64,000 nt of DNA from Cryptosporangium arvum DSM 44712 (lineage in GTDB: Bacteria; Actinomycetota; Actinomycetes; Mycobacteriales; Cryptosporangiaceae). Below, piece after piece: positions 1 to 64,000 of this stretch. The stretch spans positions 3,658,001-3,722,000 of the forward strand of contig NZ_KK073874.1 of assembly GCF_000585375.1 (NCBI RefSeq), read 5' to 3'. The position numbers were made by a program, and so were the translations under genes. Under the pieces are notes generated by a model, which did no database searches, had not been told where the DNA came from, and worked only from the letters and a program-made list of their open reading frames with translations. Within the stretch, counting starts at the first letter, position 1, and each line of letters begins with the position of its first letter.

Positions 1-106
1 GCAGCAGGTGCTCGACGTCGACCTCGGTGTGACCGAACCGCAGTGCCTTGGTCTGGGCGTCGTGCACGGCCTCCTGCGACTTCTGGGTCAGGCGGTTCAG
101 GTCCAC
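1..106 (-). CDS. clpB: ClpB-type disaggregase, N-terminal end cut by window edge
   Basis: The minus strand from a GTG at 106 reads DLNRLTQKSQEAVHDA, then KALRFGHTEVDVEHLL, the first helices of the Clp N domain of ClpB. ClpB is the cytosolic AAA+ disaggregase that works with DnaK, DnaJ and GrpE to rescue aggregated proteins. A GGAGG lies 6 bases before the GTG. The start overlaps the end of cbpM by 10 bases, so it is the last visible gene of the dnaK operon and probably translationally coupled. Only 35 codons are inside the window; the ATPase domains are not seen. Confidence 0.88.
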   Translation of the reverse strand, partial: MDLNRLTQKSQEAVHDAQTKALRFGHTEVDVEHLL

Positions 107-426
107 GAGCTGCCTCCGGTGGGTCGAGGGGGCGGGGCACGAAGGTCACGCTCGAGGGCGGCGATGCGGTCGAGGAGGTCGATCACGAGGCCGAGAGCGG
201 TGTAGTTGATGCCCAGGCCGGCGCGTAGTCGCCGGACGCGGGCCAGGGTGAGCAGCTGGTCGCGCTCGAACCACAGGTCTCCGGCGGCGTCGCGTTCGGG
301 GTCGAGGATGCCCAGCACGACGAGCCGTCGGACCAGATCCGGGTGCACACCGCCGGTACGGCTGAAGGTGGTCAGGCTCAACCGGCCGATCGCACGTCCC
401 GGGGTCCGGACGAGGGGATAGGTCAT
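97..426 (-). CDS. cbpM: CbpM-like MerR-type chaperone modulator
   Basis: This 109-residue protein has a MerR-like helix-turn-helix (about residues 15-65, with HPDLVRRLVVLGIL) followed by a short helix ending LLDRIAALERDL. That is the layout of CbpM, the small partner that binds and restrains a CbpA-type DnaJ. The ATG overlaps the dnaJ stop by one base (TAATG). In streptomycetes this operon position is held by HspR, also MerR-like. The missing typical HspR recognition helix and the absence of a HAIR box upstream of dnaK favour CbpM, but an HspR-like repressor role is not excluded. Confidence 0.75.
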   Translation of the reverse strand: MTYPLVRTPGRAIGRLSLTTFSRTGGVHPDLVRRLVVLGILDPERDAAGDLWFERDQLLTLARVRRLRAGLGINYTALGLVIDLLDRIAALERDLRAPPPRPTGGSSWT

Positions 427-1400
427 TACTGCCCCCGCGGGTCGAAGGTGGAGACCGCGGCGAGTTGCTCGAACAGTCGCCGTTCCTCGTCGGACGGCTC
501 GGGTGGCACCATGATCCGAGCCTCGGCGTACAAGTCACCTGGCCGGCCGCGGGGGTTGGGCAGCCCTCGTCCGGCGAGCCGCAGTCGTCGACCGCTGGGG
601 GTGCCCGCGGGAACCCGCACCCTCGCCTCGCCGGCCGGGGTTTCGACGGCGACCGACGCGCCGAGGGCGGCCTCCCACGGGGTCAGCGGCAGGGTGGCGG
701 TGATGTCCCGTCCGGCGACCCGGTATCGCGGATGCGGTGCCAGCCGCACCACGAGGTAGAGGTCTCCGTCCGTGGCGCCGTCCCCGCCGCGGCCGCCCTG
801 GCCGCTCAGCCGGATCCGCTGGCCGTCGGTCACCCCGGGCGGAATCGTCACGTTCAGCGTGCGGCTGCCGTCCGGACCGGACAGCGTGACGGTCCGGCGT
901 CCGCCGGTGTGGGCCTCCTCGACCGTCAGCTCGATCTCGGCCTCTTGGTCCGCTCCCGGAATCGGGCCGAAGCCACCGTCGCTCCGGCCGCCGAACACGC
1001 CGCCGAACATGCTCTCGAAATCGATGTCCTGGAAGCCACCGGACCGGGTGTACACGTCCTCCGGCGGACCGCCGCCGCGACGCGCGCGTCCACCGCGTTC
1101 ACCGCGGCTGCCGCGGGTGCGCCCGCCGTCGGCCCCTGCGCGGGCCCGGGCCTGCGGATCCACGTCCGGCGGCACGTCGCGGAAGTCCGGTCCGAAGGCG
1201 TCGTACCGGTGCCGCTGCTCCGGATCGGAGAGCACGTCGTACGCCTCGGAGATGTCCTTGAACCGCTCCTCCGCCCCCGGATCCTTGTTGACGTCGGGGT
1301 GATAGGTCCGGGCCAGCTTGCGATACGCCCGCTGCATGTCGTCCGCGCTGACGTCTCGGGCGACGCCCAGCGTGGCGTAGAAGTCGCGGGACGGCGCCAC
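426..1400 (-). CDS. dnaJ: DnaJ/CbpA-type co-chaperone without zinc finger
   Basis: This 324-residue class II J-protein has its J domain at residues 6-70 with the catalytic HPD at 34-36. A Gly/Arg-rich and Gly/Phe-rich linker follows (about 85-150, including GGFQDIDFESMFGG), then two beta-barrel substrate-binding domains. The CxxCxGxG zinc-finger repeats of true DnaJ are absent, so it is CbpA/DnaJ2-like. It stimulates the ATPase of the DnaK encoded two genes upstream. The GTG directly abuts the grpE stop (TGAGTG), which indicates coupling. Pairing a CbpA-type J-protein with CbpM is known from other bacteria. Confidence 0.9.
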   Translation of the reverse strand: MAPSRDFYATLGVARDVSADDMQRAYRKLARTYHPDVNKDPGAEERFKDISEAYDVLSDPEQRHRYDAFGPDFRDVPPDVDPQARARAGADGGRTRGSRGERGGRARRGGGPPEDVYTRSGGFQDIDFESMFGGVFGGRSDGGFGPIPGADQEAEIELTVEEAHTGGRRTVTLSGPDGSRTLNVTIPPGVTDGQRIRLSGQGGRGGDGATDGDLYLVVRLAPHPRYRVAGRDITATLPLTPWEAALGASVAVETPAGEARVRVPAGTPSGRRLRLAGRGLPNPRGRPGDLYAEARIMVPPEPSDEERRLFEQLAAVSTFDPRGQ

Positions 1401-1931
1401 TCAGGCGCCCTTCGCGACGACGACCGCGGCCGGTCGCAGCGGGCGCGCGTCCGTGCCGTACCCGGGCCGGACGACCTGCAGGATCGTGCCCGGCTCGGCG
1501 TCGGTGGCCGGCAGCACCGCCACTGCTTCGTGCCGACTCGGGTCGAACCGCTCGTTCAGGTCGTTACGCAGCGGGTAACCGAGGTCGGCCAGGACGGCCA
1601 GCGCCTGTTGGCGGACGGCCTCCAGCCCGGACAGGATCGACGCCGGTTCGGCGGTGGCGTGGTGCAGGGCCAGTTCCAGATTGTCGACGACGGGCAGCCA
1701 TCGCGCTGCCACCCGGGCCCGTTCGTCCTCGCGCTCCCGGTGGGCATCCCGCGCCGTCCGTTTGCGGAGGTTGTCGAAGTCGGCCACCGCCCGCCGGTAG
1801 CGCTCGTCCAACTGCGCCACCTGGGCGCGTAGCTCGGCGGTCTCGTCGCGGACCTTCGGGGCCGCACCGTCGGCGACCGGCTCCGGCGGGCCGGACGACG
1901 TCGCTCTCGGCTCTTGCGCCTGATCGGTCAC
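1401..1931 (-). CDS. grpE: GrpE nucleotide exchange factor of DnaK
   Basis: This 176-residue protein has a polar N-terminal stretch, a coiled coil (about 30-70, with YRRAVADFDNLRKR) and the GrpE head domain (VVDNLELALHH, then VRPGYGTDARPLRPA near the end). GrpE dimers release ADP from DnaK. The GTG at 1931 lies 7 bases after the dnaK stop; the frame is open further upstream, but only inside dnaK. The tail is shorter than in most GrpE proteins. It is the second gene of the dnaK operon. Confidence 0.9.
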   Translation of the reverse strand: MTDQAQEPRATSSGPPEPVADGAAPKVRDETAELRAQVAQLDERYRRAVADFDNLRKRTARDAHREREDERARVAARWLPVVDNLELALHHATAEPASILSGLEAVRQQALAVLADLGYPLRNDLNERFDPSRHEAVAVLPATDAEPGTILQVVRPGYGTDARPLRPAAVVVAKGA

Positions 1932-1938
1932 CTGTCGT

Positions 1939-3846
1939 TCACCCGGTCGTGAATTCGGCGTCGATGACGTCGTCGTCCTGACTGCCCGACGAGTCGCCGC
2001 GGGATGACGAGCCATCGGCGGCCGGGCCGCCGTTCGATCCACCGGACGCCGGGCCGCTGCCGGCACCGAGGCTCTGGTAGACCTGCCGCAGTTCCGCGGT
2101 CAGTGTGCGGAGCCGGTCGAGCGGCGCGTCGTCCTTGATCGCCTGACGCGCGTCGCCGACGAGCATCTCGGCGCGGCCCTTTTCGTGCACGGGCACCGCG
2201 TCGCCCAGGTCCTTCAGGCGCCGTTCCACCTGGTAGGCCGCCGAATCGAGCTCGTTGCGGGCGTCGATCATCTCGCGCAGCCTGGCGTCCTCGCCCTGGT
2301 GGCGTTCGGCGTCCCGGACCATCCGGTCGACCTCACTACTGTCCAGGTTGGAGCTCTCGCTGATCGTGATGCGCTGTTCGGCGCCGGTGTCCTCGTCCTT
2401 GGCGGACACGTTGAGGATGCCGTTGGCGTCGATGTCATAGGTGACCTCGATGTGCGGCTCGCCACGGGGCGCGGGCCGGATGTTCTCCAGCCGGAACCGG
2501 CCGAGCACACGATTGTCGTCCGCTTTCTCCCGCTCGCCCTGCAGCACCACCACGTCCACGGCGGGCTGGTTGTCGGCTGCCGTGCTGAAGGTCTCGGCAC
2601 GACGGGCCGGAATGGTGGTGTTGCGGTCGATGACCCTCGTCATCACCCCGCCCATCGTCTCGATGCCCAGCGACAGCGGCGTGACGTCGAGCAGCAGGAC
2701 GTCCTTGACCTCGCCTTTGATGATCGCGGCCTGCAATGCGGCGCCGAGCGCGACGACCTCGTCAGGATTGACCGTCATGTTCGGGTCCTTGCCGCCGGTG
2801 AGGCGGCGAACGAGCTTCTGCACGGCCGGGATCCGGGTGGAGCCGCCGACGAGGATGACCTCGTCGATGTCGTTCGCGGTGACCTTCGCGTCGGACATGG
2901 CCTGCTGCACCGGGCCCAGGCACCGCTCGACGAGGTCGTTGGTGAGATCTTCGAACTTCGCCCGGGCGATCGTCAGGTTGAGGTGCTTGGGACCGTTGGC
3001 GTCGGCCGTGATGAACGGCAGGTTGACGGTGGTTTGGCTGACCGACGACAGCTCGACCTTGGCGCTCTCGGAGGCCTCGAAGAGCCGCTGCAGGGCTTGC
3101 GGGTCGCGGCGCAGGTCGATGCCGTCGGTCTTCTGGAATTCGTCGGCCAGGTGGTCGACGAGCCGGCGGTCGAAGTCGTCGCCGCCCAGATGGGTGTCGC
3201 CGGCGGTGGAGCGGACCTCCACCACGCCATCACCGACGTCCAGCAGGCTGACGTCGAACGTGCCGCCACCCAGGTCGAAGACCAGCACGGTCTCGTGTTC
3301 CTTCTTGTCGAGGCCGTACGCCAGCGCCGCCGCTGTCGGCTCGTTGACGATCCGCAGCACTTCGAGGCCGGCGACGCGGCCGGCGTCCTTCGTCGCCTGG
3401 CGTTGGGCGTCGTTGAAGTAGGCGGGCACGGTGATGACAGCTTCGGTGACGCGCTCACCCAGGAACTTCGAAGCGTCCTCGACCAGCTTGCGCAGCACCA
3501 GCGCGGAGATTTCCTCGGGCGCGTAGAGCTTGTCGCGGACCTCGAACCGGACCGCGTCGTCGGGACCGGGCACCACGTCGAACGTCACCGCGTTCAGCTC
3601 GCTGGACACCTCGTCGAAGCGGCGTCCGATGAAACGCTTCGCCGAATAGATGGTGCCCTTGGGGTTGAGGATCGCCTGACGGCGGGCCAGCTGACCGACC
3701 AGTCGCTCGCCGTCTTCGGTGAAGGCCACTACCGAGGGGGTGGTCCGTGAGCCCTCCGCATTGGCGATGACCGTCGGCTGCCCGCCTTCCACGGTCGCGA
3801 TAACCGAGTTCGTGGTGCCGAGGTCGATGCCGACTGCCTTGGGCAT
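1939..3846 (-). CDS. dnaK: DnaK (Hsp70) chaperone
   Basis: This 635-residue Hsp70 begins [14 protein letters not shown] with the phosphate-1 loop at once. It also has the connect and phosphate-2 motifs ([15 protein letters not shown]), the adenosine loop ([15 protein letters not shown]), the [14 protein letters not shown] linker region and a Gly/Ser-rich tail. The ATG at 3846 is preceded by GGAGGAG. The frame stays open a further 660 bases upstream but without homology. It heads a five-gene heat-shock operon. Because the partner J-protein is CbpA-like and the operon sits in a stress island, this may be a second, specialised DnaK rather than the housekeeping copy. Confidence 0.95.
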
Positions 3847-3925
3847 GAAGCTCTCCTCCGACGTCGCGGTGGGTTGTCGAGATTCGCTGCTCCCTTCAGC
3901 GCACCAGCAGTCGCCGAGAGTGTCG

Positions 3926-3943
3926 ATTGGCAGATCTACCAAT
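3926..3943. promoter_or_regulatory. Palindrome ATTGGCA-GATC-TACCAAT, candidate operator (site A)
   Basis: An 18-bp inverted repeat (6 of 7 arm positions pair) lies 80 bases upstream of dnaK, in the 252-bp gap shared with the divergent hemerythrin gene. The same motif recurs upstream of doxX/BON (6650), luxR (7477) and prsW (12375), in most copies next to a GTCG or CGAC. Function is inferred from this repetition. Confidence 0.6.
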
Positions 3944-4098
3944 CCGGAGCCCGGCGGCTGACCCGCCGCGGGTGAGCGGCACCGGAAACCACCCACGCGA
4001 GGTGATCCGTTCTCGCCCGCTCCCACCCGACGATGTCGCCGGCGGACCCACCGGAAGGGGAATGGGGCCGGCCGTATCCGCGACGCGGAGGAGATCTC

Positions 4099-5532
4099 GT
4101 GTTCGATCCGCTGGAACACCCCGGTATCCCGGTCGGCCACCGTCGCCGGCACTGGCGCGAATTCGACGTCGAGCCGGTTGACCCGCGCGCGACCGACCCG
4201 TACACCCGCTGCCGGATCAGGATGGGAGCGGTCGTCGAAGCGACTGCCGAGCTCTTCGACCGGCAGTTCGCCGACCACGTCCGAGGCGCCGACGAACATC
4301 GGGTGGTGAGCAGACTGGGTGACGCGGCCGCCGAGCGGCGCCGGCACGCCACGGCGGCACGGGCAGTGCCCCGTAGCGCGGTGGAGGAGGCGATGGACCG
4401 CGAATGGGCGGCGTTCGACCTGGCCGGTTGGGCGGCTCGCAACGAGTGCGAGCCGGACCGGTCGACGGCGTACCGGCAGGAGGCGTGGCAGCACCTCGAG
4501 CGCCTGCACCGCTACACCGGGTTCGGTGCCCGCGCGCGCCTACCCGGCGCCGATCAGATCGCCGACGAGGTGCAGGGGTTGTCCCTCCCACCGGTGGTCA
4601 CCGCGCCGGCCGACAGCCGGCCACCCTCCGCCCCGGTGACGCAGCCGCTGTCCCTGCTGCACGACTGGATGATGCACGCCGCCGGTCGATCGGCCGCCGG
4701 GTTCCGGGCCGGGTCTTCCGACGCCGGCTGGGCAGCGCTGGTGGTGAACGAGTCGGCGAACTGTTATCTGTACTACGGGTTCCTGGCCGAAGAGGACGAC
4801 CGGCGGCTGCGGCCGGTGTGGGAGCTCCAGTTGCAGATGCGGCTGACGCGGCTGCACGCGGCGTCGGACCTGCTGCGTCGGTACGGCGGTCGCGACCCGC
4901 AGGAGGTGATCGGTGAGGGCCTGCCCGAGCCGCTGAGTCTGCGGACCGACCGGTCGTCGCTCCCGGCCGACGAGCCGGATGCCCTTCGACCTCCCGACCG
5001 GGACCAGGATCGGAAGGGACCGGACGTGTTGGAGCTGCTGACCGGGCACCACGACCGGATGAAGCGGTTGTGCGGCCGAGCCGCCCGATCGGCTCGGGAC
5101 GACGCATACGTGGCGTTCGGCGAGCTGGCCCGGTTGATCACGCTGCACGAGATCGCGGAGGAGCAGATGCTCCACCCGCTCGTCCGGCGGTTGCGGCCCG
5201 ACGACCAGTTGGTCGACCATCTGCTCGACGAAGAGAGCCGGATCAGCGACGCGCTGTCCGACGCGGTACGCGCCGCCGCCCACGGCCACCTCGACGACAC
5301 GATCGGCGGCCTGCGCGAGATGGTGACCGCCCACGCCCGTTGCGAGGAGCACCACGAGTTCCCGCAGCTCCGTAGCAGCGTGCCGGTGCCGGAGCGCAGG
5401 GAGATGGGCCGCGCGGTTCGCGCGGCCGAGGCAGCGGACGCCGAAGCGGGACCGCCGGATCCGGAGCCGGTCGGCCCGCGGGCCTTGGCGCAGACGGTGG
5501 AACGCGTACGCGACGCGTTCGCCGGCCGCTAG
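4099..5532 (+). CDS. Large protein with C-terminal hemerythrin (HHE) domain
   Basis: This 477-residue protein carries a hemerythrin-like four-helix domain at about 309-445. It shows the spaced ligands of the diiron site: [39 protein letters not shown], then [14 protein letters not shown]. Such domains bind oxygen or NO, or sense iron and redox state. The N-terminal 300 residues are mainly helical, include [18 protein letters not shown] and match no family I can name. GTG 4099 was chosen because GGAGGAG lies 6 bases upstream; an upstream start at 4033 has no such site. It is divergent from dnaK across palindrome site A and ends flush against the convergent zinc-finger gene. Confidence 0.8.
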
Positions 5533-5802
5533 CTAGACCATCGCCTCGTCCACGTAGCACCAGCGCCAGACCTCTCCGGGCTCGAACGATCGGACGATCG
5601 GATGACCCACGGTGTGCGCATGCGCATGCGCACGCGCGTGGCGCATCGGTGACGAGTCGCAGCAGCCGACGTGCCCGCAGGTCAGGCACAACCGCAGGTG
5701 CACCCACGGAGTGCCCAGTTCCAGGCATTCAGCGCAGCCTTCCGGTGTCTGCGGGCCGACCGGCCGGATCATGACGACGTGCGGGTCGAAGACGGCGGTC
5801 AT
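5533..5802 (-). CDS. UBP-type zinc finger protein
   Basis: This 89-residue protein is one ZnF-UBP domain. It has CAECL, then CLTCGHVGCC, then the His-rich RHARAHAHAHTVGHPIV and EPGEVWRWCYVDE. Eukaryotic UBP fingers bind the ubiquitin C-terminus; the role of free-standing actinobacterial copies is not established, and they often sit in stress or redox clusters. Its stop codon touches the stop of the convergent hemerythrin gene with no gap. The His repeat is encoded by an alternating purine-pyrimidine tract near 5611-5641. Confidence 0.85.
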   Translation of the reverse strand: MTAVFDPHVVMIRPVGPQTPEGCAECLELGTPWVHLRLCLTCGHVGCCDSSPMRHARAHAHAHTVGHPIVRSFEPGEVWRWCYVDEAMV

Positions 5803-5820
5803 TGTTCAAGCATCCTTTGC

Positions 5821-6173
5821 TCACACGAGTTCGTCGAAGATCCGCACGGCGCGTTCCCAGTGCTGGGCCTGGGGATTCCTCACCTCGGGGTCGAGAATCT
5901 TGATTACCTTGGCCAGTGCCAAGCCCAGCCCAGCCCGCCGACGATTTCGGGCAGCCGCACTTCGGTCTCCGCGCTCGGCGTGCGGTCCAGCGGCGGGTAC
6001 GGCGCCAGTCGGTCCAGGATCGGCTTCAGCTCGACGTCGTCGTCCATCTTCCGAAACCGGTGGATGTTCTCCCGAAGTCCCTCGGTGATCGGCAGGTCGT
6101 GCGGCTCGACCAGATCCCGGCCGTTGGAGGACGCCGTTGCCTGTCCGGCCAGGAGAAGGTCGTAGAGCTGCGG
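5821..6173 (-). pseudogene. DUF1931 (histone-fold-like) gene, truncated and frameshifted
   Basis: The minus strand reads YDLLLAGQATASSNGRDLVE, then LPITEGLRENIHRFRKMDDD and LPEIVGGLG, the DUF1931 family, whose structure resembles paired histone folds. About 40 N-terminal codons are missing: the match begins right after the doxX stop codon. At 5922-5936 there are three tandem AGCCC units where removing one restores the frame into LAKVIKILDPEVRNPQ and the natural C-terminus ELV at 5821. This is a decayed gene with a deletion and a 5-base slippage insertion. Confidence 0.8.
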
Positions 6174-6599
6174 TCAGGGCTCGTCGTGGCCGAGCCCGTC
6201 GACGAGCAGGCTGAGCGCGATGCCCAACATCCAGACGTCCTTGGCGAGGGTCTGGCCCTGCTGGGTCGGGCGCAGGCTGCCCTCCGTCCGCATCCCGGGT
6301 ACGCGGAGGTACAGGCCGAGCAGACCGGTCGAGAAAGCCGTCAACGCGGCGCCGGCCACTACCGGAGGTACGACCGGAAGCAGCAGCGCGGTGCCCAGCG
6401 CCAATTCCCCGGCGCAGACCAGGCGAACGAATCGCTGGGGCGGTATCGCGCGAAGGAACGGGTAGGCCGCAGCCGCCATGCCGTGCAGGGCCGCCGCGGT
6501 GTCGTCATCCGTATGCCGCTTGGACAGGCCCGAGTTGACGATGAACACCCCGGTGGTGAGACGCTCCGGCAGCTGCCGGAGCCGCACGCGTCGTGACAT
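6174..6599 (-). CDS. DoxX-like membrane protein
   Basis: A 141-residue protein with about four hydrophobic segments: TTGVFIVNSGLSK, then a stretch ending FLRAIP, LALGTALLLPVVPPVVAGAA and WMLGIALSLLVDGL. This resembles the DoxX/DoxD family of small inner-membrane proteins. Start ATG 6599 follows GAGGAG. It is divergent from the BON-domain gene across palindrome site B. Its stop abuts the DUF1931 relic, so the original downstream partner has been deleted into. Confidence 0.7.
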   Translation of the reverse strand: MSRRVRLRQLPERLTTGVFIVNSGLSKRHTDDDTAAALHGMAAAAYPFLRAIPPQRFVRLVCAGELALGTALLLPVVPPVVAGAALTAFSTGLLGLYLRVPGMRTEGSLRPTQQGQTLAKDVWMLGIALSLLVDGLGHDEP

Positions 6600-6649
6600 G
6601 TTTTCTCCTCGCCTCACCTCCATCGCAGCAGCATTCCCACCCGGCGTCG

Positions 6650-6667
6650 ATTGGCAGAAATGCCAGT
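6650..6667. promoter_or_regulatory. Palindrome ATTGGCA-GAAA-TGCCAGT, candidate operator (site B)
   Basis: Second copy of the 18-bp motif, preceded by GTCG, in the 164-bp gap between divergent doxX (51 bases away) and the BON gene (97 bases away). It could serve both promoters. Confidence 0.6.
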
Positions 6668-6763
6668 CGGACCGGCTGTATCTACCGCCGTGGGGGTGAG
6701 CCCGGCTCATCCTTCCCCGGCCGACAGTCGGCTCATCCGTACGTAGCCGAGGGAGGCACCGAG

Positions 6764-7439
6764 ATGGCCACCGCAGTAGCCCAGCAGACCGACGAGGACA
6801 TCCAACGTGAAGTGCTGCACGAGCTGAAGTGGGACGCCAGGATCGCACCGAACGAGATCGGGATCGCGGTCAAGAACGGAGTCGTCACGCTTTCCGGGGA
6901 CGTGGAAACGTTCACGAAGAAATGGGCTGCCGAGCGCGGCCTTACGGGTCCGAGGAGTCAAAGGCGTCGCCAACGAGATCGAGGTGCGCCTTCCGTCCGC
7001 GAACAAGCGGACCGATCCGGAGATCACCGAGGCGGCCGCCCGGGCACTCGACCTGAACTCCGTCGTGCCCAAGGACGCGATCAAGGTGGTCGTGTCCCAA
7101 GGCTGGGTCACGTTGCAAGGCGAAGTCGGATGGCAGTACCAGCGGCGTGAAGCCGAACGTGTCGTCCGGAATCTGCGTGGGGTGAGGGGCGTCACCAACC
7201 TCGTCACATTGCGGCCGCGCACCAAACCGTCGCCGGAGGAGCTGCGGAAGAAGATCGAGGACGCGCTGGTGCGCACGGCTGAGACGGATGCCGAGAACAT
7301 CACCCTCACCATGGAGGGCAGCACGGTCATCTTGTCCGGGACCGTCCGTTCCTGGGCGGAGGCACGAGAAGCCGAGCGGGTGGCGTGGCAGGCGCCCGGT
7401 GTCGCCGAGGTCGAGAACCGGATCCGTCTGCGACCCTGA
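6764..7439 (+). pseudogene. OsmY-like protein with three BON domains, one internal frameshift
   Basis: Starts ATG 6764 after GGGAGG. The first BON domain (DEDIQREVLHELKWDARI, then GVVTLSGDVETFTKKWAAER) breaks at about 6937. The second and third BON domains (QGWVTLQGEVGWQYQRREAE; GSTVILSGTVRSWAEAREAE) continue in the frame ending at 7439. Adding two bases within the GCGCGG run at 6934-6939 would give a continuous product of about 226 residues (AERAALRVRGVKGVANE). BON domains bind membranes or phospholipids and occur in osmotic-stress proteins. The lesion is either a real 2-base deletion or a sequencing error; everything else looks intact. Confidence 0.8.
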
Positions 7440-7476
7440 GCACGACGTGGCCCCGGGCGCCCGTGCCGGACGGTGA

Positions 7477-7494
7477 ATGGGTAGTCCTGCCAAT
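7477..7494. promoter_or_regulatory. Degenerate palindrome ATGGGTA-GTCC-TGCCAAT (site C)
   Basis: Third copy of the motif with one conserved arm (TGCCAATCGAC) and one weaker arm, 36 bases upstream of the luxR start. It suggests autoregulation or shared control of the regulator. Confidence 0.5.
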
Positions 7495-7529
7495 CGACAC
7501 GCGGCGCCCGGGCTGGTCGGATCGACGGT

Positions 7530-8888
7530 GTGCAAGTTGGACTGAAGGCCGGTCCCGTGGATCGACCACCGCACCACGTGCCACGACCACGGCTGATCGC
7601 TCGTTTGGACGACGCCGCGGCGCCCGTCACCGTGGTGTCGTCTCCGGCCGGCTGGGGCAAGTCCGCGTTGCTGGCATCCTGGGCTGCCGGTCGGCAGGAC
7701 CGGGCAGCGTGGGTCGCCGGCGGTGACCGGGACGGGTTTTGGGGCCGGGTCGTCTCGGCGGTGACCAGCACCGTGGGGGAGCCGCCGTTCGCCGGTGAGG
7801 TGGCCGCGCCGACGGGTCCGGCGCGACTGATGGAGGTGTTGCAGCGCACGTCAACGATGCCGGTGATCGTGGTCGACGACTGCAATGACGCCGCCGATCC
7901 CGGCGAACTGGTGACGCTCGCCGAGACGATCCGCACCAGCGGCACCGGGACGCGGCTGGTCGTCGCCTGCCGGGGTGTTCCGAACATTCCCCTGCACCGG
8001 TGGCGTTTGGACGGTCGGCTCGCCGAGATCTCCGGTGCGGACCTGGCCTTCACCGTGGACGAGACGGCCGACCTGTTCGCCGGCCACGGGCTGATCCTGC
8101 CGTGGCCGGCCGTCGCCGATGTGCACGCGCGGGCAGAGGGTTGGCCGGGCGGTCTGCGCCTCGCTGCGATGGCGCTGGGACACCACCCGGTCCCGGCCGA
8201 GGTCTTCGCCGGATCGGCCGCGAGCGAAGCCGTCACGGACTACCTCACGGCCGAGGTGCTATGCCCCCTGGACCCCCAGGCGCGCCGAGCGCTGACGGAG
8301 ATCTCCGTGGCGGAGCGGCTGACGCCGGACTTCGTCAACGCCATGACCGGCCGGGTCGACGGCGCCGCGCTCCTCGCCGATCTCCAGCGCGGTGGTGCGT
8401 TCGTCACCCGGTGCGCCGGAACCGAAGACACGTATCGCCTTCATCCGATGCTCAGCCGGACGCTGTATCACGAACTCGGCCGGCACGACCGGGAACGAAC
8501 GGTGCGGGCGCATCACCGCGCCGCGGATTGGCATGCGGCTCACGGACCACCTGCCGACGCGCTCAGGCATCTGCTGGCGGCCGGCGACTGGACATCGGCG
8601 ATCCGCGTCGCACACCGCCATTGGGCCGAGATCGTGGTCGGGAGCCGGTGCCTCGATCAGCTCGCCACCGCGATACCGGGGCCGGACGGCGAGGCGCCCC
8701 GGCGCCTGTGGTTCGCGATGGCCCTGGAGCGACTGGACGCAGGCGACGTCGTGGGGTCGCGACGCTTTCTCGGACTGGCACGCGCCGAGGAGACGGCGCC
8801 CGCAGTCGGTTCAGCCGCCGAACCGCTGCCGTTCGCGGCCCTGGAGCTGACGGCGACCCGACTGGAGGCGGCCCTAGGGCGTGTTTGA
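7530..8888 (+). pseudogene. MalT/LuxR-type ATP-dependent regulator, N-terminal part, split by IS
   Basis: Residues 1-449 of a large LAL/MalT-type activator. A P-loop (SSPAGWGKSALLASW) lies near residue 35, a VIVVDDCNDA Walker B follows, and then the winged-helix arm with LHPMLSRTLYHELGRHDRER. Genuine sequence stops at 8876, where an IS element begins; the last few codons to 8888 are IS sequence. Joining 8876 to 9809 restores the frame to the C-terminal part and gives an 860-residue protein. As it stands the N-terminal fragment lacks the DNA-binding domain. Confidence 0.88.
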
Positions 8889-8914
8889 AAAGCGCTTCGT
8901 TCGTTGGGTGATGC

Positions 8915-9786
8915 GTGGCTCGTGGTGATCTGACGAATGCGGAGTGGGAAGTCTTGTCGGCGGTGTTGCCGTCGGCTAAGCCGGGTGGTCGGCCGCCGCG
9001 TTCGCGGCGGCAGGTCATTGATGGGATCCGGTGGCGGGTGAGGACCGGGGCGCCGTGGCGGGACCTGCCCGAACGGTATGGGCCGTGGGAGACGGCGTAT
9101 GCGCTGTTCCGGGACTGGCAGCGGGACGGGACCTGGGCGCGCATCGTGTCCGATCTGCAGTCCCGCGCCCAGGCCCGGGGGCTGATCACCTGGGACGTGT
9201 CCGTCGACTCCACCGTGGTCCGGGCTCACCAGCACGCCGCGGGCGCCCGTAAAAGGGGGTCGATCAGAAACAACCGCCGGGAGGGTGCACCGCAGAGCCC
9301 AACGACCATGGTCTGGGACGGTCACGCGGCGGGTTGAGCACCAAGATCCATCTCGCGGCCGAGGGCGGACAGCGTCCGCTGTCGCTGCTGGTCACCGCCG
9401 GGCAGGCCGGAGACGCGCCGCAGTTCCAGCCGGTGATCGACGCGATCGGTGTCCCCGGTCGAGTCGGCAGGCCTAGGACACGGCCGGCGCGGGTCCTAGC
9501 CGATAAGGCCTACGGATCCCGCGCCAACCGCGTCTACCTGCGCCGACGCGGAATCCGCGCCACCATCCCCGAACCAGCCGACCGGTTGGCCCACCGCCGA
9601 CGTCGCGGCAGCGCCGGCGGCCGCCCACCGACGTTCAACGCCGAGACCTACAAGCAGCGCCACGCGGTCGAGTGCGGGATCAACCGCCTCAAGCGCTACC
9701 GGGCGGTCGCGACTCGCTACGACAAACTCGCCGTCCGCTTTCTCACGACGCTGCACATCGCCGCGATCAACGAATGGCTACGGTGA
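8915..9786 (+). CDS. IS5/IS427-type DDE transposase, made by -1 frameshift
   Basis: The first frame (GTG 8915 to 9337) starts [18 protein letters not shown] and contains the first catalytic Asp in [17 protein letters not shown]. The second frame supplies [16 protein letters not shown], the second Asp in VLADKAYGS and the Glu in [14 protein letters not shown], ending at 9786. The join is a -1 slip at AAAAGGGGG (9251-9259). Together they make a complete RNase-H-fold transposase, so the copy may be active. Confidence 0.88.
9251..9259 (+). other. Programmed -1 frameshift site AAAAGGGGG
   Basis: This A4G5 run is the place where shifting back one base joins the two transposase frames, giving [10 protein letters not shown] before the conserved [12 protein letters not shown]-then-G runs of this kind are the usual slippery site in IS427-group elements. 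Confidence 0.7.
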
Positions 9787-9808
9787 CCAGCTTTTCAAAC
9801 AGGCCCTA

Positions 9809-11044
9809 GACGGCGGGTGTCTGCTGGCAGCACCGATACTGGCGACGCCGGCACCCGCCGAGGGTCGGGCCACCGGCACCGCGGTGACACTGCGCTCGCT
9901 CGCGCTGCTGTCGCGCGGCGCCGCGGAGTTGAAGCGCGGGAACATAGCGGGGGCGGATCGCGATCTCCGCGACGCGCTGACGTTGGCCCGACGGTGCGAT
10001 CTGGGACGCGCCGCGATCAGTGCCGCCAGCCATCTCGCCGCCTGTCACGCTGCTCGGGGACAGCTGCGGCAAGCGGCGCGATGTGCCACGGAGACCCTCG
10101 CGCACGCCGACCGGCTCGGCCTGGCGCAGCTGGTGGACCTGGGCTGGAGCCGGCTGGCGCTGGCCGAGGCGTACTTCGAGCGGAACCGGATCGAGGACGC
10201 CGAGCGCTGGGCAGCGGCCGCCGTGGGCGGTTCGCGCGGCGATCGACTGATCCAGCTGTGGGGCACGATCCTGCAGGCGCGGATACGGACCGCCACCGGC
10301 CGGCCGGGCGAAGCGCACCGCATGATCCAGGCGGCCTCGCGCGAGATTGTCGTCTCCGACCTGCCGCCGGTGGCGCTCCGGGGCGCGCTGTCGCTGGTGG
10401 AGGGTGAACTACGGCTCGCGTGTGGTGACCTGCTCGGAGCACACGAATTCGTGCGGACCTGCCGGGACGCCGGTGCGTTGCCCGCTGCGGCGGCCGTCCT
10501 CGAAGCGTCGGTGCTGCTCGCGGAGGGCCGGCCGGCCCTCGCCGCCGCGGTCGTCGAACCGCACGTGGCGGCGCACGACGAATTCAACTCCCGGACGTGC
10601 CGGGCGTGGGCAGGCCTGGTCAGTGCGCTGGCCGGGCAGAGTCTGGGTCGTCATGACCAGACGATGCGGGGCCTCGAAATCGCCCTGCGTCTGGGGGAGG
10701 AGGAGGATCTTCGACGGGGGTTCGCCGTCGGCGGGTTCCGGCTACGTGCACTGATCGAATCGGTGGCGCCGACGATGCCGGTGTATCCGTCGGTCAGGGC
10801 GGTGCTGACGGCAACGCTCGACGCAGCGACGTTCCCGGCCGGATCCACGATTCCGCCCCTGACCGACCGTGAACTGACCGTGCTGCGTTATCTGCAGAGC
10901 ACACTCTCGCACGTCGAGATCGCCGCGTTGCTCCACATCTCGGTGAACACGGTGAAGACCCACGTCAAGAACGTCTATTCGAAACTCGGCGCCAACCGGC
11001 GCAAGGACGCGATCCAGCGCGGTCGCGAGCTGCGGCTCCTCTGA
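9809..11044 (+). pseudogene. MalT/LuxR-type regulator, C-terminal part with HTH, split by IS
   Basis: This continues the regulator interrupted at 8876. The joined frame enters at GACGGCGGG and reads LLAAPILATPAPAEGRAT, then TPR-like helices (SLALLSRGAAELKRGNI onward). It ends in a LuxR helix-turn-helix: TDRELTVLRYLQSTLSHVEI, then HISVNTVKTHVKNVYSKLG. A downstream ATG/GTG start (for example GTG 9884) could give a free C-terminal DNA-binding fragment without the ATPase control domain. Context next to palindrome sites B, C and D makes it the leading candidate regulator of the island. Confidence 0.85.
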
Positions 11045-11059
11045 GGGGCCAGATCAGGG

Positions 11060-11110
11060 ACAGCGAGTGAGTCGCTGTACGTGGTACTGCTCAGTGCGTA
11101 GCGTCAGCGA
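11060..11110 (-). pseudogene. Fragment of a zinc alcohol dehydrogenase
   Basis: The minus strand reads RSLTLRTEQYHVQR followed by a stop. The intact dehydrogenase at 14954-16129 has RSLTLRTGQCHVQRYMKPLL at the same place (12 of 14 identical over the shared stretch). It is too short to be a gene and indicates a second, lost dehydrogenase copy. The rest of 11111-11232 shows nothing recognisable. Confidence 0.5.
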
Positions 11111-11232
11111 TCGTTCGGACAGGCACGGCCCCGGACACCGTCGATGGACGTGCGGACGCCACCTCGGCCTGTGCGCCGGGAACGAGCGCGTCGACGTGCG
11201 GGGATCGCCTCGGCTATCGGGCAGGAGCTCGA

Positions 11233-12342
11233 ATGATCCGCAGTGAACAGAACCCGCCGGAGATCGTCGTGGGACTGGTGGCGACCCCACCGGACCACCC
11301 CGCCCGAGTGACCGCGCACCTCGCCGCCGAGCTGGCTGACCGGCTCGGCGAGCGGACGGACGGAGAAGTGCGGTGGACGGTCCGGGAAGGCTGGGGTGAG
11401 GTCGCGCCCCGCCGCGACGGCGGTGTCGAGGCGCTGCTCGACGATCTCGCCCGCCGGCGCACGGACGAGCGGTGGGACCTCGCAGTCTGCCTGACCGACC
11501 TGCCGCTGCACACCGAGCGGGTGCCGCTGGTCGCGCAGACCTCCGCCCGGCGCCGAGTCGCGATGGTGTCCCTGCCCGCGCTGGGACTGCGCCAGCTGCC
11601 TGCGGTCCGCGCAGTCGTACCCGATCTGGTGGACCGGCTACTCACCGACGCCTCCGACGACCGGGTACCGCCGGCCGGCTGGGCACCGGCCGAGCTGGCA
11701 CACCGGGTCACCGCCGTTCATCGGATGGCCGGCGAGGGCGACGCCGGGGAAGTGCGTTACGTCGCGTCACGGCTGGCCGGCCGGGCTCGGTTGCTGATCG
11801 GGATGGTTCGGGCCAACCGTCCGGGGCGTGCCCTGCTGGGTCTGTCCAAACTGCTCGTCGGCGCGTTCGGCACGGCGGCCATCGCGCTCACCAACTCCAG
11901 CGTGTGGCAGCTGGGTCAAGGACTCAGCCCACTTCGGCTCGCGGTCATCATGGTCCTCGGGCTGACCGGGTTAGTGGCCTGGCTGATCGTCGCGCACGAC
12001 CTGTGGGAGAAACCCGATCAGGACACCTCCCCCGAGCTGGCCCGGCTGTTCAACCAGGGGACCGTCCTCACCCTCGCCCTGGCCACCGCCGTCTCCTACC
12101 TGGTGCTGTTCGCCGGGACGATGCTCGCCGGGGCGTTGCTGATCGACACGTCCGTGCTGGAGCAGACCCTGCAGCGGCCGGTCGGCCTCAACGACTACCT
12201 GGCAATCGCCTGGCTCATCAGTTCGCTGGCCACCGTCGGCGGCGCGATCGGATCCGGGCTGGAGGACGAGGAGACGGTGCGGGCCGCCGCGTACGGCTAC
12301 CACCCCGACCCCGGCGGCTGGAAGGACGAGCGAGACACCTGA
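11233..12342 (+). CDS. Membrane protein of unknown function
   Basis: This 369-residue protein has a soluble N-terminal half beginning IRSEQNPPEIVVGLVATPPD (about 1-190). About four membrane spans follow (LLVGAFGTAAIAL; LAVIMVLGLTGLVAWLIVA; LTLALATAVSYLVLFAGTML; LAIAWLISSLATVGGAIG) and then a short charged tail. I do not recognise a named family. ATG 11233 follows CAGGAG. It lies between the LuxR regulator and the PrsW-like gene and is probably part of the same stress island. Confidence 0.7.
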   Translation: MIRSEQNPPEIVVGLVATPPDHPARVTAHLAAELADRLGERTDGEVRWTVREGWGEVAPRRDGGVEALLDDLARRRTDERWDLAVCLTDLPLHTERVPLVAQTSARRRVAMVSLPALGLRQLPAVRAVVPDLVDRLLTDASDDRVPPAGWAPAELAHRVTAVHRMAGEGDAGEVRYVASRLAGRARLLIGMVRANRPGRALLGLSKLLVGAFGTAAIALTNSSVWQLGQGLSPLRLAVIMVLGLTGLVAWLIVAHDLWEKPDQDTSPELARLFNQGTVLTLALATAVSYLVLFAGTMLAGALLIDTSVLEQTLQRPVGLNDYLAIAWLISSLATVGGAIGSGLEDEETVRAAAYGYHPDPGGWKDERDT

Positions 12343-12374
12343 GTGGATCTCGGCCGGCCGGTGCCGGCGGCAGC

Positions 12375-12392
12375 ATTGGCAAAGCTGCCAAT
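12375..12392. promoter_or_regulatory. Perfect palindrome ATTGGCA-AAGC-TGCCAAT (site D)
   Basis: The best copy of the island motif, with 7-bp arms fully complementary and followed by CGAC. It lies 72 bases upstream of the PrsW-like gene and 33 bases after the preceding stop. Confidence 0.65.
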
Positions 12393-12463
12393 CGACGCCG
12401 ACGGCCGAGCCCGGCAACTTGGGACCCGGATCGCAGTGCTGGCAGCCGACCGGAAGGTCCGTC

Positions 12464-13381
12464 GTGGTCGAGGTCGTAGGTACTCAGGAGAGCGTTTCGC
12501 ATCGAGCACGCCGGACGTGGCTGCGAATCTTCGTCGTCGGCGCGGGGCTCTGGGTGGCCACGGTGGTGGTCACTTTCCTCACCGGTAATCCCAACCTGAT
12601 CCCCACGCTGGTCCTGCTCGGCAGTTTCCTCGTGCCGGTGACCTTCGTCGCGTGGGCTTTCGAACGCCGGGGCACCGGCGAGTTGACCTCGAGCCTGGTG
12701 TTCTCGACGTTCCTCACCGGCGGTGTGCTGGGTGTGCTGGGCGCCTCGGTCCTCGAGGCTTACCTGCTGCATCCCTCGGCGTGGTTGTTCTTCGGCGTCG
12801 GGCTCATCGAGGAGGCGGTGAAGCTCGGTGCGCTGGTGGTACTGACCCGCCATCTGCGAACCCGGTCGCTGCGTGACGGGATGATTCTCGGCGCAGCAGT
12901 CGGTTTCGGCTTCGCCGCCTTTGAATCCGCCGGCTACGCCTTCACCGCTCTGTTCACCGTTGACGGCTTGTCGATCGACCAACTCGTGCAGACCGAGTTG
13001 CTCCGGGGCCTTCTGGCGCCGGTGGGCCACGGACTCTGGACCGCCATCCTGGGCGGAGTCTTGTTCGCCACCATGCGGCACGGCCGTGCCATCGTCAGCG
13101 GCAGGCTGATTCTCGCGTATCTCGGCGTCGCTGCCCTGCACGGCCTGTGGGACTCGATGCACAGCATTGCGTTGTACCTGACCCTGTTGTTGACCGATGG
13201 TGAACGGCTGCGCCCGTCGCCGCAGGGCTGGCTGATCGAACCCAGCGTCGAGCAGGTCAATCTGTTCTCCGGTCTGGAATGGGCGGGCCTGGCCCTCATC
13301 TCGATTATCGGGATCGTTTGGCTGGCCGTTCTGTGGCGCCGGTCGGCCCGGGGTGCCTCGGTGATACCTGCCGCGCTGTGA
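12464..13381 (+). CDS. PrsW-like intramembrane metalloprotease
   Basis: This 305-residue protein has about eight membrane segments and the three PrsW motifs: IEEAVKLG (EExxK), FGFAAFESAGY (FxxxE) and LHGLWDS (HxxxD). PrsW enzymes cleave membrane-bound anti-sigma factors. It lies directly upstream of a sigma-factor gene, 38 bases apart and on the same strand, which fits a role in releasing a stress sigma factor. No anti-sigma gene is seen nearby. GTG 12464 follows GGAAGG; an upstream in-frame start at 12419 is possible but would overlap the leader containing site D less sensibly. Confidence 0.85.
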   Translation: MVEVVGTQESVSHRARRTWLRIFVVGAGLWVATVVVTFLTGNPNLIPTLVLLGSFLVPVTFVAWAFERRGTGELTSSLVFSTFLTGGVLGVLGASVLEAYLLHPSAWLFFGVGLIEEAVKLGALVVLTRHLRTRSLRDGMILGAAVGFGFAAFESAGYAFTALFTVDGLSIDQLVQTELLRGLLAPVGHGLWTAILGGVLFATMRHGRAIVSGRLILAYLGVAALHGLWDSMHSIALYLTLLLTDGERLRPSPQGWLIEPSVEQVNLFSGLEWAGLALISIIGIVWLAVLWRRSARGASVIPAAL

Positions 13382-13419
13382 CGAGGGCCTATTCCGACAG
13401 ATAAGGGGAGGAGTTCGCC

Positions 13420-14229
13420 GTGACCAGCGGCGCAATGACGGTATCGGTCGAGTCCGATGCCGTCATGGACTATTCGAACTACCCGATGGTCGAACCGTTG
13501 TTCCGGCGCCTGGCGGCGCTGGATCGGGCTGATCCGGTCCGTCGGCAGCTCAGGAACGAGATCGCCCTTCTCCACCTTCCGCTGGCACGGAACCTGGCCT
13601 ACCGCTATTGCCGCCGCGGTCAACAAACCGAAGATCTGCTGCAGGTCGCCCGGGTCGGCCTGATCAAAGCCGTCGACCGATTTGACCCCGACCGAGGCGT
13701 CGGCTTTCTGCCGTTCGCCATTCCTACGATCACCGGCGACCTCCGGCGGTTTTTCCGCGACACCGCCTGGGACGTCCGCCTTCCGCGAAGGCTGCAGGAG
13801 CTGAACCTGCGGATCAATGCCGGCATCGTCGAGCTGTCCCAACGCACCGGGCGGGCCCCCACCGCCGGCGAGCTGGCGGCCCACATGGAGGTACCGCGCG
13901 AGGACGTCATCGAAGGCCTGCAGGCCGGCGCTGCCTACACCGCCAAATCACTCGACGTTCCCGCTGCGGCGAGCGCCGAGGCGCCTACCCTGGCGGAGTC
14001 GCTGGGTGGTGACGATCGTCGATTCGAGGCGGTCGACAACCATGAAGCGCTGATCGATCTGCTGGCCGCGCTGCCCGCCCGCGAAAAACTGATTCTGAGA
14101 CTCCGTTTCTGCGAGGACATGACACAGATTCAGATCGCGCGAGTGATCGGGGTTTCCCAGATGCACGTGTCGCGCCTGCTGGCTGCGGTCCTGGATCGAC
14201 TGCGCACACAGTTGCTGGCGGAGCCCTGA
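13420..14229 (+). CDS. RNA polymerase sigma factor, SigF/SigB stress family
   Basis: This 269-residue group 3 sigma factor has region 2 with QTEDLLQVARVGLIKAVDRF and FLPFAIPTITGDLRRFFRD. Region 3 contains INAGIVELSQRTGRAPTAGE, and region 4 contains MTQIQIARVIGVSQMHVSR. The GTG follows GGGGAGGAG. In this family activity is normally held by an RsbW-type kinase and STAS antagonist; a STAS protein occurs 5.7 kb downstream but no RsbW is visible. A matching GTTT-N14-GGGTA promoter lies 52 bases downstream of the stop. Confidence 0.92.
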   Translation: MTSGAMTVSVESDAVMDYSNYPMVEPLFRRLAALDRADPVRRQLRNEIALLHLPLARNLAYRYCRRGQQTEDLLQVARVGLIKAVDRFDPDRGVGFLPFAIPTITGDLRRFFRDTAWDVRLPRRLQELNLRINAGIVELSQRTGRAPTAGELAAHMEVPREDVIEGLQAGAAYTAKSLDVPAAASAEAPTLAESLGGDDRRFEAVDNHEALIDLLAALPAREKLILRLRFCEDMTQIQIARVIGVSQMHVSRLLAAVLDRLRTQLLAEP

Positions 14230-14280
14230 TCGAGGGTGCGGCCAGGCGGGCTGTCGACGGCAACTACGTAACGTATGCGG

Positions 14281-14303
14281 GTTTAGCCAGTTTCGCGAGG
14301 GTA
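14281..14303 (+). promoter_or_regulatory. SigB/SigF-type promoter GTTT-N14-GGGTA
   Basis: GTTT at 14281-14284 and GGGTA at 14299-14303 with 14 bases between them match the consensus of actinobacterial SigF/SigB promoters. It lies about 110 bases before the SRPBCC gene, immediately after the sigma gene, so the sigma factor likely drives the SRPBCC-dehydrogenase-DUF2267 operon. Confidence 0.7.
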
Positions 14304-14414
14304 GTCCGCCTCATGCGCGGCGCGCCGGATCAGCGGCGTGAATGCGAACCGACGTTCCGGGTGACGGAGATCGGCTCCGTGCCGTCGGCACGGAGCGCAC
14401 GCGAAGGAGGATCG

Positions 14415-14957
14415 ATGGAACTGACAGCCACGACAACCATCCGCAAGCCCGTGCCGGAGGTGTATGCGTACTGGCGCGATTTCGAGAACCTTCCGGCGTT
14501 CATGGCGCATCTCGAACTGGTCCGCACAACGGGCGACCGTACGAGTCACTGGTCCGCTGCTGCGCCGTTCGGCACGAACGTCGAATGGGACGCCGAAATC
14601 ACCGACGAGACGGTCGCCGAGATCATCGTGTGGCGGTCGACCGGGGATGCCGACGTGCCGAATGCCGGCACGGTCGCGTTCGTGCTCGCGCCGGACGGGG
14701 TGAGTACCGAGGTGCACGTCGCCCTTTCCTATGACATTCCCGGTGGGACGGTCGGTAAGGCGGTCGCCAAGTATTTCGGCGAGGAACCGCACCAGCAGCT
14801 CGATGATGACCTGCGTCGGCTCAAGCAGGTGCTGGAGACCGGCGAGGTGGTCCGGTCCGACGGTTCGCCCTGGGGCAAGCAGGCCCGCAAGGAGTTCCCG
14901 CAGCGTCCGGCGCAACCGCTGTCGGACGCCGAGCTCGAGAAGGGGCCGGAGTCATGA
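14415..14957 (+). CDS. SRPBCC-family (polyketide cyclase/dehydrase-like) protein
   Basis: This 180-residue START-fold protein has IRKPVPEVYAYWRDFENLP at the N-terminus and VHVALSYDIPGG in the sheet, with a hydrophobic ligand cavity expected. Its charged tail ends DAELEKGPES. ATG 14415 follows AAGGAGG. It overlaps the dehydrogenase gene by 4 bases (ATGA), so the two are translationally coupled. The substrate is unknown; in related clusters these proteins accompany an alcohol dehydrogenase and may bind its lipid-like substrate. Confidence 0.8.
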   Translation: MELTATTTIRKPVPEVYAYWRDFENLPAFMAHLELVRTTGDRTSHWSAAAPFGTNVEWDAEITDETVAEIIVWRSTGDADVPNAGTVAFVLAPDGVSTEVHVALSYDIPGGTVGKAVAKYFGEEPHQQLDDDLRRLKQVLETGEVVRSDGSPWGKQARKEFPQRPAQPLSDAELEKGPES

Positions 14958-16129
14958 GGGCGAACACCTGGGCGGGCCGCAACAAGGTCGAGGTTCGCGA
15001 CGTACCGGACCCGAGAATCCTGAACAAGCGCGACGCGATCGTGCGGATCACGTCCACCGCGATCTGCGGCTCGGACCTGCACCTGGTCGACGGGTATGTG
15101 CCCACCATGCAGGACGGCGACGTCCTGGGGCACGAGTTCATGGGTGAGGTGATCGAGGTCGGCTCGGGCGTCCGGGCCGATCGCCTGCGCGTCGGGGACC
15201 GGGTCGTCGTGCCGTTCCCGATCGCCTGCGGCGCATGCTCCGCCTGCGCCGCCGAGCTGTATTCCTGCTGCGAGAACACCAACCCCAACGCCGGCATCGC
15301 GGAGAAGATGTTCGGACATCCGGTCGCCGGGATCTTCGGCTACTCGCATCTGACCGGCGGCTTCGCGGGTGGTCAGGCGCAGTACGCGCGGGTGCCGTTC
15401 GCCGACGTCGGTCCGTTGAAGATCGAGTCCGATCTGTCCGACGAGCAGGTGCTGTTCCTCTCCGACATCCTGCCCACCGGCTACATGGGCGCCGAGATGT
15501 GCGACATCCAGCCCAGCGACGTGGTGGCGGTGTGGGGTGCCGGTCCGGTCGGCCAGTTCGCCATGGACAGCGCCCGGGTGCTCGGCGCCGCGAAGGTCAT
15601 CGCCATCGACAAGGAGCCGTACCGGTTGCAGATGGCCGAACGCGCGGGCCACATCCCGGTGAACTTCGACGAGGTCGACGTCCGGTCCCGGCTGCTGGAG
15701 CTGACCGGAGGGCGAGGACCGGACAAGTGCATCGAGGCGGTCGGTTTGGAGGCCACCCACGGCAGTGCGCACGTCGCTGCGTACGACCGGGTCAAGCAGG
15801 CCGTACGGTCGGAAACCGACCGCCCGCACGCACTGCGTCAGGCGATCATGTCCTGCCGCAGCGGCGGTGTGGTCTCGGTGATCGGCGTGTACGGCGGTCT
15901 CCTCGACAAGTTCCCGGCCGGCGCGTGGATGAACCGATCCCTGACCCTGCGGACGGGGCAGTGCCACGTGCAGCGCTACATGAAGCCGTTGCTGCAGCGC
16001 ATCGAACGCGGGGAGATCGATCCGACGCGGATCATCACCCACACCATTCCGCTCGACGAGGCGGAACGCGGCTTCGAGATGTTCAAGAACAAGCAGGACG
16101 ACTGCGAGAAGGTCGTCCTCAAACCCTGA
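14954..16129 (+). CDS. Zinc-dependent alcohol dehydrogenase (MDR, formaldehyde dehydrogenase-like)
   Basis: This 391-residue medium-chain dehydrogenase has catalytic zinc ligands in TAICGSDLHL and GHEFMGEV. The structural-zinc cysteines are in CGACSACAAELYSCC, and the NAD-binding motif is VWGAGPVGQFAM. Length and the long lid-like insert (GYSHLTGGFAGGQAQYARVP) match the glutathione-independent formaldehyde dehydrogenase-like branch. It oxidises an alcohol or aldehyde with NAD in the cytosol; substrate not predictable. It is coupled to the SRPBCC gene and followed 30 bases later by DUF2267. A fragment of a close paralogue lies at 11060. Confidence 0.9.
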   Translation: MRANTWAGRNKVEVRDVPDPRILNKRDAIVRITSTAICGSDLHLVDGYVPTMQDGDVLGHEFMGEVIEVGSGVRADRLRVGDRVVVPFPIACGACSACAAELYSCCENTNPNAGIAEKMFGHPVAGIFGYSHLTGGFAGGQAQYARVPFADVGPLKIESDLSDEQVLFLSDILPTGYMGAEMCDIQPSDVVAVWGAGPVGQFAMDSARVLGAAKVIAIDKEPYRLQMAERAGHIPVNFDEVDVRSRLLELTGGRGPDKCIEAVGLEATHGSAHVAAYDRVKQAVRSETDRPHALRQAIMSCRSGGVVSVIGVYGGLLDKFPAGAWMNRSLTLRTGQCHVQRYMKPLLQRIERGEIDPTRIITHTIPLDEAERGFEMFKNKQDDCEKVVLKP

Positions 16130-16159
16130 GCACGGAATCCGGCGCGCGGGAGAGCAACT

Positions 16160-16801
16160 ATGGCCAAGGAAATGGAAGGCGACAACCGGAAGCGCCGGGC
16201 ACTCGCCCGCGACGCACGCGACGAGGACAAGAGTCCCAGCGCGAGCGGGGTGACGCTGGGCTCTTCCAAGCAGCGCGAGCACACCCGTAGAGGTCGGAGG
16301 GACGGTCCGCCGCCGGCCGGTGCGCACAAGCCGGGGCCGGACGCTCCGGTCGCGCACCGGCCGCACGGGGACACGGAGCCGACCCCCGCGGACGAACCCG
16401 GCGATCGCGCCACGCCGGACGAAGGTTCGTTGCGCCTGCGCTACCGCGAGGTGGTCAGCGCAGCCGCGGCCCGGGCCGGCGTGGAGTTCGACGACGGTAA
16501 ATCCGCTGCCCGCGCGACGATCGCCGTGTTGGCGGGGACACTCGACGCGGACGACCGGCGGCGGCTGGTGGCGGCGTTGCCGGCGGAACTGACCGTCGGG
16601 CCGCGTTTCCCGGCGCCGTCACCACCGGCCGGGGAGGCGGACTTCGTGCGCACGGTCGCACTTCTCGCCGGCTGCGCACCCGAGCACGCCCAGCGCCGCG
16701 TGCAGGCGGTATTCGCCGCGATCAATGACGAAGACCCGGACGTTCTGCGGGCGCTGAGCGTGCCCGCCGGGATCGAGGAGCTCGTGCTGTCAGCACCGTG
16801 A
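16160..16801 (+). CDS. DUF2267-domain protein
   Basis: This 213-residue protein has a disordered, highly charged first 90 residues (GDNRKRRALARDARDEDKSP). A helical DUF2267-like domain follows: YREVVSAAAARAGVEF, then LVAALPAELTVGPRFP and ERVQAVFAA-like helices. DUF2267 proteins are common in actinobacterial stress clusters but their function is unknown. It is the last gene before a strong terminator. Confidence 0.75.
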   Translation: MAKEMEGDNRKRRALARDARDEDKSPSASGVTLGSSKQREHTRRGRRDGPPPAGAHKPGPDAPVAHRPHGDTEPTPADEPGDRATPDEGSLRLRYREVVSAAAARAGVEFDDGKSAARATIAVLAGTLDADDRRRLVAALPAELTVGPRFPAPSPPAGEADFVRTVALLAGCAPEHAQRRVQAVFAAINDEDPDVLRALSVPAGIEELVLSAP

Positions 16802-16812
16802 AGCGCGGCGTT

Positions 16813-16848
16813 CGGTCGGCCCGTCCCCGGTAGGGGACGGGCCGACCG
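16813..16848 (+). terminator. Strong hairpin terminator
   Basis: A 16-bp perfect stem (CGGTCGGCCCGTCCCC and its complement) closes a 4-base GGTA loop, just after the DUF2267 stop. There is no long T-run, as is usual in high-GC actinobacteria. Confidence 0.8.
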
Positions 16849-16976
16849 GCATTTGAGGGGATCTTCGCTGCCCCCCGGATCTCGGCTCGGTGGAGCAGAC
16901 TCACGGGTGTTGGTTTCGGTCCGAACAATCCGGTCAGGTGAGTGTTTTGATTTGAGCCAGAGGGGACGGGGTAACG

Positions 16977-18686
16977 ATGCCGCCCGACACTCCGAACACG
17001 AAAGTCGGCGATTCGGAACACCCGGACAACTGGTGGCGGGAGCAGCTGTCGAATCTCTACGGCTTGTTCGTCGTGTCGATGATGATGTTCGACGGGCGCG
17101 ACCCCGATGACATTCTCCGCCTGGCGACCACCTCCCTGCCCGCGCTGTGCGAGTGCATCGCCGACACGGTGTACCTGCGAGTCGATCGGGCGCTGATCCC
17201 CGCGCACGGCGACACGCCGGATCCGGACCTGGTGACTGCTCTGCTGAGCCTGGACGGCCAGAGCGGGCCCGTCCCGACCAAGGACGGTCGGTGGCGGTGG
17301 GCGATGGCGCTGGGTAGTCCGGCAGAGTTGCTCGGCTACCTCGTCGTCTGCTCCAGGTCGGAACCGTCCTCCGAGGAGTTCTTCCTCATCAAGGCACTCG
17401 CCCAGCAGACGTCCGGCGCGTTGGCCAGCGCCCGGCTGCATCAGCGGGAACGCGAGCACGCCACGGCGTTGCTGACCCTCAACACCGAGCTGCAGGCGCT
17501 CAACGGCCGGCTCTCGGAGTCCGTCGCGCGGCTGGAAGCCCAGACCAGGGTGCACGAACGGCTCGGCGAGGTCTCCGCGTCGGGCGCGGGAGAGGCCGGA
17601 ATCGCGCTCGCCCTGCACGAGTTGACCGGCCTGTCGGCGGCGGTGGAAGACCGGTTCGGCAATCTGCTGGCCTGGGCGGGCCCCGACCGGCCCGACCCCT
17701 ATACCAAGGTGGTTCCGCATCGTCGGGAGGCGCTTCTGCGGCAGGCGGCCGCGGTGCCGCATCCGATCCGCGTGCAGACCCGCGTGATCTCGCTGGCCAA
17801 GCCCCGGCAGGAGGTGCTCGGAGTGATCGCGCTCGTCGATCCCCGGCACACCGCCGGCGCTCACGAGGTGTTCGCGCTGGAATACGCCACCACGGTCCTG
17901 GCCCTGGAGCTGTCCCACCAGCGCAGCCTCGCCCAGGCCGAACTGCGGCTACGCCGCGACCTGGTCGACGATCTGATCGCGGGCACCGACGAGCACAGCG
18001 CGTACGCCCGGGCCGACGCGCTCGGCCACGACCTGCGCGGTACGCACCAGGTCGTCGTCGTGAAGTGGAGCCGGACGCAGACCGATGACGCGGTCGCGGC
18101 AGCCGCGGCTGCTGCTGCGGCCGCGCTGCAGCTGCCGAGCCTGATCTCCCGGCGGGCGGGCAGCGTGGTGCTGCTCGCGCCCGGGCCGCTGGTCGGCGTC
18201 AGCCTGCATCGGGCTCTGGCCGACAAGCTCGGCGGGACGGCCGGAGCGGTCGGGGTCGGCGGCCGCTGTCGTGGGCCCACCGACGTTCCTCGTTCCTATG
18301 CCGAAGCGGTGCGCGCGGCCGACGTCCGGCGCGGCTCCCGATCTCCGGACGGTACGACCTCCTACGACCAGCTCGGGCTCTACCGCATCCTGGACACCGG
18401 TGCCGGGACCGGTGAGGTCCAAGCGTTCGTCCAGGAATGGCTGGGCGAGCTGCTCACCTACGATCAGCGCAAAAGCGCAGATCTCGTCCACACGCTGTCC
18501 CAGTACCTGGAGTGCGGCGGCAATTACGACGAGACCGCCGCCGCGCTTCTCATCCATCGCAGTACTTTGCGTTACCGGCTGGGTCGGATCCGTAATATCT
18601 GCGGGCACGACCTCACCGATGTCGACGACCGGTTGAACCTGCACGTGGCTACGCGGGCATGGCAAGTGCTCAGGCGGCCGGAGTGA
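16977..18686 (+). CDS. PucR/CdaR-type transcriptional regulator with GAF-like sensor region
   Basis: This 569-residue regulator has a GAF-like N-terminal region (about 25-150) and a coiled linker (ALLTLNTELQALNGRLSESV). A second GAF-like segment and a degenerate GGDEF-like segment follow. The PucR helix-turn-helix is at the end (YLECGGNYDETAAALLIHRS, then LRYRLGRIRNICG). A run of ten alanines at about residue 377 sits in the linker. ATG 16977 follows GAGGGG. Ligand and targets are unknown. The next gene, a MEDS sensor, starts 13 bases after the stop and is probably co-transcribed. Confidence 0.85.
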   Translation: MPPDTPNTKVGDSEHPDNWWREQLSNLYGLFVVSMMMFDGRDPDDILRLATTSLPALCECIADTVYLRVDRALIPAHGDTPDPDLVTALLSLDGQSGPVPTKDGRWRWAMALGSPAELLGYLVVCSRSEPSSEEFFLIKALAQQTSGALASARLHQREREHATALLTLNTELQALNGRLSESVARLEAQTRVHERLGEVSASGAGEAGIALALHELTGLSAAVEDRFGNLLAWAGPDRPDPYTKVVPHRREALLRQAAAVPHPIRVQTRVISLAKPRQEVLGVIALVDPRHTAGAHEVFALEYATTVLALELSHQRSLAQAELRLRRDLVDDLIAGTDEHSAYARADALGHDLRGTHQVVVVKWSRTQTDDAVAAAAAAAAAALQLPSLISRRAGSVVLLAPGPLVGVSLHRALADKLGGTAGAVGVGGRCRGPTDVPRSYAEAVRAADVRRGSRSPDGTTSYDQLGLYRILDTGAGTGEVQAFVQEWLGELLTYDQRKSADLVHTLSQYLECGGNYDETAAALLIHRSTLRYRLGRIRNICGHDLTDVDDRLNLHVATRAWQVLRRPE

Positions 18687-18699
18687 ACGGAGACGCTCG

Positions 18700-19299
18700 G
18701 TGAACCTCGAGCCGGAGAAGACCACGACCGTGACGCTCGGCGGTGCGACGCTGGGCGCCGGTGACCACCTCTGCGTTTTCCATCGCGGCCAGGAGGAGCG
18801 CGACCAGCTGCTCGTCCCGTTCTTCGCCGAGGGGTTGGGGGCCGGCGACGCGGTGCTCTTCCTCGGCCGGGACGGCGGGAAGGAGACGATACCGGCGCTG
18901 CTGGGCGAGCACGACAACCTGCAGGTGACCGAGCCGGAGAACGGTCACCTGCGGAACGGCCGGTACTCCCCGGACGACCTGTTCGTCCGTCTCGACGACT
19001 GGGTCGGGCGCACTCTGGTCTCGGGTGCAGCGCCGTTCGGCCGGACCGCCGGCGACATGAGCTGGGCGAGTCAGCTGATGTCGCCGACGCTGCTGCCGGA
19101 GCTGATCGGCGAAGAGATCGCGGTCACCAGCTGGCTGCGTGAATACCCCCTGGTCGTGCTCTGCCTCTACGACCTCGAGCTGTTCGGCGGTGATCTGATC
19201 ATTCCGATGGTCAAGGCCCACCCCAAAGTCTGGATGGCCGGCACGCTGGTCGAGAACCCCTACTACCTGAGGTCGGCGGAGAACGGCGTCCGGCACTGA
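18700..19299 (+). CDS. MEDS-domain (DcmR-type sensory) protein
   Basis: This 199-residue protein has the MEDS signature GDHLCVFHRGQEERDQLLVP, then FFAEGLGAGDAVLFLG and LIGEEIAVTSWLREYPLVVL with LYDLELFGG. MEDS domains sense small hydrocarbon-like ligands or act with anti-sigma factors and kinases. There is no effector domain here, so it probably signals through partners. GTG 18700 is 13 bases after the PucR-type gene. Confidence 0.8.
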   Translation: MNLEPEKTTTVTLGGATLGAGDHLCVFHRGQEERDQLLVPFFAEGLGAGDAVLFLGRDGGKETIPALLGEHDNLQVTEPENGHLRNGRYSPDDLFVRLDDWVGRTLVSGAAPFGRTAGDMSWASQLMSPTLLPELIGEEIAVTSWLREYPLVVLCLYDLELFGGDLIIPMVKAHPKVWMAGTLVENPYYLRSAENGVRH

Positions 19300-19320
19300 C
19301 CGCTCCGCATCGACGCGGCT

Positions 19321-19830
19321 GCCACAACGAGCCTGGTCTGGGTCTGGCGGACGAGCTGGCCGCGGGATCAACCGGGCACCAAGCGCCTCGCCGAGGCCGA
19401 AGCCCGTACCCGCTCCACCGACACCTGGGTACTACTGGCCGCGGTGGCCAGCCTCGCGGCCGTGGTCTGGGCGCTCGTGCGCTCGTCCGGTCAGCAGGAT
19501 GCGCGGGCCGTCGCGGCGGTGATCCTGAGCGCGCTCGCGGTAGTGCAGTCCTGGGCGCTGGTCAACACGGTGTTCGCGCTGAAATACGCCCGGCTCTACG
19601 ACCTGGACAGCGACGGCGGCATCACGTTCAACCGGTCCGATCCGCCGACCTACAGCGACTTCGCCTACCTGGCGTTCACCATCGGCATGGCGTTCTCGAT
19701 GGCCGACAACGAGCCGAACACCAGCGCCATCCGGAAGGTGGTGCTGGCCCACGCGCTGCTCTCCTACGCGTTCGGGACCGGCGTGCTCGCGGTCGCGATC
19801 AACCTGGTGACGAACCTCGGCCAGAGCCGA
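19321..19830 (+). pseudogene. DUF1345 membrane protein, truncated at both ends
   Basis: An open frame reads VWVWRTSWPRDQPGTKRLAE, then ALVNTVFALKYARLYDL, GGITFNRSDPPTYSDFAYLA and HALLSYAFGTGVLAVAINLV, typical of DUF1345 (four or more membrane spans). There is no start codon before the conserved part: the frame runs back without a gap into the stop of the MEDS gene. The natural C-terminal stop is also missing, and the frame runs on into unrelated sequence. A short product from GTG 19441 is possible but would lack the first spans. Confidence 0.65.
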
Positions 19831-19886
19831 GGCCTTCGGCGATCACCCGCTCCCGTCGTCCGTGTTGCCGGTGTCTTCGGGCATCG

Positions 19887-20228
19887 TCACGAGACCACCG
19901 GCAGGGCGTCGGTCAGCTCGGTCGCGGCCAGTACGCGCCGCAGCATCGGTGTGGGCTCCACGAGTTCCAGCGAGACTCCGGAGTCGCCGAGGAACGCCCG
20001 CGCGTACAGCAGAGCGTTCAGCCCACGAGCGTCGATGAACCACAGGCAGCCGCAGTCGAGGACGGCCCGGCCACCGGTGGACGTCTCCAGGTGCTCGACG
20101 CGGCGCCGCAGCACGAGCGCGCCCTCCTGGTCCAATTCGCCGAGAAGGCTGAGGCGGTGGCCGCTACCGGTCCGCATTACTCGGATGAGCAGCGGTGGAC
20201 AGGATCGGGTAGGTGGAGTGTCGTTCAC
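19887..20228 (-). CDS. STAS-domain protein (anti-anti-sigma type)
   Basis: This 113-residue single STAS domain has HRLSLLGELDQEGALVLRRR and VLDCGCLWFIDARGLNALLY. The segment around FIDARG is where family members carry the phosphorylatable Ser (usually D-S-x-G); here the residue after Asp is Ala, so control by an RsbW-type kinase may be lost. GTG 20228. It is the nearest candidate antagonist for the sigma factor at 13420, but separated by 5.7 kb. Confidence 0.8.
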   Translation of the reverse strand: MNDTPPTRSCPPLLIRVMRTGSGHRLSLLGELDQEGALVLRRRVEHLETSTGGRAVLDCGCLWFIDARGLNALLYARAFLGDSGVSLELVEPTPMLRRVLAATELTDALPVVS

Positions 20229-20249
20229 GGTTCCGTGCTCTCCGGAGGA

Positions 20250-20867
20250 TCAGCAGCTCCAGGCGCGCTCTATCGGCGGTCCTGCCCATGGCCGTGATGT
20301 ACGTCCGCGCCGATCGACGAGCTGAGCCGGCAGATACAGGCCGTGCCGGACGGCGTACAAGGCTGCCGCCGTCCGCGTCGGGGCGCGAATCTTCGAGCGA
20401 ATGTGCTCCAGGTGGGCCGCGACCGTGCGGGCGGTGATGAACAGGACCGACGCGATGTGCTGGTTTGCGCCTCCGTCCACCAACAGACCGAGAATCTGGA
20501 GCTCGCGCGGCGTCAGGCCGTGCGTATCCCTTATCGGCTGGAGCAGGATCAGGCCCGCGGGTCGGGTCGGCGGCGAGGCGTCGCACGCGAGGCCCGTGAT
20601 CCGTACGTAGTTGTCCTGGACCGGTCCCGCGTGCGTCGGCGCGGACCGCCAGGGCCAGAGGAACGCCGTATGAGGCTGATCGCTGACCAGTTGGGACACC
20701 GCGAGCTTCACCACGGGAGATTCGGCGCCGAGCAAGGGATGGCCGGGGATCCCGGACAGCGATGAGACCCTCCCGAAGGCATCGACTGCCACGGCGGCAT
20801 GTGGCTCGGAGAGGACACGGGCCAGGCGGCCGAACGTGTCGCCGGGGTCGTGCATCGCACCGGTCAT
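20250..20867 (-). CDS. LuxR-family transcriptional regulator
   Basis: This 205-residue protein has an N-terminal PAS-like segment (AVAVDAFGRVSSLSGIPGHP) and a C-terminal LuxR helix-turn-helix (HGLTPRELQILGLLVDGGAN, then ITARTVAAHLEHIRSKI). ATG 20867 overlaps the stop of a 57-codon frame upstream (ATGA), which would couple it. The frame is open further upstream to 21080 without homology. The stop is 22 bases before the STAS start, so the two form an operon. Confidence 0.7.
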   Translation of the reverse strand: MTGAMHDPGDTFGRLARVLSEPHAAVAVDAFGRVSSLSGIPGHPLLGAESPVVKLAVSQLVSDQPHTAFLWPWRSAPTHAGPVQDNYVRITGLACDASPPTRPAGLILLQPIRDTHGLTPRELQILGLLVDGGANQHIASVLFITARTVAAHLEHIRSKIRAPTRTAAALYAVRHGLYLPAQLVDRRGRTSRPWAGPPIERAWSC

Positions 20868-21037
20868 CGGATTGAGCCCGCCGGCCCGGGCGATCGGGAT
20901 CGGGCTGGGCTTGCTCGCTCGGGCACCGGAACGTCGCGATCGGCCTCCATCGGTATCGCGCGAGGCGCTCGGCGATCCGGGGATTGTTCGGCGAACGGTT
21001 CGCTGTACCAAAATGGGTTGTACGTAAACAATTTCAT
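20864..21037 (-). CDS. Small protein of 57 residues, possibly an Hsp20 N-terminal remnant
   Basis: ATG 21037 has a strong AAGGAG 7 bases upstream, and its stop overlaps the following LuxR start by ATGA. The product begins MKLFTYNPFWYSEPFAEQSP and contains APRAIPMEADRDV. The order DPF-like segment then AxPMxAxRD recalls the N-terminus of Hsp20 proteins, after which it turns into low-complexity Pro/Arg/Ser sequence. It is either a decayed Hsp20 start or a small leader gene. The start region is AT-rich compared with its surroundings. The 21038-21303 gap beyond it shows no gene. Confidence 0.35.
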   Translation of the reverse strand: MKLFTYNPFWYSEPFAEQSPDRRAPRAIPMEADRDVPVPERASPARSRSPGPAGSIR

Positions 21038-21303
21038 CGCTACACGCTCCTTCGTGATGTGTCGGCCTAGTGGGACACACAGCACACGATCACAGCGGTG
21101 GCGAGAGGCCGCGTGGGCACGGCAGGTCGAAAGCCTCTCCGTTTGTCGGCCTGGCGAATCGAGGCTCGCCCGGCCGGGCGCCGGGTCGGGCCGCCGGGGG
21201 AGCGAGGCGGCGTTCTCGATGGTCCACGGCGGAGGAATCTGTTGACGACGGCCCCAAGGTCGTCAGCGCCGTCACTCCGGGGCGGACCCGACACGTCCCC
21301 GAG

Positions 21304-22101
21304 CTACGGGAGGTCGGCGCGTTCCTCGCCGAGTTGCCAGGCCTCGCCGTCCGCACTGGCCACCACCACGGAGTACCCGTCGGGGTCGCGGAGCCAGATC
21401 TCCCGGTGGGCCGGTCCATTGCCACCGCCCGCAGGCGGATTGCGGTGTGGCGCCCGCACCACGGTGGCCTGATACTCGGTCACGCGGGCGAGCACACCGT
21501 CGAAGTCGGCGACTTCCCCGAGCCAGACCAGCACGCCGTTGCCGACCGGGCCGGCGGGATCGGCGATCACCGACCCGTGATCGTGGTCGACGTCGACGTG
21601 GTGGAGCTGGAGCACGAGTTCGCCGTCGGCGGTCAGCCGCTCGTAGGAGGGTCCACCGTGGTCGCTGACCAGACCGAGGATGTCCTGGTACCAGCGGCTG
21701 GAGGCCTCCACGTCGCGGACGGCGAGGAGGGTCTGCGCGGTGGCCGTGCGCGCGGTCGCGACCACGCCCAGGTGGTTGCCCGCTGGATCCTCGACCTCGG
21801 CCAGCCAGCGCTTCCTGTGGTCCAGGACCGGCCGGGTGCGGACGGAGCCTCCGTGCTCGGTGACGGCGGTCAGCGCCGGTGAAAGGCGGTCGACGGTGAT
21901 CCACAGGAGCGGGCCGCCGCCCGTCGCCGCCTCACGGCCGGTGGTCCATTGGCCGATGACGCCGGGCGCCTCGAAGCTGCCGAACTCAAGGTCGGCGCGC
22001 CAGCCGAACACCGCCTGGTAGAACTCGGCGGACCGGGCGAGGTCCTGCGTCGGGAGCTGGAGATAGCCGATCGAGCCGTGCGCGGGGTGCTGCGGGATCA
22101 T
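21304..22101 (-). CDS. VOC-superfamily protein with two glyoxalase-like domains
   Basis: This 265-residue protein has two tandem VOC modules. The first (about 8-120) contains GSIGYLQLPTQDLARSAEFY and EVEDPAGNHLGVV. The second (about 125-255) contains TLLAVRDVEASSRWYQDILG and IWLRDPDGYSVVVAS. VOC folds bind metal in glyoxalases, dioxygenases and antibiotic-binding proteins; no specific substrate is indicated. It is probably co-transcribed with the tetR gene 4 bases upstream. Confidence 0.85.
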   Translation of the reverse strand: MIPQHPAHGSIGYLQLPTQDLARSAEFYQAVFGWRADLEFGSFEAPGVIGQWTTGREAATGGGPLLWITVDRLSPALTAVTEHGGSVRTRPVLDHRKRWLAEVEDPAGNHLGVVATARTATAQTLLAVRDVEASSRWYQDILGLVSDHGGPSYERLTADGELVLQLHHVDVDHDHGSVIADPAGPVGNGVLVWLGEVADFDGVLARVTEYQATVVRAPHRNPPAGGGNGPAHREIWLRDPDGYSVVVASADGEAWQLGEERADLP

Positions 22102-22105
22102 GGCG

Positions 22106-22777
22106 TCAGCCTTCGCGTGGCATGGACGTGGTCGGGGGTTCCGTCGGGAGGTCGTCGGGAACGAGCAGGGTGCGGAGGGATCGGGCCATCCAGTCCTGGT
22201 ACCGGGGCATGCTCCAGTCGCGGTGCCGGGTGAGCCGGACGAACACCGCCGGGTCCATCAGCAGCCACACGGTGTCCACGGCATCCGCGCGGGTGAGTCC
22301 GGTCCGGAGCGGACTGCGCGCAGCGACCTGATCGGCGATCCACCCCGCCGTGACCGCGCGCTGCGCGACCAGTTGCTCGCTCACGACGCCGAGATCCCGG
22401 TCCGTAATCGACGCCTCGAGCGCGGCCAGCACGAGCCCGGCCGACCGTTCCTGAGCGGCGCCGAGGACGCCCACTACCACTGTGAGTAGGCCTGGCACGT
22501 CGCCGGCGGCCCGCGCGCGGACGCTCCACTCGCGGTCGAGCACCGGGATCTGCTCGTCGTCGCCCGCGATGGCCACGTCGATCGTGGCCTTCAGCACCGC
22601 GGCCTTGGTGCCGAACAGCAGCTCCACCGTGGGGACCGAGACCCCGGCCCCGGCCGCGATCATCCGCATGGTCGTCCCGGCATAGCCGCGGTCGATGAAC
22701 GACACCCGGGCCGCCGCTAGGACCTCGCGGCGGGTGTGCCGTGCCCGTTCCTCGCGGATGCTCGACCGGTAAGGCAT
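22106..22777 (-). CDS. TetR-family regulator
   Basis: This 223-residue protein has an N-terminal TetR helix-turn-helix (TRREVLAAARVSFIDRGYAG, then TMRMIAAGAGVSVPTVELLFG) and a helical ligand domain. ATG 22777 lies only 8 bases from a perfect palindrome (22786-22814) that spans its promoter region, so it is very likely autoregulated. It probably controls the downstream VOC gene. Confidence 0.88.
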   Translation of the reverse strand: MPYRSSIREERARHTRREVLAAARVSFIDRGYAGTTMRMIAAGAGVSVPTVELLFGTKAAVLKATIDVAIAGDDEQIPVLDREWSVRARAAGDVPGLLTVVVGVLGAAQERSAGLVLAALEASITDRDLGVVSEQLVAQRAVTAGWIADQVAARSPLRTGLTRADAVDTVWLLMDPAVFVRLTRHRDWSMPRYQDWMARSLRTLLVPDDLPTEPPTTSMPREG

Positions 22778-22785
22778 GCCGCCAT

Positions 22786-22814
22786 GGTTGACTATGGCAT
22801 CACCATAGTCAACC
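22786..22814. promoter_or_regulatory. TetR operator, 12-bp perfect inverted repeat
   Basis: GGTTGACTATGG and its exact complement are separated by 5 bases (CATCA). It sits directly upstream of the tetR start and contains a TTGACT on each strand, so binding would block the promoter. Confidence 0.8.
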
Positions 22815-23015
22815 TCACGACGGGCCAGCGGACGTGTTCGTGACGCGCGTTGACCGGCTCGGTCGATCGGGTAGCGCTGACCTGGAACCAGTCTGTTGCG
22901 TGGGGCGATTCCCGTGTCGTCAGGGACGATTGAACATGCGCAGCCGCTTTACCCCTCGTCTCCCGGTCCCTGCTTGTGCGTTGGCCGGGTTCCGGTTCGC
23001 TCCCCGAGATGATCC

Positions 23016-23220
23016 GATCTGGCCGCCGCGCGCCGGTTCTTCACCCGGGCCCTGCGGCAGGGCCGACCGGCGCAGGTGACCACCGACCGGGCCGCGGTCT
23101 ACCCGCGGGTCCTGGACGAACTCCTACCCGAGGTCCACCACCTCGATGCCCGGTAGGAGAACAACACGCCTTCGTGCAAACATCCGACGCGGACACTACG
23201 AGCTCGCCCAGGCCGTCTGA
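23016..23220 (+). pseudogene. IS6-type transposase relic
   Basis: The frame reads DLAAARRFFTRALRQGRP, then TTDRAAVYPRVLDELLPE and a stop. About 60 bases on, in a shifted frame, HAFVQ and RRGHYELAQAV appear, the normal C-terminus of IS6-type transposases. The middle, with the catalytic Glu, is deleted. The stretch 22815-23015 before it holds nothing I can identify. Confidence 0.6.
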
Positions 23221-23273
23221 CCGAACAAGGTCGGACCTCAACACGTCCGTCCTCGCTCAACGCAACAGCGCCC

Positions 23274-23507
23274 GTGACGGCGGCGATCGCCGGCGCCGCG
23301 GCGAACTACCGGTCCGCGCAACTGCCCGCACACGCGGATCGGTACGAGCGCGGCGGCGAGTTCGAGGAGGTCGTCACCCGGCTATGGGAGGCCTGGGAAC
23401 CCGACGCCCCGATCCCCCGCTCACCCCCGGGGCGTCCGGTGCTGGCCCAAGTCGGGTCGTCGCCGGCGGGGATGGCGCTCGGTGCGCGCTGGTTCTCGCG
23501 GACGTAG
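23274..23507 (+). pseudogene. Relic of an NtaA/SnaA-type flavin monooxygenase
   Basis: It reads YRSAQLPAHADRYERGGEFE, then VVTRLWEAWEPDA and SPPGRPVLAQVGSSPAG, which are two separate conserved blocks of LLM-class flavin monooxygenases (YARAxEFxDVVxxLWDSWEDDA and SPQGRPVxxQAGSSxxG). The intervening 40 or so residues and both ends are gone. From 23508 to 23664 nothing is recognisable. Confidence 0.55.
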
Positions 23508-23664
23508 ACCGCTCGGTCCGGCCCGGCTCGCCCGACGACAGTCGACGGCCGGTCCGCCGCCCACCCCTCCGGTCCAGGACGAGGTCAGCAATAGATCGGT
23601 CGGCCGGGAACGTCGTCGCGCAGCGAGAACGTCGCTGCGCGACGACGAGTGCGGCGAACCGGGG

Positions 23665-24207
23665 TTATGGGGTGCCTGCGAAGACGGCGTGTACCAGGGC
23701 TCGTAGGCCCGCCTCGGTGTCGGCCTCGGGCTGATCACGCAGGTGTTCCACCAGGTCGGCTCGCACCGCGGCGATCAGCGCGTGGGCCAGGAAGTCGGCC
23801 GGGCCCATCCCGGCGGCGACCAGCAGTCGGGTGATCTCCGCGTGGAAGCGCTCGTAGCTCTCGTTGCGGTACGGGCTGCCTCGCCCGGCGCGTTCCAGGG
23901 CCAGGGCCAGGCCGCGGTTGCGCACCTTGAACCGCCACATCCTGGTCAGCAGCTCGACCGCCTCGTCGGAGGGATCGAGCCCGCGGCCGGTCGGCAGGGT
24001 GTCGAGCTCTTCGGTGATCCGCTTGACGTACAGCGCACGCACCAGGCCGAGCCGGTCGCCGAAGCCGCGGAACAGCGTGCCTTTGCCCACGCCGGCGGCG
24101 GCCGCGATGGCGTCCATCGAGACCGCGTCGGGGTCGTCGGCGGTGTCGAACAGGCGCTCGGCGGCGGCGAGGACGGAGTCCTGGTTGCGTGTCTTGTCGG
24201 CCCGCAC
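23665..24207 (-). CDS. TetR-family regulator
   Basis: This 180-residue protein begins VRADKTRNQDSVLAAAERLF and has MDAIAAAAGVGKGTLFRGFG as its helix-turn-helix. The C-terminal domain contains LVEHLRDQPEADTEAGLRAL. GTG 24207 follows AGGAGG. It is divergent from a SnoaL/NmrA operon, with two copies of CGGAC-N5-GTCCG between them, so it most likely represses both directions. Confidence 0.88.
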   Translation of the reverse strand: MRADKTRNQDSVLAAAERLFDTADDPDAVSMDAIAAAAGVGKGTLFRGFGDRLGLVRALYVKRITEELDTLPTGRGLDPSDEAVELLTRMWRFKVRNRGLALALERAGRGSPYRNESYERFHAEITRLLVAAGMGPADFLAHALIAAVRADLVEHLRDQPEADTEAGLRALVHAVFAGTP

Positions 24208-24226
24208 TGATGACCTCCTGGCGAAA

Positions 24227-24268
24227 CGGACCGCCAGTCCGCTACGGTGAAAGCGGACCGACAGTCCG
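24227..24268. promoter_or_regulatory. Tandem TetR operators CGGAC-N5-GTCCG
   Basis: There are two palindromes, CGGACCGCCAGTCCG at 24227-24241 and CGGACCGACAGTCCG at 24254-24268, with 27 bases between their starts. They lie between the divergent tetR and SnoaL genes. Near-identity and position indicate two repressor-binding sites. Confidence 0.8.
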
Positions 24269-24297
24269 TACGGTATCGCACCGATCTTCGGAGGATC

Positions 24298-24702
24298 ATG
24301 TCCGACAGCCCGTCCGCCGTCGTCCGGCAGGCGCTCGACCATCTCCTCGCGCACGACATGGCGTCGTTCGTCGCGCTCTACGCCGATGACGCGGTCATGG
24401 AGTTCCCGTTCGCCCCGCCCGGGCGCCCGGCCCGGCTGGAGGGCCGGAGCGCGGTCGAGTCCTACCTCGACGGCTACACCGACCTGGTGAACATCCAGCG
24501 CATCCACGACGTGGACCTGCACCAGACGACCGATCCCGACGTGATCATCGGCGAGTTCGCCGCGAGCGGCCTGGTCGTCGCCACCGGCGAGCCCTACACC
24601 GCGCGCTACATCGCCGTCCTCACGATCAGCGGTGGTCGCATCCAGCACTACCGCGACTACTGGAACCCGCTCCTGCTCAGCGACGAGCGGGCGACCGCAT
24701 GA
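24298..24702 (+). CDS. SnoaL/NTF2-like protein
   Basis: This 134-residue cone-shaped NTF2-fold protein has ALDHLLAHDMASFVALYADD, then FPFAPPGRPARLEGRSAVES and RIQHYRDYWNPLLL. Such proteins bind or isomerise small molecules; no substrate is assigned. ATG 24298 follows GGAGG. It overlaps the NmrA-like gene by 4 bases. Confidence 0.85.
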   Translation: MSDSPSAVVRQALDHLLAHDMASFVALYADDAVMEFPFAPPGRPARLEGRSAVESYLDGYTDLVNIQRIHDVDLHQTTDPDVIIGEFAASGLVVATGEPYTARYIAVLTISGGRIQHYRDYWNPLLLSDERATA

Positions 24703-25505
24703 CCGTGCTCGTCCTCGGCGCCCGCGGCACCACCGGCAGCCGGCTCGCGCGGCAACTGACCGACCGTCACGTCGACGTACGCCGGGCCGGCCGGTCCGCC
24801 GGTACCGACGTGTACTTCGACTGGTCCGAACCGGACACGTTCGCCCCGTCGCTGCACGGGGTCGGCGCGGTGTATCTGCTGGCCCCGGTGGGCGTCGTCG
24901 ATCCCGAACCGGTCATCCTCCCGTTCCTCGGCGCGGCCGAGAAGGCCGGCGTGGAACGCGTCGCGCTGCTCGGCTCGTCGGCGATCCCGATGGGCAGCCC
25001 GGGGCTCGGCACGGTCGGTACCCGGCTGCGCGACTTCGTGCCCGGCTGGGCGGTCCTGCGGCCGACGTGGTTCGCCAGCAACTTCACCGGCGACCACCTG
25101 CACGCCCGCACGATCCGGTCGCACGGGGAGATCGTCAGCGCCACCGGCGACGGTCGTGTGCCGTTCATCGACCCCGATGACATCGCCGCGGTCGCCCGGC
25201 GGGTGCTCGTGGGCCCGGCCGCCCCGCAGCGCGACCTGATCCTCACCGGCCCCGAGCCACTGAGCTTCGACGACGTCGCGGCGCAGCTCACCCGGCCGGA
25301 CCGGGCGGTACGGCACCGGCGCGTCACCGAGGCCGAAATGTCCCGCCGCCTCCGGGAGGACGGGATACCGCCCGCTTTCGCCGACCTGCTCGCCGGGATG
25401 GACACCGCGATTGCGCGCGGAGCCGAGGATCGCACCACCGGCACGGTCGAGGAGATCACCGGGCGGCCGCCGCGCTCGTTCGCGCGGTTCTCGATCGACT
25501 CGTAG
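24699..25505 (+). CDS. NmrA-like NAD(P)-binding protein
   Basis: This 268-residue Rossmann-fold protein starts MTVLVLGARGTTGSRLARQL (GxxGxxG motif) and has VERVALLGSSA, VLRPTWFASNF and PFIDPDDIAAVARRVL, as in NmrA/TMR-type short-chain dehydrogenases. The usual YxxxK catalytic pair is not obvious, which is common in NmrA sensors and quinone-reductase-like members. It is co-transcribed with the SnoaL gene under the divergent TetR. Confidence 0.85.
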   Translation: MTVLVLGARGTTGSRLARQLTDRHVDVRRAGRSAGTDVYFDWSEPDTFAPSLHGVGAVYLLAPVGVVDPEPVILPFLGAAEKAGVERVALLGSSAIPMGSPGLGTVGTRLRDFVPGWAVLRPTWFASNFTGDHLHARTIRSHGEIVSATGDGRVPFIDPDDIAAVARRVLVGPAAPQRDLILTGPEPLSFDDVAAQLTRPDRAVRHRRVTEAEMSRRLREDGIPPAFADLLAGMDTAIARGAEDRTTGTVEEITGRPPRSFARFSIDS

Positions 25506-25529
25506 CCGCCGGAATCGCAGAATGCGGGC

Positions 25530-25660
25530 ATGGCGCTGTTACTGCCCGCCGACGTGCTGCGTCCCCCGCCGGGTGGACGAACACTTCGCCGGCGAGTTCG
25601 ACGCCGCTCGCAGCCTCGGCCACCCGGTCGCGCTGAGCGGCGCTGAGCCGGCCGGGACGG
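25530..25660 (+). pseudogene. Possible ATP-grasp protein fragment
   Basis: ATG 25530 reads MALLLPADVLRPP. After a one-base shift the sequence continues RRVDEHFAGEFDAARSLGHP, resembling the start of actinobacterial ATP-grasp proteins. No further domain follows. Call is tentative. Confidence 0.3.
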
Positions 25661-25760
25661 CGTGGCGTGCCGCCCGGGTCCGAAGACGTCAACCGAAGTC
25701 GTAGAGGCACCGAGCGGATTTCAGTCGTTCCGCAGAAGCGGGAAACCCGTCCCGATCGGC

Positions 25761-26030
25761 ATGCTTCTGCCCATGACGACAATCATGGTTATCCTCGCGA
25801 TCGGCGCTGCGGGCGTCGGCATGATCGTTCTCGCGGCCGTCCTGAACCGGCGCGCCCGGCTGGCCCGGGAGGGTCGGTCGGTCGACCTCGAGGCGGTGCG
25901 CGCCGAGGTGCTGGCGGCGCTCGACCGGGGAGACCCGATCGGGGCCGTCAAGGTCTACCGCTACGAGACCGGCCTGTCGCTGGTGGAAGCCAACGACGCC
26001 GTACAACGCATCGCCATCAACCGTCGCTGA
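25761..26030 (+). CDS. Small membrane-anchored protein with L7/L12 C-terminal-like helix pair
   Basis: An 89-residue protein: one N-terminal membrane segment (MVILAIGAAGVGMIVLAAVL), a basic turn, then LEAVRAEVLAALDRGDPIGA and VEANDAVQRIA, which resembles the ribosomal L7/L12 C-terminal fold often found in such short proteins. Start could be ATG 25761 or 25773; neither has a strong ribosome site. It lies 14 bases before a sensor kinase. Confidence 0.65.
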   Translation: MLLPMTTIMVILAIGAAGVGMIVLAAVLNRRARLAREGRSVDLEAVRAEVLAALDRGDPIGAVKVYRYETGLSLVEANDAVQRIAINRR

Positions 26031-26044
26031 CGAAGTGAGGAGCC

Positions 26045-27556
26045 GTGAACCGGGACCTGCTCCGGGCCGCGGACGCCGGGCGCGTGACCTACGAGGTCGC
26101 GTCGACATTGCTCCTGACGGGCGGGGTCACGTTCTGGGCGGTGGCCGACCCGCCGCACGCGCTCGCGCCGTGGTTGCTCGGCCTGCTGACCCCCGTCCTG
26201 TGGCTGCTGCGGCTGACCCGTCCGACCGCCGCGTACGTGGCCGCCGCGGTATTGGGCCTCGGCACCGGCGGGGAGAGCACGCTGTTGCTCGCGGTGCTGA
26301 GCGCCTCGTTCGCGTACCGCGCCGGTACCTGGCGGCACCTCGCGGCCGGGCTGACGGTGGCCTGGGCCTGCTGGGTGGGGTCCGGCTGGTGGTGGGGCGA
26401 AGACCCCGACGTCGTGGACGGCGTGTTCCTCTCCGGCATGTTCCTGCTGACCGCGCTGCTCCCCGCCGGGATCGCCCGGTTCGTGCGGCGGCAGCGCGCT
26501 CTGGTCGCCACCATGCATCACCGCAACGAACAGCTGCACGGCGAGCAGCGTGAGATCGCCCGGCGGGCGCAGGCTCGCGAACGGGCGCGGATCGCCCGCG
26601 ACCTGCACGACTCGCTCGGGCACAAGCTCACGCTGATCTCGCTCTACGCCGCCATGCCGCGATCCACGGACCCGCCCGCCGAGACGACGGCCCGCGACCA
26701 GGCGAACCTGCTGCGCGAGACCTCCTCCGCGGCGATGACCGAGTTACGCCAGATCCTCGGGATACTCCGACAGGACGACGATCAGCCCCCGGTGCGCCCG
26801 CTGACCGGTCTGGACGAGTTGGCCGCGAACGCGCGCGGGTCCGGTGCCCGGGTCCGGTTCGAGCAGGTCGGCACCGCCCGGCCGCTGTCGTCGCTGACCG
26901 AGCACGCCGCGTACCGGGTGATCCAGGAAGGCCTGACGAACGCGCTGCGCCACGCCCACGGCAGCGAAATCGTCCTGACGCTGCGGTACGAACCCGACGC
27001 GCTCGTCGCCACCGTGGTCAACTCGGCCGGCCGGAGCCTGGTGGGCGCCACGTCCGAACAGGGGCTTCTGGGCCTGGCCGAACGCGTCCGGGTGGCCGAC
27101 GGGGTGCTGCACCACGGCCCCACCGCTGCCGGTGGATTCCGGCTGGCGGCGACGCTGCCCTATCCGACGCCGGACGGGGCCGCGCCGCCGCCCGCTCCGG
27201 GAGACTTCACCGAGGTGATGCATCGGTCACGCCGGAGGTCCCGGCTCGTGCTCGCGGCCACCGCGGCCGGCATCAGCGGTCTGCTGGCGTTCTGCGTCGC
27301 CGGAGCGTGGGTCTCCACGGCGCTGGTGAGCGTCGATCGCAGCACGTACGACGCGGTGCGCGTCGGCCAGCCGGAGGACGAGGTCCGCTCGGTGCTGCCC
27401 AACGAGAAGGCAGGCGACCCCAGTGTGTCCGGCGGCGCGGCCTGCGTCGACTACCAGGCCTCCCTGGTGGAGCAGGTCCGGGTCGGCGGCGGGCTGGTCT
27501 ACCGCTTTTGCTACCGCGGTGGCCGGCTGGTAGACAAGCAGGCCTTCACCGCGTGA
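26045..27556 (+). CDS. NarL/DesK-type sensor histidine kinase with extra C-terminal domain
   Basis: This 503-residue kinase has four to five N-terminal membrane spans and a HisKA_3 dimerisation helix with phospho-acceptor His188 (RARIARDLHDSLGHKLTLIS). The HATPase N-box is YRVIQEGLTNALRHA, and a G-box (GLLGLAERV) follows. Unusually, a further membrane helix follows at about 398-420, then an extracytoplasmic segment (TYDAVRVGQPEDEVRSVLP, CVDYQ, YRFCY). This tail resembles the BamE/SmpA fold and has two cysteines that could form a disulphide. GTG 26045 follows TGAGGAG. The response regulator starts 10 bases after it. Confidence 0.9.
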   Translation: MNRDLLRAADAGRVTYEVASTLLLTGGVTFWAVADPPHALAPWLLGLLTPVLWLLRLTRPTAAYVAAAVLGLGTGGESTLLLAVLSASFAYRAGTWRHLAAGLTVAWACWVGSGWWWGEDPDVVDGVFLSGMFLLTALLPAGIARFVRRQRALVATMHHRNEQLHGEQREIARRAQARERARIARDLHDSLGHKLTLISLYAAMPRSTDPPAETTARDQANLLRETSSAAMTELRQILGILRQDDDQPPVRPLTGLDELAANARGSGARVRFEQVGTARPLSSLTEHAAYRVIQEGLTNALRHAHGSEIVLTLRYEPDALVATVVNSAGRSLVGATSEQGLLGLAERVRVADGVLHHGPTAAGGFRLAATLPYPTPDGAAPPPAPGDFTEVMHRSRRRSRLVLAATAAGISGLLAFCVAGAWVSTALVSVDRSTYDAVRVGQPEDEVRSVLPNEKAGDPSVSGGAACVDYQASLVEQVRVGGGLVYRFCYRGGRLVDKQAFTA

Positions 27557-27566
27557 AAGACGACGG

Positions 27567-28235
27567 ATGAACGAAACGATTCGGGTACTGCTCGCCGACG
27601 ACGACGGGCTGGTGCGGGCCGCGATCGACGCGATCCTGCGTCCCCTGGCCGGGATCGAGCTGATCGCGCAGGCCGCCGACGGACGCGAGGCGGTCACCCT
27701 GGTGCAGCGGCACCGGCCCGACGTAGCCCTGCTGGACATCCGGATGCCGAACGTCGACGGCCTGGCTGCGCTGCGGGAGATCCGGCGTCTCGCGCTCGGG
27801 GTCGACGTCGTCATGCTGACGACGTTCGGGGAAGACGAGTACGTCGCGCAGGCGCTCGGCGCCGGGGCGTCGGGATTCCTGTTGAAGGACTCCGCCGTCG
27901 ATGAGTTGGCCCCGGCGATCCGGGCCGCCGCCGCCGGCGAGGCGTTTCTCTCGCCCAAGGTCACCCGGCAGGTGCTGAACCAGTTGCCCGCCACGTCCGC
28001 CGCGCCGCGGTCTGAGCTGGCCCGGATCGAGTCGCTGAGCCCGCGTGAGCGGGAGACCCTGGTGCTGGTGAGCCAAGGGCTGTCCAACGCCGAGATCGCC
28101 GGTCGGCTCCAGGTCAGCGAGGGGACCGTGAAGACGCACGTCTACCGGATCTACGGGAAACTCGACTGCGACAACCGGGTGAAGGCCGCCATGGTGGCGC
28201 AGCGTGCGGGCCTGCTCGACGAACCACCCGCCTGA
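27567..28235 (+). CDS. NarL-family response regulator
   Basis: This 222-residue protein has a receiver domain with acidic pocket ADDD near residue 11 and phospho-acceptor Asp57 (VALLDIRMPNVDG). A linker follows, then a LuxR/NarL helix-turn-helix (LSPRERETLVLVSQGLSNAE, then SEGTVKTHVYRIYGKL). It pairs with the kinase just upstream. Targets are unknown. Confidence 0.93.
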   Translation: MNETIRVLLADDDGLVRAAIDAILRPLAGIELIAQAADGREAVTLVQRHRPDVALLDIRMPNVDGLAALREIRRLALGVDVVMLTTFGEDEYVAQALGAGASGFLLKDSAVDELAPAIRAAAAGEAFLSPKVTRQVLNQLPATSAAPRSELARIESLSPRERETLVLVSQGLSNAEIAGRLQVSEGTVKTHVYRIYGKLDCDNRVKAAMVAQRAGLLDEPPA

Positions 28236-28410
28236 GCGCGGCCGCCTAGGGCACAGATGATTGCCCGACCCGACGCGTTCTCGCTCCTCCACGCGGCCGA
28301 GCGGAACGGCTGGGGGCGGCGGTGACGACCGAGCGGAGGCGCTCGGCCGGGCTCCGGCTGATCAGGTCATCGACCGCGGCGCGCCAGCGGCCACCCATCG
28401 CACGAGGAGT

Positions 28411-28629
28411 TCAGAAACCGGCCTGATCGGCGAACCCATAGGGCACGAACAGCGTTACCGATCGGCTACCGCTGCTCCAACTGAATCCACCCGAGTGGCC
28501 TCCGGGCCAGATGCGGTCGAGACAGGCTGACCGAAGGCGCTCGACCGCCTCGGTGAACTCAGCCGATAGTTCGCCAGCTTCGTCGCCGAGAGCTTCGACG
28601 AAGTCGCCGCGGTCGAGCTCGACGGGCAC
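28411..28629 (-). CDS. Hypothetical protein, 72 residues
   Basis: From GTG 28629: PVELDRGDFVEALGDEAGEL, then FTEAVERLRSACLDRIWPGG and VTLFVPYGFADQAGF. The composition looks protein-like, but no family is recognised and the ribosome site is weak. The gap 28236-28410 shows nothing else. It may be part of the adjacent transposon relic. Confidence 0.3.
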   Translation of the reverse strand: MPVELDRGDFVEALGDEAGELSAEFTEAVERLRSACLDRIWPGGHSGGFSWSSGSRSVTLFVPYGFADQAGF

Positions 28630-28644
28630 GTACCAGCGCGACGG

Positions 28645-28985
28645 TCGGACCCGGGTCTTTCTGCTCCGCTGGGTATGCTGCGGTGGATCCATGCGGCAGC
28701 TCGGGCCACTGTTCGGGGTCTCTCATTCGGCGGTCCACAGAGTGCTGGACACCCTCGGGTCGCTGCTCGCGCTGGCCCCGGCGCGCGAACGACGCCTCGA
28801 TCAGGTGGCGCTCGTCGACGGGACGCTGGAGCCGACCCGCGATCACGCCCGCCGCGTACGGGAAGAACTACCGGTGCCCCACCAATCTGCAGGTCGCCAT
28901 GGACGCCGACGCCTGCCTGGTCATCGAGGTCGGTGACCCGCAGCCAGGCAACCTCAACTTGGTTGGCGGCGAATTCGCCGCCAAC
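28645..28985 (+). pseudogene. IS5-type (DDE_Tnp_4) transposase relic
   Basis: It reads VFLLRWVCCGGSMRQLGPLF, GVSHSAVHRVLDTLGS and RLDQVALVDGTLEPTRDH. After a frameshift near 28860 it continues GKNYRCPTNLQVAMDADACL and VIEVGDPQPGN. This matches the N-terminal HTH plus first catalytic Asp of DDE_Tnp_4 transposases. The rest is missing. From 28986 to 29204 there is no gene. Confidence 0.6.
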
Positions 28986-29204
28986 TGATCAGGCGCTATG
29001 ACTCCACCTACCGAGCCGAGTCAACCGAAGTCTGGGCAGTCCCGGGACTTGGTCTGCGAGATGTGGTCGGCCCGAATCTCTTGCCGGGACGTGCATCGGT
29101 CAGCTCAGGTGGCAGCCAGGGCGGATCCCACTACGCTCTGGCGAAGGAACGCAGCGGAGGGTGCTCGATCACACCTGGCCGTCGAAGGGAGAGCGTGACA
29201 CCGT

Positions 29205-30017
29205 ATGGCTGGTCACAGCACCGCCGGTACTTGGGAACCGATAGTCACGCCCTGGCATCTCGACGAGGCACTCCGAAATTTCCCTGTCCCGGTCACCGCG
29301 ACACAGGTCATTGTCCCGCCGCTTCCCGACGGTTCTGTCGCCGCCCGCATGAACCGGCTGCACCAAGCAGCCGCCGACGTGGTGGCGCAGGCGTCCAGGC
29401 CGCTGGTCCTCTCCGGCGACTGCCCCACCTCACGCGCAGCGGTGAGCGTGGTCCAGCGCCGTCATCAGGATCTGGCTGTGGTGTGGCTGGATGCCCATGG
29501 CGACTTCAATACACCCGTGATCACGACCAGCGGCTACCTCGGCGGCATGGCGCTGGCCATGTTGACCGGCCGGACACCCGATCTGTTCGACGACACCCTC
29601 GGCCTGACACCCCTCCCCGATACCAGCGTCGTCCTCGCCGATGGCCGCGACCTCGACCCCGCCGAGCGGGACTCCTTGAACGCCAGCCAGGTTCGGCGGG
29701 TCTCCGCCGACCCGACCGCCGTGGCCTCCGCCCTCGGCGACCTCGGTCCCACCCCGGTCTATCTCCACCTCGACATCGACGTCATCGACAGCGCGGAGTT
29801 GCGCGGCGCGCGCTTTCCGTCCGGCCCCGGGCCCTCCCTCTCCCAGATCGAGGAGTGCCTGACCGCCGCCTGCGCCATCGCTGACGTGAGAGGCGCCTAC
29901 CTCGCCTGCGCGTGGCTCCCGGACCATGTCGGCCAGCCCACCTCGCGGGACACGATCACCCGGCTCACCCGGGCGCTCGGCGCCGACCTCGCCTGGCCTG
30001 AGTCGGGTGGCCACTGA
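29205..30017 (+). CDS. Arginase/agmatinase-family hydrolase
   Basis: This 270-residue ureohydrolase-fold protein has the manganese motifs in modified form: LVLSGDCPTSRAAVSVV in place of GDHS, WLDAHGDFNTP (DAHxDxxTP) and LHLDIDVIDSAEL (DxDxxDP-like, with Ser for Pro). The replacement of His in GDH by Cys, and the loose last motif, suggest a divergent subfamily with unclear substrate rather than true arginase. ATG 29205 follows AGGGAGAG. It stands alone. Confidence 0.85.
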   Translation: MAGHSTAGTWEPIVTPWHLDEALRNFPVPVTATQVIVPPLPDGSVAARMNRLHQAAADVVAQASRPLVLSGDCPTSRAAVSVVQRRHQDLAVVWLDAHGDFNTPVITTSGYLGGMALAMLTGRTPDLFDDTLGLTPLPDTSVVLADGRDLDPAERDSLNASQVRRVSADPTAVASALGDLGPTPVYLHLDIDVIDSAELRGARFPSGPGPSLSQIEECLTAACAIADVRGAYLACAWLPDHVGQPTSRDTITRLTRALGADLAWPESGGH

Positions 30018-30053
30018 CCGTTCATCCACGGCACTGGAGGAGCGCGAAGACGT

Positions 30054-30676
30054 TTATCCAGCCGTTGTCGGGTGGCGGTCGACGATCGAGCCGGCGATTC
30101 TGCGCACCTGGTCGGCTTCACCGACGAGCTTCGTCGGTGGGTTGGTCCGCAACGTGAAGGCGGGGGTCTCACGGTTGTTAATCCCCGGGCGGAAGGCGGC
30201 TTGGAACGCGTCGAGGTGGGAGAGGTCGTGTTCCTCGAGCTCCGGCCGGGTGTGGCGAGCCAGCTGATGAGCGTCTCCGGGGCGCAGGAGAAACATTTTC
30301 CAGCGGGCGCCGGCCGAGATCGCCAGTGGGGTTTCGCGGGGAGTTGGGTGAGGTTCTGGGGGAACGCGAGGCCGAGGTGATAGCCGCGAGCCTGCGGCAG
30401 CATGTCGTCGACCGAGCCGGGCAGGTTGAGGAAGTTGTGTGCCTCGTCGATGTAGGCGAGCGCGTCCCGGCGGTCGGCCTCGGCGATGCTCGCGCCGCCG
30501 ATGGCTGCCTGCCAGGCCGACGCCACGACGAATGACCCCGTCAACCAGAGTGGCGTTTGCCGAGGCCAGTGGCGGGCGCGCAGGACTCGTGGAGACGGCC
30601 ATCGCGTGAAGCTTCGAACTGAGTTCCCACTCAGGACCGAAAGGAGACGAGGCAGCTCTTGACGGTCTAACCGCAC
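30054..30676 (-). pseudogene. Relic of a conjugation/type IV secretion ATPase
   Basis: In two frames the minus strand reads RDALAYIDEAHNFLNLPGSV, DDMLPQARGYHLGLAFPQNL and, after a shift, WKMFLLRPGDAHQLARHTRP, ELEEHDLSHLDAFQAAF and PAFTLRTNPPT. These correspond to the Walker B (DEAHNF) and C-terminal parts of TraM-recognition/HerA-like coupling ATPases. The N-terminal P-loop region is missing. It points to a former conjugative element. Confidence 0.6.
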
Positions 30677-30682
30677 GCAGTC

Positions 30683-31258
30683 TCACGCGGGAGAGTCCTC
30701 CACCTTTGGGGATTCCGCTGAGACGGTCACGGTCCCTGCCCCGGTCGGTCGAACCAGGGCAAGAGCCCGCCCCTGGAACGTCAGGTGATGGGCGTCGCCG
30801 AAGGGCAGCTCGTTGTCAGGGCGACCGCTGCCCAGGGCTTGAAGGACCGCGTGACCGGCAACGGCAACGTGAACTTCGCGGTCGCCGGCGGTGTGCAGGA
30901 CGCCGTTCCCTTCCGTCAGACGGATGGTGACGTAAGCAAGGTCGGTGTCGTCTGGCGGATGACCGAGCGGTCGACCTCGACGTAGGCGATAGCCGTCACG
31001 TCCCCCCGTCGCCGGTGATGTCCTGGTCTCCGGACCAGGCCGCGATCCACGGGTAGGGGGCCTCGAAGACCGGCATTTTGTCGGCGTAGTGCACCCGGTC
31101 GATGCCGACTTCCCCAAGGTGGTCCCAACCCGTCCAGGTGAAATCTCGGATGACGTGCGGGTTGTCCTCGACGAGACGCCAGAAGCGGGCGATGCCGGGG
31201 GGAAATATTTCGCTGCCGACGATGACACGATTCGGAAGGGTTCTCTTCGCGGTTCGTG
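30683..31258 (-). pseudogene. GH2 beta-galactosidase, C-terminal fragment
   Basis: The minus strand reads RVIVGSEIFPPGIARFWRLV, DNPHVIRDFTWTGWDHLGEV and, in a shifted frame, DTDLAYVTIRLTEGNGVLHT and LALVRPTGAGTVTVSAE with a stop at 30683. This is the distal part of a GH2 glycosidase. The matching N-terminal part lies 5.5 kb away at 36814-37757 in the same orientation. Two mobile elements separate the halves, and several frameshifts show long decay. Confidence 0.75.
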
Positions 31259-31315
31259 GGTTCTGGCTCGAATTGTGTGACGGGCTTGCTGTGCTCCCGG
31301 CGCTATCGTGACGGC

Positions 31316-31606
31316 GTGATCGATCTGCAGGTGCGGGGCGAGTCCGGGCAGGTCCTGGCACGCGCGCGAGGCTTTGAGTGGACTCAGGAACTGATCGATC
31401 TTGATCGTGCAGAGTTTCCGATGCTGGCAGGGCTCTGTGCGTTCTCGGACACCGTGTTCAACTGGCGGCAAGTCCCCATGCTCCTCAATGACCTGCAGCG
31501 GCTGCCAGACGGTGTGATTCCGGAACCGGCCTGTGCGGCGATCCGCGAGTTCGCGGCAACGGTTGAAGAGGGATCGCACCTGTATTTGTGGTTCGTCGGA
31601 GACTGA
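31316..31606 (+). CDS. Passenger protein of the ISL3 element, unknown function
   Basis: A 96-residue acidic protein from GTG 31316: IDLQVRGESGQVLARARGFE, then FSDTVFNWRQVPMLLNDLQR and GSHLYLWFVGD. It lies inside the ISL3 inverted repeats and converges on the transposase, ending 20 bases from it. No family is recognised. It could be an independent accessory gene carried by the element. The ribosome site is weak. Confidence 0.55.
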   Translation: MIDLQVRGESGQVLARARGFEWTQELIDLDRAEFPMLAGLCAFSDTVFNWRQVPMLLNDLQRLPDGVIPEPACAAIREFAATVEEGSHLYLWFVGD

Positions 31607-31625
31607 GCCGGCTGGGGGTCGGCCG

Positions 31626-33224
31626 TCATCGGGCGAGCAGCACCCGCTTGCGGAGGAGGTCGAAGCGGGCGCGGCCATACATCTGTCGTTTGATCATCTT
31701 GATCCGGTTGACGTTGCCCTCGACCGGCCCGGAGTTGTGCGGCTGGCTCAGGCCTGCCGTGACCGCGGCCAGATCGTTGGTCAAGCTGGTGGCGAAGCGC
31801 GCGATCGGCGACGGCGCGGAGGCCTGGGCCGAGGCGATCCACGTGCCGAGCCGGTGTCCGTGCAGGTGGGTGAGCATGTCCGCGAAGGATCGCACCAGCT
31901 CGGCGGCGGTGTTCAGTTCAGGGCATCGCTCGAGGATCGCCTGGAGACGCTGGCTGTCGTGTTCAACCAGGTTGTCGGGGTGTCGGCAGATCCAGCCGGT
32001 CACCTCTCGCACCGACGCCGGCCGCCGCACCCGCTCCAGGTCGGGCTTCATGCGGTGCTGTTCGACGAAGGCTCGGACGATTCCGTAGCCGCCGGTGAAG
32101 CCCTGCGTGGTGACTTCGCGGTGCAGTCGGGTGGCGCGCAGACAGCCCTGATCGATGCGTTCACGCAGGTAGGGGATGAAGGGGTCGAGGAGGCTGGGCC
32201 GTGGTTTCTGGCCGACCATCAGCTCCTGCCAGGCTTTGGCGTGCGCATACCGGGCCACTGTTCGTTGACTCCAGCCCAGATGCTCCGCGATCTGCCGGAA
32301 ACTCGCGCCCTGGGCGACGAGGTCGTGGACAAGCGCGTGGTTGGCCTTGCGGCGATCGGCCATCGCTCCGGTCGGCTCGGTGGCGGGTGACCTGGAGGTC
32401 TCGGCAGCCGGGACAGCGGGCTCTTCCAGGCACCTCTTGTGTCCGATGACGGTGCGTTCGACCGCCGTGGCGAGGTTCTGCCACAGGTGGAAACGGTCAG
32501 CGACCTGTTGCGCCTCGGGTGCCCCGGTGGCGGCGCCTTCGGCATAGGCGGTGGCCCTGTCCCGGCAGATCACCACCGGTTTCGGGTGCGCCTGCAGCCA
32601 CTCAGCGAGTGGGTCGGCGTCCCTGCCGAGCAGCAGGTCGATGGCTTTCCCGGTCTGGCAGTCGACCAGCACGGTGCCGTAGTGATGGCCGCGTTTGACC
32701 GCGTAGTCATCGACCCCCAGGACCGTCACCGGACTCACCGGACTCACCGGCGGATCCGGTAAGCCTCTGACCAGCCGAAGCAGGCTATGACGGCTGACTG
32801 GCATCCCTAACACGGCGGTCAGACGAGCTCCGGCTCGACCAGCCAGCGCCAGCCCGACCGCGGTCAGCATCCGCCGCAAACTGTCGGTGCAGCGCGCCCA
32901 CCGGCGCGTCAACCCGGCGACCTGCTCGACGAAGGTCTTCTTCTCGCAGGCGGTGTTCTCGCAGAAGAACCGGCGCACCCGCAGCCAGATCTGAGTGGAC
33001 CGACCGGCCGTCGGCGCGTCGGCGATCCTGCGCCGATACCGGGAATGCACCCGCGTCGAGGACGCGGTGCATCCTGGACACTCGGCACGCTGTCCACGAA
33101 CTCCGGCGGCCAACAGCACTCCGGACTCGCCGCCGACCACCTCGTCGATCTCGATCCCAGCCAAATGAGGCAGCAACTCCTGAGCGGCTTCACACCGCTG
33201 GACAACGAGCCACGACCGCTTCAA
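31626..33224 (-). CDS. ISL3-family transposase
   Basis: This 532-residue protein has an N-terminal zinc finger (CPGCTASSTRVHSRY, then CENTACEKKTF). The DDE core includes VTVLGVDDYAVKRGHHYGTV, CRDRATAYAEGA and a final Glu in HNSGPVEGNVNRIKMIKRQM. A helix-turn-helix insert (SFRQIAEHLGWSQRTVARYA) is typical of long ISL3 members. Full length and undamaged. It fills the element up to its right inverted repeat. Confidence 0.93.
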   Translation of the reverse strand: MKRSWLVVQRCEAAQELLPHLAGIEIDEVVGGESGVLLAAGVRGQRAECPGCTASSTRVHSRYRRRIADAPTAGRSTQIWLRVRRFFCENTACEKKTFVEQVAGLTRRWARCTDSLRRMLTAVGLALAGRAGARLTAVLGMPVSRHSLLRLVRGLPDPPVSPVSPVTVLGVDDYAVKRGHHYGTVLVDCQTGKAIDLLLGRDADPLAEWLQAHPKPVVICRDRATAYAEGAATGAPEAQQVADRFHLWQNLATAVERTVIGHKRCLEEPAVPAAETSRSPATEPTGAMADRRKANHALVHDLVAQGASFRQIAEHLGWSQRTVARYAHAKAWQELMVGQKPRPSLLDPFIPYLRERIDQGCLRATRLHREVTTQGFTGGYGIVRAFVEQHRMKPDLERVRRPASVREVTGWICRHPDNLVEHDSQRLQAILERCPELNTAAELVRSFADMLTHLHGHRLGTWIASAQASAPSPIARFATSLTNDLAAVTAGLSQPHNSGPVEGNVNRIKMIKRQMYGRARFDLLRKRVLLAR

Positions 33225-33373
33225 TCACACTCTTTGAGCCAGAACCGGTTCGTGACCGCGTTTGTTCGTGAGTTCTGACCGCAGTCCTCGGCCGCCGCTT
33301 TGATGCTCGTGAGTTTTGACCGCGGTTGAACGGTTGCGTTACCACCTTCGGTGTGCCTCGGTAAGGAGCGTCG

Positions 33374-34842
33374 ATGGCGGTCTCGAAGGTCGAGTTATAC
33401 GCCGCGATCCGTCGTGATGCTCGGACGGGGATGTCGGGCCGGGCGTTGGAGCGCAAGTACAACGTCGGGCGCCGCACGATCGTGAAGGCGATCGCGTCCG
33501 CGTGGTCGGAGCCACGCAAAGCGTTGCCGCGGCGGGCGTCGAGGCTCGATCCGTTCAACCGTTCATCGAGGACGTGCTCCGCGCGGATCTGGACGCGCCG
33601 CGCAAGCAGCGGCACACGGTCAAGCGCCTGGTCGACCGGCTGATCGCCGAACAGGGCAGCAGGTGACCTGCTCCTGTTCGCGTTCCGGCTGTCGTTCTCC
33701 GGCAAAGCAGTCCATCGGGTGTTCGCCTCTGGCGGGCAAGAGGCGTTCTTCGAGGGCCACGCCCACGCACTGCAGGCGCTGGGTGGGGTGCCATTCGGAC
33801 AGGTCCGCTATGACAACTTGAAAGCGCGGTCGCTCAGGTCTTGGGCTTCAACCGGGCACGCGTGGAGACCGAACGCTGGACGGCGTTTCGCTCCCACTAC
33901 GGCTTGGAGGCCTTCTACTGCCGGCCTGGCATCGACGGCGCGCACGAGAAGGGCGGAGTCGAGGGCCAGATCGGCTACTTCCGCCGCAACCACCTCGTCC
34001 CCGTGCCCGACGTCGACTCGTTCACGGAACTCAACGCGCAGATCGACCGATGGGACCTCGATGACGAGGCCCGTCGGATCGGCTCCCGCCCCCGCACCGT
34101 CGGCGACCTGTTCGCCATCGAGAAGCCGCTGCTCAAGCCGCTACCGGTCGAGGACTTCGAGACCGGCCGCTGGTTCACCCCACGGGTCGACCGATTCGCG
34201 CAGATCACCGTCCGCACCAACCGCTATTCGGTGCCGGTCCGGCTGATCGGCCGCCGCGTCCGCGTCCTGCTCCACGCCTCGGAGATGGTCATCTACGACG
34301 GCCGGACCGAGGTTGCCCGGCACGAGCGGCTGATGGCCAAGTCCGCGACCTGCCTGGAGTTAGATCACTACTTGGAAGCGCTAGTTCGCAAAGCCGGCGC
34401 ACTGCCTGGAGCAACCGCGCTCGAGCAGGCTCGCTCGGCCGGAAAGTTCACCCCAGTTCATGACGCGTGGTGGGACGCTGCGCGCCGAGCCCATGGGTCC
34501 ACCGTCGGAACGAAGGCACTGATCGAGGTCCTTCTGCTGCACCGGCACCTGGCGCACGAGCACGTCGTCACCGGTCTGGCCGCCGCTCTGCGCGCCGGTG
34601 CTCTCACCGCGGACGCCGTTGCCCTTGAAGCGCGGAAGGCCGCCGAGACCGACGAGCACGTCGACGCCGGCATCGCGACCGCGATGGCAGACGGGTCGAA
34701 GCCCGCAGCGGTGGTGTCCTCGCTGACCGAACGCCGGCTACGCGCTCTGCCCGCCGACTCGCGGCCACTGCCGTCGGTCGCTGCTTACGACCAGCTCCTG
34801 ACCCGCACACCGCGCAGAGCAGCTCCCGGCGCAGCCACCTGA
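33374..34842 (+). pseudogene. istA: istA transposase of IS21 type, deleted and frameshifted
   Basis: The start (VSKVELYAAIRRDARTGMSG, an HTH, GRRTIVKAIASAW) breaks near 33520. A short block LLFAFRLSFSGKAVHRVFAS follows, and from 33841 the rest continues intact (NRARVETERWTAFRSHYGLE to EKGGVEGQIGYFRRNHLVP and beyond). The stretch with the first catalytic Asp, about 60 residues, is missing, so the protein cannot transpose the element. Stop at 34842. Confidence 0.8.
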
Positions 34843-34855
34843 AGGGAACTCCGTC

Positions 34856-35610
34856 ATGACTACCACTCGCCACCGCGGCCTGACCGAACAAGCCGCCGAC
34901 GCCGCGGTCGACCAGGCCTGCCGGATGCTGCGGCTGCCCACCATCCGCACCGAGTTCCCCGACATCGCCGAAGCCGCGGCCCGCGAGCAGATGTCCTACC
35001 GGGCGTACCTCGCCGAACTGCTGATGGCCGAGTGCGACGACCGGGCCCGCCGACGCTCTGACCGCCGCATCAAAGCTGCCGCGTTCCCGCGCGAGAAATC
35101 GCTACGCACCTTCGACTACGACGCCAACCCGAACACCGATCCGGCGGTCATCCACACTCTCGCGGCCGGAGAGGTGACTCCGGGACCGGGAAGTCCCATC
35201 TGCTCATCGCGCTGGGCACCGAAGCGGCGTTGCAGGGACACCGCGTCCGCTACACCCTCGCGACGAAGCTGGTGAACGAGCTGGTCGAGGCCGCCGACGA
35301 GAAACACCTGGCCAAGACCATCGCCCGCTACGGCCGCGTCGACCTTTTATGCATCGACGAACTCGGCTACATGGAACTCGACCGGCGCGGCGCCGAACTG
35401 CTCTTCCAAGTCCTGACCGAACGGGAGGAGAAGAACTCCATTGCGATCGCCTCCAATGAGTCGTTCAGCGGCTGGACCAAGACCTTCACCGACCCGAGGC
35501 TCTGCGCCGCGATCGTCGACCGGCTCACCTTCGGCGGCAACATCATCGAAACCGGCACCGACTCCTACCGGCTCGCTCGAAGCAAAGCCCGTGCCGACTC
35601 GCCAGCCTGA
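34856..35610 (+). pseudogene. istB: istB ATPase of IS21 type, frameshifted at the P-loop
   Basis: It begins MTTTRHRGLTEQAADAAVDQ and runs to AKTL-like FPREKSLRTFDYDANPN. A deletion and frameshift fall just before the Walker A (GDSGTGKSHLLIA readable in another frame near 35172). From 35230 the frame continues GHRVRYTLATKLVNELVEAA, LLCIDELGYMEL and SFSGWTKTFTDP. The ATPase motif is therefore split and the gene is inactive. Confidence 0.8.
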
Positions 35611-35754
35611 GCTGGTCTCTAAGGGCGAGTCGCTGCTGGCACTCTGCGGTCTCCTGCCCTGGAATTAGTGTCATCAGCCTGACACGCATCAGCGTTCGCT
35701 GACCTCGGGCAGAGCTGTCGTTGCCGACCGGTGATCGGCTGCGAAGGGAGCACG

Positions 35755-36681
35755 GTGAGCGGAACGCTGAAGATCGACTGGCGAGACGGTGAGCACGGGA
35801 TTTGGGTGGTGCCGCGAGAGCCATGGACGCCTGCGCATACCCAGCGGTTCATCGAACTCGGCGCTGCCGGCCTGAGCCTCGGCGCTGCTGGATGGCGCGC
35901 CGCGACTCACGAGACCAGCGTCGCCTTTCTTCGCGACCTCGTCGGTTTGAGGCATCTGCTCGTGATGCCGATGGAGGGCGAGCACGATTGGTCGGTGCTC
36001 GGCGAGTTGCCCCACTTGGAGACCCTCTGGCTCGATATCCCCGGCCTGAAACCGATCCCAGATCTGGAGCGCCTGACCGCTATCCGCCGGCTGATCCTGG
36101 AATGGCATCCTGGGCAGGAACAGCTCTTGATGTCGATCCCGCCGCTGGCCGAGTTGGGAATCGTGCGGTGGGGATTGGCCGACCTCACAGCACTCACCAC
36201 CCACCTCACGACACTCCAGCAGCTGCACCTGACCTCCGCGCGGCGAATAACCAGCCTCGGAGACCTCGAACCAGCGACCACCCTGGAATCGTTGCGCCTG
36301 ACCTACTGCACGCGCCTGAACACCTTGGAACCACTCTCACAGCTGACCGGGCTGCGTCGTCTGGCCATCGATCGCTGCGGGAAACTCTCCGACTTCTCCG
36401 CGCTGGGCACTCTGCGCAACCTGCGCGCCCTCGAACTCGCCAACACCACGATCGACGACCTCGACGCCCTCCGCGGCCTACCCGACCTTGAGTATCTGTC
36501 CATCGACGGCAACGTCCGATCCGGCGACCTCTCGCCGCTCCTCGCCCTACCAGCGCTGCGCATCCTGTTCTTCCAGAACCGGAAGCACTACAGCCACCGC
36601 GTCACCGAGATCCAGGAAGCGCTCGGCCTCGACCCGGCCGCCTATCCCGAGCCCGGCCTTCGCTCCGAAGAAATCAAGTAG
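35755..36681 (+). CDS. Leucine-rich-repeat protein carried inside the IS21 element
   Basis: This 308-residue protein has an N-terminal cap with GIWVVPREPWTPAHT. About eight leucine-rich repeats follow (LPHLETLWLDIPGLKPIPDL; LTGLRRLAIDRCGKLSDFSA; LRNLRALELANTTIDDLDAL; LPDLEYLSIDG). There is no signal peptide or membrane span, so it is likely cytosolic and protein-binding. GTG 35755 follows AAGGGAG. It is undamaged although both transposition genes beside it are broken. Function is unknown. Confidence 0.82.
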   Translation: MSGTLKIDWRDGEHGIWVVPREPWTPAHTQRFIELGAAGLSLGAAGWRAATHETSVAFLRDLVGLRHLLVMPMEGEHDWSVLGELPHLETLWLDIPGLKPIPDLERLTAIRRLILEWHPGQEQLLMSIPPLAELGIVRWGLADLTALTTHLTTLQQLHLTSARRITSLGDLEPATTLESLRLTYCTRLNTLEPLSQLTGLRRLAIDRCGKLSDFSALGTLRNLRALELANTTIDDLDALRGLPDLEYLSIDGNVRSGDLSPLLALPALRILFFQNRKHYSHRVTEIQEALGLDPAAYPEPGLRSEEIK

Positions 36682-36813
36682 AGCCCCCGCCTCCAAGCAC
36701 CCTTAGCCGGCGGAACACCTCCACCGCGGCCGTCGACCGCGGTCAAATCTGACAAACACTCACCTGCCAACCGGCCCTCAACCGCGGTCACGACTGACGA
36801 ACAAACACGGTCA

Positions 36814-37757
36814 CCTCTGGCAAGCGAAATCATCGGAAAGAGGTCCTTGTCGACCAGGTAGCTGGTTCATGAAATCGGCAGCGGAGTTCATGAGGTCGTT
36901 GACACCGCCACCGGCTGCTTCTTGCCCGCTGTCGCGTTGTCGGGTGGCGTTGGCCTGCATCATCTGGACGACGTCCAGGACGGAGACGAACCCGGTGATC
37001 CCGTCGAAGGTCTCGTCCGTGACGAGGACTCCGAGCCGGTCACAGGCATCGAGCATCGCTTGACTCATCGGGTCGTGAGAGCTGCGGATGGCATTGAAGC
37101 CGGCGGCTTTCAAGAGCTCGACGCGTCGCTCTTCCGCCCGGGCGATCGTGGCCGAGCCCAGGAGGCCGTTGTCGTGGTGAACGCACGCCCCGCGCAGTTT
37201 GACGGTCTCGCCGTTGATGCGAAGGCCCTTGATGGGGTCGAGCTGTAGGGCACGGATGCCGAGGCTCGTCTCGTGACGGTCAAGGACGTCGGCGTCATCG
37301 CGGAGGACGGAACGCGCGGTGTAGAGAGACGGCGAGTCCGGGCTCCACAGCGAGGCGTCCGTGGGGTGGACTCCCTGGTTCCGTCGTGGGGGATGTGTGT
37401 CAGGCCGGACACGATCAGTCGGGTGTCGCGATAGATTCCGGCTCCGGTGTACCAGCGTGAATCGTCGTGAGACCGCGCATCGACGCGGATGGTGTTCTGA
37501 TCGCCGTGACGAAGGAACGGGCTCTGGTCGACCACGAAGGTGGCGTAGCCCGACGGGCGTTGCGCGGCGAAGGTTCCGTTCACGAACACCATGGCGTCGC
37601 GGTACACGCCTTGGAACTCCGGGCGCACGACCTTGTCGTGGTAGGCCTGCGGAACGTCGAAGGTCACCGACGCGGGGGAGCGCTCTGCAACTGTGCGTAG
37701 GGGCTGACCTTGGGTCGGACGGTCCACGAGTCGTTGAAGGAGGTGATGCTCACGTCG
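36814..37757 (-). pseudogene. GH2 beta-galactosidase, N-terminal fragment
   Basis: The minus strand begins VSITSFNDSWTVRPKVSPYA near 37757. It continues in other frames with FDVPQAYHDKVVRPEFQGVY, RWYTGAGIYRDTRLIVSGLT, DASLWSPDSPSLYTARSVLR, KLRGACVHHDNGLLGSATIA and AAGFNAIRSSHDPMS, then NDLMNSAADFMNQL. There are at least three frameshifts and two internal deletions, including loss of the acid/base region after VTDETFDG. It ends at the IS21 right terminus. Its other half is at 30683-31258. Confidence 0.78.
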
Positions 37758-38305
37758 CTGCTTCTGGTTTGCCCGGACGTGGACCGCGCCGGGGTGCTGG
37801 ATGTGGTTGGCGAGGGCCTATTCCTTGGGGTGGCGGCAGCGTAGTGGGGCGCCGGGATTTGCCGCTGGCGGCTTCGAAGGTCTCTGGGGTCACGATTGCG
37901 GGGTGGCTGGGTTCGGCTGAGCGCTTCCGCTCGTCTTGGGCGTTTCAGCGCATCCGGGTTTTGTGTCCGGGAGCACGTCTTCGACGCTGACCGGCGCCGG
38001 CACGCCGACCCGGCGAGGCGCATGTACACCGAGACGATTCTGGATCTGATCCTCGCCCGGCGTGCCGCAGCGTCGACGCTGCGTCCCGTGCGACGTGCGG
38101 CTATCAGCAGCACTACTGCCTGAGGGGTTCCTGAAGGGTTCCTGAGCGATCGATGGTGTACCGGTTCGGTTGCGGCATGCGTAGCGTGGCCGACGCCGAA
38201 CTGGCTTGGGGCCCGCCATACCTGGATGAATGCCCAATGCCCAGGTCTGTCGTGTCCAGAAACGCAGTGCTCCGCTCAGCTCGATAGAGGAATGATCGGG
38301 AATCC
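37758..38305. other. Stretch without a supported gene
   Basis: Short open frames exist on both strands, but none shows a recognisable domain, a good ribosome site or consistent codon use. The 38150-38300 part is less GC-rich and probably holds the promoter of the peptidoglycan-binding protein at 38306. Confidence 0.5.
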
Positions 38306-38761
38306 GTGCGAAAGGTTCGACGCCTCATGAAACGAATTGCTTTCAGGAAAACCGTCATCACGTCGACCGTCGCGCTGGCTATTGCCGGTGGCATGGTCGG
38401 TGTCGCCCAGCCGGCGTACGCCGCACCGGATTGCAGCACGACGGTCAACGTGCATGTCCCGCAATATCCCGTCCACAAGGTGGTTCCGGCTACCGGCAGC
38501 GGCAGCGTCGATTGCGAGCTGGGCTACGGCAACCAGAGTTCCGCCGTGCGCGCTCTGCAGGTGTCGCTCAACTACTGCCACGGGGCGGGCCTGGACACCG
38601 ACGGGATGTACGGACCCGCCACGAGGAACGCGGTCCGCAACGTCCAGCGCGCGAAGGGCATCCCGGTCGATGGCCGCTACGGCCCGCAGACCCGCAACGC
38701 GATGAACCACGCGTACTTCTGGGATGCCGGCGGATTCCAAAACTGTGGCCCTTACGCCTGA
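38306..38761 (+). CDS. Secreted peptidoglycan-binding-like protein
   Basis: A 151-residue protein with a signal peptide (basic start, VITSTVALAIAGGMVGVAQP, cleavage after AYA). A PG_binding_1-type domain follows: SSAVRALQVSLNYCHG, then DGMYGPATRNAVRNVQ and GIPVDGRYGPQTRNAM. Four cysteines could form disulphides outside the cell. Start may be GTG 38306 or ATG 38327; the signal peptide works with either. It stands alone, with no catalytic domain. Confidence 0.8.
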   Translation: MRKVRRLMKRIAFRKTVITSTVALAIAGGMVGVAQPAYAAPDCSTTVNVHVPQYPVHKVVPATGSGSVDCELGYGNQSSAVRALQVSLNYCHGAGLDTDGMYGPATRNAVRNVQRAKGIPVDGRYGPQTRNAMNHAYFWDAGGFQNCGPYA

Positions 38762-38879
38762 GGTCGGCCGGGGAGGATGAGGGGCTGGACGGCGTTGACG
38801 AGGCGGGTGGCCTGGTTGGGGCCGGTACTTGCCGCGTGGGCGGAACCCGGCTGCGCGAGCTCGTCGGCTGGGACGTCAG

Positions 38880-39195
38880 CGCGTCGCGATGACCATTCGG
38901 TAGCGGGCGGGGCCCGTCGGCGTAGCGCTTCACCGGTTCGGACAGGTCGTCGTATGCCGCTTGGAGGTCGGCCCAGAGCGTATGACCGCCGATTTCCGGC
39001 ACCGCCTGGTACGTGAGCGATTCGATGCTGAACGGCGGGTTCCGCCACACCCCGCCGACGTGCCAGGCACTCGCCTTGCCGGTGCGCTGCACGTCGTAGG
39101 GGTAGGAGAAGCGGTTGCCGTCATCGCGGATCGCGGTCGGGTGGTCGAAGGGCTCACCGAAGATGCGGGTGGCCGCGACGTGCTGGGTCGATCAC
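38880..39195 (-). pseudogene. TauD/TfdA-type dioxygenase fragment
   Basis: The minus strand reads ATRIFGEPFDHPTAI, then KASAWHVGGVWRNPPFSIES and VPEIGGHTLWADLQAAYDDL, SEPVKRYADG. These match the HxD-containing segment of Fe(II)/2-oxoglutarate dioxygenases (WHxDxTxxxxPP, VPxxGGDTLWADM), but the Asp of HxD is Gly here. Both ends are lost. It lies just downstream of the ABC importer operon, perhaps a former member. Confidence 0.6.
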
Positions 39196-39232
39196 CTCCA
39201 GCAAACAGCATTCTCGACTTTTCCGATAGGGA

Positions 39233-40828
39233 TTAGTCAATATTGATCAGGGTGCGTCGCCGTAGTTCGCGGCGGCGTCTGGCTTCGACCGGGTCGGTCA
39301 CCGGCATGGCCGCCAGCAGGGCGCGCGTGTAGTCGTGCTCGGGAGCGGTGTAGACGCGTTCGGCGTCGCCGAGCTCGACGATCCGGCCGGCGTGCATCAC
39401 GGCGATGCGGTCGGCGACCCGGCGGACGACCGCGAGGTCGTGGGAGACGAAGACGAGCGTCAACCCGTCTTCGCGACGGATGTCGTTCAGCAGGGCGAGA
39501 ACCTGGGCCTGGGTGGTGACGTCCAGTGAGGAGACCGGTTCGTCGCAGAGGATCAGCCGGGGGTGCGGGGCCAGCGCGCGGGCGATGCCGACGCGTTGGC
39601 GCATGCCGCCGGATAGTTCGTGCGGGTAGCGGTCGTAGGCGGCCGCGGTGAGACCCACGCGTTCGAGGAGGTAGTCGACACGCTCGCGCGCGTTGGCCGC
39701 CTTGATCAGGCGGAGGGGTTCGGTGATGCTGTCGCCGATGGTGCGCCGCGGATTGAGGGAGGACAGCGAGTCCTGGAACACCATCTGGATCGCGCCGGGA
39801 GGCCCGTCGAAGCTGCGCGTGCCGTCGGTCGGGGACACGAGCCCGGCCATGATCCGGGCGAGCGTGGACTTGCCCGTGCCGCTCTCGCCGACCAGCCCGA
39901 GCGTCTCACCCTCGTGGACGTCCAGCGTCACGTCGTCGACCGCACGCATTCCCTCCACCCTACGGAGGCCCCGCCGAGGCAGCGGATAGACCTTCGTGAC
40001 GCCCTCGAGCCGCATCAGCGCGCGGCCGCCCTGTTCGTTCGCGTTCCGGGGGCCCCCGTCCGCGGTGGAAGGGACCGCGGCGACCAGTTCGCGGGTATAG
40101 GGGGCGGTGGGGCGGACCAGTACCTCGTCGACCGGGCCCTGTTCGACCTCGCAGCCGGCGCGCATGACGACGACCTCGTCGGCGGAGCCCGCCACCACGC
40201 CCAGATCGTGGCTGATCAGGACGAGCGCCGCTGACGTCGTCGCACGCACTTCGTCGAGCAGATCGAGGATCTGTGCCTGGACGGTGACGTCGAGCGCGGT
40301 CGTCGGTTCGTCGGCGACGATCAGCCGGGGCCGGCACGCCAGCGCCATCGCGATCAGCGCCCGCTGGCGCATCCCCCCGGAGAACTCGTGGGGGTGGGCC
40401 CGGGCCCGGCGCGCCGCGTCGGGGATGTGCACCTGGTCGAGCACCTCGACCGCCCGGGCCCGCGCCTGTTTCGCCGACGCCCCGGTGTGCAGCCGGTACA
40501 CCTCGGCGATCTGGTGCCCGACCGAGTGGAACGGGCTCAGCGCGGACAGCGGGTCCTGGAAGACCATCGCGATCTCGGCGCCGCGCAGCGCCCGGAGCGT
40601 CGAGGGGTCGGCGGCCACCAGATCGACGTCCCGGTAGACGATTCGACCGGTCACCCGGGCGTCGGTGTGCAGCCCGAGCAGAGCGAGCGCGGTGGCGCTC
40701 TTCCCCGACCCGGACTCCCCGACGATCCCGAGGGCCGCGCCGGGTTCCAGCGTGAACGACAGATCGTCCACGGCGTGGGTCGCGCCGAAGCGGATCGACA
40801 GGTTCTCCACCGTCAGTAGCGCGGTCAT
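39233..40828 (-). CDS. ABC importer ATPase, fused DppD-DppF type
   Basis: This 531-residue protein has two ABC modules. The first has Walker A GESGSGKSATALAL, signature EFSGGMRQRALIA and Walker B RLIVADEPTTALDV. The second has GESGTGKSTLARIM, ELSGGMRQRVGIA and RLILCDEPVSSLDV. Both carry the oligopeptide-type C-terminal extension. It powers peptide or nickel-type uptake through the permeases encoded upstream. The ATG overlaps the permease stop by 4 bases. It is the last gene of the operon. Confidence 0.93.
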   Translation of the reverse strand: MTALLTVENLSIRFGATHAVDDLSFTLEPGAALGIVGESGSGKSATALALLGLHTDARVTGRIVYRDVDLVAADPSTLRALRGAEIAMVFQDPLSALSPFHSVGHQIAEVYRLHTGASAKQARARAVEVLDQVHIPDAARRARAHPHEFSGGMRQRALIAMALACRPRLIVADEPTTALDVTVQAQILDLLDEVRATTSAALVLISHDLGVVAGSADEVVVMRAGCEVEQGPVDEVLVRPTAPYTRELVAAVPSTADGGPRNANEQGGRALMRLEGVTKVYPLPRRGLRRVEGMRAVDDVTLDVHEGETLGLVGESGTGKSTLARIMAGLVSPTDGTRSFDGPPGAIQMVFQDSLSSLNPRRTIGDSITEPLRLIKAANARERVDYLLERVGLTAAAYDRYPHELSGGMRQRVGIARALAPHPRLILCDEPVSSLDVTTQAQVLALLNDIRREDGLTLVFVSHDLAVVRRVADRIAVMHAGRIVELGDAERVYTAPEHDYTRALLAAMPVTDPVEARRRRELRRRTLINID

Positions 40829-41814
40829 CGCAGTTCCACCCGGGGGTCGACGGCGGCGAGCAGCATCTCGGCGACCGTGTTGCCGATGATCACGACGCCG
40901 CCGGCGACCAGCGTGACGCCGACGACGACCGGCAGGTCGATCGTGGTCACTGCTCCCACCAGCAGCTGGCCGATCCCGGGCAGGCCGAACATCGTCTCGG
41001 TGAGCACGGCGTTCGTCATCATCTGGGCGAGGTCGATCGCGGTCAGCGTCGTCAGGGGAATGAGCGCGCTGCGCAGGGCCCGGGTGCGCAGGATGCGGCG
41101 CTCGGACAGGCCGTAGGCCCGTGCGGTACGCACGAAGTCCTCGGCCAGCGCGCCTTCCACCCCGGCCTGGGTGAGCCGGGCGTACCCTGCCGACTGGATC
41201 AGCGCGAGCGCGATCCAGGGCAGGATCAGGTTCTGCGCCCACTGCGCCGGGTCATCCGTCAGCGGCACATAGGACGGGAACGGCAACCACTGCAGCCGGA
41301 CGCAGAACAGCAACAGCAGCGCCAAGCCCCAGAGGAACACCGGCACCGCGAAGCCGACGAGCACGAAGCCATTGACCGCGCGGCGCAGGAACTGGAACCG
41401 GCCCCGGCCGGACAGCAACCCGGCGCCCACCCCGAGGATCAGAGCCAGGATCTCCGCGCCCAGTGCCAGCGAAGCCGAGACCGGCAACCGTTCGGTGATC
41501 ATCGAGGACACGGGCTGATCGGTCTCGAACGAGTACCCGAGGCACGGCGCCCCGCAGTGCCGTACGTCAGGTCCGGACGAGTAGTCCCGTCCGACGAAGA
41601 CGCCCCGGAGGAAGTGCGCGTACTGCACGGGAACGGGGTCGTCGAGCCCCATCGCGGTGTGCACCTCGGCCAGCCGCTCGGGCGTGCAGCCCTTGCCGCA
41701 GGCGAGCGCGGCCGGGTCCCGCGGTGCGAGATAGAACAACGCGAACACGATGATCGACAGGCCGAGCAGCACCAGCGCGCCACTGGTGATCCGCCGGGCG
41801 AGGTAGCCGGTCAT
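40825..41814 (-). CDS. ABC importer permease, DppB type
   Basis: This 329-residue membrane protein has six spans. It begins MTGYLARRITSGALVLLGLS (typical DppB start), has a long extracytoplasmic loop with two cysteine pairs (CGKGC; HCGAPCLGY), and the EAA-type loop VRTARAYGLSERRILRTRAL. It forms the channel with the DppC-type partner. Its start overlaps the partner's stop by 4 bases. Confidence 0.92.
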   Translation of the reverse strand: MTGYLARRITSGALVLLGLSIIVFALFYLAPRDPAALACGKGCTPERLAEVHTAMGLDDPVPVQYAHFLRGVFVGRDYSSGPDVRHCGAPCLGYSFETDQPVSSMITERLPVSASLALGAEILALILGVGAGLLSGRGRFQFLRRAVNGFVLVGFAVPVFLWGLALLLLFCVRLQWLPFPSYVPLTDDPAQWAQNLILPWIALALIQSAGYARLTQAGVEGALAEDFVRTARAYGLSERRILRTRALRSALIPLTTLTAIDLAQMMTNAVLTETMFGLPGIGQLLVGAVTTIDLPVVVGVTLVAGGVVIIGNTVAEMLLAAVDPRVELR

Positions 41815-42743
41815 CGTGCCGACCGGGGGTCGAGCGCGCGCCGCAGGCTGGTCGCGGCGAGCGTGAACGCGAGCAGCGTCAGGAACAGGAGGCCGCCGGG
41901 CACGATCACGTACATCGGGTCCGAGCGGAACCACGTCGTCGCGGACGACAGCATCTGGCCCCACGACGCGGTCGGCGGCCGGACCCCGACGCCGAGGAAC
42001 GACAGCGCGGCCTCCGCGATCATGTTCTGCGGCACCAGCAGAGCCGCGTAGGCCAGCACCGGCGCGGCCAGGCCGGGCAGGATCTCGCGGCGCGCGATCC
42101 GGGCCCGGCCTGCCCCGGCCAGGCGCGCGGCCGCCACGTAGTCCCTGGTGCGCAGCGAGACCGTCTCGGCGCGGGTGATCCGTGCGGTGCCGCCCCAGCC
42201 CAGGAACCCGATGACGAGGGTCAGCAGCAGCGGCCGCGGCCACGAGTCCGGGACGATCGCCAGCAGCGCCACGGCGAGCACCAGGGACGGGAACGCGATC
42301 GCCAGGTCGGCGAAGCGACCCAGCACGGCGTCGGCGATCCGGCCGCCGAGCCCGGCGGCGAGCCCGACCGTCACGCCGATCAGCACCTCGACGAGCGTGG
42401 CGGCGACACCGACGCCGAGCGACACGCGTGCGCCGTAGAGCACCCGCACGAACAGGTCACGCCCGGTGCCGGGCTCGACGCCAAGCCAGTGCGTCCCGTC
42501 GATCCCGCCGAGTGGCCCGATCGGCACCCCGCCGCGCGCGGAGTCGAGCAGGTCGTCGTGGAACGTGGTGGGATCTTGGCCCTCCCAGGCCGCGAGCAGG
42601 GGAGCGGCCAGCGCGAGCAGCGTCATCACGACCGCGATCGCGGCGCCGGTGACGAACGCCGGGTCGCGCGCCAACCGGTGCCACACCGAGCGTGCCCGCA
42701 GCGGCGCCGGATCCAGCGCGTCGGCCGGCTCGAGAACCGTCAC
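41811..42743 (-). CDS. ABC importer permease, DppC type
   Basis: This 310-residue permease has the DppC N-terminal span (VTGAAIAVVMTLLALAAPLL), the HWLGVEPGTGRDLFVRVLYG segment and the EAA loop (RDYVAAARLAGAGRARIARR). About six spans in all. GTG 42743 was chosen because it overlaps the stop of the binding-protein gene (GTGA). The frame is open upstream only within that gene. Confidence 0.92.
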   Translation of the reverse strand: MTVLEPADALDPAPLRARSVWHRLARDPAFVTGAAIAVVMTLLALAAPLLAAWEGQDPTTFHDDLLDSARGGVPIGPLGGIDGTHWLGVEPGTGRDLFVRVLYGARVSLGVGVAATLVEVLIGVTVGLAAGLGGRIADAVLGRFADLAIAFPSLVLAVALLAIVPDSWPRPLLLTLVIGFLGWGGTARITRAETVSLRTRDYVAAARLAGAGRARIARREILPGLAAPVLAYAALLVPQNMIAEAALSFLGVGVRPPTASWGQMLSSATTWFRSDPMYVIVPGGLLFLTLLAFTLAATSLRRALDPRSAR

Positions 42744-44434
42744 TTCACCGAAACGCGAGCGAGGTCGTACTGGCCGCGCCACCCGTCGGGCACCGCGTTC
42801 TTCACCCCCTTGCCGAACAGGTAGGTGTCCTTCTCGTGGGTGAGCGGCACGTAGAGCGCGAGCTTGCCGAGCTTGGCGTCGAGGGCGCCCCACCGTTTCG
42901 CGGCCGCGGCCGGGTCGGTGAGCGCGTTGATCGCGTCGATCTCGGCGTTGACGGCGTCGTCGTCGTACTGGGCGAGGTTGAAGTTTCCGCCGCCCTTGAT
43001 GATCTGGCGGCCGTCGAAGATCGGGATCAGGAACGGGCCGCCGGAGGGCCAGTCCGCGCCCCAGCTGTTCAGTGAGAGCGCCGGCTGCGTGGCGGGTTTG
43101 CCGACGACTTCGCGGTAGGACGCGGAGTCGATCGCCTTCGGCCGCACGGTGATGCCGGCCTGCTTGAGGGCCTCCTGGACCGCGGCCGCCACCTTGGGGC
43201 CGAGACCGTTGGAGTCGTCGTTCTCGTAGGCGAAGTCGACGGTGAGGCCGTTGGGGTAACCGGCCTCGGCCAGTCGTTTCTTCGCCGCCGCCGGATCGCC
43301 GGATTTGCCGGCCGGGAAGTAGTCGTAGGCTTGGTAGCCCAAGGCCTCCTGCGGCGGGAGGAACGTGGTGGAAGGCCCGGCGGACGCGGTGCCGCCCAAC
43401 GCGTTGACCACCGAGGTGCGATTCACGGCGTGCGAGACCGCCTCCCGTACACGCACGTCGTCGAACGGCGTCTTGGTGGTGTCGAACGCCAGGTACGTGG
43501 TCGACGGGAACTCGCCGCGAGCCACCCGCTTGTCGAGCTCGCTGCCGGTGCCCAGCTGGGCGAGCTGGTCCGGCCCGATGATGCCGTCAGTCGTCACCGC
43601 GTACCGGTCCTTGCCCGAGCCGGTGGCGATCCGCTGGTTGATCACGGCGGAGTTCAGCCCCGCCGTGACGTCGATCTGGTCGGGGCAGGCGTAGCGCAGT
43701 TCGTCGGACTTCTGGTCCCACGCGGTGTTGCGCACCAGTGCCAGGTGCTTGCCCTTGTCGTACGAGGCGATCTTGTACGGCCCGCTGGACACCGGCTTGT
43801 TGCCGTAGTCGACCCCGTTGTCCTTCGCCTTCGGCACCGGGGCGAACTGCGTGGCGGTGGCCAGATAGGGGAAATCGCCTTCAGGTTTGCGCAGTCTGAA
43901 GACGATCGTCTTGTCGTCCGGCGTCTCGATGGACTTGAGGCCGGCCGGCTGTTTGTACGGGCCCTGGTAGTCGGCCGCGCCGATCAGCCAGTCACGCAGG
44001 TAGGGCGCGCCGCCGGGCAACTCCGGGGCGAAGGAGCGCTCGATGCCGTACTTGACGTCAGCCGCCGTGATCGGGGTGCCGTCTTCGAAGTAGATGTCGT
44101 CGCGCAGGTGGTAGGTCCACGACTTCGCACCGTCGGTGGAGGTACCCAGATCGGTGGCCAGGTCGGGTGCCGGCTTGGTGCCGGCCTGGCCGGGCTGCCG
44201 GTTGCGGGTGGTCAGCGTGCGGAACAGCAGCGAGGGAACGTTGCCGCCGCCGGAGGTGTAGAGGCGCGCCGGGTCGAGCTGGGAAATCCCGCCCTGGTTG
44301 AGCACGACGAGCGTGCCGCCCCGGCAGTTCTCGGGGTCGAACGCGGTCGACGAGCCGCCGCTGTCGTTGTCGCAGGCAGCCAGCGTCGCGGAGCCCAGGG
44401 TGAGGGCGAGCGCGACGGCCAGGGATTTACGCAT
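42740..44434 (-). CDS. ABC importer substrate-binding lipoprotein (family 5)
   Basis: This 564-residue extracellular solute-binding protein has a lipobox (LGSATLAACDND, Cys20) and family-5 blocks (ISQLDPARLYTSGGGNVPSL; WTYHLRDDIYFEDGTPITAA; YFPAGKSGDPAAAKKRLAEA). It captures peptides or similar solutes outside the membrane. ATG 44434 follows GAAGGAT. It is the first gene of the four-gene importer operon; the promoter should lie in 44435-44510. Confidence 0.93.
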   Translation of the reverse strand: MRKSLAVALALTLGSATLAACDNDSGGSSTAFDPENCRGGTLVVLNQGGISQLDPARLYTSGGGNVPSLLFRTLTTRNRQPGQAGTKPAPDLATDLGTSTDGAKSWTYHLRDDIYFEDGTPITAADVKYGIERSFAPELPGGAPYLRDWLIGAADYQGPYKQPAGLKSIETPDDKTIVFRLRKPEGDFPYLATATQFAPVPKAKDNGVDYGNKPVSSGPYKIASYDKGKHLALVRNTAWDQKSDELRYACPDQIDVTAGLNSAVINQRIATGSGKDRYAVTTDGIIGPDQLAQLGTGSELDKRVARGEFPSTTYLAFDTTKTPFDDVRVREAVSHAVNRTSVVNALGGTASAGPSTTFLPPQEALGYQAYDYFPAGKSGDPAAAKKRLAEAGYPNGLTVDFAYENDDSNGLGPKVAAAVQEALKQAGITVRPKAIDSASYREVVGKPATQPALSLNSWGADWPSGGPFLIPIFDGRQIIKGGGNFNLAQYDDDAVNAEIDAINALTDPAAAAKRWGALDAKLGKLALYVPLTHEKDTYLFGKGVKNAVPDGWRGQYDLARVSVK

Positions 44435-44539
44435 ACCGATCCTTCGTGGGGTCAGCTAGGTCGTACTAATCCGATCTGCTCGGTAGGTTAGAGGGTCGAG
44501 TCGAATATGGACAATGGGGGTGACCGATCCGGTGCGGGC

Positions 44540-45158
44540 GTGTCGTGCCCGACGCTTTTCTCGCCCCGTCCACCGCGCCGACAGCGCGACGCTCCGCGAG
44601 GCCTTCCGCGGTGTCTTCGATCGGATCGCCAAGGACTCCGCCCAGCGGGGGAACAGCCGCGCGCTCGTCCACGACCAGGGTGAGCAGTTACATGCGCTGG
44701 TCCGTGACGGCGGCCGGGTGGGATCTGTCGTCGATACCGCCCTACGCCGACGAACTCGGATGGTCACCCCCGCGGGTCGCTGAGCAGGTGCTGGCCGGTG
44801 CTGGCTACGCAGGATCGGACGCGGACTGGTGGACGTGGAGCTGCCATCCGACAACGCCTGTCCGGTCGGACTTGGGCTGGTTCTGGATCTGCTGGCGGGC
44901 GTTCGAGGTCATCGTCGGCGCTATGGCGGCGCTACGTGGGCTCCGGCCGCTCACGGCCGACCTCGTCGTCGGGACGACGATGGTCGAGGTGAAGGTCTAC
45001 GCCCAGCCAACTCGGTGGCGCTGTCCGAGTTCCTCGCTCAACTCGCGGGGGCCGAGGCCGTCTCGCTGCGCGCCGAGCGGGACGCGTTCACCGCCGTTGC
45101 GTCGGACTACGTGGACCGCGCGTACTTCGCGCGTCACGGCCGGTCCCGCCCCGGCTAG
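44540..45158 (+). other. Decayed coding sequence, possibly acyl-CoA dehydrogenase start
   Basis: Near 44590 one frame reads LREAFRGVFDRIAKDSAQRG, then HDQGEQLHALVRDGG, recalling the N-terminus of acyl-CoA dehydrogenases. Further on, two frames alternate: LRPLTADLVVGTTMVEVKVY, then NSVALSEFLAQLAGAEAVSL to a stop at 45158. None forms a complete gene. I regard the stretch as remains of one or two genes. Confidence 0.3.
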
Positions 45159-45179
45159 CGTGCACGCCCAGGGCGACGT

Positions 45180-46301
45180 TCACCGCCGTACCCGGAATTC
45201 GAGGCGATTCCTCTCGACCGTGAGCGACGCGATGGTGGCCCGAAGCTGGACGTGCGAGAAGCGATGTCGCGGGCCGACCGGTACGAGCAGCTCGGCATTG
45301 ACCAGTTCGTCGAGAAGCAACAGCCGCGCCGCCCGGCGACTCCGAGAACACCGGTGCGAAGAACCAGAAGGGCCCGAGGTACAGCGGGGCGGAAGCTGCA
45401 CTGACGGACACGCAATAGGCAACCTCGCCGTGCCGGGCGCCGCGTTCGAGGTCCTTGGCGGAGACGCCGTCCTCGGGGTCGAGAGCGGAATCGAAGGCGG
45501 AGCCGAGGGCTGCGACCAGCCCGACGGCGATCCCGATGGTCGGTCCGACGATCAGAAGCTGCCAGCGAGGGTCCTGCCGTGACACGGCCATGCCGGTGTA
45601 CACGATGACGCTGACCACTGTGCCGACGGAGGTTCCGCCGACGAGTCCGACAAGCAGCTCGCCGAGAGTAGGCCAGCGTAGGGCCACCCGGGAGGGTTGG
45701 GCTCTCAATCCTGACGCGACGCCGGTGCCCACCGTGGTTGCTGTCGTCAGGCTGGAACCGATCACGATGGCCGAGGCGGCGGGGCCGAACCCGGCCATGA
45801 GCGTCATCCCCACCCCGACGTTACACAGGGCTACCAGTGCGCTGACCGCCACCGCGAAAGGCACCCCAGGAAGGAAGGCCACCACTTCCCACCAGCCGAA
45901 CCGGGCGGCATCCTGCCGCGCGGTGCCGTGTCCCGTCCCTCTGCAGTCGCGGCGCGCAGCCGTTCGAGCGAGGGGTCGTTCCGCAAGCACGCCTCGCGCA
46001 GCATCGCCGCCATCAGCGGTGTCGTGATGTGGCCGACGACATCCGCGAGGCCATCGGAGTGCTCGCTTCGCCAGCGGCGGCGGATGTCCGAGCGGCCGCC
46101 GTTTCGGCGCACGTAGTCGATCACCTCGTGGGCGTCGAGCGGCTGCAGTTCCAACGCGGTGGATCGGGACAGCAATTCGCCAGGCGCCGCCGCGGACAAG
46201 GCGCGGTAGGCGTCCTCCGTACACGTGGCGACACAGGGACGGCCCTCGACGAGGGACCGGTTGATGGATGCGAGGGCGATCGTTTGGCCGGACGGTGACA
46301 A
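45180..46301 (-). pseudogene. NACHT-type NTPase with membrane segment, decayed
   Basis: The minus strand reads INRSLVEGRPCVATCTEDAY, LELQPLDAHEVIDYVRRNGG and TTPLMAAMLREACLRNDPSL, the distal NACHT module. In another frame follow five or so membrane spans (VPFAVAVSALVALCNVGVGM; ELLVGLVGGTSVGTVVSVIV). In a third comes RFSHVQLRATIASL near the end. The P-loop part is absent. NACHT proteins of this kind serve in signalling or phage defence; this copy is dead. Confidence 0.65.
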
Positions 46302-46363
46302 CCGGTCGAGGCTCCGGTGGTCGGCCGGGGACGCTCGTCTTCACGGGTGGGTTGAATTCCCGG

Positions 46364-46798
46364 TCAGGCTGCCTTCAGTGCTGCGGCGAGGGCGTCCAGC
46401 CAGTTCGCGGTTCCCCGTTCACGCCACGCCGGGTCCTCATGGCCGTCGAGGAAGCTGTCCTGCTCGATGAGCAGCAGCCGGGTGCCCTCGCCGTCGGGGA
46501 AGAACTGCACGGTCGTGAGGGACACGGTCACCGGACGGTCGCCGTCGGCCAGCGCGGAGCTGTAGACGATTCGTTCGCCCGGGACGATGTCGTGATAGGT
46601 CGAGGTAAACGTCAGCGCCTCGGAACGGTTCGCCTCGCGACCGCCGATCCGGAAGTCGAGCTCGTAGTGGTCGGCGGTGGGCGCGAACCACTCGCGTTTG
46701 GTCGCGGGGTCCGCCCAGGCCGCGAACGCCGTGGTGGGCGGGACCGGGTAGTCGCGTTCCAGGGTGAAGGTCGACGTGATCACCGAGCGGTCAGTCAT
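46364..46798 (-). CDS. AHSA1/SRPBCC-family protein
   Basis: This 144-residue protein has FTLERDYPVPPTTAFAAWAD, PATKREWFAPT and a C-terminal helix ANWLDALAAALKAA, the AHSA1-like START fold. Paired with an ArsR regulator whose stop overlaps its start by 8 bases, a very common actinobacterial couple. The ligand is unknown. Confidence 0.88.
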   Translation of the reverse strand: MTDRSVITSTFTLERDYPVPPTTAFAAWADPATKREWFAPTADHYELDFRIGGREANRSEALTFTSTYHDIVPGERIVYSSALADGDRPVTVSLTTVQFFPDGEGTRLLLIEQDSFLDGHEDPAWRERGTANWLDALAAALKAA

Positions 46799-47129
46799 TG
46801 TCGTCTCCTGACTTGTTGAGGATGTCGCCGAGGCGGTCGAAGTTCCGCTCCCAGCCGGTTCGTTGCCGAGCGATCCAGTCTTCGGTCGTGCGCAGTGCGC
46901 CGGGCTCGATCCGGCAGGTACGCACCCGTCCGGATTTCTCCGAGACGACCAGTCCCGCCTCGATCAGGACCTGCAGGTGCTGGAGAACCGCGGAGAGCGA
47001 CATGCCGAACGGGCGCGCGAGGTCACTGACCGCGGCTGGACCCTCGACGAGTCGCTCGACGATCGCCCGGCGGGTGCCGTCGGCGAGGGCCTGGAACAGG
47101 CGATCGAGCGGATCCTGACGGTTAAGCAT
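46791..47129 (-). CDS. ArsR-family regulator
   Basis: This 112-residue winged helix protein reads LDRLFQALADGTRRAIVERL, DLARPFGMSLSAVLQHLQVL and VRTCRIEPGALRTTEDWIAR. It lacks the metal-binding cysteines of ArsR/SmtB. ATG 47129 matches the family start; GTG 47138 is also in frame. It is divergent from an MFS exporter, which it probably controls together with AHSA1. Confidence 0.88.
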   Translation of the reverse strand: MLNRQDPLDRLFQALADGTRRAIVERLVEGPAAVSDLARPFGMSLSAVLQHLQVLIEAGLVVSEKSGRVRTCRIEPGALRTTEDWIARQRTGWERNFDRLGDILNKSGDDND

Positions 47130-47194
47130 GCACTTCACTTTAGCGCGTGCGCTGCCTATGGTGAAGCGATTACTTAACTTTTCTAGGAGGCGCG

Positions 47195-48577
47195 GTGGAG
47201 TCGTCCCAGCGGACAGTCCTTCGAGCGGGTCGTCGTGAATGGGTCGGTCTGGCGGTACTGGCCCTGCCGACGTTGCTGCTCGCGTTGGACTTCAGTGTCT
47301 TGTTCCTGGTGCTGCCGCGGCTCAGCGCGGACCTGCACCCCAGTGCGGTCCAACTGCTGTGGATCACCGACGCCTACGGGTTCTTGATCGCGGGCTTCCT
47401 GATCACGATGGGAACACTCGGGGACCGCATCGGACGGCGACGTCTGCTACTCCTGGGCGCGGTGCTCTTCGCCGGCGCCTCGGTCTTCGCCGCCTACTCG
47501 ACCGGCCCACTGATGCTCGTCGCTGCCCGGGCGCTGATGGGCGTCGCCGCAGCCACCCTGATGCCGTCGACATTGGCGCTGATCAGCACGCTGTTCGCTG
47601 ATCCGGCCCAGCGAGCCCGCGCGATCTCGGTCTGGGTCGCGTGCTTCATGGGCGGCGCAGCCCTCGGCCCGATCGTCGGCGGCGCGTTACTGACGACGTT
47701 CTGGTGGGGATCGGTCTTCCTGCTCGGCGTCCCGGTGATGGTGCTGCTCCTGGTCACCGCCCCGTTCGTTCTGCCGGAGCATCGTTCGCAGAAGGTTGGC
47801 CGGATCGACGCGATCAGTGTGCTGCTCTCGCTCGGCGCCGTGCTCCCGACTGTCTACGGGATCAAGGAATTGGCCGGTACGGGCGGGCTGCTGCCAGCCT
47901 TCACCGCGCTCGCCGTCGGGGGAGCCGCGGGATCGGCGTTCGTCCGCCGCCAGCGTCGGCTGTCCGAGCCTTTGGTGGATGTCCGGCTGTTCCGCAGCCG
48001 GGCGTTCTCCGGTGGGGTGGTGGGGATGACGCTGAACAGCGCGATCATGGGCGGGACGGCGCTACTGATCAATCTCCACCTGCAGACAGCGGTTGGCCTG
48101 TCACCGTCGGAGGCGGCGCTGTGGTTGGCCCCGGGCGCACTGGCGATCGTGGTCAGCTCACTCGCCGCGCCTCTGCTCGTCCGTCGCCTCCAGCCGGCCG
48201 ACGTGATCGCCGGTGGCATGGCGGTTGCCGCAGTCGGGTATCTCTTGCTCAGCCGTGCCGACGCAGCCGGGCCGATCCTCGCCGCGAACGTCCTCATCGG
48301 CCTCGGCGCGGGTCCGATCACCGCCCTGGTTACCGACCTGATCGTCGGCTCCGTGCCGGCCACCGAGGCCGGCTCCGCAGCGGCGATCTCCGAGACGGGC
48401 GGCGATCTCGGCATCGCGCTCGGGGTCGCTGTCCTGGGCAGCCTGGGCACCACGATCTACACGGGAGCAGCCGGCCTGACCGCCGCCGGATTCCTCGCCG
48501 CGGCCCTCGCGGTCATGATCGGCGTGCTGGCAATCACCACCCTGCGATCGTCTGCGCCCAACAGACCGACGGCTTGA
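47195..48577 (+). CDS. MFS transporter, DHA2 (14-span) type
   Basis: This 460-residue membrane protein has the motif A loop GTLGDRIGRRRLLLLGA, motif C-like GPIVGGALLTTFWWGSVF, and 13-14 predicted spans. It resembles drug/proton antiporters of the QacA/EmrB group. GTG 47195 follows AGGAGG. It is divergent from the arsR gene; the 65-bp gap should hold both promoters. Confidence 0.9.
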   Translation: MESSQRTVLRAGRREWVGLAVLALPTLLLALDFSVLFLVLPRLSADLHPSAVQLLWITDAYGFLIAGFLITMGTLGDRIGRRRLLLLGAVLFAGASVFAAYSTGPLMLVAARALMGVAAATLMPSTLALISTLFADPAQRARAISVWVACFMGGAALGPIVGGALLTTFWWGSVFLLGVPVMVLLLVTAPFVLPEHRSQKVGRIDAISVLLSLGAVLPTVYGIKELAGTGGLLPAFTALAVGGAAGSAFVRRQRRLSEPLVDVRLFRSRAFSGGVVGMTLNSAIMGGTALLINLHLQTAVGLSPSEAALWLAPGALAIVVSSLAAPLLVRRLQPADVIAGGMAVAAVGYLLLSRADAAGPILAANVLIGLGAGPITALVTDLIVGSVPATEAGSAAAISETGGDLGIALGVAVLGSLGTTIYTGAAGLTAAGFLAAALAVMIGVLAITTLRSSAPNRPTA

Positions 48578-48627
48578 CCTCCCTTCGGTTGCGCTGAGGG
48601 CCGCCCCGCCGGAGGTTCGAGATCGCT

Positions 48628-48800
48628 TCATCCTGCGGTAGGTAGGTGTCGGTGGCGGATCAGGGCGCAGGCGAGTTGGAGTAGGCCAGGTGGAGGTCGG
48701 CGCGGCGTTCCCAGCGGGTGCGTAGCCGTTTGACGCCGTGCAGTCAGGCGAGGCCGCGTTCGACGACCCAGCGGACCTTTCCCAGACCGGAGCCGTGGGG
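48628..48800 (-). pseudogene. IS5-type transposase C-terminal relic
   Basis: The minus strand reads VRWVVERGLA, an in-frame stop, then LHGVKRLRTRWERRADLHLA and, after a one-base slip, CALIRHRHLPTAG and the stop at 48628. This is the C-terminus with the catalytic Glu of an IS5-type transposase. The rest is missing. Confidence 0.65.
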
Positions 48801-49290
48801 TGTGCCGCGCCGGGCGATCCGGGGCCGGCGGACCACGTGTCTGGCTGATCGAACGCCTCTCCGAGCATCTGCACTCCGTGCCGCGCGGTGACCTCTCACG
48901 TCCGTCGGGCCGCTACCGTCCGGCGCGGTGGGCGATCATCTCGGCGCTGGCCCCGGAGAGCGCGTCGGAGGGCCCGACTCCGGTTCCACCGTGGCCGCTC
49001 GGGCCGCTCGGGCCGCCCTCGGCGGGCCGGCGGGCCGCCTGCGTCGTGGTGGCCGGAGCGGACGCTGACGCCGCTGCGCGACTCGTCGGCTCGGCACCCT
49101 GGGAAAGACAGTGGCGCCACGGCCCGACCCTGTACCAGGTCCGGTGTCCGGGTCCGGCACGGCTCCCTTGCGGCGAGAACCGCCAGATCAACAACGCCGC
49201 CCGTCCGACGTCGTCTATCGCACCGTGACAGGGTGTTCACGAGGCCCGAGGGGTAGCGGCTGATGGCGCGCTTGGATGGGCGTTCGGGGT
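48801..49290. other. Stretch without a supported gene
   Basis: Open frames exist on both strands (for example up to 49228 on the plus strand), but none has recognisable domains. GC is high, which makes spurious frames common. Nothing else stands out. Confidence 0.5.
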
Positions 49291-50268
49291 TCAGAGCGCG
49301 GCGAGTGCTTGCGTGATGTTCCATTGGGCCAGGTCGATCATCCATTGCCGGTTCGGATAGTCCGTGTCGGCGATCCGCAATGGTCCTTCGATCAGCGACA
49401 GGATTTGCGCGTATCGGTAGAGCTCCAGTCGGTGGGGGTCCAGGTCGACCGGGCGCAAGGCCGGGTACGTGTCGCCGAAGCGCATGCGCAGCCAGGCGTG
49501 GTCCCACTCGGCGTCGAAATACGCGAGGCCTTCGATGTCGATCAGGGCGGATTCGCCGGCTGGGGTGACGAGGACGTGATCGGGTCCGAGTTCACCGTGG
49601 ACCAGGACGTAGTCCTGGCGGGCCTCGACTGCGCCGCGCAGGTGATGAAGGTGATCGGCGATGCGTTGATGGGCGGCGGCGATCCGTGCGTCGCGCGGTG
49701 CGGCTGCGTGGAGGTGCCCGAGTGCCCGGTCGACGATGATGTCCTCGGTGCGGCGTTCCTGGGACGCCTCGCTCCGCGTGAGGGAAGCGAGTTTGCCGTA
49801 GTGCGGCCCGCGGGTGGTGTGTAGGCGGCGCAGGGCGTCGCCCAGGCGGGAGAGCGGTGCGGCGGCAGCGGCCGGATCGTGGTCGATCAGCGTTTCGAGG
49901 GTCGTGGCGCCGGCGTCCTCTACCAGCGCGATGTCGGCGTCGAGGTAGCGGTGGTCGCGGTCGAGCATCAACAGCCGCGGGGTGGGCACTCCGGCCGCGG
50001 TGAGGGCGGCATGGCCGGCGGCGAACAGCTCCGCGCCGGACGCGTCGGTGAAGGGGTCGTCGGGGACGTTTGGTGCGGACGGCCAGTAGTTCTCGCTTTC
50101 CGACCAGACGTAGAGGATCACCGTCGTCTGGTCGTCCAGCCGAAGCCGGTAGACACCTTTCTTGCTTCCGCCGGTCAGGCGATCCATGGTGTTGAGCCGA
50201 CGGTCGACACCGAACTGGTCTGCCACCACGTCGTGCACGTCGTCCGGCCGCAAGAATGCTCGTGTCAT
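49291..50268 (-). CDS. Phosphotransferase-like (APH/choline kinase fold) protein
   Basis: This 325-residue kinase-fold protein has a nucleotide loop RLTGGSKKGVYRL and a catalytic loop VLVHGELGPDHVLVT where APH enzymes have HGDLxxxN. The metal site IDIEG stands where DFD/DxD is usual. The Asp-to-Glu change at the catalytic base makes enzymatic phosphotransfer uncertain; a conserved subfamily with HGELGPDH is known to me. ATG 50268 follows GGAGG; an in-frame ATG at 50277 is less well placed. Divergent from the DUF1877 remnant. Confidence 0.8.
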   Translation of the reverse strand: MTRAFLRPDDVHDVVADQFGVDRRLNTMDRLTGGSKKGVYRLRLDDQTTVILYVWSESENYWPSAPNVPDDPFTDASGAELFAAGHAALTAAGVPTPRLLMLDRDHRYLDADIALVEDAGATTLETLIDHDPAAAAAPLSRLGDALRRLHTTRGPHYGKLASLTRSEASQERRTEDIIVDRALGHLHAAAPRDARIAAAHQRIADHLHHLRGAVEARQDYVLVHGELGPDHVLVTPAGESALIDIEGLAYFDAEWDHAWLRMRFGDTYPALRPVDLDPHRLELYRYAQILSLIEGPLRIADTDYPNRQWMIDLAQWNITQALAAL

Positions 50269-50368
50269 GGCCTCCATTCTCGGCTTGGTAGGCCGGTAGC
50301 CCGATACCCGCCCTGCGGCGTTTCGGGGGTCTGGAGTCCCCGACTGTCCCGGCCCAGGAGGTCGCGTC

Positions 50369-50685
50369 GTGAGCATGCAGCTGATCGGGCGACGGCTCTC
50401 GAGCGCCGAGGCGCGGGTGCTGCTGGACGATCCGACGACGGTAGAGACGTTGCTCTACGGCGACCCAGACGATGACGAGATGGTTCAACCCGAGCTGGAT
50501 CTCGGCAAGAACTGGCACGCCCTCCACTACATACTCAACGGCTCGGCTTGGGGCATCGGTGAGGGTGCCGGCGCGGCGATCCTCGGGGGTGTCGAAGTCG
50601 GTGAGGACAACAGTTAGCCGAATTGCGCTGGTTCTATCGGGCTGCGGGTGAACACGGTCAAGCGGTGCTGCTGGCCATCTGTTGA
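50369..50685 (+). pseudogene. DUF1877 gene with internal deletion
   Basis: GTG 50369 (after AGGAG) reads SMQLIGRRLSSAEARVLLDD, then DEMVQPELDLGKNWHALHYI and GEGAGAAILGGVEVGED to a stop at 50617. About 70 bases on, in another frame, ELRWFYRAAGEHGQAVLLAI with a stop at 50685 matches the family's C-terminus. Roughly 60 residues in between are gone. The 82-residue N-terminal frame may still be expressed. Confidence 0.65.
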
Positions 50686-50755
50686 TGCTTCGGTACTCGA
50701 AGATCGCGCTGGCCGGCTCCAGCCGGGCGCTCCGTGATCGGGATGTATGACCAGC

Positions 50756-50775
50756 CCGGGCGCTGAGTCGCCCGG
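50756..50775. terminator. Hairpin between converging genes
   Basis: CCGGGCG and its complement with a 6-base loop (CTGAGT), 46 bases beyond the stop of the minus-strand hydrolase gene. It is a plausible terminator, with no T-run. Confidence 0.4.
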
Positions 50776-50820
50776 CAATCGATCGACCAGCCGACGACGC
50801 GGCGTGAGGTCGCAGGATGC

Positions 50821-52395
50821 TCACGCCGTGCACGTCGGCATCGTGGGCGGCAGCTTCAGGTTGATCAGGTAGTCCGCGGCGATCCTCTCGACGCACGTGT
50901 TCTTCCCGGACGAGACGACCGTGTGCCCCTCGCCCTTCACGGTCAGCAGGGCACTTCCCAAGGTGTCGGCGAGGCTGATCGCGCCGGTGTGCGGGGTGGT
51001 GGGGTCACCGGTGATCGACACGACGAGCGTGTCCGGCAGTCCGGCGATGTTCTGGGCATAGGGGATGCCGAGCGTCGGCTGGGCCGGCCAGAACTCGCAG
51101 CCGTCGCGTGCGCCCCTGGCCGCCTCCGCGGGATCTCCGCCGGGGAACATGAAGGGGGCGACCTCGTATGTCCGGATGCGCAACCGAACCGCTTCCTCCG
51201 GCGTGAGGCGTTGCTCATCCATGCAGTTGATCGCGTAGAGCGCTTCGGTGACGTTGCCGTTGACCGCGGTGTCGGCCTCCCCGCCCTCGATGTCGCGCAG
51301 CAGCTGCAGCAGCGTGTCCCCGCGTCCTTGCCGCACCTGCGCGAGGCCGCTCGTGACGCTGGGCCAGAGCTGGGGTGCGTACAAACCGGCCATCACGCCC
51401 CCGAGCGCACCGTCGAAGTCGAGCTCCTGGTCGAGCGCGGGAATGGGCTTGTCCCGTAGCGGCTGGATGATGGCCTGGAAGGTCGACGTCCATGCCTTCG
51501 GGTCGGTTCCCAGCGGGCACGAGGCGGCTGCGGCGCAGGCGGCCGCCATCGCGTCGAATGCCTGCTGGAATCCCCGGTACGCCGCGAGCCGGCGATCGAC
51601 CGTTCCCAGGGTGGGGTCGAACGCCCCGTCGAGAACCATCGCTCGCACCCGCTGCGGGAACTGCTCTGCGTACACCGCTCCGAGGCGGGTGCCGTAGCTC
51701 TGGCCGAGGAAGGTCAGCTTGTCGTCACCGAGTGCTGCTCGCAGCACGTCCATGTCCCGGGCGGTCGTGCGCGACCCCATCTGGATGAGCGCTTTCGCGC
51801 CCCCGGATCCCTCGGTGCAGCGTTCCGCCACCGCGCGCGTGTCCTCCTCCGTCAGGGCGACGTTCGTCGGCAGCAGTGGGAACACCGTGTCGCCCCGGGT
51901 CGTGCCGTCCTCGGAGTAGCAGTCGGCCGCCGGCTTGGTGGCGCCGACGCCACGCGGGTCGAAGCTGACGACGTCGAAGGTCTCGGTGATCGGGCTCTTG
52001 GCCAGCGCGCGAGCGACAGCCAACCCACCGAGGACGCCGGAACCACCGGGGCCACCGGGATTGAAAACCAGCGAGCCCTGCGCCTGCTTGCGCGCCGCGA
52101 CCCGCAGGACCGCGACGGACGCGGTGGCGCCGCCCGGATCGTCGTAATCGAGCGGTACGGTCAGCGACGCGCATCGGGCGGCCGGGTCCGCGAGGAGTTC
52201 AGCCTCCCGCTTGCTGGTGGCGAAGGCGTTGCACCCCGTCCACCGCAGCGTCTGGTCATAGAACTTGCCGAGGCCGACGTCGGACGAGCGCGCATCCGAC
52301 TCGGATTCCTCCGGTGAGCACGCCAAGAGCGAGACGGCGCACAGCAGCATGCTGAGGTTGATCACGACGAAGCGCCGGAGAGTGGTGCGGTTCAT
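50821..52395 (-). CDS. Exported TAP-type alpha/beta hydrolase (tripeptidyl aminopeptidase-like), lipoprotein
   Basis: This 524-residue hydrolase has a lipobox (VSLLACSPEE). Its core contains VFNPGGPGGSGVLGG (oxyanion), nucleophile Ser in TFLGQSYGTRLGAVYAE, a TAP C-terminal domain with Asp in SITGDPTTPHTGAI and His in VKGEGHTVV. It resembles SlpD/SlpE peptidases that trim peptides at the cell surface. ATG 52395 fits a promoter whose -10 ends 7 bases away; GTG 52419 would lie in the promoter spacer and is rejected. It is divergent from a MerR gene. Confidence 0.88.
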   Translation of the reverse strand: MNRTTLRRFVVINLSMLLCAVSLLACSPEESESDARSSDVGLGKFYDQTLRWTGCNAFATSKREAELLADPAARCASLTVPLDYDDPGGATASVAVLRVAARKQAQGSLVFNPGGPGGSGVLGGLAVARALAKSPITETFDVVSFDPRGVGATKPAADCYSEDGTTRGDTVFPLLPTNVALTEEDTRAVAERCTEGSGGAKALIQMGSRTTARDMDVLRAALGDDKLTFLGQSYGTRLGAVYAEQFPQRVRAMVLDGAFDPTLGTVDRRLAAYRGFQQAFDAMAAACAAAASCPLGTDPKAWTSTFQAIIQPLRDKPIPALDQELDFDGALGGVMAGLYAPQLWPSVTSGLAQVRQGRGDTLLQLLRDIEGGEADTAVNGNVTEALYAINCMDEQRLTPEEAVRLRIRTYEVAPFMFPGGDPAEAARGARDGCEFWPAQPTLGIPYAQNIAGLPDTLVVSITGDPTTPHTGAISLADTLGSALLTVKGEGHTVVSSGKNTCVERIAADYLINLKLPPTMPTCTA

Positions 52396-52401
52396 CAGCC
52401 C

Positions 52402-52432
52402 AGCTGAAACCGTGTCCACGGAACCAGGTCAA
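52402..52432 (-). promoter_or_regulatory. MerR-type promoter P1, TTGACC-N19-TCAGCT
   Basis: On the minus strand the -35 TTGACC (52432-52427) and -10 TCAGCT (52407-52402) are 19 bases apart; the spacer holds the perfect dyad CCGTG-GA-CACGG. The long spacer with a central dyad is the signature of MerR-activated promoters. The predicted start coincides with the ATG of the hydrolase, so the mRNA may be leaderless. Confidence 0.75.
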
Positions 52433-52479
52433 GCAGCGTCTTTTTGTACCGATCGGATCAGAGGTGTTAGCGTCCCGAC

Positions 52480-53244
52480 GTGGCGTGGAGCACCCGTGAG
52501 CTAGCGGAACTTGCCGGCACCACGGTGAACACCATCCGCCACTACCACCGACTCGGCTTGCTGGAGGAGCCGGAGCGCCGGTACAACGGGTACAAGCAGT
52601 ACGGCGTCGAGCATCTGATCTGCCTGCTCCGGATCCGACGGCTCGTGGAGCTGGGAGTGCCGCTCGCGCAGATCGGCGAGGTCCGCACCAACGGAGCTAT
52701 CGCCCCGGACGTGCTGCGTCAGGTCGACGCCGAACTCGCTGCGGAGGCCGAGCGCCTGCGGCGAGCCCGCTCGGACATCGCCACCATCCTGTCCACCGGT
52801 GCGTCGGCTGACACGCCGTCCGGGTTCGAGTCCGTCGCGTCACGCCTGTCTGAGGCGGACAAGTCACTCATTCATGTTCACACGCGCCTGTACGACGAGG
52901 ACGCGATGAAAGACCTGCAAAGGATGGCGGAAGCCGACGAGGATCCCACCAACGGGGAGTTCGACGCTCTCTCGCCCGAGGCGGATGACGCGACTCGCCA
53001 GCGCCTGGCCGAGAGGATCGCGCCGGTCCTCGTGCGGCACCTGGCCGACTACCCTTGGTTGAGCGATGCGACGGGTCGCACGTCCATGGATGAGCGGGCC
53101 ACGCGGGAGACGTTCATCGACGCCGTGGCCAACCTGTACAACCCCGCGCAGCTCGACGTGATGGGCCGGGCCGGCGTCCTCGCGCAGGAGCAGCTGCGCG
53201 CCGCGCGCGAGACGCCCCCCGACGACGTCACGGCCGCCGGCTGA
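52480..53244 (+). CDS. MerR-family regulator (paralogue 1)
   Basis: This 254-residue protein has an N-terminal MerR winged helix (AWSTRELAELAGTTVNTIRH, YHRLGLLEEPERRYNGYKQY) and a coiled dimer helix (RQVDAELAAEAERLRRARSD). A helical C-terminal domain of unknown ligand follows (DKSLIHVHTRLYDEDAMKDL; LVRHLADYPWLSD; NPAQLDVMGRAG). GTG 52480 follows a TTGTAC-N17-TTAGCG promoter so closely that the mRNA is probably leaderless. It is divergent from the hydrolase, and close paralogues lie at 60763 and 62429. Confidence 0.88.
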   Translation: MAWSTRELAELAGTTVNTIRHYHRLGLLEEPERRYNGYKQYGVEHLICLLRIRRLVELGVPLAQIGEVRTNGAIAPDVLRQVDAELAAEAERLRRARSDIATILSTGASADTPSGFESVASRLSEADKSLIHVHTRLYDEDAMKDLQRMAEADEDPTNGEFDALSPEADDATRQRLAERIAPVLVRHLADYPWLSDATGRTSMDERATRETFIDAVANLYNPAQLDVMGRAGVLAQEQLRAARETPPDDVTAAG

Positions 53245-53299
53245 GCATCAGCGGATCAACGGCGTATCCAGCCGCGACGTCGACCGCGGAGCCCAGGTC

Positions 53300-53704
53300 T
53301 CAGGTACGGCACGCGTTGTCGCAGAACGGCCGCTTCGCCGATCGGCCGCACGCGCACAACGCCATCCGGTTCTGCCGGTGAGACGGCTGGAGCGGCTCGG
53401 TCAGCACCAGGTTGCCGTGCAGCAGGATCGGTCCGCTCTCCACGGCGGTGACGACGGTCGGGTCGGGCGGCACTTCCTCGGCCCCGTCACGGCGGGAGTA
53501 CTGCAGCGCGCCGCTAGGGCAGCGTTCCACGACATCGGCCACGACGGCGGCGTCGGCGTTGTCCGGGCTGATCCACGGCCGGGCGGTCACGTCGAAAACC
53601 TCGGGCAGCCCACGCACGCATTCGGCGAAGTGCAGGCAGCGGCCACCGTCGAACGTGACCGCGATGTCGGAACCCTGGTACGACTTCGGTCCCGGCTCAG
53701 TCAC
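53300..53704 (-). CDS. Iron-sulfur protein, Fer4_19 plus CDGSH-like segments
   Basis: A 134-residue protein: the first half (FDGGRCLHFAECVRGLPEVF, ERCPSGALQY) matches single-cluster Fer4_19 proteins. The second half (LCACGRSAKRPFCDNAC) resembles a CDGSH domain. In CDGSH proteins the fourth ligand is the His of C-D-G-S-H; here the sequence is CDNACRT and ends, so that His is absent. Its start overlaps the GNAT gene by 8 bases, forming a two-gene operon. Confidence 0.8.
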   Translation of the reverse strand: MTEPGPKSYQGSDIAVTFDGGRCLHFAECVRGLPEVFDVTARPWISPDNADAAVVADVVERCPSGALQYSRRDGAEEVPPDPTVVTAVESGPILLHGNLVLTEPLQPSHRQNRMALCACGRSAKRPFCDNACRT

Positions 53705-54026
53705 CGTGCTCGCCCAGCACGACTCGGTCGGCCTGGCCGCCGCTGCGAGTCAGATCTTGGTACTCCGGGTGATTCCGGATGTACTTCGCGAAGAAGGGGC
53801 ATGCCGGCACCACACGCAGGCCTCGCCCGCGGACGTCGTCGAGCGCTCGTTGGGCCAGCCGGCTGCCCAGGCCCCGTCCTTCGTACGCGACCGCCACCTC
53901 GGTGTGGATGAAGACGATCCGTTGCCCGTCGAGGTAGTACACGGCGAAGCCCGCGAGGTCGTCGTTCACCGTGACCTCGTAGCGGTGCTGAGCAGGGTTG
54001 TCGTGCACGTGGACGTTGTCGCTCAC
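53697..54026 (-). CDS. Short GNAT acetyltransferase (YjdJ/NATD1 type)
   Basis: This 109-residue protein has the compact GNAT core: YEVTVNDDLAGFAVYYLDGQ, FIHTEVAVAYEGRGLGSRLA (acetyl-CoA pyrophosphate loop) and VVPACPFFAKYIRNHPEYQD. It is the typical single-domain NATD1-like protein commonly coupled to Fer4_19 proteins. GTG 54026 follows AAAGGAATT; a start at 54053 is possible. Confidence 0.88.
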   Translation of the reverse strand: MSDNVHVHDNPAQHRYEVTVNDDLAGFAVYYLDGQRIVFIHTEVAVAYEGRGLGSRLAQRALDDVRGRGLRVVPACPFFAKYIRNHPEYQDLTRSGGQADRVVLGEHGD

Positions 54027-54062
54027 CAGAATTCCTTTCGGCTCGGCCGGCACGTTCGTGCG

Positions 54063-54986
54063 TCAGCGGAGATCGATGACGGCCTTGCCGTGGAGGGTGC
54101 CGCGGCGCAGGGCAGTGATCGCATCATGAACGTGCTGCCACGATCCGCGCCAGTTGATGGACGGCAGTAAGGCACCGCGCGTCAGCTGTTCGCTGAGCCA
54201 GGTGAAGTCGGGCCCCAGCGGAGTGCCGTCGAACTGGTGGAAGCTGACGATGGTGCGGTTCTGCCCCGGGCCGGCCATCAAGGCGCCTCGTGGGAACGAT
54301 TCCGCTCCGGTGGCGAGGTGCCCGAGCGCGATGAGTACGCCGCCGTTGTCCAGCCGGTCGAAGGCGCGTACGAGGAGCGGGCCGCCGACGGTGTCGATGA
54401 CGGTGTGCACGGGGTCGGGACAGTCGGCCGGATCGGCGATGACGGCGTCGGCGCCGAGGCCGCGGAGCTCGTCGGCGAATTCATCCGGGTATCTGGTCAC
54501 CGCGACCGGCTGAGCGCCGGCCATGCGCGCGAGCTGGATCGCATAGCGGCCGACGCCGCCGGTGGCGCCGGTGATCATGATGCGTCGGCCCAGGGTCGGG
54601 CCGCTCCGGCGGAGAGCGCGCAGCGCGCTGTTGGCCGCCACCGGAACCGTGCTGATCGCTGCGAGGTCGGCACCCTTCGGAGCGGTGCCCAGCATGCCGA
54701 CGTCGACGGCGCGGTATTCCGCCCAGGCGCCGGTGACGCCGAAGGTGGTGACCGGGGTGCCCACGGCAGGACCGGATCCGTCGCCGGCCGCCTCGATGAC
54801 GTAGCCGGCCGCTTCCCACCCGGGAACGTCGCCGTCGCCCATGTCGATCGCGGTAGCGAGGTCACCGTTGTTCAGCGCGAACGCGCCCACCTCGACCAGT
54901 ACCTCGCCCGGGCCGCGCGTCGGGGGCGGGACGTCGCCCAGCCGCAGTCCCGAGGGCTGGGCGTGATCGACGATCAGCGCACGCAT
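54063..54986 (-). CDS. Zinc-less MDR oxidoreductase (quinone reductase-like)
   Basis: This 307-residue medium-chain dehydrogenase/reductase has EVLVEVGAFALNNGDLATAI, MITGATGGVGRYAIQLARM for NADP binding and HGKAVIDLR at the end. Zinc ligands are absent, so a quinone- or enoyl-reductase type activity on an unknown substrate is likely. ATG 54986 with GGGG upstream; ATG 54998 is an alternative. Confidence 0.87.
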   Translation of the reverse strand: MRALIVDHAQPSGLRLGDVPPPTRGPGEVLVEVGAFALNNGDLATAIDMGDGDVPGWEAAGYVIEAAGDGSGPAVGTPVTTFGVTGAWAEYRAVDVGMLGTAPKGADLAAISTVPVAANSALRALRRSGPTLGRRIMITGATGGVGRYAIQLARMAGAQPVAVTRYPDEFADELRGLGADAVIADPADCPDPVHTVIDTVGGPLLVRAFDRLDNGGVLIALGHLATGAESFPRGALMAGPGQNRTIVSFHQFDGTPLGPDFTWLSEQLTRGALLPSINWRGSWQHVHDAITALRRGTLHGKAVIDLR

Positions 54987-55094
54987 GCAGATCCCCATCA
55001 GTTCGACGTCCGCGGTGTGGCGGCCCGCCTTCCGCTCCGACCCAGCTGACACCCTGTGGCCGGAACACAGTCAAACGCGCGCCCGGTCGGGTTC

Positions 55095-55255
55095 CCCGGT
55101 GAGGCAGCTCCGCCAGGATCATCACCGCCACCTCCGTCAGCGTCTCCGCAGTGCCGGTGTCCTCACGAACACACAGACGATCCGCCGCCAGCGGCACGGT
55201 GGTGCCCTGAATCAGCAGGGTCAGGACAATGATCGCGACCGCCGCGGTACCTCGT
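55095..55255 (-). pseudogene. CPA1 sodium/proton antiporter fragment
   Basis: The minus strand reads GTAAVAIIVLTLLIQGTTVP, LAADRLCVREDTGTAETLTE and VAVMILAELPH, the last span and start of the cytoplasmic tail of NhaP/CPA1 antiporters. Nothing more of the gene remains. Confidence 0.5.
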
Positions 55256-55279
55256 CCGACCTCCGCGAGGTGCTCCCCA

Positions 55280-55535
55280 CCGTCGAGGGAATGGCTGCGC
55301 TCGACCGCTCTTCGCGTCTGGTCCCGAGCCGCCACCGGCGCGGGACACGGCGAGATCGACGTCGACGGCCTGCGGATCCGAGTCGCATTCCACCCGCGAC
55401 GTCGGCCGCGAGGACGAGGTCGACCAGGCTCTGCGCGTCCGCTACGGCCACGACTCCGGCCTCCGTCGGATGACGAGCTCGCCGGCGCGCGAGGCCACCC
55501 TCCGGGTGGCTCCACTCGTCTGGGCCCGGTGGATC
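55280..55535 (+). pseudogene. DUF2255 fragment
   Basis: It reads LRSTALRVWSRAATGAGHGE, IDVDGLRIRVAFH and, after a frameshift, GREDEVDQALRVRYGHDSGL, RRMTSSPAREATLRVAPL, matching the latter two thirds of DUF2255 proteins. The N-terminus is missing. From 55536 to 55848 I see no gene. Confidence 0.5.
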
Positions 55536-55848
55536 GTTGACCCTGTTCCGGCCACACGGTGTGGCCTGTGGCCGTGCACAGCGAAGCGGACTGCGTAGTC
55601 GTCGGAGGGCGCCGCACCGCCGTTCGACACCGCCACGGACGCGGCGGTGTCGAATCGGGACCTGGGCGGCTCGATCCGGGCCACGACGGGGTGCCGGCGC
55701 GGATGGGCGGCGCAGCGGTGGGGCTCCACCCGCTCTCGCCGACCAGCGCCGGCCCCGGTCACGCCCACGCTGCCGAGCGGCAACACGGCCGCGCCGATCA
55801 TGGCGATCGGCTGGAGCGCGGCCGACCTCATCCAGAACGGAGTCTCCG

Positions 55849-56291
55849 GTGACGATCGTCGATGTGCTCGACGACCTCGCGCGAGTGGCCGCTGCCACCA
55901 CCCCCGACCAGTACGCGCTCGCGACCCCCTCCGCGGGCCTCGACGTGCTGGCCTTGCGGCGGCACCTCACCGGCGGCCTGATCTACTTCGAAGCCGCCTT
56001 CCGCAACCCCCGCGCCGCGAACAACGGCGCCGACCCGCACACCTACTCGGGCCCCGACGACCTCGAGGCCGTTCTGGCGCGGCTCTCCGGGACCCTGCGT
56101 GAGGCCTTGGACGCCGGGGCGACCGCCGCCCAGGCGCTTGCGTTCTACGGATGACCATCAAGCCGGAGTGGCGCGGGCCGGGCATGGCGTTCGGCTACGA
56201 GGTGACGGTCGGGGACGACGCGCCGGTGATGGACCGGGTTGTCGCGTTCGCCGGGCGAGCCCCGAAGTGGACGCACGAAACGGCTCGATAG
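55849..56291 (+). pseudogene. TIGR03086-type (mycothiol-dependent isomerase-like) gene, rearranged
   Basis: GTG 55849 reads TIVDVLDDLARVAAATTPDQ, GLDVLALRRHLTGGLIYFEA, ending at 56154. Overlapping by ATGA, a second frame reads WRGPGMAFGYEVTVGDDAPV, MDRVVAFAGRAPKWTHETAR to 56291, the family's C-terminus. The middle, normally containing the metal-binding helix, is missing, so this is a shortened remnant split in two. Confidence 0.55.
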
Positions 56292-56488
56292 GTCCCATTC
56301 CCGAGGACTCGGTCCGCGCCGGGCACGCTGTGGGTAGAGACCAACGGCGTCCATCGGGCGCCGGGTCATCGTCCAGAACGCCGGCCTTTTGTCGCCGCCT
56401 CAGGCGCCGAAACCATGTGCTAGGAACCGACTTTGCTGTGCCATTCTCGCGATCTGTATCGCCTACTTGGATAGGTCAGCGAATCGTC

Positions 56489-58060
56489 ATGAAGAACTTG
56501 GCCATTCTCGTCGCCGCACTTCTTTTGGCGGCTGGGGCGCCGGCGTCAGCGACCGCTGCACCGGCGGCCCCCACACCCCCGGTCCCGAAAATCTCCTGGA
56601 AGAGTTGCGGCTCGGCGCCCGCGCTCGCCGATTTCCAATGTGCCCAGGTGGAAGTGCCCACCGACTACGACGACCCGCGCGCAGGCACCACGACTCTGGC
56701 GGTCACCCGGTTACCGGCCACGGACAAGGCGAAGCGGATCGGCTCGCTGTTCACCAACCCGGGCGGCCCAGGCGTGCCCGGCGTCAGCTTCGTCCAGATC
56801 GTCGGCAAGCTCGCGTGGACGCCCGCGGTCCGGGCGCGCTTCGACATCATCGGCTTCGACCCGCGCGGCGTCGGCGCGTCCGATCCGGTCACGTGCTTCA
56901 CGACATCGCAGAAGGAGTTGGCGTTCTTCGCCGACGATCCGGTGTTCCCGATGACCGGGAAAGAGGTGCAGCAGAAGTTCGCGACCGCGAAGAAGCTCGC
57001 CGCCGCCTGCCGGGACCGGTCCGGCGACCGGTACGCGCACGGCTCCACGGCGAACGTTGCCCGTGACCTGGACCTGCTCCGGCGGGCGGTCGGGGACGAG
57101 AAGCTGACCTATCACGGCTACTCGTACGGCACCTTCCTGGGCGCCACGTACGCGAAGCTGTTCCCCGGCGACGTGCGTGCACTGGTGCTCGACGGTGCGG
57201 TCGATCCTGCGGCCTACACCGGTTCCAACGGGGACCGTCGTCCGCTCGCGGTGCGGCTCGGCTCACACCTCGGTGGCGACGAAACCATCGACCAGTTCTA
57301 CAAGAAGTGCCGCGAGGCGGCGTGTGCACTGGCCGAAGTCGGCGATCCGGAGCAGGTGACCGAGCGCGTGCTCGCCGGCTTGACGAAGCGGCCGATCCGG
57401 AACGTCCTGCCCAACGGCACGACGTTCGAGGTCTCGTACGACGACGCGGTCCAGCTGATCCACTCGGCGCTGTCCTCGTCGGCGTCGTGGCCGCAACTCG
57501 CCACGCTGCTGACCGTATACGCGAAGGTGCAGGCCGAGGGCAAGACATCGGTCACGCTGACCGTGGCCCAGGCGCCGAGCGAGTTGCTCGCCATGTCGCC
57601 GCGGCCGGAGGAGTACACGTCCGGAGCGCCGAGTTTCGGCGTCTGCTCGGAGACCGCGCCGGCCGGAGGCTTGCGCAAGCTGCCCCGACTCGCCGAGGAG
57701 GCCGAGGCCGAGGCGCCGCACTTCGGGCGCAACCGGGCGTGGAACAGCACGATGTGCGAGACCTGGACCGTGCGTGACCGCGATGCGTTCACCGGCCCGT
57801 GGGATCAGGCCGTCAAGGCGCCCGTGCTGGTGGTCGGCACCCGATGGGACCCCGCCACCCCGTACCGGTACACCCGGACGGCCGCCGACTACTTCCCGGA
57901 CGGCCGGGTGCTGACCGTCGACGCCTGGGGTCACACGTCGCTGGCCAAGAGCGCCTGCGCCGACACGGCGATCGAGCGCTACCTCGTCAGCGCTGAGGCG
58001 ACCGACGGCACGGTGTGCGCCGCCAACGGCGGCCCGTTCGACCCCCGACCGGCGAAATAG
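56489..58060 (+). CDS. Exported TAP-type alpha/beta hydrolase (tripeptidyl aminopeptidase-like)
   Basis: This 523-residue protein has a signal peptide (KNLAILVAALLLAAGAPASA) and the hydrolase core SLFTNPGGPGVPGVSFVQ. The nucleophile Ser is in LTYHGYSYGTFLGATYAK, Asp in GTRWDPATPYRYT, and His in DAWGHTSLAKSAC, within the TAP C-terminal domain. It is a paralogue of the hydrolase at 50821 but has no lipobox, so it is likely fully secreted. ATG 56489; the upstream frame has no homology. No MerR-type promoter precedes it. Confidence 0.88.
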   Translation: MKNLAILVAALLLAAGAPASATAAPAAPTPPVPKISWKSCGSAPALADFQCAQVEVPTDYDDPRAGTTTLAVTRLPATDKAKRIGSLFTNPGGPGVPGVSFVQIVGKLAWTPAVRARFDIIGFDPRGVGASDPVTCFTTSQKELAFFADDPVFPMTGKEVQQKFATAKKLAAACRDRSGDRYAHGSTANVARDLDLLRRAVGDEKLTYHGYSYGTFLGATYAKLFPGDVRALVLDGAVDPAAYTGSNGDRRPLAVRLGSHLGGDETIDQFYKKCREAACALAEVGDPEQVTERVLAGLTKRPIRNVLPNGTTFEVSYDDAVQLIHSALSSSASWPQLATLLTVYAKVQAEGKTSVTLTVAQAPSELLAMSPRPEEYTSGAPSFGVCSETAPAGGLRKLPRLAEEAEAEAPHFGRNRAWNSTMCETWTVRDRDAFTGPWDQAVKAPVLVVGTRWDPATPYRYTRTAADYFPDGRVLTVDAWGHTSLAKSACADTAIERYLVSAEATDGTVCAANGGPFDPRPAK

Positions 58061-58588
58061 CCGCCTCGGGCGAGCACGCGCTCGAGCGCCGATCGAACCG
58101 CGGTGCGCCGGGTGGCAACGTCGAAGGCGTCCGGATCAACCGCCGCCAGCGGGTTCAGCCCTTCGACCAACACGACCAACCCCTTGGCGAGGTCGGTCAC
58201 CCGCCGCACCGCTCCGCGCCGGGGCCTGTCGGGTGGTGCGGGAAGCGTTGACACGCGCCGGGACGGCCGACCGTGGTGCGGGTCGATGCCTTCCGCGCAG
58301 GTCGGCGAATTCCCGGTGGGGACAGGCTCGTCGAAGCCATCAACGCGCACGACATCGATTCGGCTACCGGGGCTTCCGTCGAGTCGGAGGATGAATTCTG
58401 GTGCGAATCCCGTATGCCGGGTGTCCTCGCCGGACAGGGCTGAACTCGCGGTGCGACCGGCTTGACCCGGTGGCGGGAACATGGTTTCGACTGGCGCCGA
58501 GGAAAGGACTCCGCGCCATGCCGGAACGACGAGGGAACGCGTGTTTCGGCGCCGCGCCGGCCGGGCGGCTGACGGGGGAGCGGTGCTG
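58061..58588. other. Stretch with faint gene remnants
   Basis: On the minus strand near 58060-58210, TDLAKGLVVLVEGLNPLAAV and ALERVLARGGYFAG resemble the C-terminal part of TetR proteins. On the plus strand near 58330, LVEAINAHDIDS resembles a SnoaL start. Neither is a usable gene. Otherwise nothing stands out. Confidence 0.35.
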
Positions 58589-59227
58589 ATGTTCGACGAC
58601 CTCCGGCAACGCATGGCCGCGAAGCGTGTCCGTCCCGGCGACGGTCGGCCGCTGGAGAGATTCCGCTGGTGGCAGTTGTTCACCGGGCGCAAGCTCTTCT
58701 CGCTTCAGGTCGGCGAGACCGCCTACGCCGTGGACGTGCGCCTCACCGGCAAGCAGGCGGGTGACGACGGGATGGCGCACCTGTTCGTCAACGGCCGGCA
58801 CCAGGCCCGGTCGCGGATGCCCGCCGCCTTTCCGGTCGCCGGCGGCACGATCCAGGTAGCGCAGTCGACCGTGGGCCTCAAGCGCGCCCATTACGTGACG
58901 ACCCAGGGCGGGGAATACCTCCTGACGCCCGATCCGAGGTCGGTGATCGGCCGCCGGCTGCGCTTCGCCCGCGAGCACCGGGTCCTGAGCCGCTGGATCG
59001 CCGCGTTCTCGGTGGTGGCGCTCGTCTGCGGCCTCGGAATCAACCTTGTGCAGCTGCTCGAGCCGATCCTGGGGGTCCCGCCGATCGTCGAGCGGTTCGG
59101 GCGCTTCGAGTCGCCGATCGACCTGCCCGTGTGGGTCAACGTCGCGCTCGGCGCCGCGGCCACGCTGGGGGCCGTCGAACGCAGTTGGCGGTTGCGTCAC
59201 AACTGGTTGGACAGCCTGGGCACGTGA
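58589..59227 (+). CDS. Membrane protein of unknown function
   Basis: This 212-residue protein has a soluble beta-rich N-terminal half (RFRWWQLFTGRKLFSLQVGE, YAVDVRLTGKQAGDDGMAHL, FVNGRHQARSRMPAAFPVAG). Two membrane spans follow near 145-165 and 185-200 (WIAAFSVVALVCGLGINLVQ; VWVNVALGAAATLGAVE). ATG 58589 follows GGGGAG. No named family is recognised. Confidence 0.7.
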   Translation: MFDDLRQRMAAKRVRPGDGRPLERFRWWQLFTGRKLFSLQVGETAYAVDVRLTGKQAGDDGMAHLFVNGRHQARSRMPAAFPVAGGTIQVAQSTVGLKRAHYVTTQGGEYLLTPDPRSVIGRRLRFAREHRVLSRWIAAFSVVALVCGLGINLVQLLEPILGVPPIVERFGRFESPIDLPVWVNVALGAAATLGAVERSWRLRHNWLDSLGT

Positions 59228-59248
59228 TCTGACGGAGCGTCTGCCGCG

Positions 59249-59815
59249 CTATTGGCGCTGCTCCCGGCGGAACAGTCGCAATGCGAGCGCGATCGCCACC
59301 ACGACCCAGGCAACGGTAGGAATCAGCAGCGCAAGCTCCTCGGTGCCGGTGATGCCGCCCACCCAGTTGGCCACCGCGATCATCCCGAGGCTGATCTGCG
59401 GCGTGGTCACCTGGGCCTGCTCGGGTGTCCGGGGCCGTCAACCTGACCGGCAGCGTCAGGCCGGTCAGGATGGCCAGCTGCGGTCGGCGCGCTGCTGCGC
59501 CTCCTCCCGGTAGTGCGTCGTCAGGATGACTGTCGATCCGTCGCGGCGAAGTTTCTCACGGCCTCCCCACAGCGCGTCGCGCGACTGGATGCCCAACCCG
59601 GTCGTGGGTTCGTCGAGGAAGATCAGCTCCGGTTGCCCGTACACAGCGGTAGCGAAGTCGAACCGGCTTTTCTCGCCACCGGACAGTGGCCCCGCCCGGG
59701 TCGTCTCCTTGTGGGTGAGGCCGACGACGTCCAGGACGCGATCGATCGGGTCCGAAGTGCTCACGTTTCCGTCGATCTGCGTCCATCGTGGCTCCAAGAC
59801 GCCGAACCACCTGCA
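59249..59815 (-). pseudogene. ABC exporter (ATPase plus ABC-2 permease) remnant
   Basis: The minus strand reads LDVVGLTHKETTRAGPLSGG, EKSRFDFATAVYGQPELIFL, DEPTTGLGIQSRDALW, TVILTTHYREEAQQRADR, the signature and Walker B of drug-export ABC ATPases. After a gap come ITGTEELALLIPTVAWVVVA and the stop at 59249, the end of an ABC-2 permease. The P-loop and most spans are deleted. Confidence 0.65.
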
Positions 59816-59866
59816 CGGGCTTCCCGGGGGAGGTCGCGCGGCGTCACGCTGCGGAGCGACCTCGGC

Positions 59867-60556
59867 TCAGTAGAAACGTCGTTCTCGCCACACGGTCCAG
59901 CCCGCGACGGCGACGTTGCCGACGATGGCCTCGGTGACGGTGCGGGCGATTGCGTCGGCGGTGGTTGCGGCTCCCCAGTTGCCTCGCTGGAGCGTCTGCG
60001 CGCGGGCGACGACCGGGGGAGTCCACGGAATCTCCGGGTCGAATTGCGGAAGCGTGCCGCTGCCCGACAACAGTGCGACCAGTGCGGCGGCCCGCGGCTG
60101 CGGGTCCGCGCCGTCGACGAGTACCGCTCGGACCTCGGCGACCAGCCGACCCCGACGCCCGGAACCGCCGGGCCTGACGACGAACGCCCCGGCCCGGCCG
60201 CACCGGCGCAGGTCGCCGCGCCGGACGAGCCGGTCGAGCACCGCGGCTCGCACCGTGGAACCGATCACGGCGAGCGCAGCCTGGGCACCGCGGGGACCGG
60301 CGGCGATCTGGTCCCACGCGGACGACAGGATCTCGTCAGCCGGTCGACGGCCCGCGACCGCCTCCACCCGGATCGACCCGCCCCATCCGGGCAGGGGGCG
60401 GACGTGCCCGCCATGCGCGAGATCGGCGAGGACAGCTCCGGCGAGGACGTGGCCGAGCGTCGTCTCTCCGGTGAACGAACCCGAGCCCGGCCGGAAGAGC
60501 AGCAGCAGGAGATCTTCCGCGAGGGTGACGTCGACGGCGTTCACGGCGCCCCTCAC
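59867..60556 (-). CDS. GPP34 (GOLPH3-like) protein 1
   Basis: A 229-residue GPP34-family protein with VTLAEDLLLLLFRPGSGSFT at the start and LVALLSGSGTLPQFDPEIPW near the end. Eukaryotic GOLPH3 binds phosphatidylinositol-4-phosphate; bacterial members are uncharacterised. GTG 60556 overlaps the stop of a 44-codon gene (GTGA); GTG 60544, with AGGGG 5 bases upstream, is a good alternative. It follows MerR-type promoter P2 and is a close paralogue of the protein at 61679. Confidence 0.88.
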   Translation of the reverse strand: MRGAVNAVDVTLAEDLLLLLFRPGSGSFTGETTLGHVLAGAVLADLAHGGHVRPLPGWGGSIRVEAVAGRRPADEILSSAWDQIAAGPRGAQAALAVIGSTVRAAVLDRLVRRGDLRRCGRAGAFVVRPGGSGRRGRLVAEVRAVLVDGADPQPRAAALVALLSGSGTLPQFDPEIPWTPPVVARAQTLQRGNWGAATTADAIARTVTEAIVGNVAVAGWTVWRERRFY

Positions 60557-60687
60557 CGCGCGATCCGGTCCGAGTCGAAGCAGGGGATCGCCGTGGCGAG
60601 GACGACGAGCAACGGCAGGAACACCCCGGGCGCCTCAACCGGAAGGGGCCAGAGCTCGTGGACCAGGGCGTGGATGAGGGAGACCAA
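60553..60687 (-). CDS. Possible small membrane protein, 44 residues
   Basis: TTG 60687 with GAGGAG upstream reads VSLIHALVHELWPLPVEAPG, then VFLPLLVVLATAIPCFDSDR to a stop overlapping the first GPP34 GTG. It has one predicted membrane helix. Position between promoter P2 and GPP34, and the GTGA overlap, suggest it is translated and coupled. The TTG start lowers confidence. Confidence 0.4.
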   Translation of the reverse strand: MVSLIHALVHELWPLPVEAPGVFLPLLVVLATAIPCFDSDRIAR

Positions 60688-60723
60688 GGCAGTGCTCCTC
60701 GCGGGACGAACAGCGTCGGTCCG

Positions 60724-60754
60724 AGTGGAAACCGCGTTCCCGGAACCGAGTCAA
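60724..60754 (-). promoter_or_regulatory. MerR-type promoter P2, TTGACT-N19-TCCACT
   Basis: On the minus strand, -35 TTGACT at 60754-60749 and -10 TCCACT at 60729-60724 with a 19-base spacer beginning CGGTTCCGGGAACGCGG. It matches P1 (52402) at most spacer positions. It would drive the small gene and GPP34-1 and lies 8 bases after the merR stop. Confidence 0.7.
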
Positions 60755-60762
60755 CCCCGTGA

Positions 60763-61518
60763 TCAGACGCGGTGCTGGTCGGCGTCCGCCAGGCGGGCAC
60801 GCAGCAGTTCCGTTGCGCGGACGCTCGCGCGACCCATCACGTCGAGCTGAGCGGTGTTGTAGAGGCTGACCACCGCGTTGATGAACGTATCCCGGGTGAC
60901 GTGCTCGCTCTTCGACAGGTGGGCCGCAGGATCGCTCAGCCACGGATAGTCGATGAGGTGCTGCGCCAGGACGGGTGCGAGCCGCTCGGCGAGGTCGCTC
61001 CGCGTCTCCTCGTCCGCGTCGGCCGGAAGGGACTTCAGGGCCGCGCTGACCGGGTCGGTGTCGGCCTCGATCATGCGCTGCAGGTCCTTCATCGCCTCCT
61101 CGTCGTAGAGCTGCGTGTAGACGTGGATGAGCGAGCGGTCGGCCGCGGACAGGCGCGGCCCGACCGACTCGGAGCCCGCCGGCCCGTCCGCAGGCGCACC
61201 GTCACCGAGGATGATCGCGATGTCGGAGCGCGCCCTCCGCAGGCGCTCGGCTTCCGCGGCCAGATCAGCGTCCACCTGGCGCAGCACGTTCGGGGAGAGG
61301 TCGCCGTTCGTGCTCACCGCGCCAACCTGCGAGAGCGGCACGCCCAGGTTGACGAGTCGCCGGATACGCAACAGGCGCACCAACTCCTCGACCCCGTACT
61401 GCTTGTACCCGTTGTGACGTCGCTCCGGCTCCTCGAGCAGGCCGAGCCGGTGGTAATGCCGGATGGTGTTCACCGTGGTGCCGGCGAGTTCGGCGAGCTC
61501 ACGGGTGCTCCAGGCCAC
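60763..61518 (-). CDS. MerR-family regulator (paralogue 2)
   Basis: A 251-residue close paralogue of the protein at 52480, with identical layout: AWSTRELAELAGTTVNTIRH, coiled RQVDADLAAEAERLRRARSD, and the helical C-terminal domain (RSLIHVYTQLYDEEAMKDLQ; LAQHLIDYPWLSD; NTAQLDVMGRAS). GTG 61518 follows GGAAGGGG. It lies between GPP34-1 (downstream) and GPP34-2 (divergent) and probably activates both through promoters P2 and P3; P4 precedes its own gene. Confidence 0.88.
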   Translation of the reverse strand: MAWSTRELAELAGTTVNTIRHYHRLGLLEEPERRHNGYKQYGVEELVRLLRIRRLVNLGVPLSQVGAVSTNGDLSPNVLRQVDADLAAEAERLRRARSDIAIILGDGAPADGPAGSESVGPRLSAADRSLIHVYTQLYDEEAMKDLQRMIEADTDPVSAALKSLPADADEETRSDLAERLAPVLAQHLIDYPWLSDPAAHLSKSEHVTRDTFINAVVSLYNTAQLDVMGRASVRATELLRARLADADQHRV

Positions 61519-61574
61519 GTCTTCCCCTTCCTGGACGAACCGAGCACGTGGGGCGTAATCGGCGCCTGCGACCG

Positions 61575-61648
61575 ATTTGACACTCTGTTCCCACCACAGG
61601 GTCAAGCGGCGTCGTGCTTGACCCTGTGCCTACGACACGGTCTCTACT
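61575..61648. promoter_or_regulatory. Back-to-back MerR-type promoters P4 (minus) and P3 (plus)
   Basis: P3 (plus): TTGACC at 61618-61623, 19 bases, TCTACT at 61643-61648, toward GPP34-2. P4 (minus): TTGACC at 61605-61600, 19 bases, TCAAAT at 61580-61575, toward merR. Both -35 boxes lie in a perfect 13-bp inverted repeat, CACAGGGTCAAGC (61595-61607) and its complement (61616-61628), 8 bases apart. Confidence 0.75.
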
Positions 61649-61678
61649 CATTCAGTCGCGCCTGTCGAAGGGGAACGG

Positions 61679-62380
61679 ATGGCTCAGCCCGCACAGCTCG
61701 GAGTTCCGACGCTCGCCGAAGATCTCCTGCTCCTGCTGTTCCAACCGGACTCGCGAACGATCGTCGGCGAGAACACGCTGTTCTACACCCTCGCCGGCGC
61801 GGTGCTCGCCGATCTCGCGCTCGGCGAGCACGTCCGGACCGGCGACGGCCGGGTCGGATCGACGGTCGTGCGGGTGGTCGAGGATCACCCGCCTGCGGAC
61901 ACCATCCTGCGCTCCGCGTGGGACTACGTTGCCGCGAAGCCCCGGGGCGTCCAGACCGTGCTCGCCGCGGTCGGACCGCCGTTACGCAGCCAGGTGCTGG
62001 AGCGGCTCGTCCTCCGCGGCGAGCTGCGCCGGGAGACCCGCAAGACGCTCGGCCTGTTCAACCGGAGCGTCCTCGAGGACGGCGGGACCGGCCACCGGGC
62101 GCGCCTCCTCGACGACGTACGGCAGGTGCTGGTCGACGGCGCGGAGCCGCAGCCGAGAGTCGCCGCGCTGGCGGCGCTGATCTCGGGGAGCGGGACGCTG
62201 CCGCAGTTCGACCCCGAGATTCCGTGGTCAACCCCGGTGATCACCCGAGCCAAGCAGCTCGAGCGAGGGAACTGGGGCGCCGGTGCCGCCGCGGAGGCCG
62301 TTACGCGTACCGTCACCGCGACGATCATCAACAGCGTGATCGTCACGGCGACCGCAACTCCCCAGCCGGGCTCGTCCTGA
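61679..62380 (+). CDS. GPP34 (GOLPH3-like) protein 2
   Basis: A 233-residue GPP34 protein: PTLAEDLLLLLFQPDSRTIV, TLAGAVLADLALGEHV, ALISGSGTLPQFDPEIPWST. It is a paralogue of GPP34-1, with the same conserved C-terminal block and a hydrophobic tail (VTRTVTATIINSVIVTATAT) that may touch membrane. ATG 61679 follows AAGGGG. It is driven by promoter P3 and convergent with the short MerR at 62429. Confidence 0.9.
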   Translation: MAQPAQLGVPTLAEDLLLLLFQPDSRTIVGENTLFYTLAGAVLADLALGEHVRTGDGRVGSTVVRVVEDHPPADTILRSAWDYVAAKPRGVQTVLAAVGPPLRSQVLERLVLRGELRRETRKTLGLFNRSVLEDGGTGHRARLLDDVRQVLVDGAEPQPRVAALAALISGSGTLPQFDPEIPWSTPVITRAKQLERGNWGAGAAAEAVTRTVTATIINSVIVTATATPQPGSS

Positions 62381-62428
62381 AGCATCGGCGGCGGCGGTCG
62401 ATTCCTGGATGGACTACCAGGGTCCGAT

Positions 62429-62782
62429 CTACTGACTGCCGGCCGGGGCCGGGGCTTGGACACTGTCGCGCAGGATGACCGCGATGTCGCAGCGGGCCCG
62501 GTGCAGCCGGTCGACCTCCGCGGCCAGGTCCGCGTCGACCTGGCGCAGGATCTTCGCCGTGAGGTGCTGGTCCGCGAGCACCTCGGCGATCTGGGAGAGC
62601 GAAGCGCCCAACCCCACCAGGCGCCGGATGCACAGAAGTCGGTTGAGGTCCTCGGCGTCGTATTGCTTGTACCCGTTGTACCGACGCTTCGGCTCCGCGA
62701 GCAGACCGAGCCGGTGGTAGTACCGGATCGTGTTCACCGTGGTGTCGGCCAGCTCGGCCAGCTCACGGGTACTCCAAGCCAC
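62429..62782 (-). CDS. MerR-family regulator (paralogue 3), lacking the C-terminal domain
   Basis: A 117-residue protein with the same winged helix (AWSTRELAELADTTVNTIRY, YHRLGLLAEPKRRYNGYKQY) and coiled helix (RQVDADLAAEVDRLHRARCD) as paralogues 1 and 2. It stops after residue 117, without their 130-residue effector domain. It could be a truncated gene or a natural antagonist that competes for the same operators. GTG 62782 follows AAGGGG. Confidence 0.85.
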   Translation of the reverse strand: MAWSTRELAELADTTVNTIRYYHRLGLLAEPKRRYNGYKQYDAEDLNRLLCIRRLVGLGASLSQIAEVLADQHLTAKILRQVDADLAAEVDRLHRARCDIAVILRDSVQAPAPAGSQ

Positions 62783-62892
62783 GAAAGCCCCTTCCACCTG
62801 CAAAAACTTCGGTTCCGACCCGCTCGAAACGAAGCTAGCCCGCGTACTCGACGGATGCCTGAGTCAAATTGCTGCCATCTAGAGTGTTGGGC

Positions 62893-64000
62893 GTGAACCC
62901 GGCTGGGTCAGGTCTCGTAGGGCGAGCGGCAGAGCTGGACCGTCTGGACTCGCTTCTCGACGAAACGGCACGAAACGGTGCTGCCCTCGTTCTCTCGGGC
63001 GAGCCGGGCGTCGGCAAGACGGCGCTGCTGAACGCGGCCGCGGAGCGCGCGGTGGCACGCGGAATCCGCGCGATCCGCGGCGGCGGCGTCGAGTACGAGA
63101 CGGAGATCAGCTTCGCGGGCCTGCACCAGCTCGTCAGCCCGCTCTTCCCCGAGCTGGAACGGCTGCCGGAGTCGTCGCGTGCGGCGCTGGAGGTCGCGCT
63201 CGGCGTCGGAACCGGGCTCGGGCGACCGGAGATGGCCGTCCTGCACGCCGCTCTCGCACTGTTCTGCGAGGCGGCCGCCGCGCAGCCACTGCTCTTGATC
63301 GTCGACGACCTGCACGTCCTCGATCGGGCCAGCCGATCGGTGATCAGCTTCGTCGCCCGGCGGGCCGGCGGTCACCGCGTCGGTGTGCTCGCCGCCGTCC
63401 GGACCGGTACCGACCAGTCACCGGAACGCATCCGGCTGCCGGAGATGCCCATTCTGCCGCTGGGGGACGCGGCGGCGATCCGGCTGCTGTCGGAGCGGTT
63501 CACCCACCTGTCCCGCCGGACGATCGACGGCGTAGCTCATCAGGCGCAGGGGAATCCGCTGGCCCTGCTGGAGTTCGGTGCCCTGGCCGGGGCGCCGGGG
63601 TCGCCCCGCGGTGACCACGCCCGCACCGGTACCGGTCCGGCGGAGGAGGTACGGGCGCTGTATGCCGCGCGCGTCGCCCGGCTACCCCCGACCACCCGTG
63701 AGCTGCTGCTGCTCACCGCCCTGGAAGGGACCGGGGAGCTCAGCGTCCTGGCCGCGGCCGGCGGAGCCCTCGACGCGCTCGACACCGCCGAGCGGGACCA
63801 CCTGATTCGCGCCGCGCCGGACGGGCGCACGGTGCGCTTCCAACACCCGCTGGTCCGATCGGCCGTCGTCGAGCAGGCGACGCTCGAACAGCGTCGGAGT
63901 GCCCATCGACGGCTGGCCGAGGCGCTGGCCGATCAGCTCGAGCGCCGGTCCGATCACCTCTGGATGTCCGCTACGGGTCTCGACGAGTCGGTCGCGCAGA
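62893..64000 (+). CDS. LuxR-type AAA ATPase regulator, cut by window edge
   Basis: The frame from GTG 62893 (or 62884) is open to the window end (369 codons). It shows the AAA P-loop LVLSGEPGVGKTALLNAAAE and FAGLHQLVSPLFPELERLP, Walker B LLLIVDDLHVLDRAS, and the following QGNPLALLEFGAL arm. This is the N-terminal half of large LuxR/LAL regulators; the HTH should lie beyond the window. It is divergent from the short MerR, with the gap 62783-62892 holding both promoters. Confidence 0.88.
   Translation, partial: MNPAGSGLVGRAAELDRLDSLLDETARNGAALVLSGEPGVGKTALLNAAAERAVARGIRAIRGGGVEYETEISFAGLHQLVSPLFPELERLPESSRAALEVALGVGTGLGRPEMAVLHAALALFCEAAAAQPLLLIVDDLHVLDRASRSVISFVARRAGGHRVGVLAAVRTGTDQSPERIRLPEMPILPLGDAAAIRLLSERFTHLSRRTIDGVAHQAQGNPLALLEFGALAGAPGSPRGDHARTGTGPAEEVRALYAARVARLPPTTRELLLLTALEGTGELSVLAAAGGALDALDTAERDHLIRAAPDGRTVRFQHPLVRSAVVEQATLEQRRSAHRRLAEALADQLERRSDHLWMSATGLDESVAQ

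Follow-up and report, generated by a model that had tools for sequence, protein, structure and literature searches.

Results and Discussion

Organization and borders of the IS21-family element

The window analysed here, a stretch of 64,000 bp from contig NZ_KK073874.1 of Cryptosporangium arvum DSM 44712, contains an IS21-family element at 31238-36832 that is flanked on both sides by the 6-bp target-site duplication TCGGAA (31232-31237 and 36833-36838). Three genes lie within it on the forward strand: an istA pseudogene for the IS21 transposase (33374-34842), an istB pseudogene for the AAA+ helper (34856-35610) and an intact gene for an LRR protein of 308 aa (35755-36681). The left end is split by an ISL3-family element of 1988 bp on the reverse strand (31259-33246), whose transposase ORF (31626-33224, reverse strand) matches DDE_Tnp_ISL3. 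The 8-bp ISL3 duplication GGTTCGTG forms the last 8 bases (31251-31258) of the outer part of the IS21 left end (31238-31258, forward strand) and recurs at 33247-33254, the start of the inner remainder of that end (33247-33340, forward strand), which holds two terminal-repeat units at 33263-33285 and 33304-33326. The right end (36733-36832, reverse strand) has units at 36733-36758 and 36778-36803 and its tip at 36832; the distance from istB to this tip, taken by hand, is 1222 bp. Directly beyond the right TCGGAA copy lie pieces of a GH2 glycosidase pseudogene (36839-37727, reverse strand) with Glyco_hydro_2_N and Glyco_hydro_2_C matches, and these Pfam matches on the right flank place the landing site in or beside that pseudogene. 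Left of 31232 a GH2 C-terminal piece can be made out by eye alone; Pfam gives no match there.

The preliminary description had placed the element at 33253-36813. The repeats at these positions are real, with inverted arms at 33252-33294 and 36772-36814 (43 nt, 79% complementary) and additional copies at 33304-33329 and 36733-36758, but the true tips are those given above. The description had also put the LRR gene between istB and the right terminal repeats of the same element, and had raised the downstream repeat as possibly belonging to an unrelated one, in which case the LRR gene would be a host gene lying by chance between two elements. The end repeats are tandem and degenerate, which leaves some room for such a reading, but the left and right ends match each other over about 90 nt (best alignment score 70; highest control score 47), both tips lie 19 nt outside the first TGACCG when the ISL3 insertion on the left is skipped, and TCGGAA flanks both ends. 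A chance 6-bp match has a probability of 1/4096 with the tips fixed beforehand, an optimistic figure here, as tips and duplication were spotted together; the first base of the left tip is G in place of T. We consider an unrelated right repeat extremely improbable, and the position of the LRR gene inside the element stands.

Decayed istA and istB beside an intact LRR gene

The istA pseudogene has been disabled at least three times, by the loss of about 60 codons near 33660 and by frameshifts near 33555 and near 33825, positions that were placed by reading the sequence. In istB there is one disabling change, a deletion with frameshift near 35180. The pieces of istA still match Mu-transpos_C_2 (2.5e-19) and transpos_IS21, and those of istB match IstB_IS21 (5.8e-32) and IS21_help_AAA. 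The LRR ORF starts with GTG at 35755 and its stop codon ends at 36681; a second in-frame GTG is found at 35731, and AAGGGAG is seen by eye directly 5' of the GTG at 35755.

Among the three genes it is indeed the LRR gene alone that has escaped mutation, as had been pointed out, but this is not statistically remarkable. With coding lengths of 2411 bp for istA plus istB (measured in the intact relative L025) and 927 bp for the LRR gene, four random events would all spare the latter with P of about 0.27, that is (2411/3338)^4, so intactness by itself is no evidence of selection and the selection that had been suggested from it is not supported. Retention of the LRR gene by the host after the death of the element, for a defence or regulatory role, would fit an intact ORF with a plausible ribosome site beside broken istA and istB genes, and a GNAT cargo shared by the related elements L035 and L047 has a dN/dS of 0.18 (dN 0.030, dS 0.166) even though L047 has an istA broken into several segments. 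Against it stand the chance value just given, the lack of an LRR orthologue for a dN/dS estimate, and the istB genes of L035 and L047, whose dN/dS of 0.056 means stronger constraint, so that a low value is not specific to cargo. No sigma-70-like promoter was found for the LRR gene in a test that fits actinomycete promoters poorly, and the LRR protein gave 0 matches to PADLOC models at E 0.01; it may or may not have the suggested defence role. On balance we regard host selection for the LRR gene as unlikely.

The opposite possibility is that the LRR gene was captured by chance, is useless and has hitch-hiked neutrally, remaining intact as the decay is young. The istA and istB fragments are open apart from the indels, so the decay looks recent, and the cargo functions found in relatives are a broad mix; on the other side, what most slots contain is not random DNA but an open coding frame, and the GNAT cargo shared by L035 and L047 is under purifying selection. 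Neutral hitch-hiking is thus a reasonable candidate to which we would give slightly less than an even chance.

The LRR protein and its relatives

The LRR protein matches PF12799 (E 4.4e-17). Its predicted fold, from an alignment of four rows, has a mean pLDDT of 81.6 and a pTM of 0.81, and the best ten PDB matches of the model are internalin-type LRRs with TM of 0.42-0.62, which tells the fold and not the function. The product is most likely a protein-binding protein.

Relatives are scarce and distant. Including the genome of origin, matches were obtained in 2 of the 5 genomes of the family sample (the other one being 45% identical over 55 residues, E 9.9e-4), in 13 of 394 of the class sample at E 1e-6 (identity at most 39%), in 4 of 397 of the order sample at E 1e-8 and, with a four-row profile, in 2 of 396 of the phylum sample at E 1e-15. 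The matches in five plasmid records are at most 37% identical and at most 74% covered. Overall, identity does not exceed 45% and most matches are partial; three relatives are full-length, at 27-29% identity. None was confirmed among the named genomes, which were searched with six exact peptide patterns that distant relatives could escape. An LRR orthologue in a fixed chromosomal place, which would have spoken against a mobile passenger, did not turn up in the samples searched. The element with the LRR gene is a single copy in its own genome, and the search for other IS21 copies with the same gene that had been suggested earlier found no second one there, in the named genomes, in the family, class, order and phylum samples or on plasmids; related elements hold other genes in the slot.

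The surroundings of four LRR relatives (L116, L117, L118 and L181) were examined, L119-L121 and L182-L184 being left out, and tblastn found no IS21 genes near the relatives in L116-L121. In L117 an ORF that has a GIY-YIG domain and whose start looks RHS-like by eye ends 12 bp before a full-length relative, and in L116 a SUFU gene is about 660 bp from the relative; among the genes checked in L118 and L181 there was no toxin- or immunity-like neighbour. Imm-LRR, Imm-SUFU, Imm-SUKH, Imm-HEAT and Imm-NTF2 all appear among the immunity classes of PMC3482391, which reports LRR immunity proteins for actinobacteria. The window gene may perhaps, at low confidence and by analogy, encode an orphan Imm-LRR protein that would neutralise a toxin of related strains, a benefit that would retain cargo-bearing copies. 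The two neighbourhoods in L116 and L117 agree with this, as do the classes in that paper, a SUKH cargo in the related element L096, and HEAT (L161) and DUF4440 (L038) cargos in relatives that could not be delimited. Yet only two of the four contexts fit, no toxin gene was found beside the LRR gene in the surrounding stretch of the window, the relatives are just 27-29% identical and many other cargos are enzymes. We take orphan immunity as a lead and not as a result, and think it rather unlikely to be the answer.

Related IS21 elements carry other genes in the same slot

Related loci were collected with an istA fragment as query from named genomes (29 loci) and from plasmids (1578 records matched, with 11 of the 40 listed taken), with full istA at E 1e-100 from the class sample (28 of 394 genomes, own included; 28 of 31 matches taken) and with a related istA at E 1e-180 from one genus (24 of 246 genomes; 20 of 28 matches taken). 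Before counting, L045, L113, L114 and L115 were left out with istB not found and L112 as too short, and the fragments L049-L053 are outside the locus set. An element counted as delimited when it had paired ends and a duplication of at least 5 bp and when its score beat the highest of 12 reversed-sequence controls by more than 4.

By this rule 28 of the 78 actinobacterial loci scanned were delimited. Among the 78 rows, three loci occur in duplicate (L034/L154, L036/L088 and L038/L155), none of them among the 28, and one element is present in two named genomes (L025/L026), also outside the 28; L026, L040, L042, L104 and L110 fail the score rule and were not counted. In 26 of the 28 delimited relatives the right tip is 536-2600 bp from istB, and in two the gap is short (107 bp in L097, 60 bp in L108). 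By ends alone, L030, L034, L090, L102 and L104 are above their controls with cargo-size gaps, and L027 scores 46 against a control of 44 with no cargo gap; none of these six was counted on that basis. L027 and L095 give a hint, at control level, of elements without cargo. L089, L109 and L110, whose istAB are 99% identical, have 111-115 nt in common past istB and then diverge, a pattern that fits what cargo-free elements would be expected to show, their ends not being found. As 50 of the 78 loci were not delimitable, the frequency of cargo may be inflated.

ORFs, though not all of them, from 22 of the 26 slots were scanned against Pfam (L098, L172, L179 and L157, the twin of L156, being out). 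A family above its curated cut-off was present in 15 of the 22 slots and a Pfam-named gene unrelated to transposition in 14, the sole family in L094 being an inserted transposase; three further slots had sub-threshold GNAT or S1 matches and four had no match. The cargo families comprise an FAD monooxygenase with a TetR regulator, DUF1801, glyoxalase (twice), YdjC, TetR beside an unnamed protein, TauE, SUKH, DAO, an FMN-dehydrogenase fragment, HAD, a methyltransferase, APH and a mycothiol-S-transferase. Cargo genes occur in both orientations, and most slots hold an open coding frame.

Nine of 12 control regions from other IS21 elements were analysed, eight non-actinobacterial and one from Microbacterium; L189, L191 and L197, with a resistance or enterotoxin gene within the stretch, had been dropped beforehand. 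Three of the eight non-actinobacterial controls were delimited by the 5-bp rule, with gaps of 53, 88 and 725 bp. The control scan also accepted 4-bp duplications, a laxer setting than the 5 bp used for the relatives, and these gave 133 bp past istB in L188 and 179 bp in L193; ends alone gave 139 bp in L187 and 195 bp in L195. A short tail of 53-195 bp was thus obtained in six of the eight, four with a duplication of at least 4 bp and two by ends alone. Against the contrast with the cargo-bearing relatives stand L194, which has the 725-bp gap and may itself carry cargo, and L192, with a doubtful delimitation 2854 bp past istB (38 against 33, with a 4-bp duplication, and ends alone equal to the control). 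The end search gave no delimitation of the Microbacterium element, after which comes a trpS gene. Judged from these sequences, the contrast in tail length is suggestive and not firm.

Probable movement and exchange of the cargo

L156 and L157, which are copies of one cargo element within a single genome, differ by 1 mismatch in 3588 bp and lie in different flanks with the duplications CGGTTG and GATGCT, which indicates that in these relatives the passenger would travel with the element. Exchange of the slot content was studied in 42 pairs, drawn from 32 elements, whose istAB identity is 90% or more; the pairs fall into a few clusters and are not independent. The set excludes the duplicates and twins L026, L088, L154, L155 and L157 as well as L041, in which an insertion interrupts istB and with which the pairs would number 49. 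In 34 of the 42 pairs homology ends between -39 and +4 nt of the istB stop, at 0 to +4 in 23 of these 34; of the remaining pairs, four share the downstream gene and four break at +60 to +115. In many pairs the right end is undelimited in one or both partners; both are delimited in L096/L179 and L085/L175. Several swapped pairs become homologous again at the right end, over 65-176 nt; a conserved module of about 95 nt can be seen there by eye. In the swapped pair L034/L035 the dS of istB is 0.37 over 160 codons, a distance at which shared neutral flanking DNA should still align. The slot accordingly presents itself as a modular one, or at least looks so in these comparisons.

Two routes of capture were considered. 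Capture through a distal right end predicts old ends buried in the slot, and an internal right-end-like sequence at p of at most 0.05, uncorrected, was found in just 3 of 25 slots (L046, L092 and L100; L157 out), which does not support this route as the general one. GC hairpins of at least 13 pairs after istB or before the right end are present in 8 of 25 elements (2 of 300 in the shuffled control), but there is none in the window element, and we infer that these hairpins are probably terminators rather than capture sites. Homologous recombination between copies would swap loads and would not create them.

Proposed origin of the LRR gene at this locus

The element borders, together with relatives that hold other genes in the slot, make the LRR gene a passenger of the IS21 element as far as the sequences go. 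We propose that the window very probably contains a decayed representative of a group of actinobacterial IS21 elements in which a slot at a fixed place, after the istB stop and before the right terminal repeat, is often occupied by a single host-type cargo gene. IstA and IstB act on the outer ends of IS21 elements, and by recognising these ends they would move whatever the slot contains along with the element. The LRR gene would have arrived with the window element, the cargo of the group being exchanged now and then by recombination or capture, and the element would have died later through the mutations in istA and istB and the ISL3 insertion. Alternatively, the LRR gene could have come into the slot once the element was already in place; as no second LRR element was found, transposition of the LRR gene itself rests on one copy. 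A more far-reaching version of the passenger proposal makes the broad actinobacterial IS21 group a one-gene cassette transposon, in which the cargo is replaced as a unit with junctions at the istB stop and about 95 nt before the tip by recurrent precise exchange or capture, the LRR gene being one load; we hold this generalization only tentatively, as something that may well prove too broad.

If the passenger proposal is true, the IS21 group would be a path, so far overlooked, by which single genes pass between actinomycetes, with loads that include an acetyltransferase, a phosphotransferase, a methyltransferase, a monooxygenase with its regulator, SUKH and LRR. As closely related transposition modules bear different loads, the capture of cargo can be put to the test, and for annotation it is predicted that the gene adjoining istB often belongs to the element in this group. 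IS elements are usually credited with their own transposition genes alone.

Comparison with known systems

The literature searched, which did not take in ISfinder or subscription reviews, yielded no IS21 group with different single cargos in one fixed slot, and there is no such swappable-cargo IS21 group in the accessible parts of PMC7371123, PMC3281130, PMC9208149, PMC9330008 and PMC11092175. PMC9330008 uses the term transporter insertion sequences (tIS) for insertion sequences with passenger genes; these resemble the window element in enclosing between their IS ends a gene that has no part in transposition, a description that the LRR gene fits. For the Imm-LRR class, actinobacterial LRR immunity proteins are on record in PMC3482391, and two distant relatives of the window protein have toxin- or immunity-like genes as neighbours, whereas the window gene has no adjoining toxin and is 27-29% identical to those relatives.

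Members of the IS21 family such as IS21, IS712 and ISPst3 share with the window element IstA (a Mu-type transposase) and IstB (an AAA+ helper), multi-unit end repeats, TG...CA tips and short target duplications, which in IS21 are 4-8 bp; the multi-unit terminal repeats are present in the window element, and its left tip differs by the T-to-G change. The window group differs from other IS21 elements in the gene between istB and the right end, where six of the eight controls have the short tail. The family of the window element is ordinary; its habit is unusual. Integron gene cassettes are likewise single genes with a similar functional mix, exchangeable cargo beside a fixed recombinase module. 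The IS21 group differs from them in having mostly one cargo per element, with no integrase seen and a long GC hairpin in the minority noted above. Read from its sequences, this branch of IS21 seems to serve as a small carrier of single bacterial genes.

IS21 relics and ISL3 insertions

The genome that carries the window holds two further IS21 relics, a left end without genes (locus L023, 2309-2419) and an istB tail (locus L024, 3122-3218). The ISL3 copy of the window (31259-33246) lies at the GGTTCGTG site of the IS21 left end, and a second copy from the same genome (L023, about 314-2303; G000:C1, about 3894313-3896302) lies in another IS21 left end. GGTTCGTG is the common insertion site of both ISL3 copies in two different left ends, and their orientations are opposite to each other; this combination could reflect either a hot spot or flipping.

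Sequences downstream of istB

A short reading frame, roughly 90 codons in length, lies 3′ of istB in some IS21 elements, namely two mycobacterial ones (L086, 5789-6052; L087, 5801-6082) and L025. These ORFs are alike as judged by eye, with the stretch DHPGYD..LLIDQISFTAHALR in the two mycobacterial copies, and could represent a third gene of the element. In the window, the interval between istB and the LRR gene contains an inverted repeat, GTGTCA..TGACAC (35668-35685), which by eye only is operator-like. Long GC hairpins, possibly terminators, are present in the istB-to-right-end slots of L033, L034, L035, L048, L085, L096, L158, L175, L179 and L180, where they lie directly 3′ of istB or shortly before the right end.

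Cargo in other IS21 elements

In L029 (6950-8803) the IS21 cargo comprises two genes on opposite strands, one for an FAD monooxygenase and one for a TetR regulator, and has the look of a mobile pair for detoxification. A plasmid trpS gene (tryptophanyl-tRNA synthetase; L198, 4265-5305) directly follows a Microbacterium IS21, for which a search for element ends delimited none. The corresponding slot of a Methylobacterium IS21 may hold a pRiA4b ORF-3-like gene as cargo (L194, 4289-4918), and therefore IS21 cargo may not be restricted to actinobacteria.
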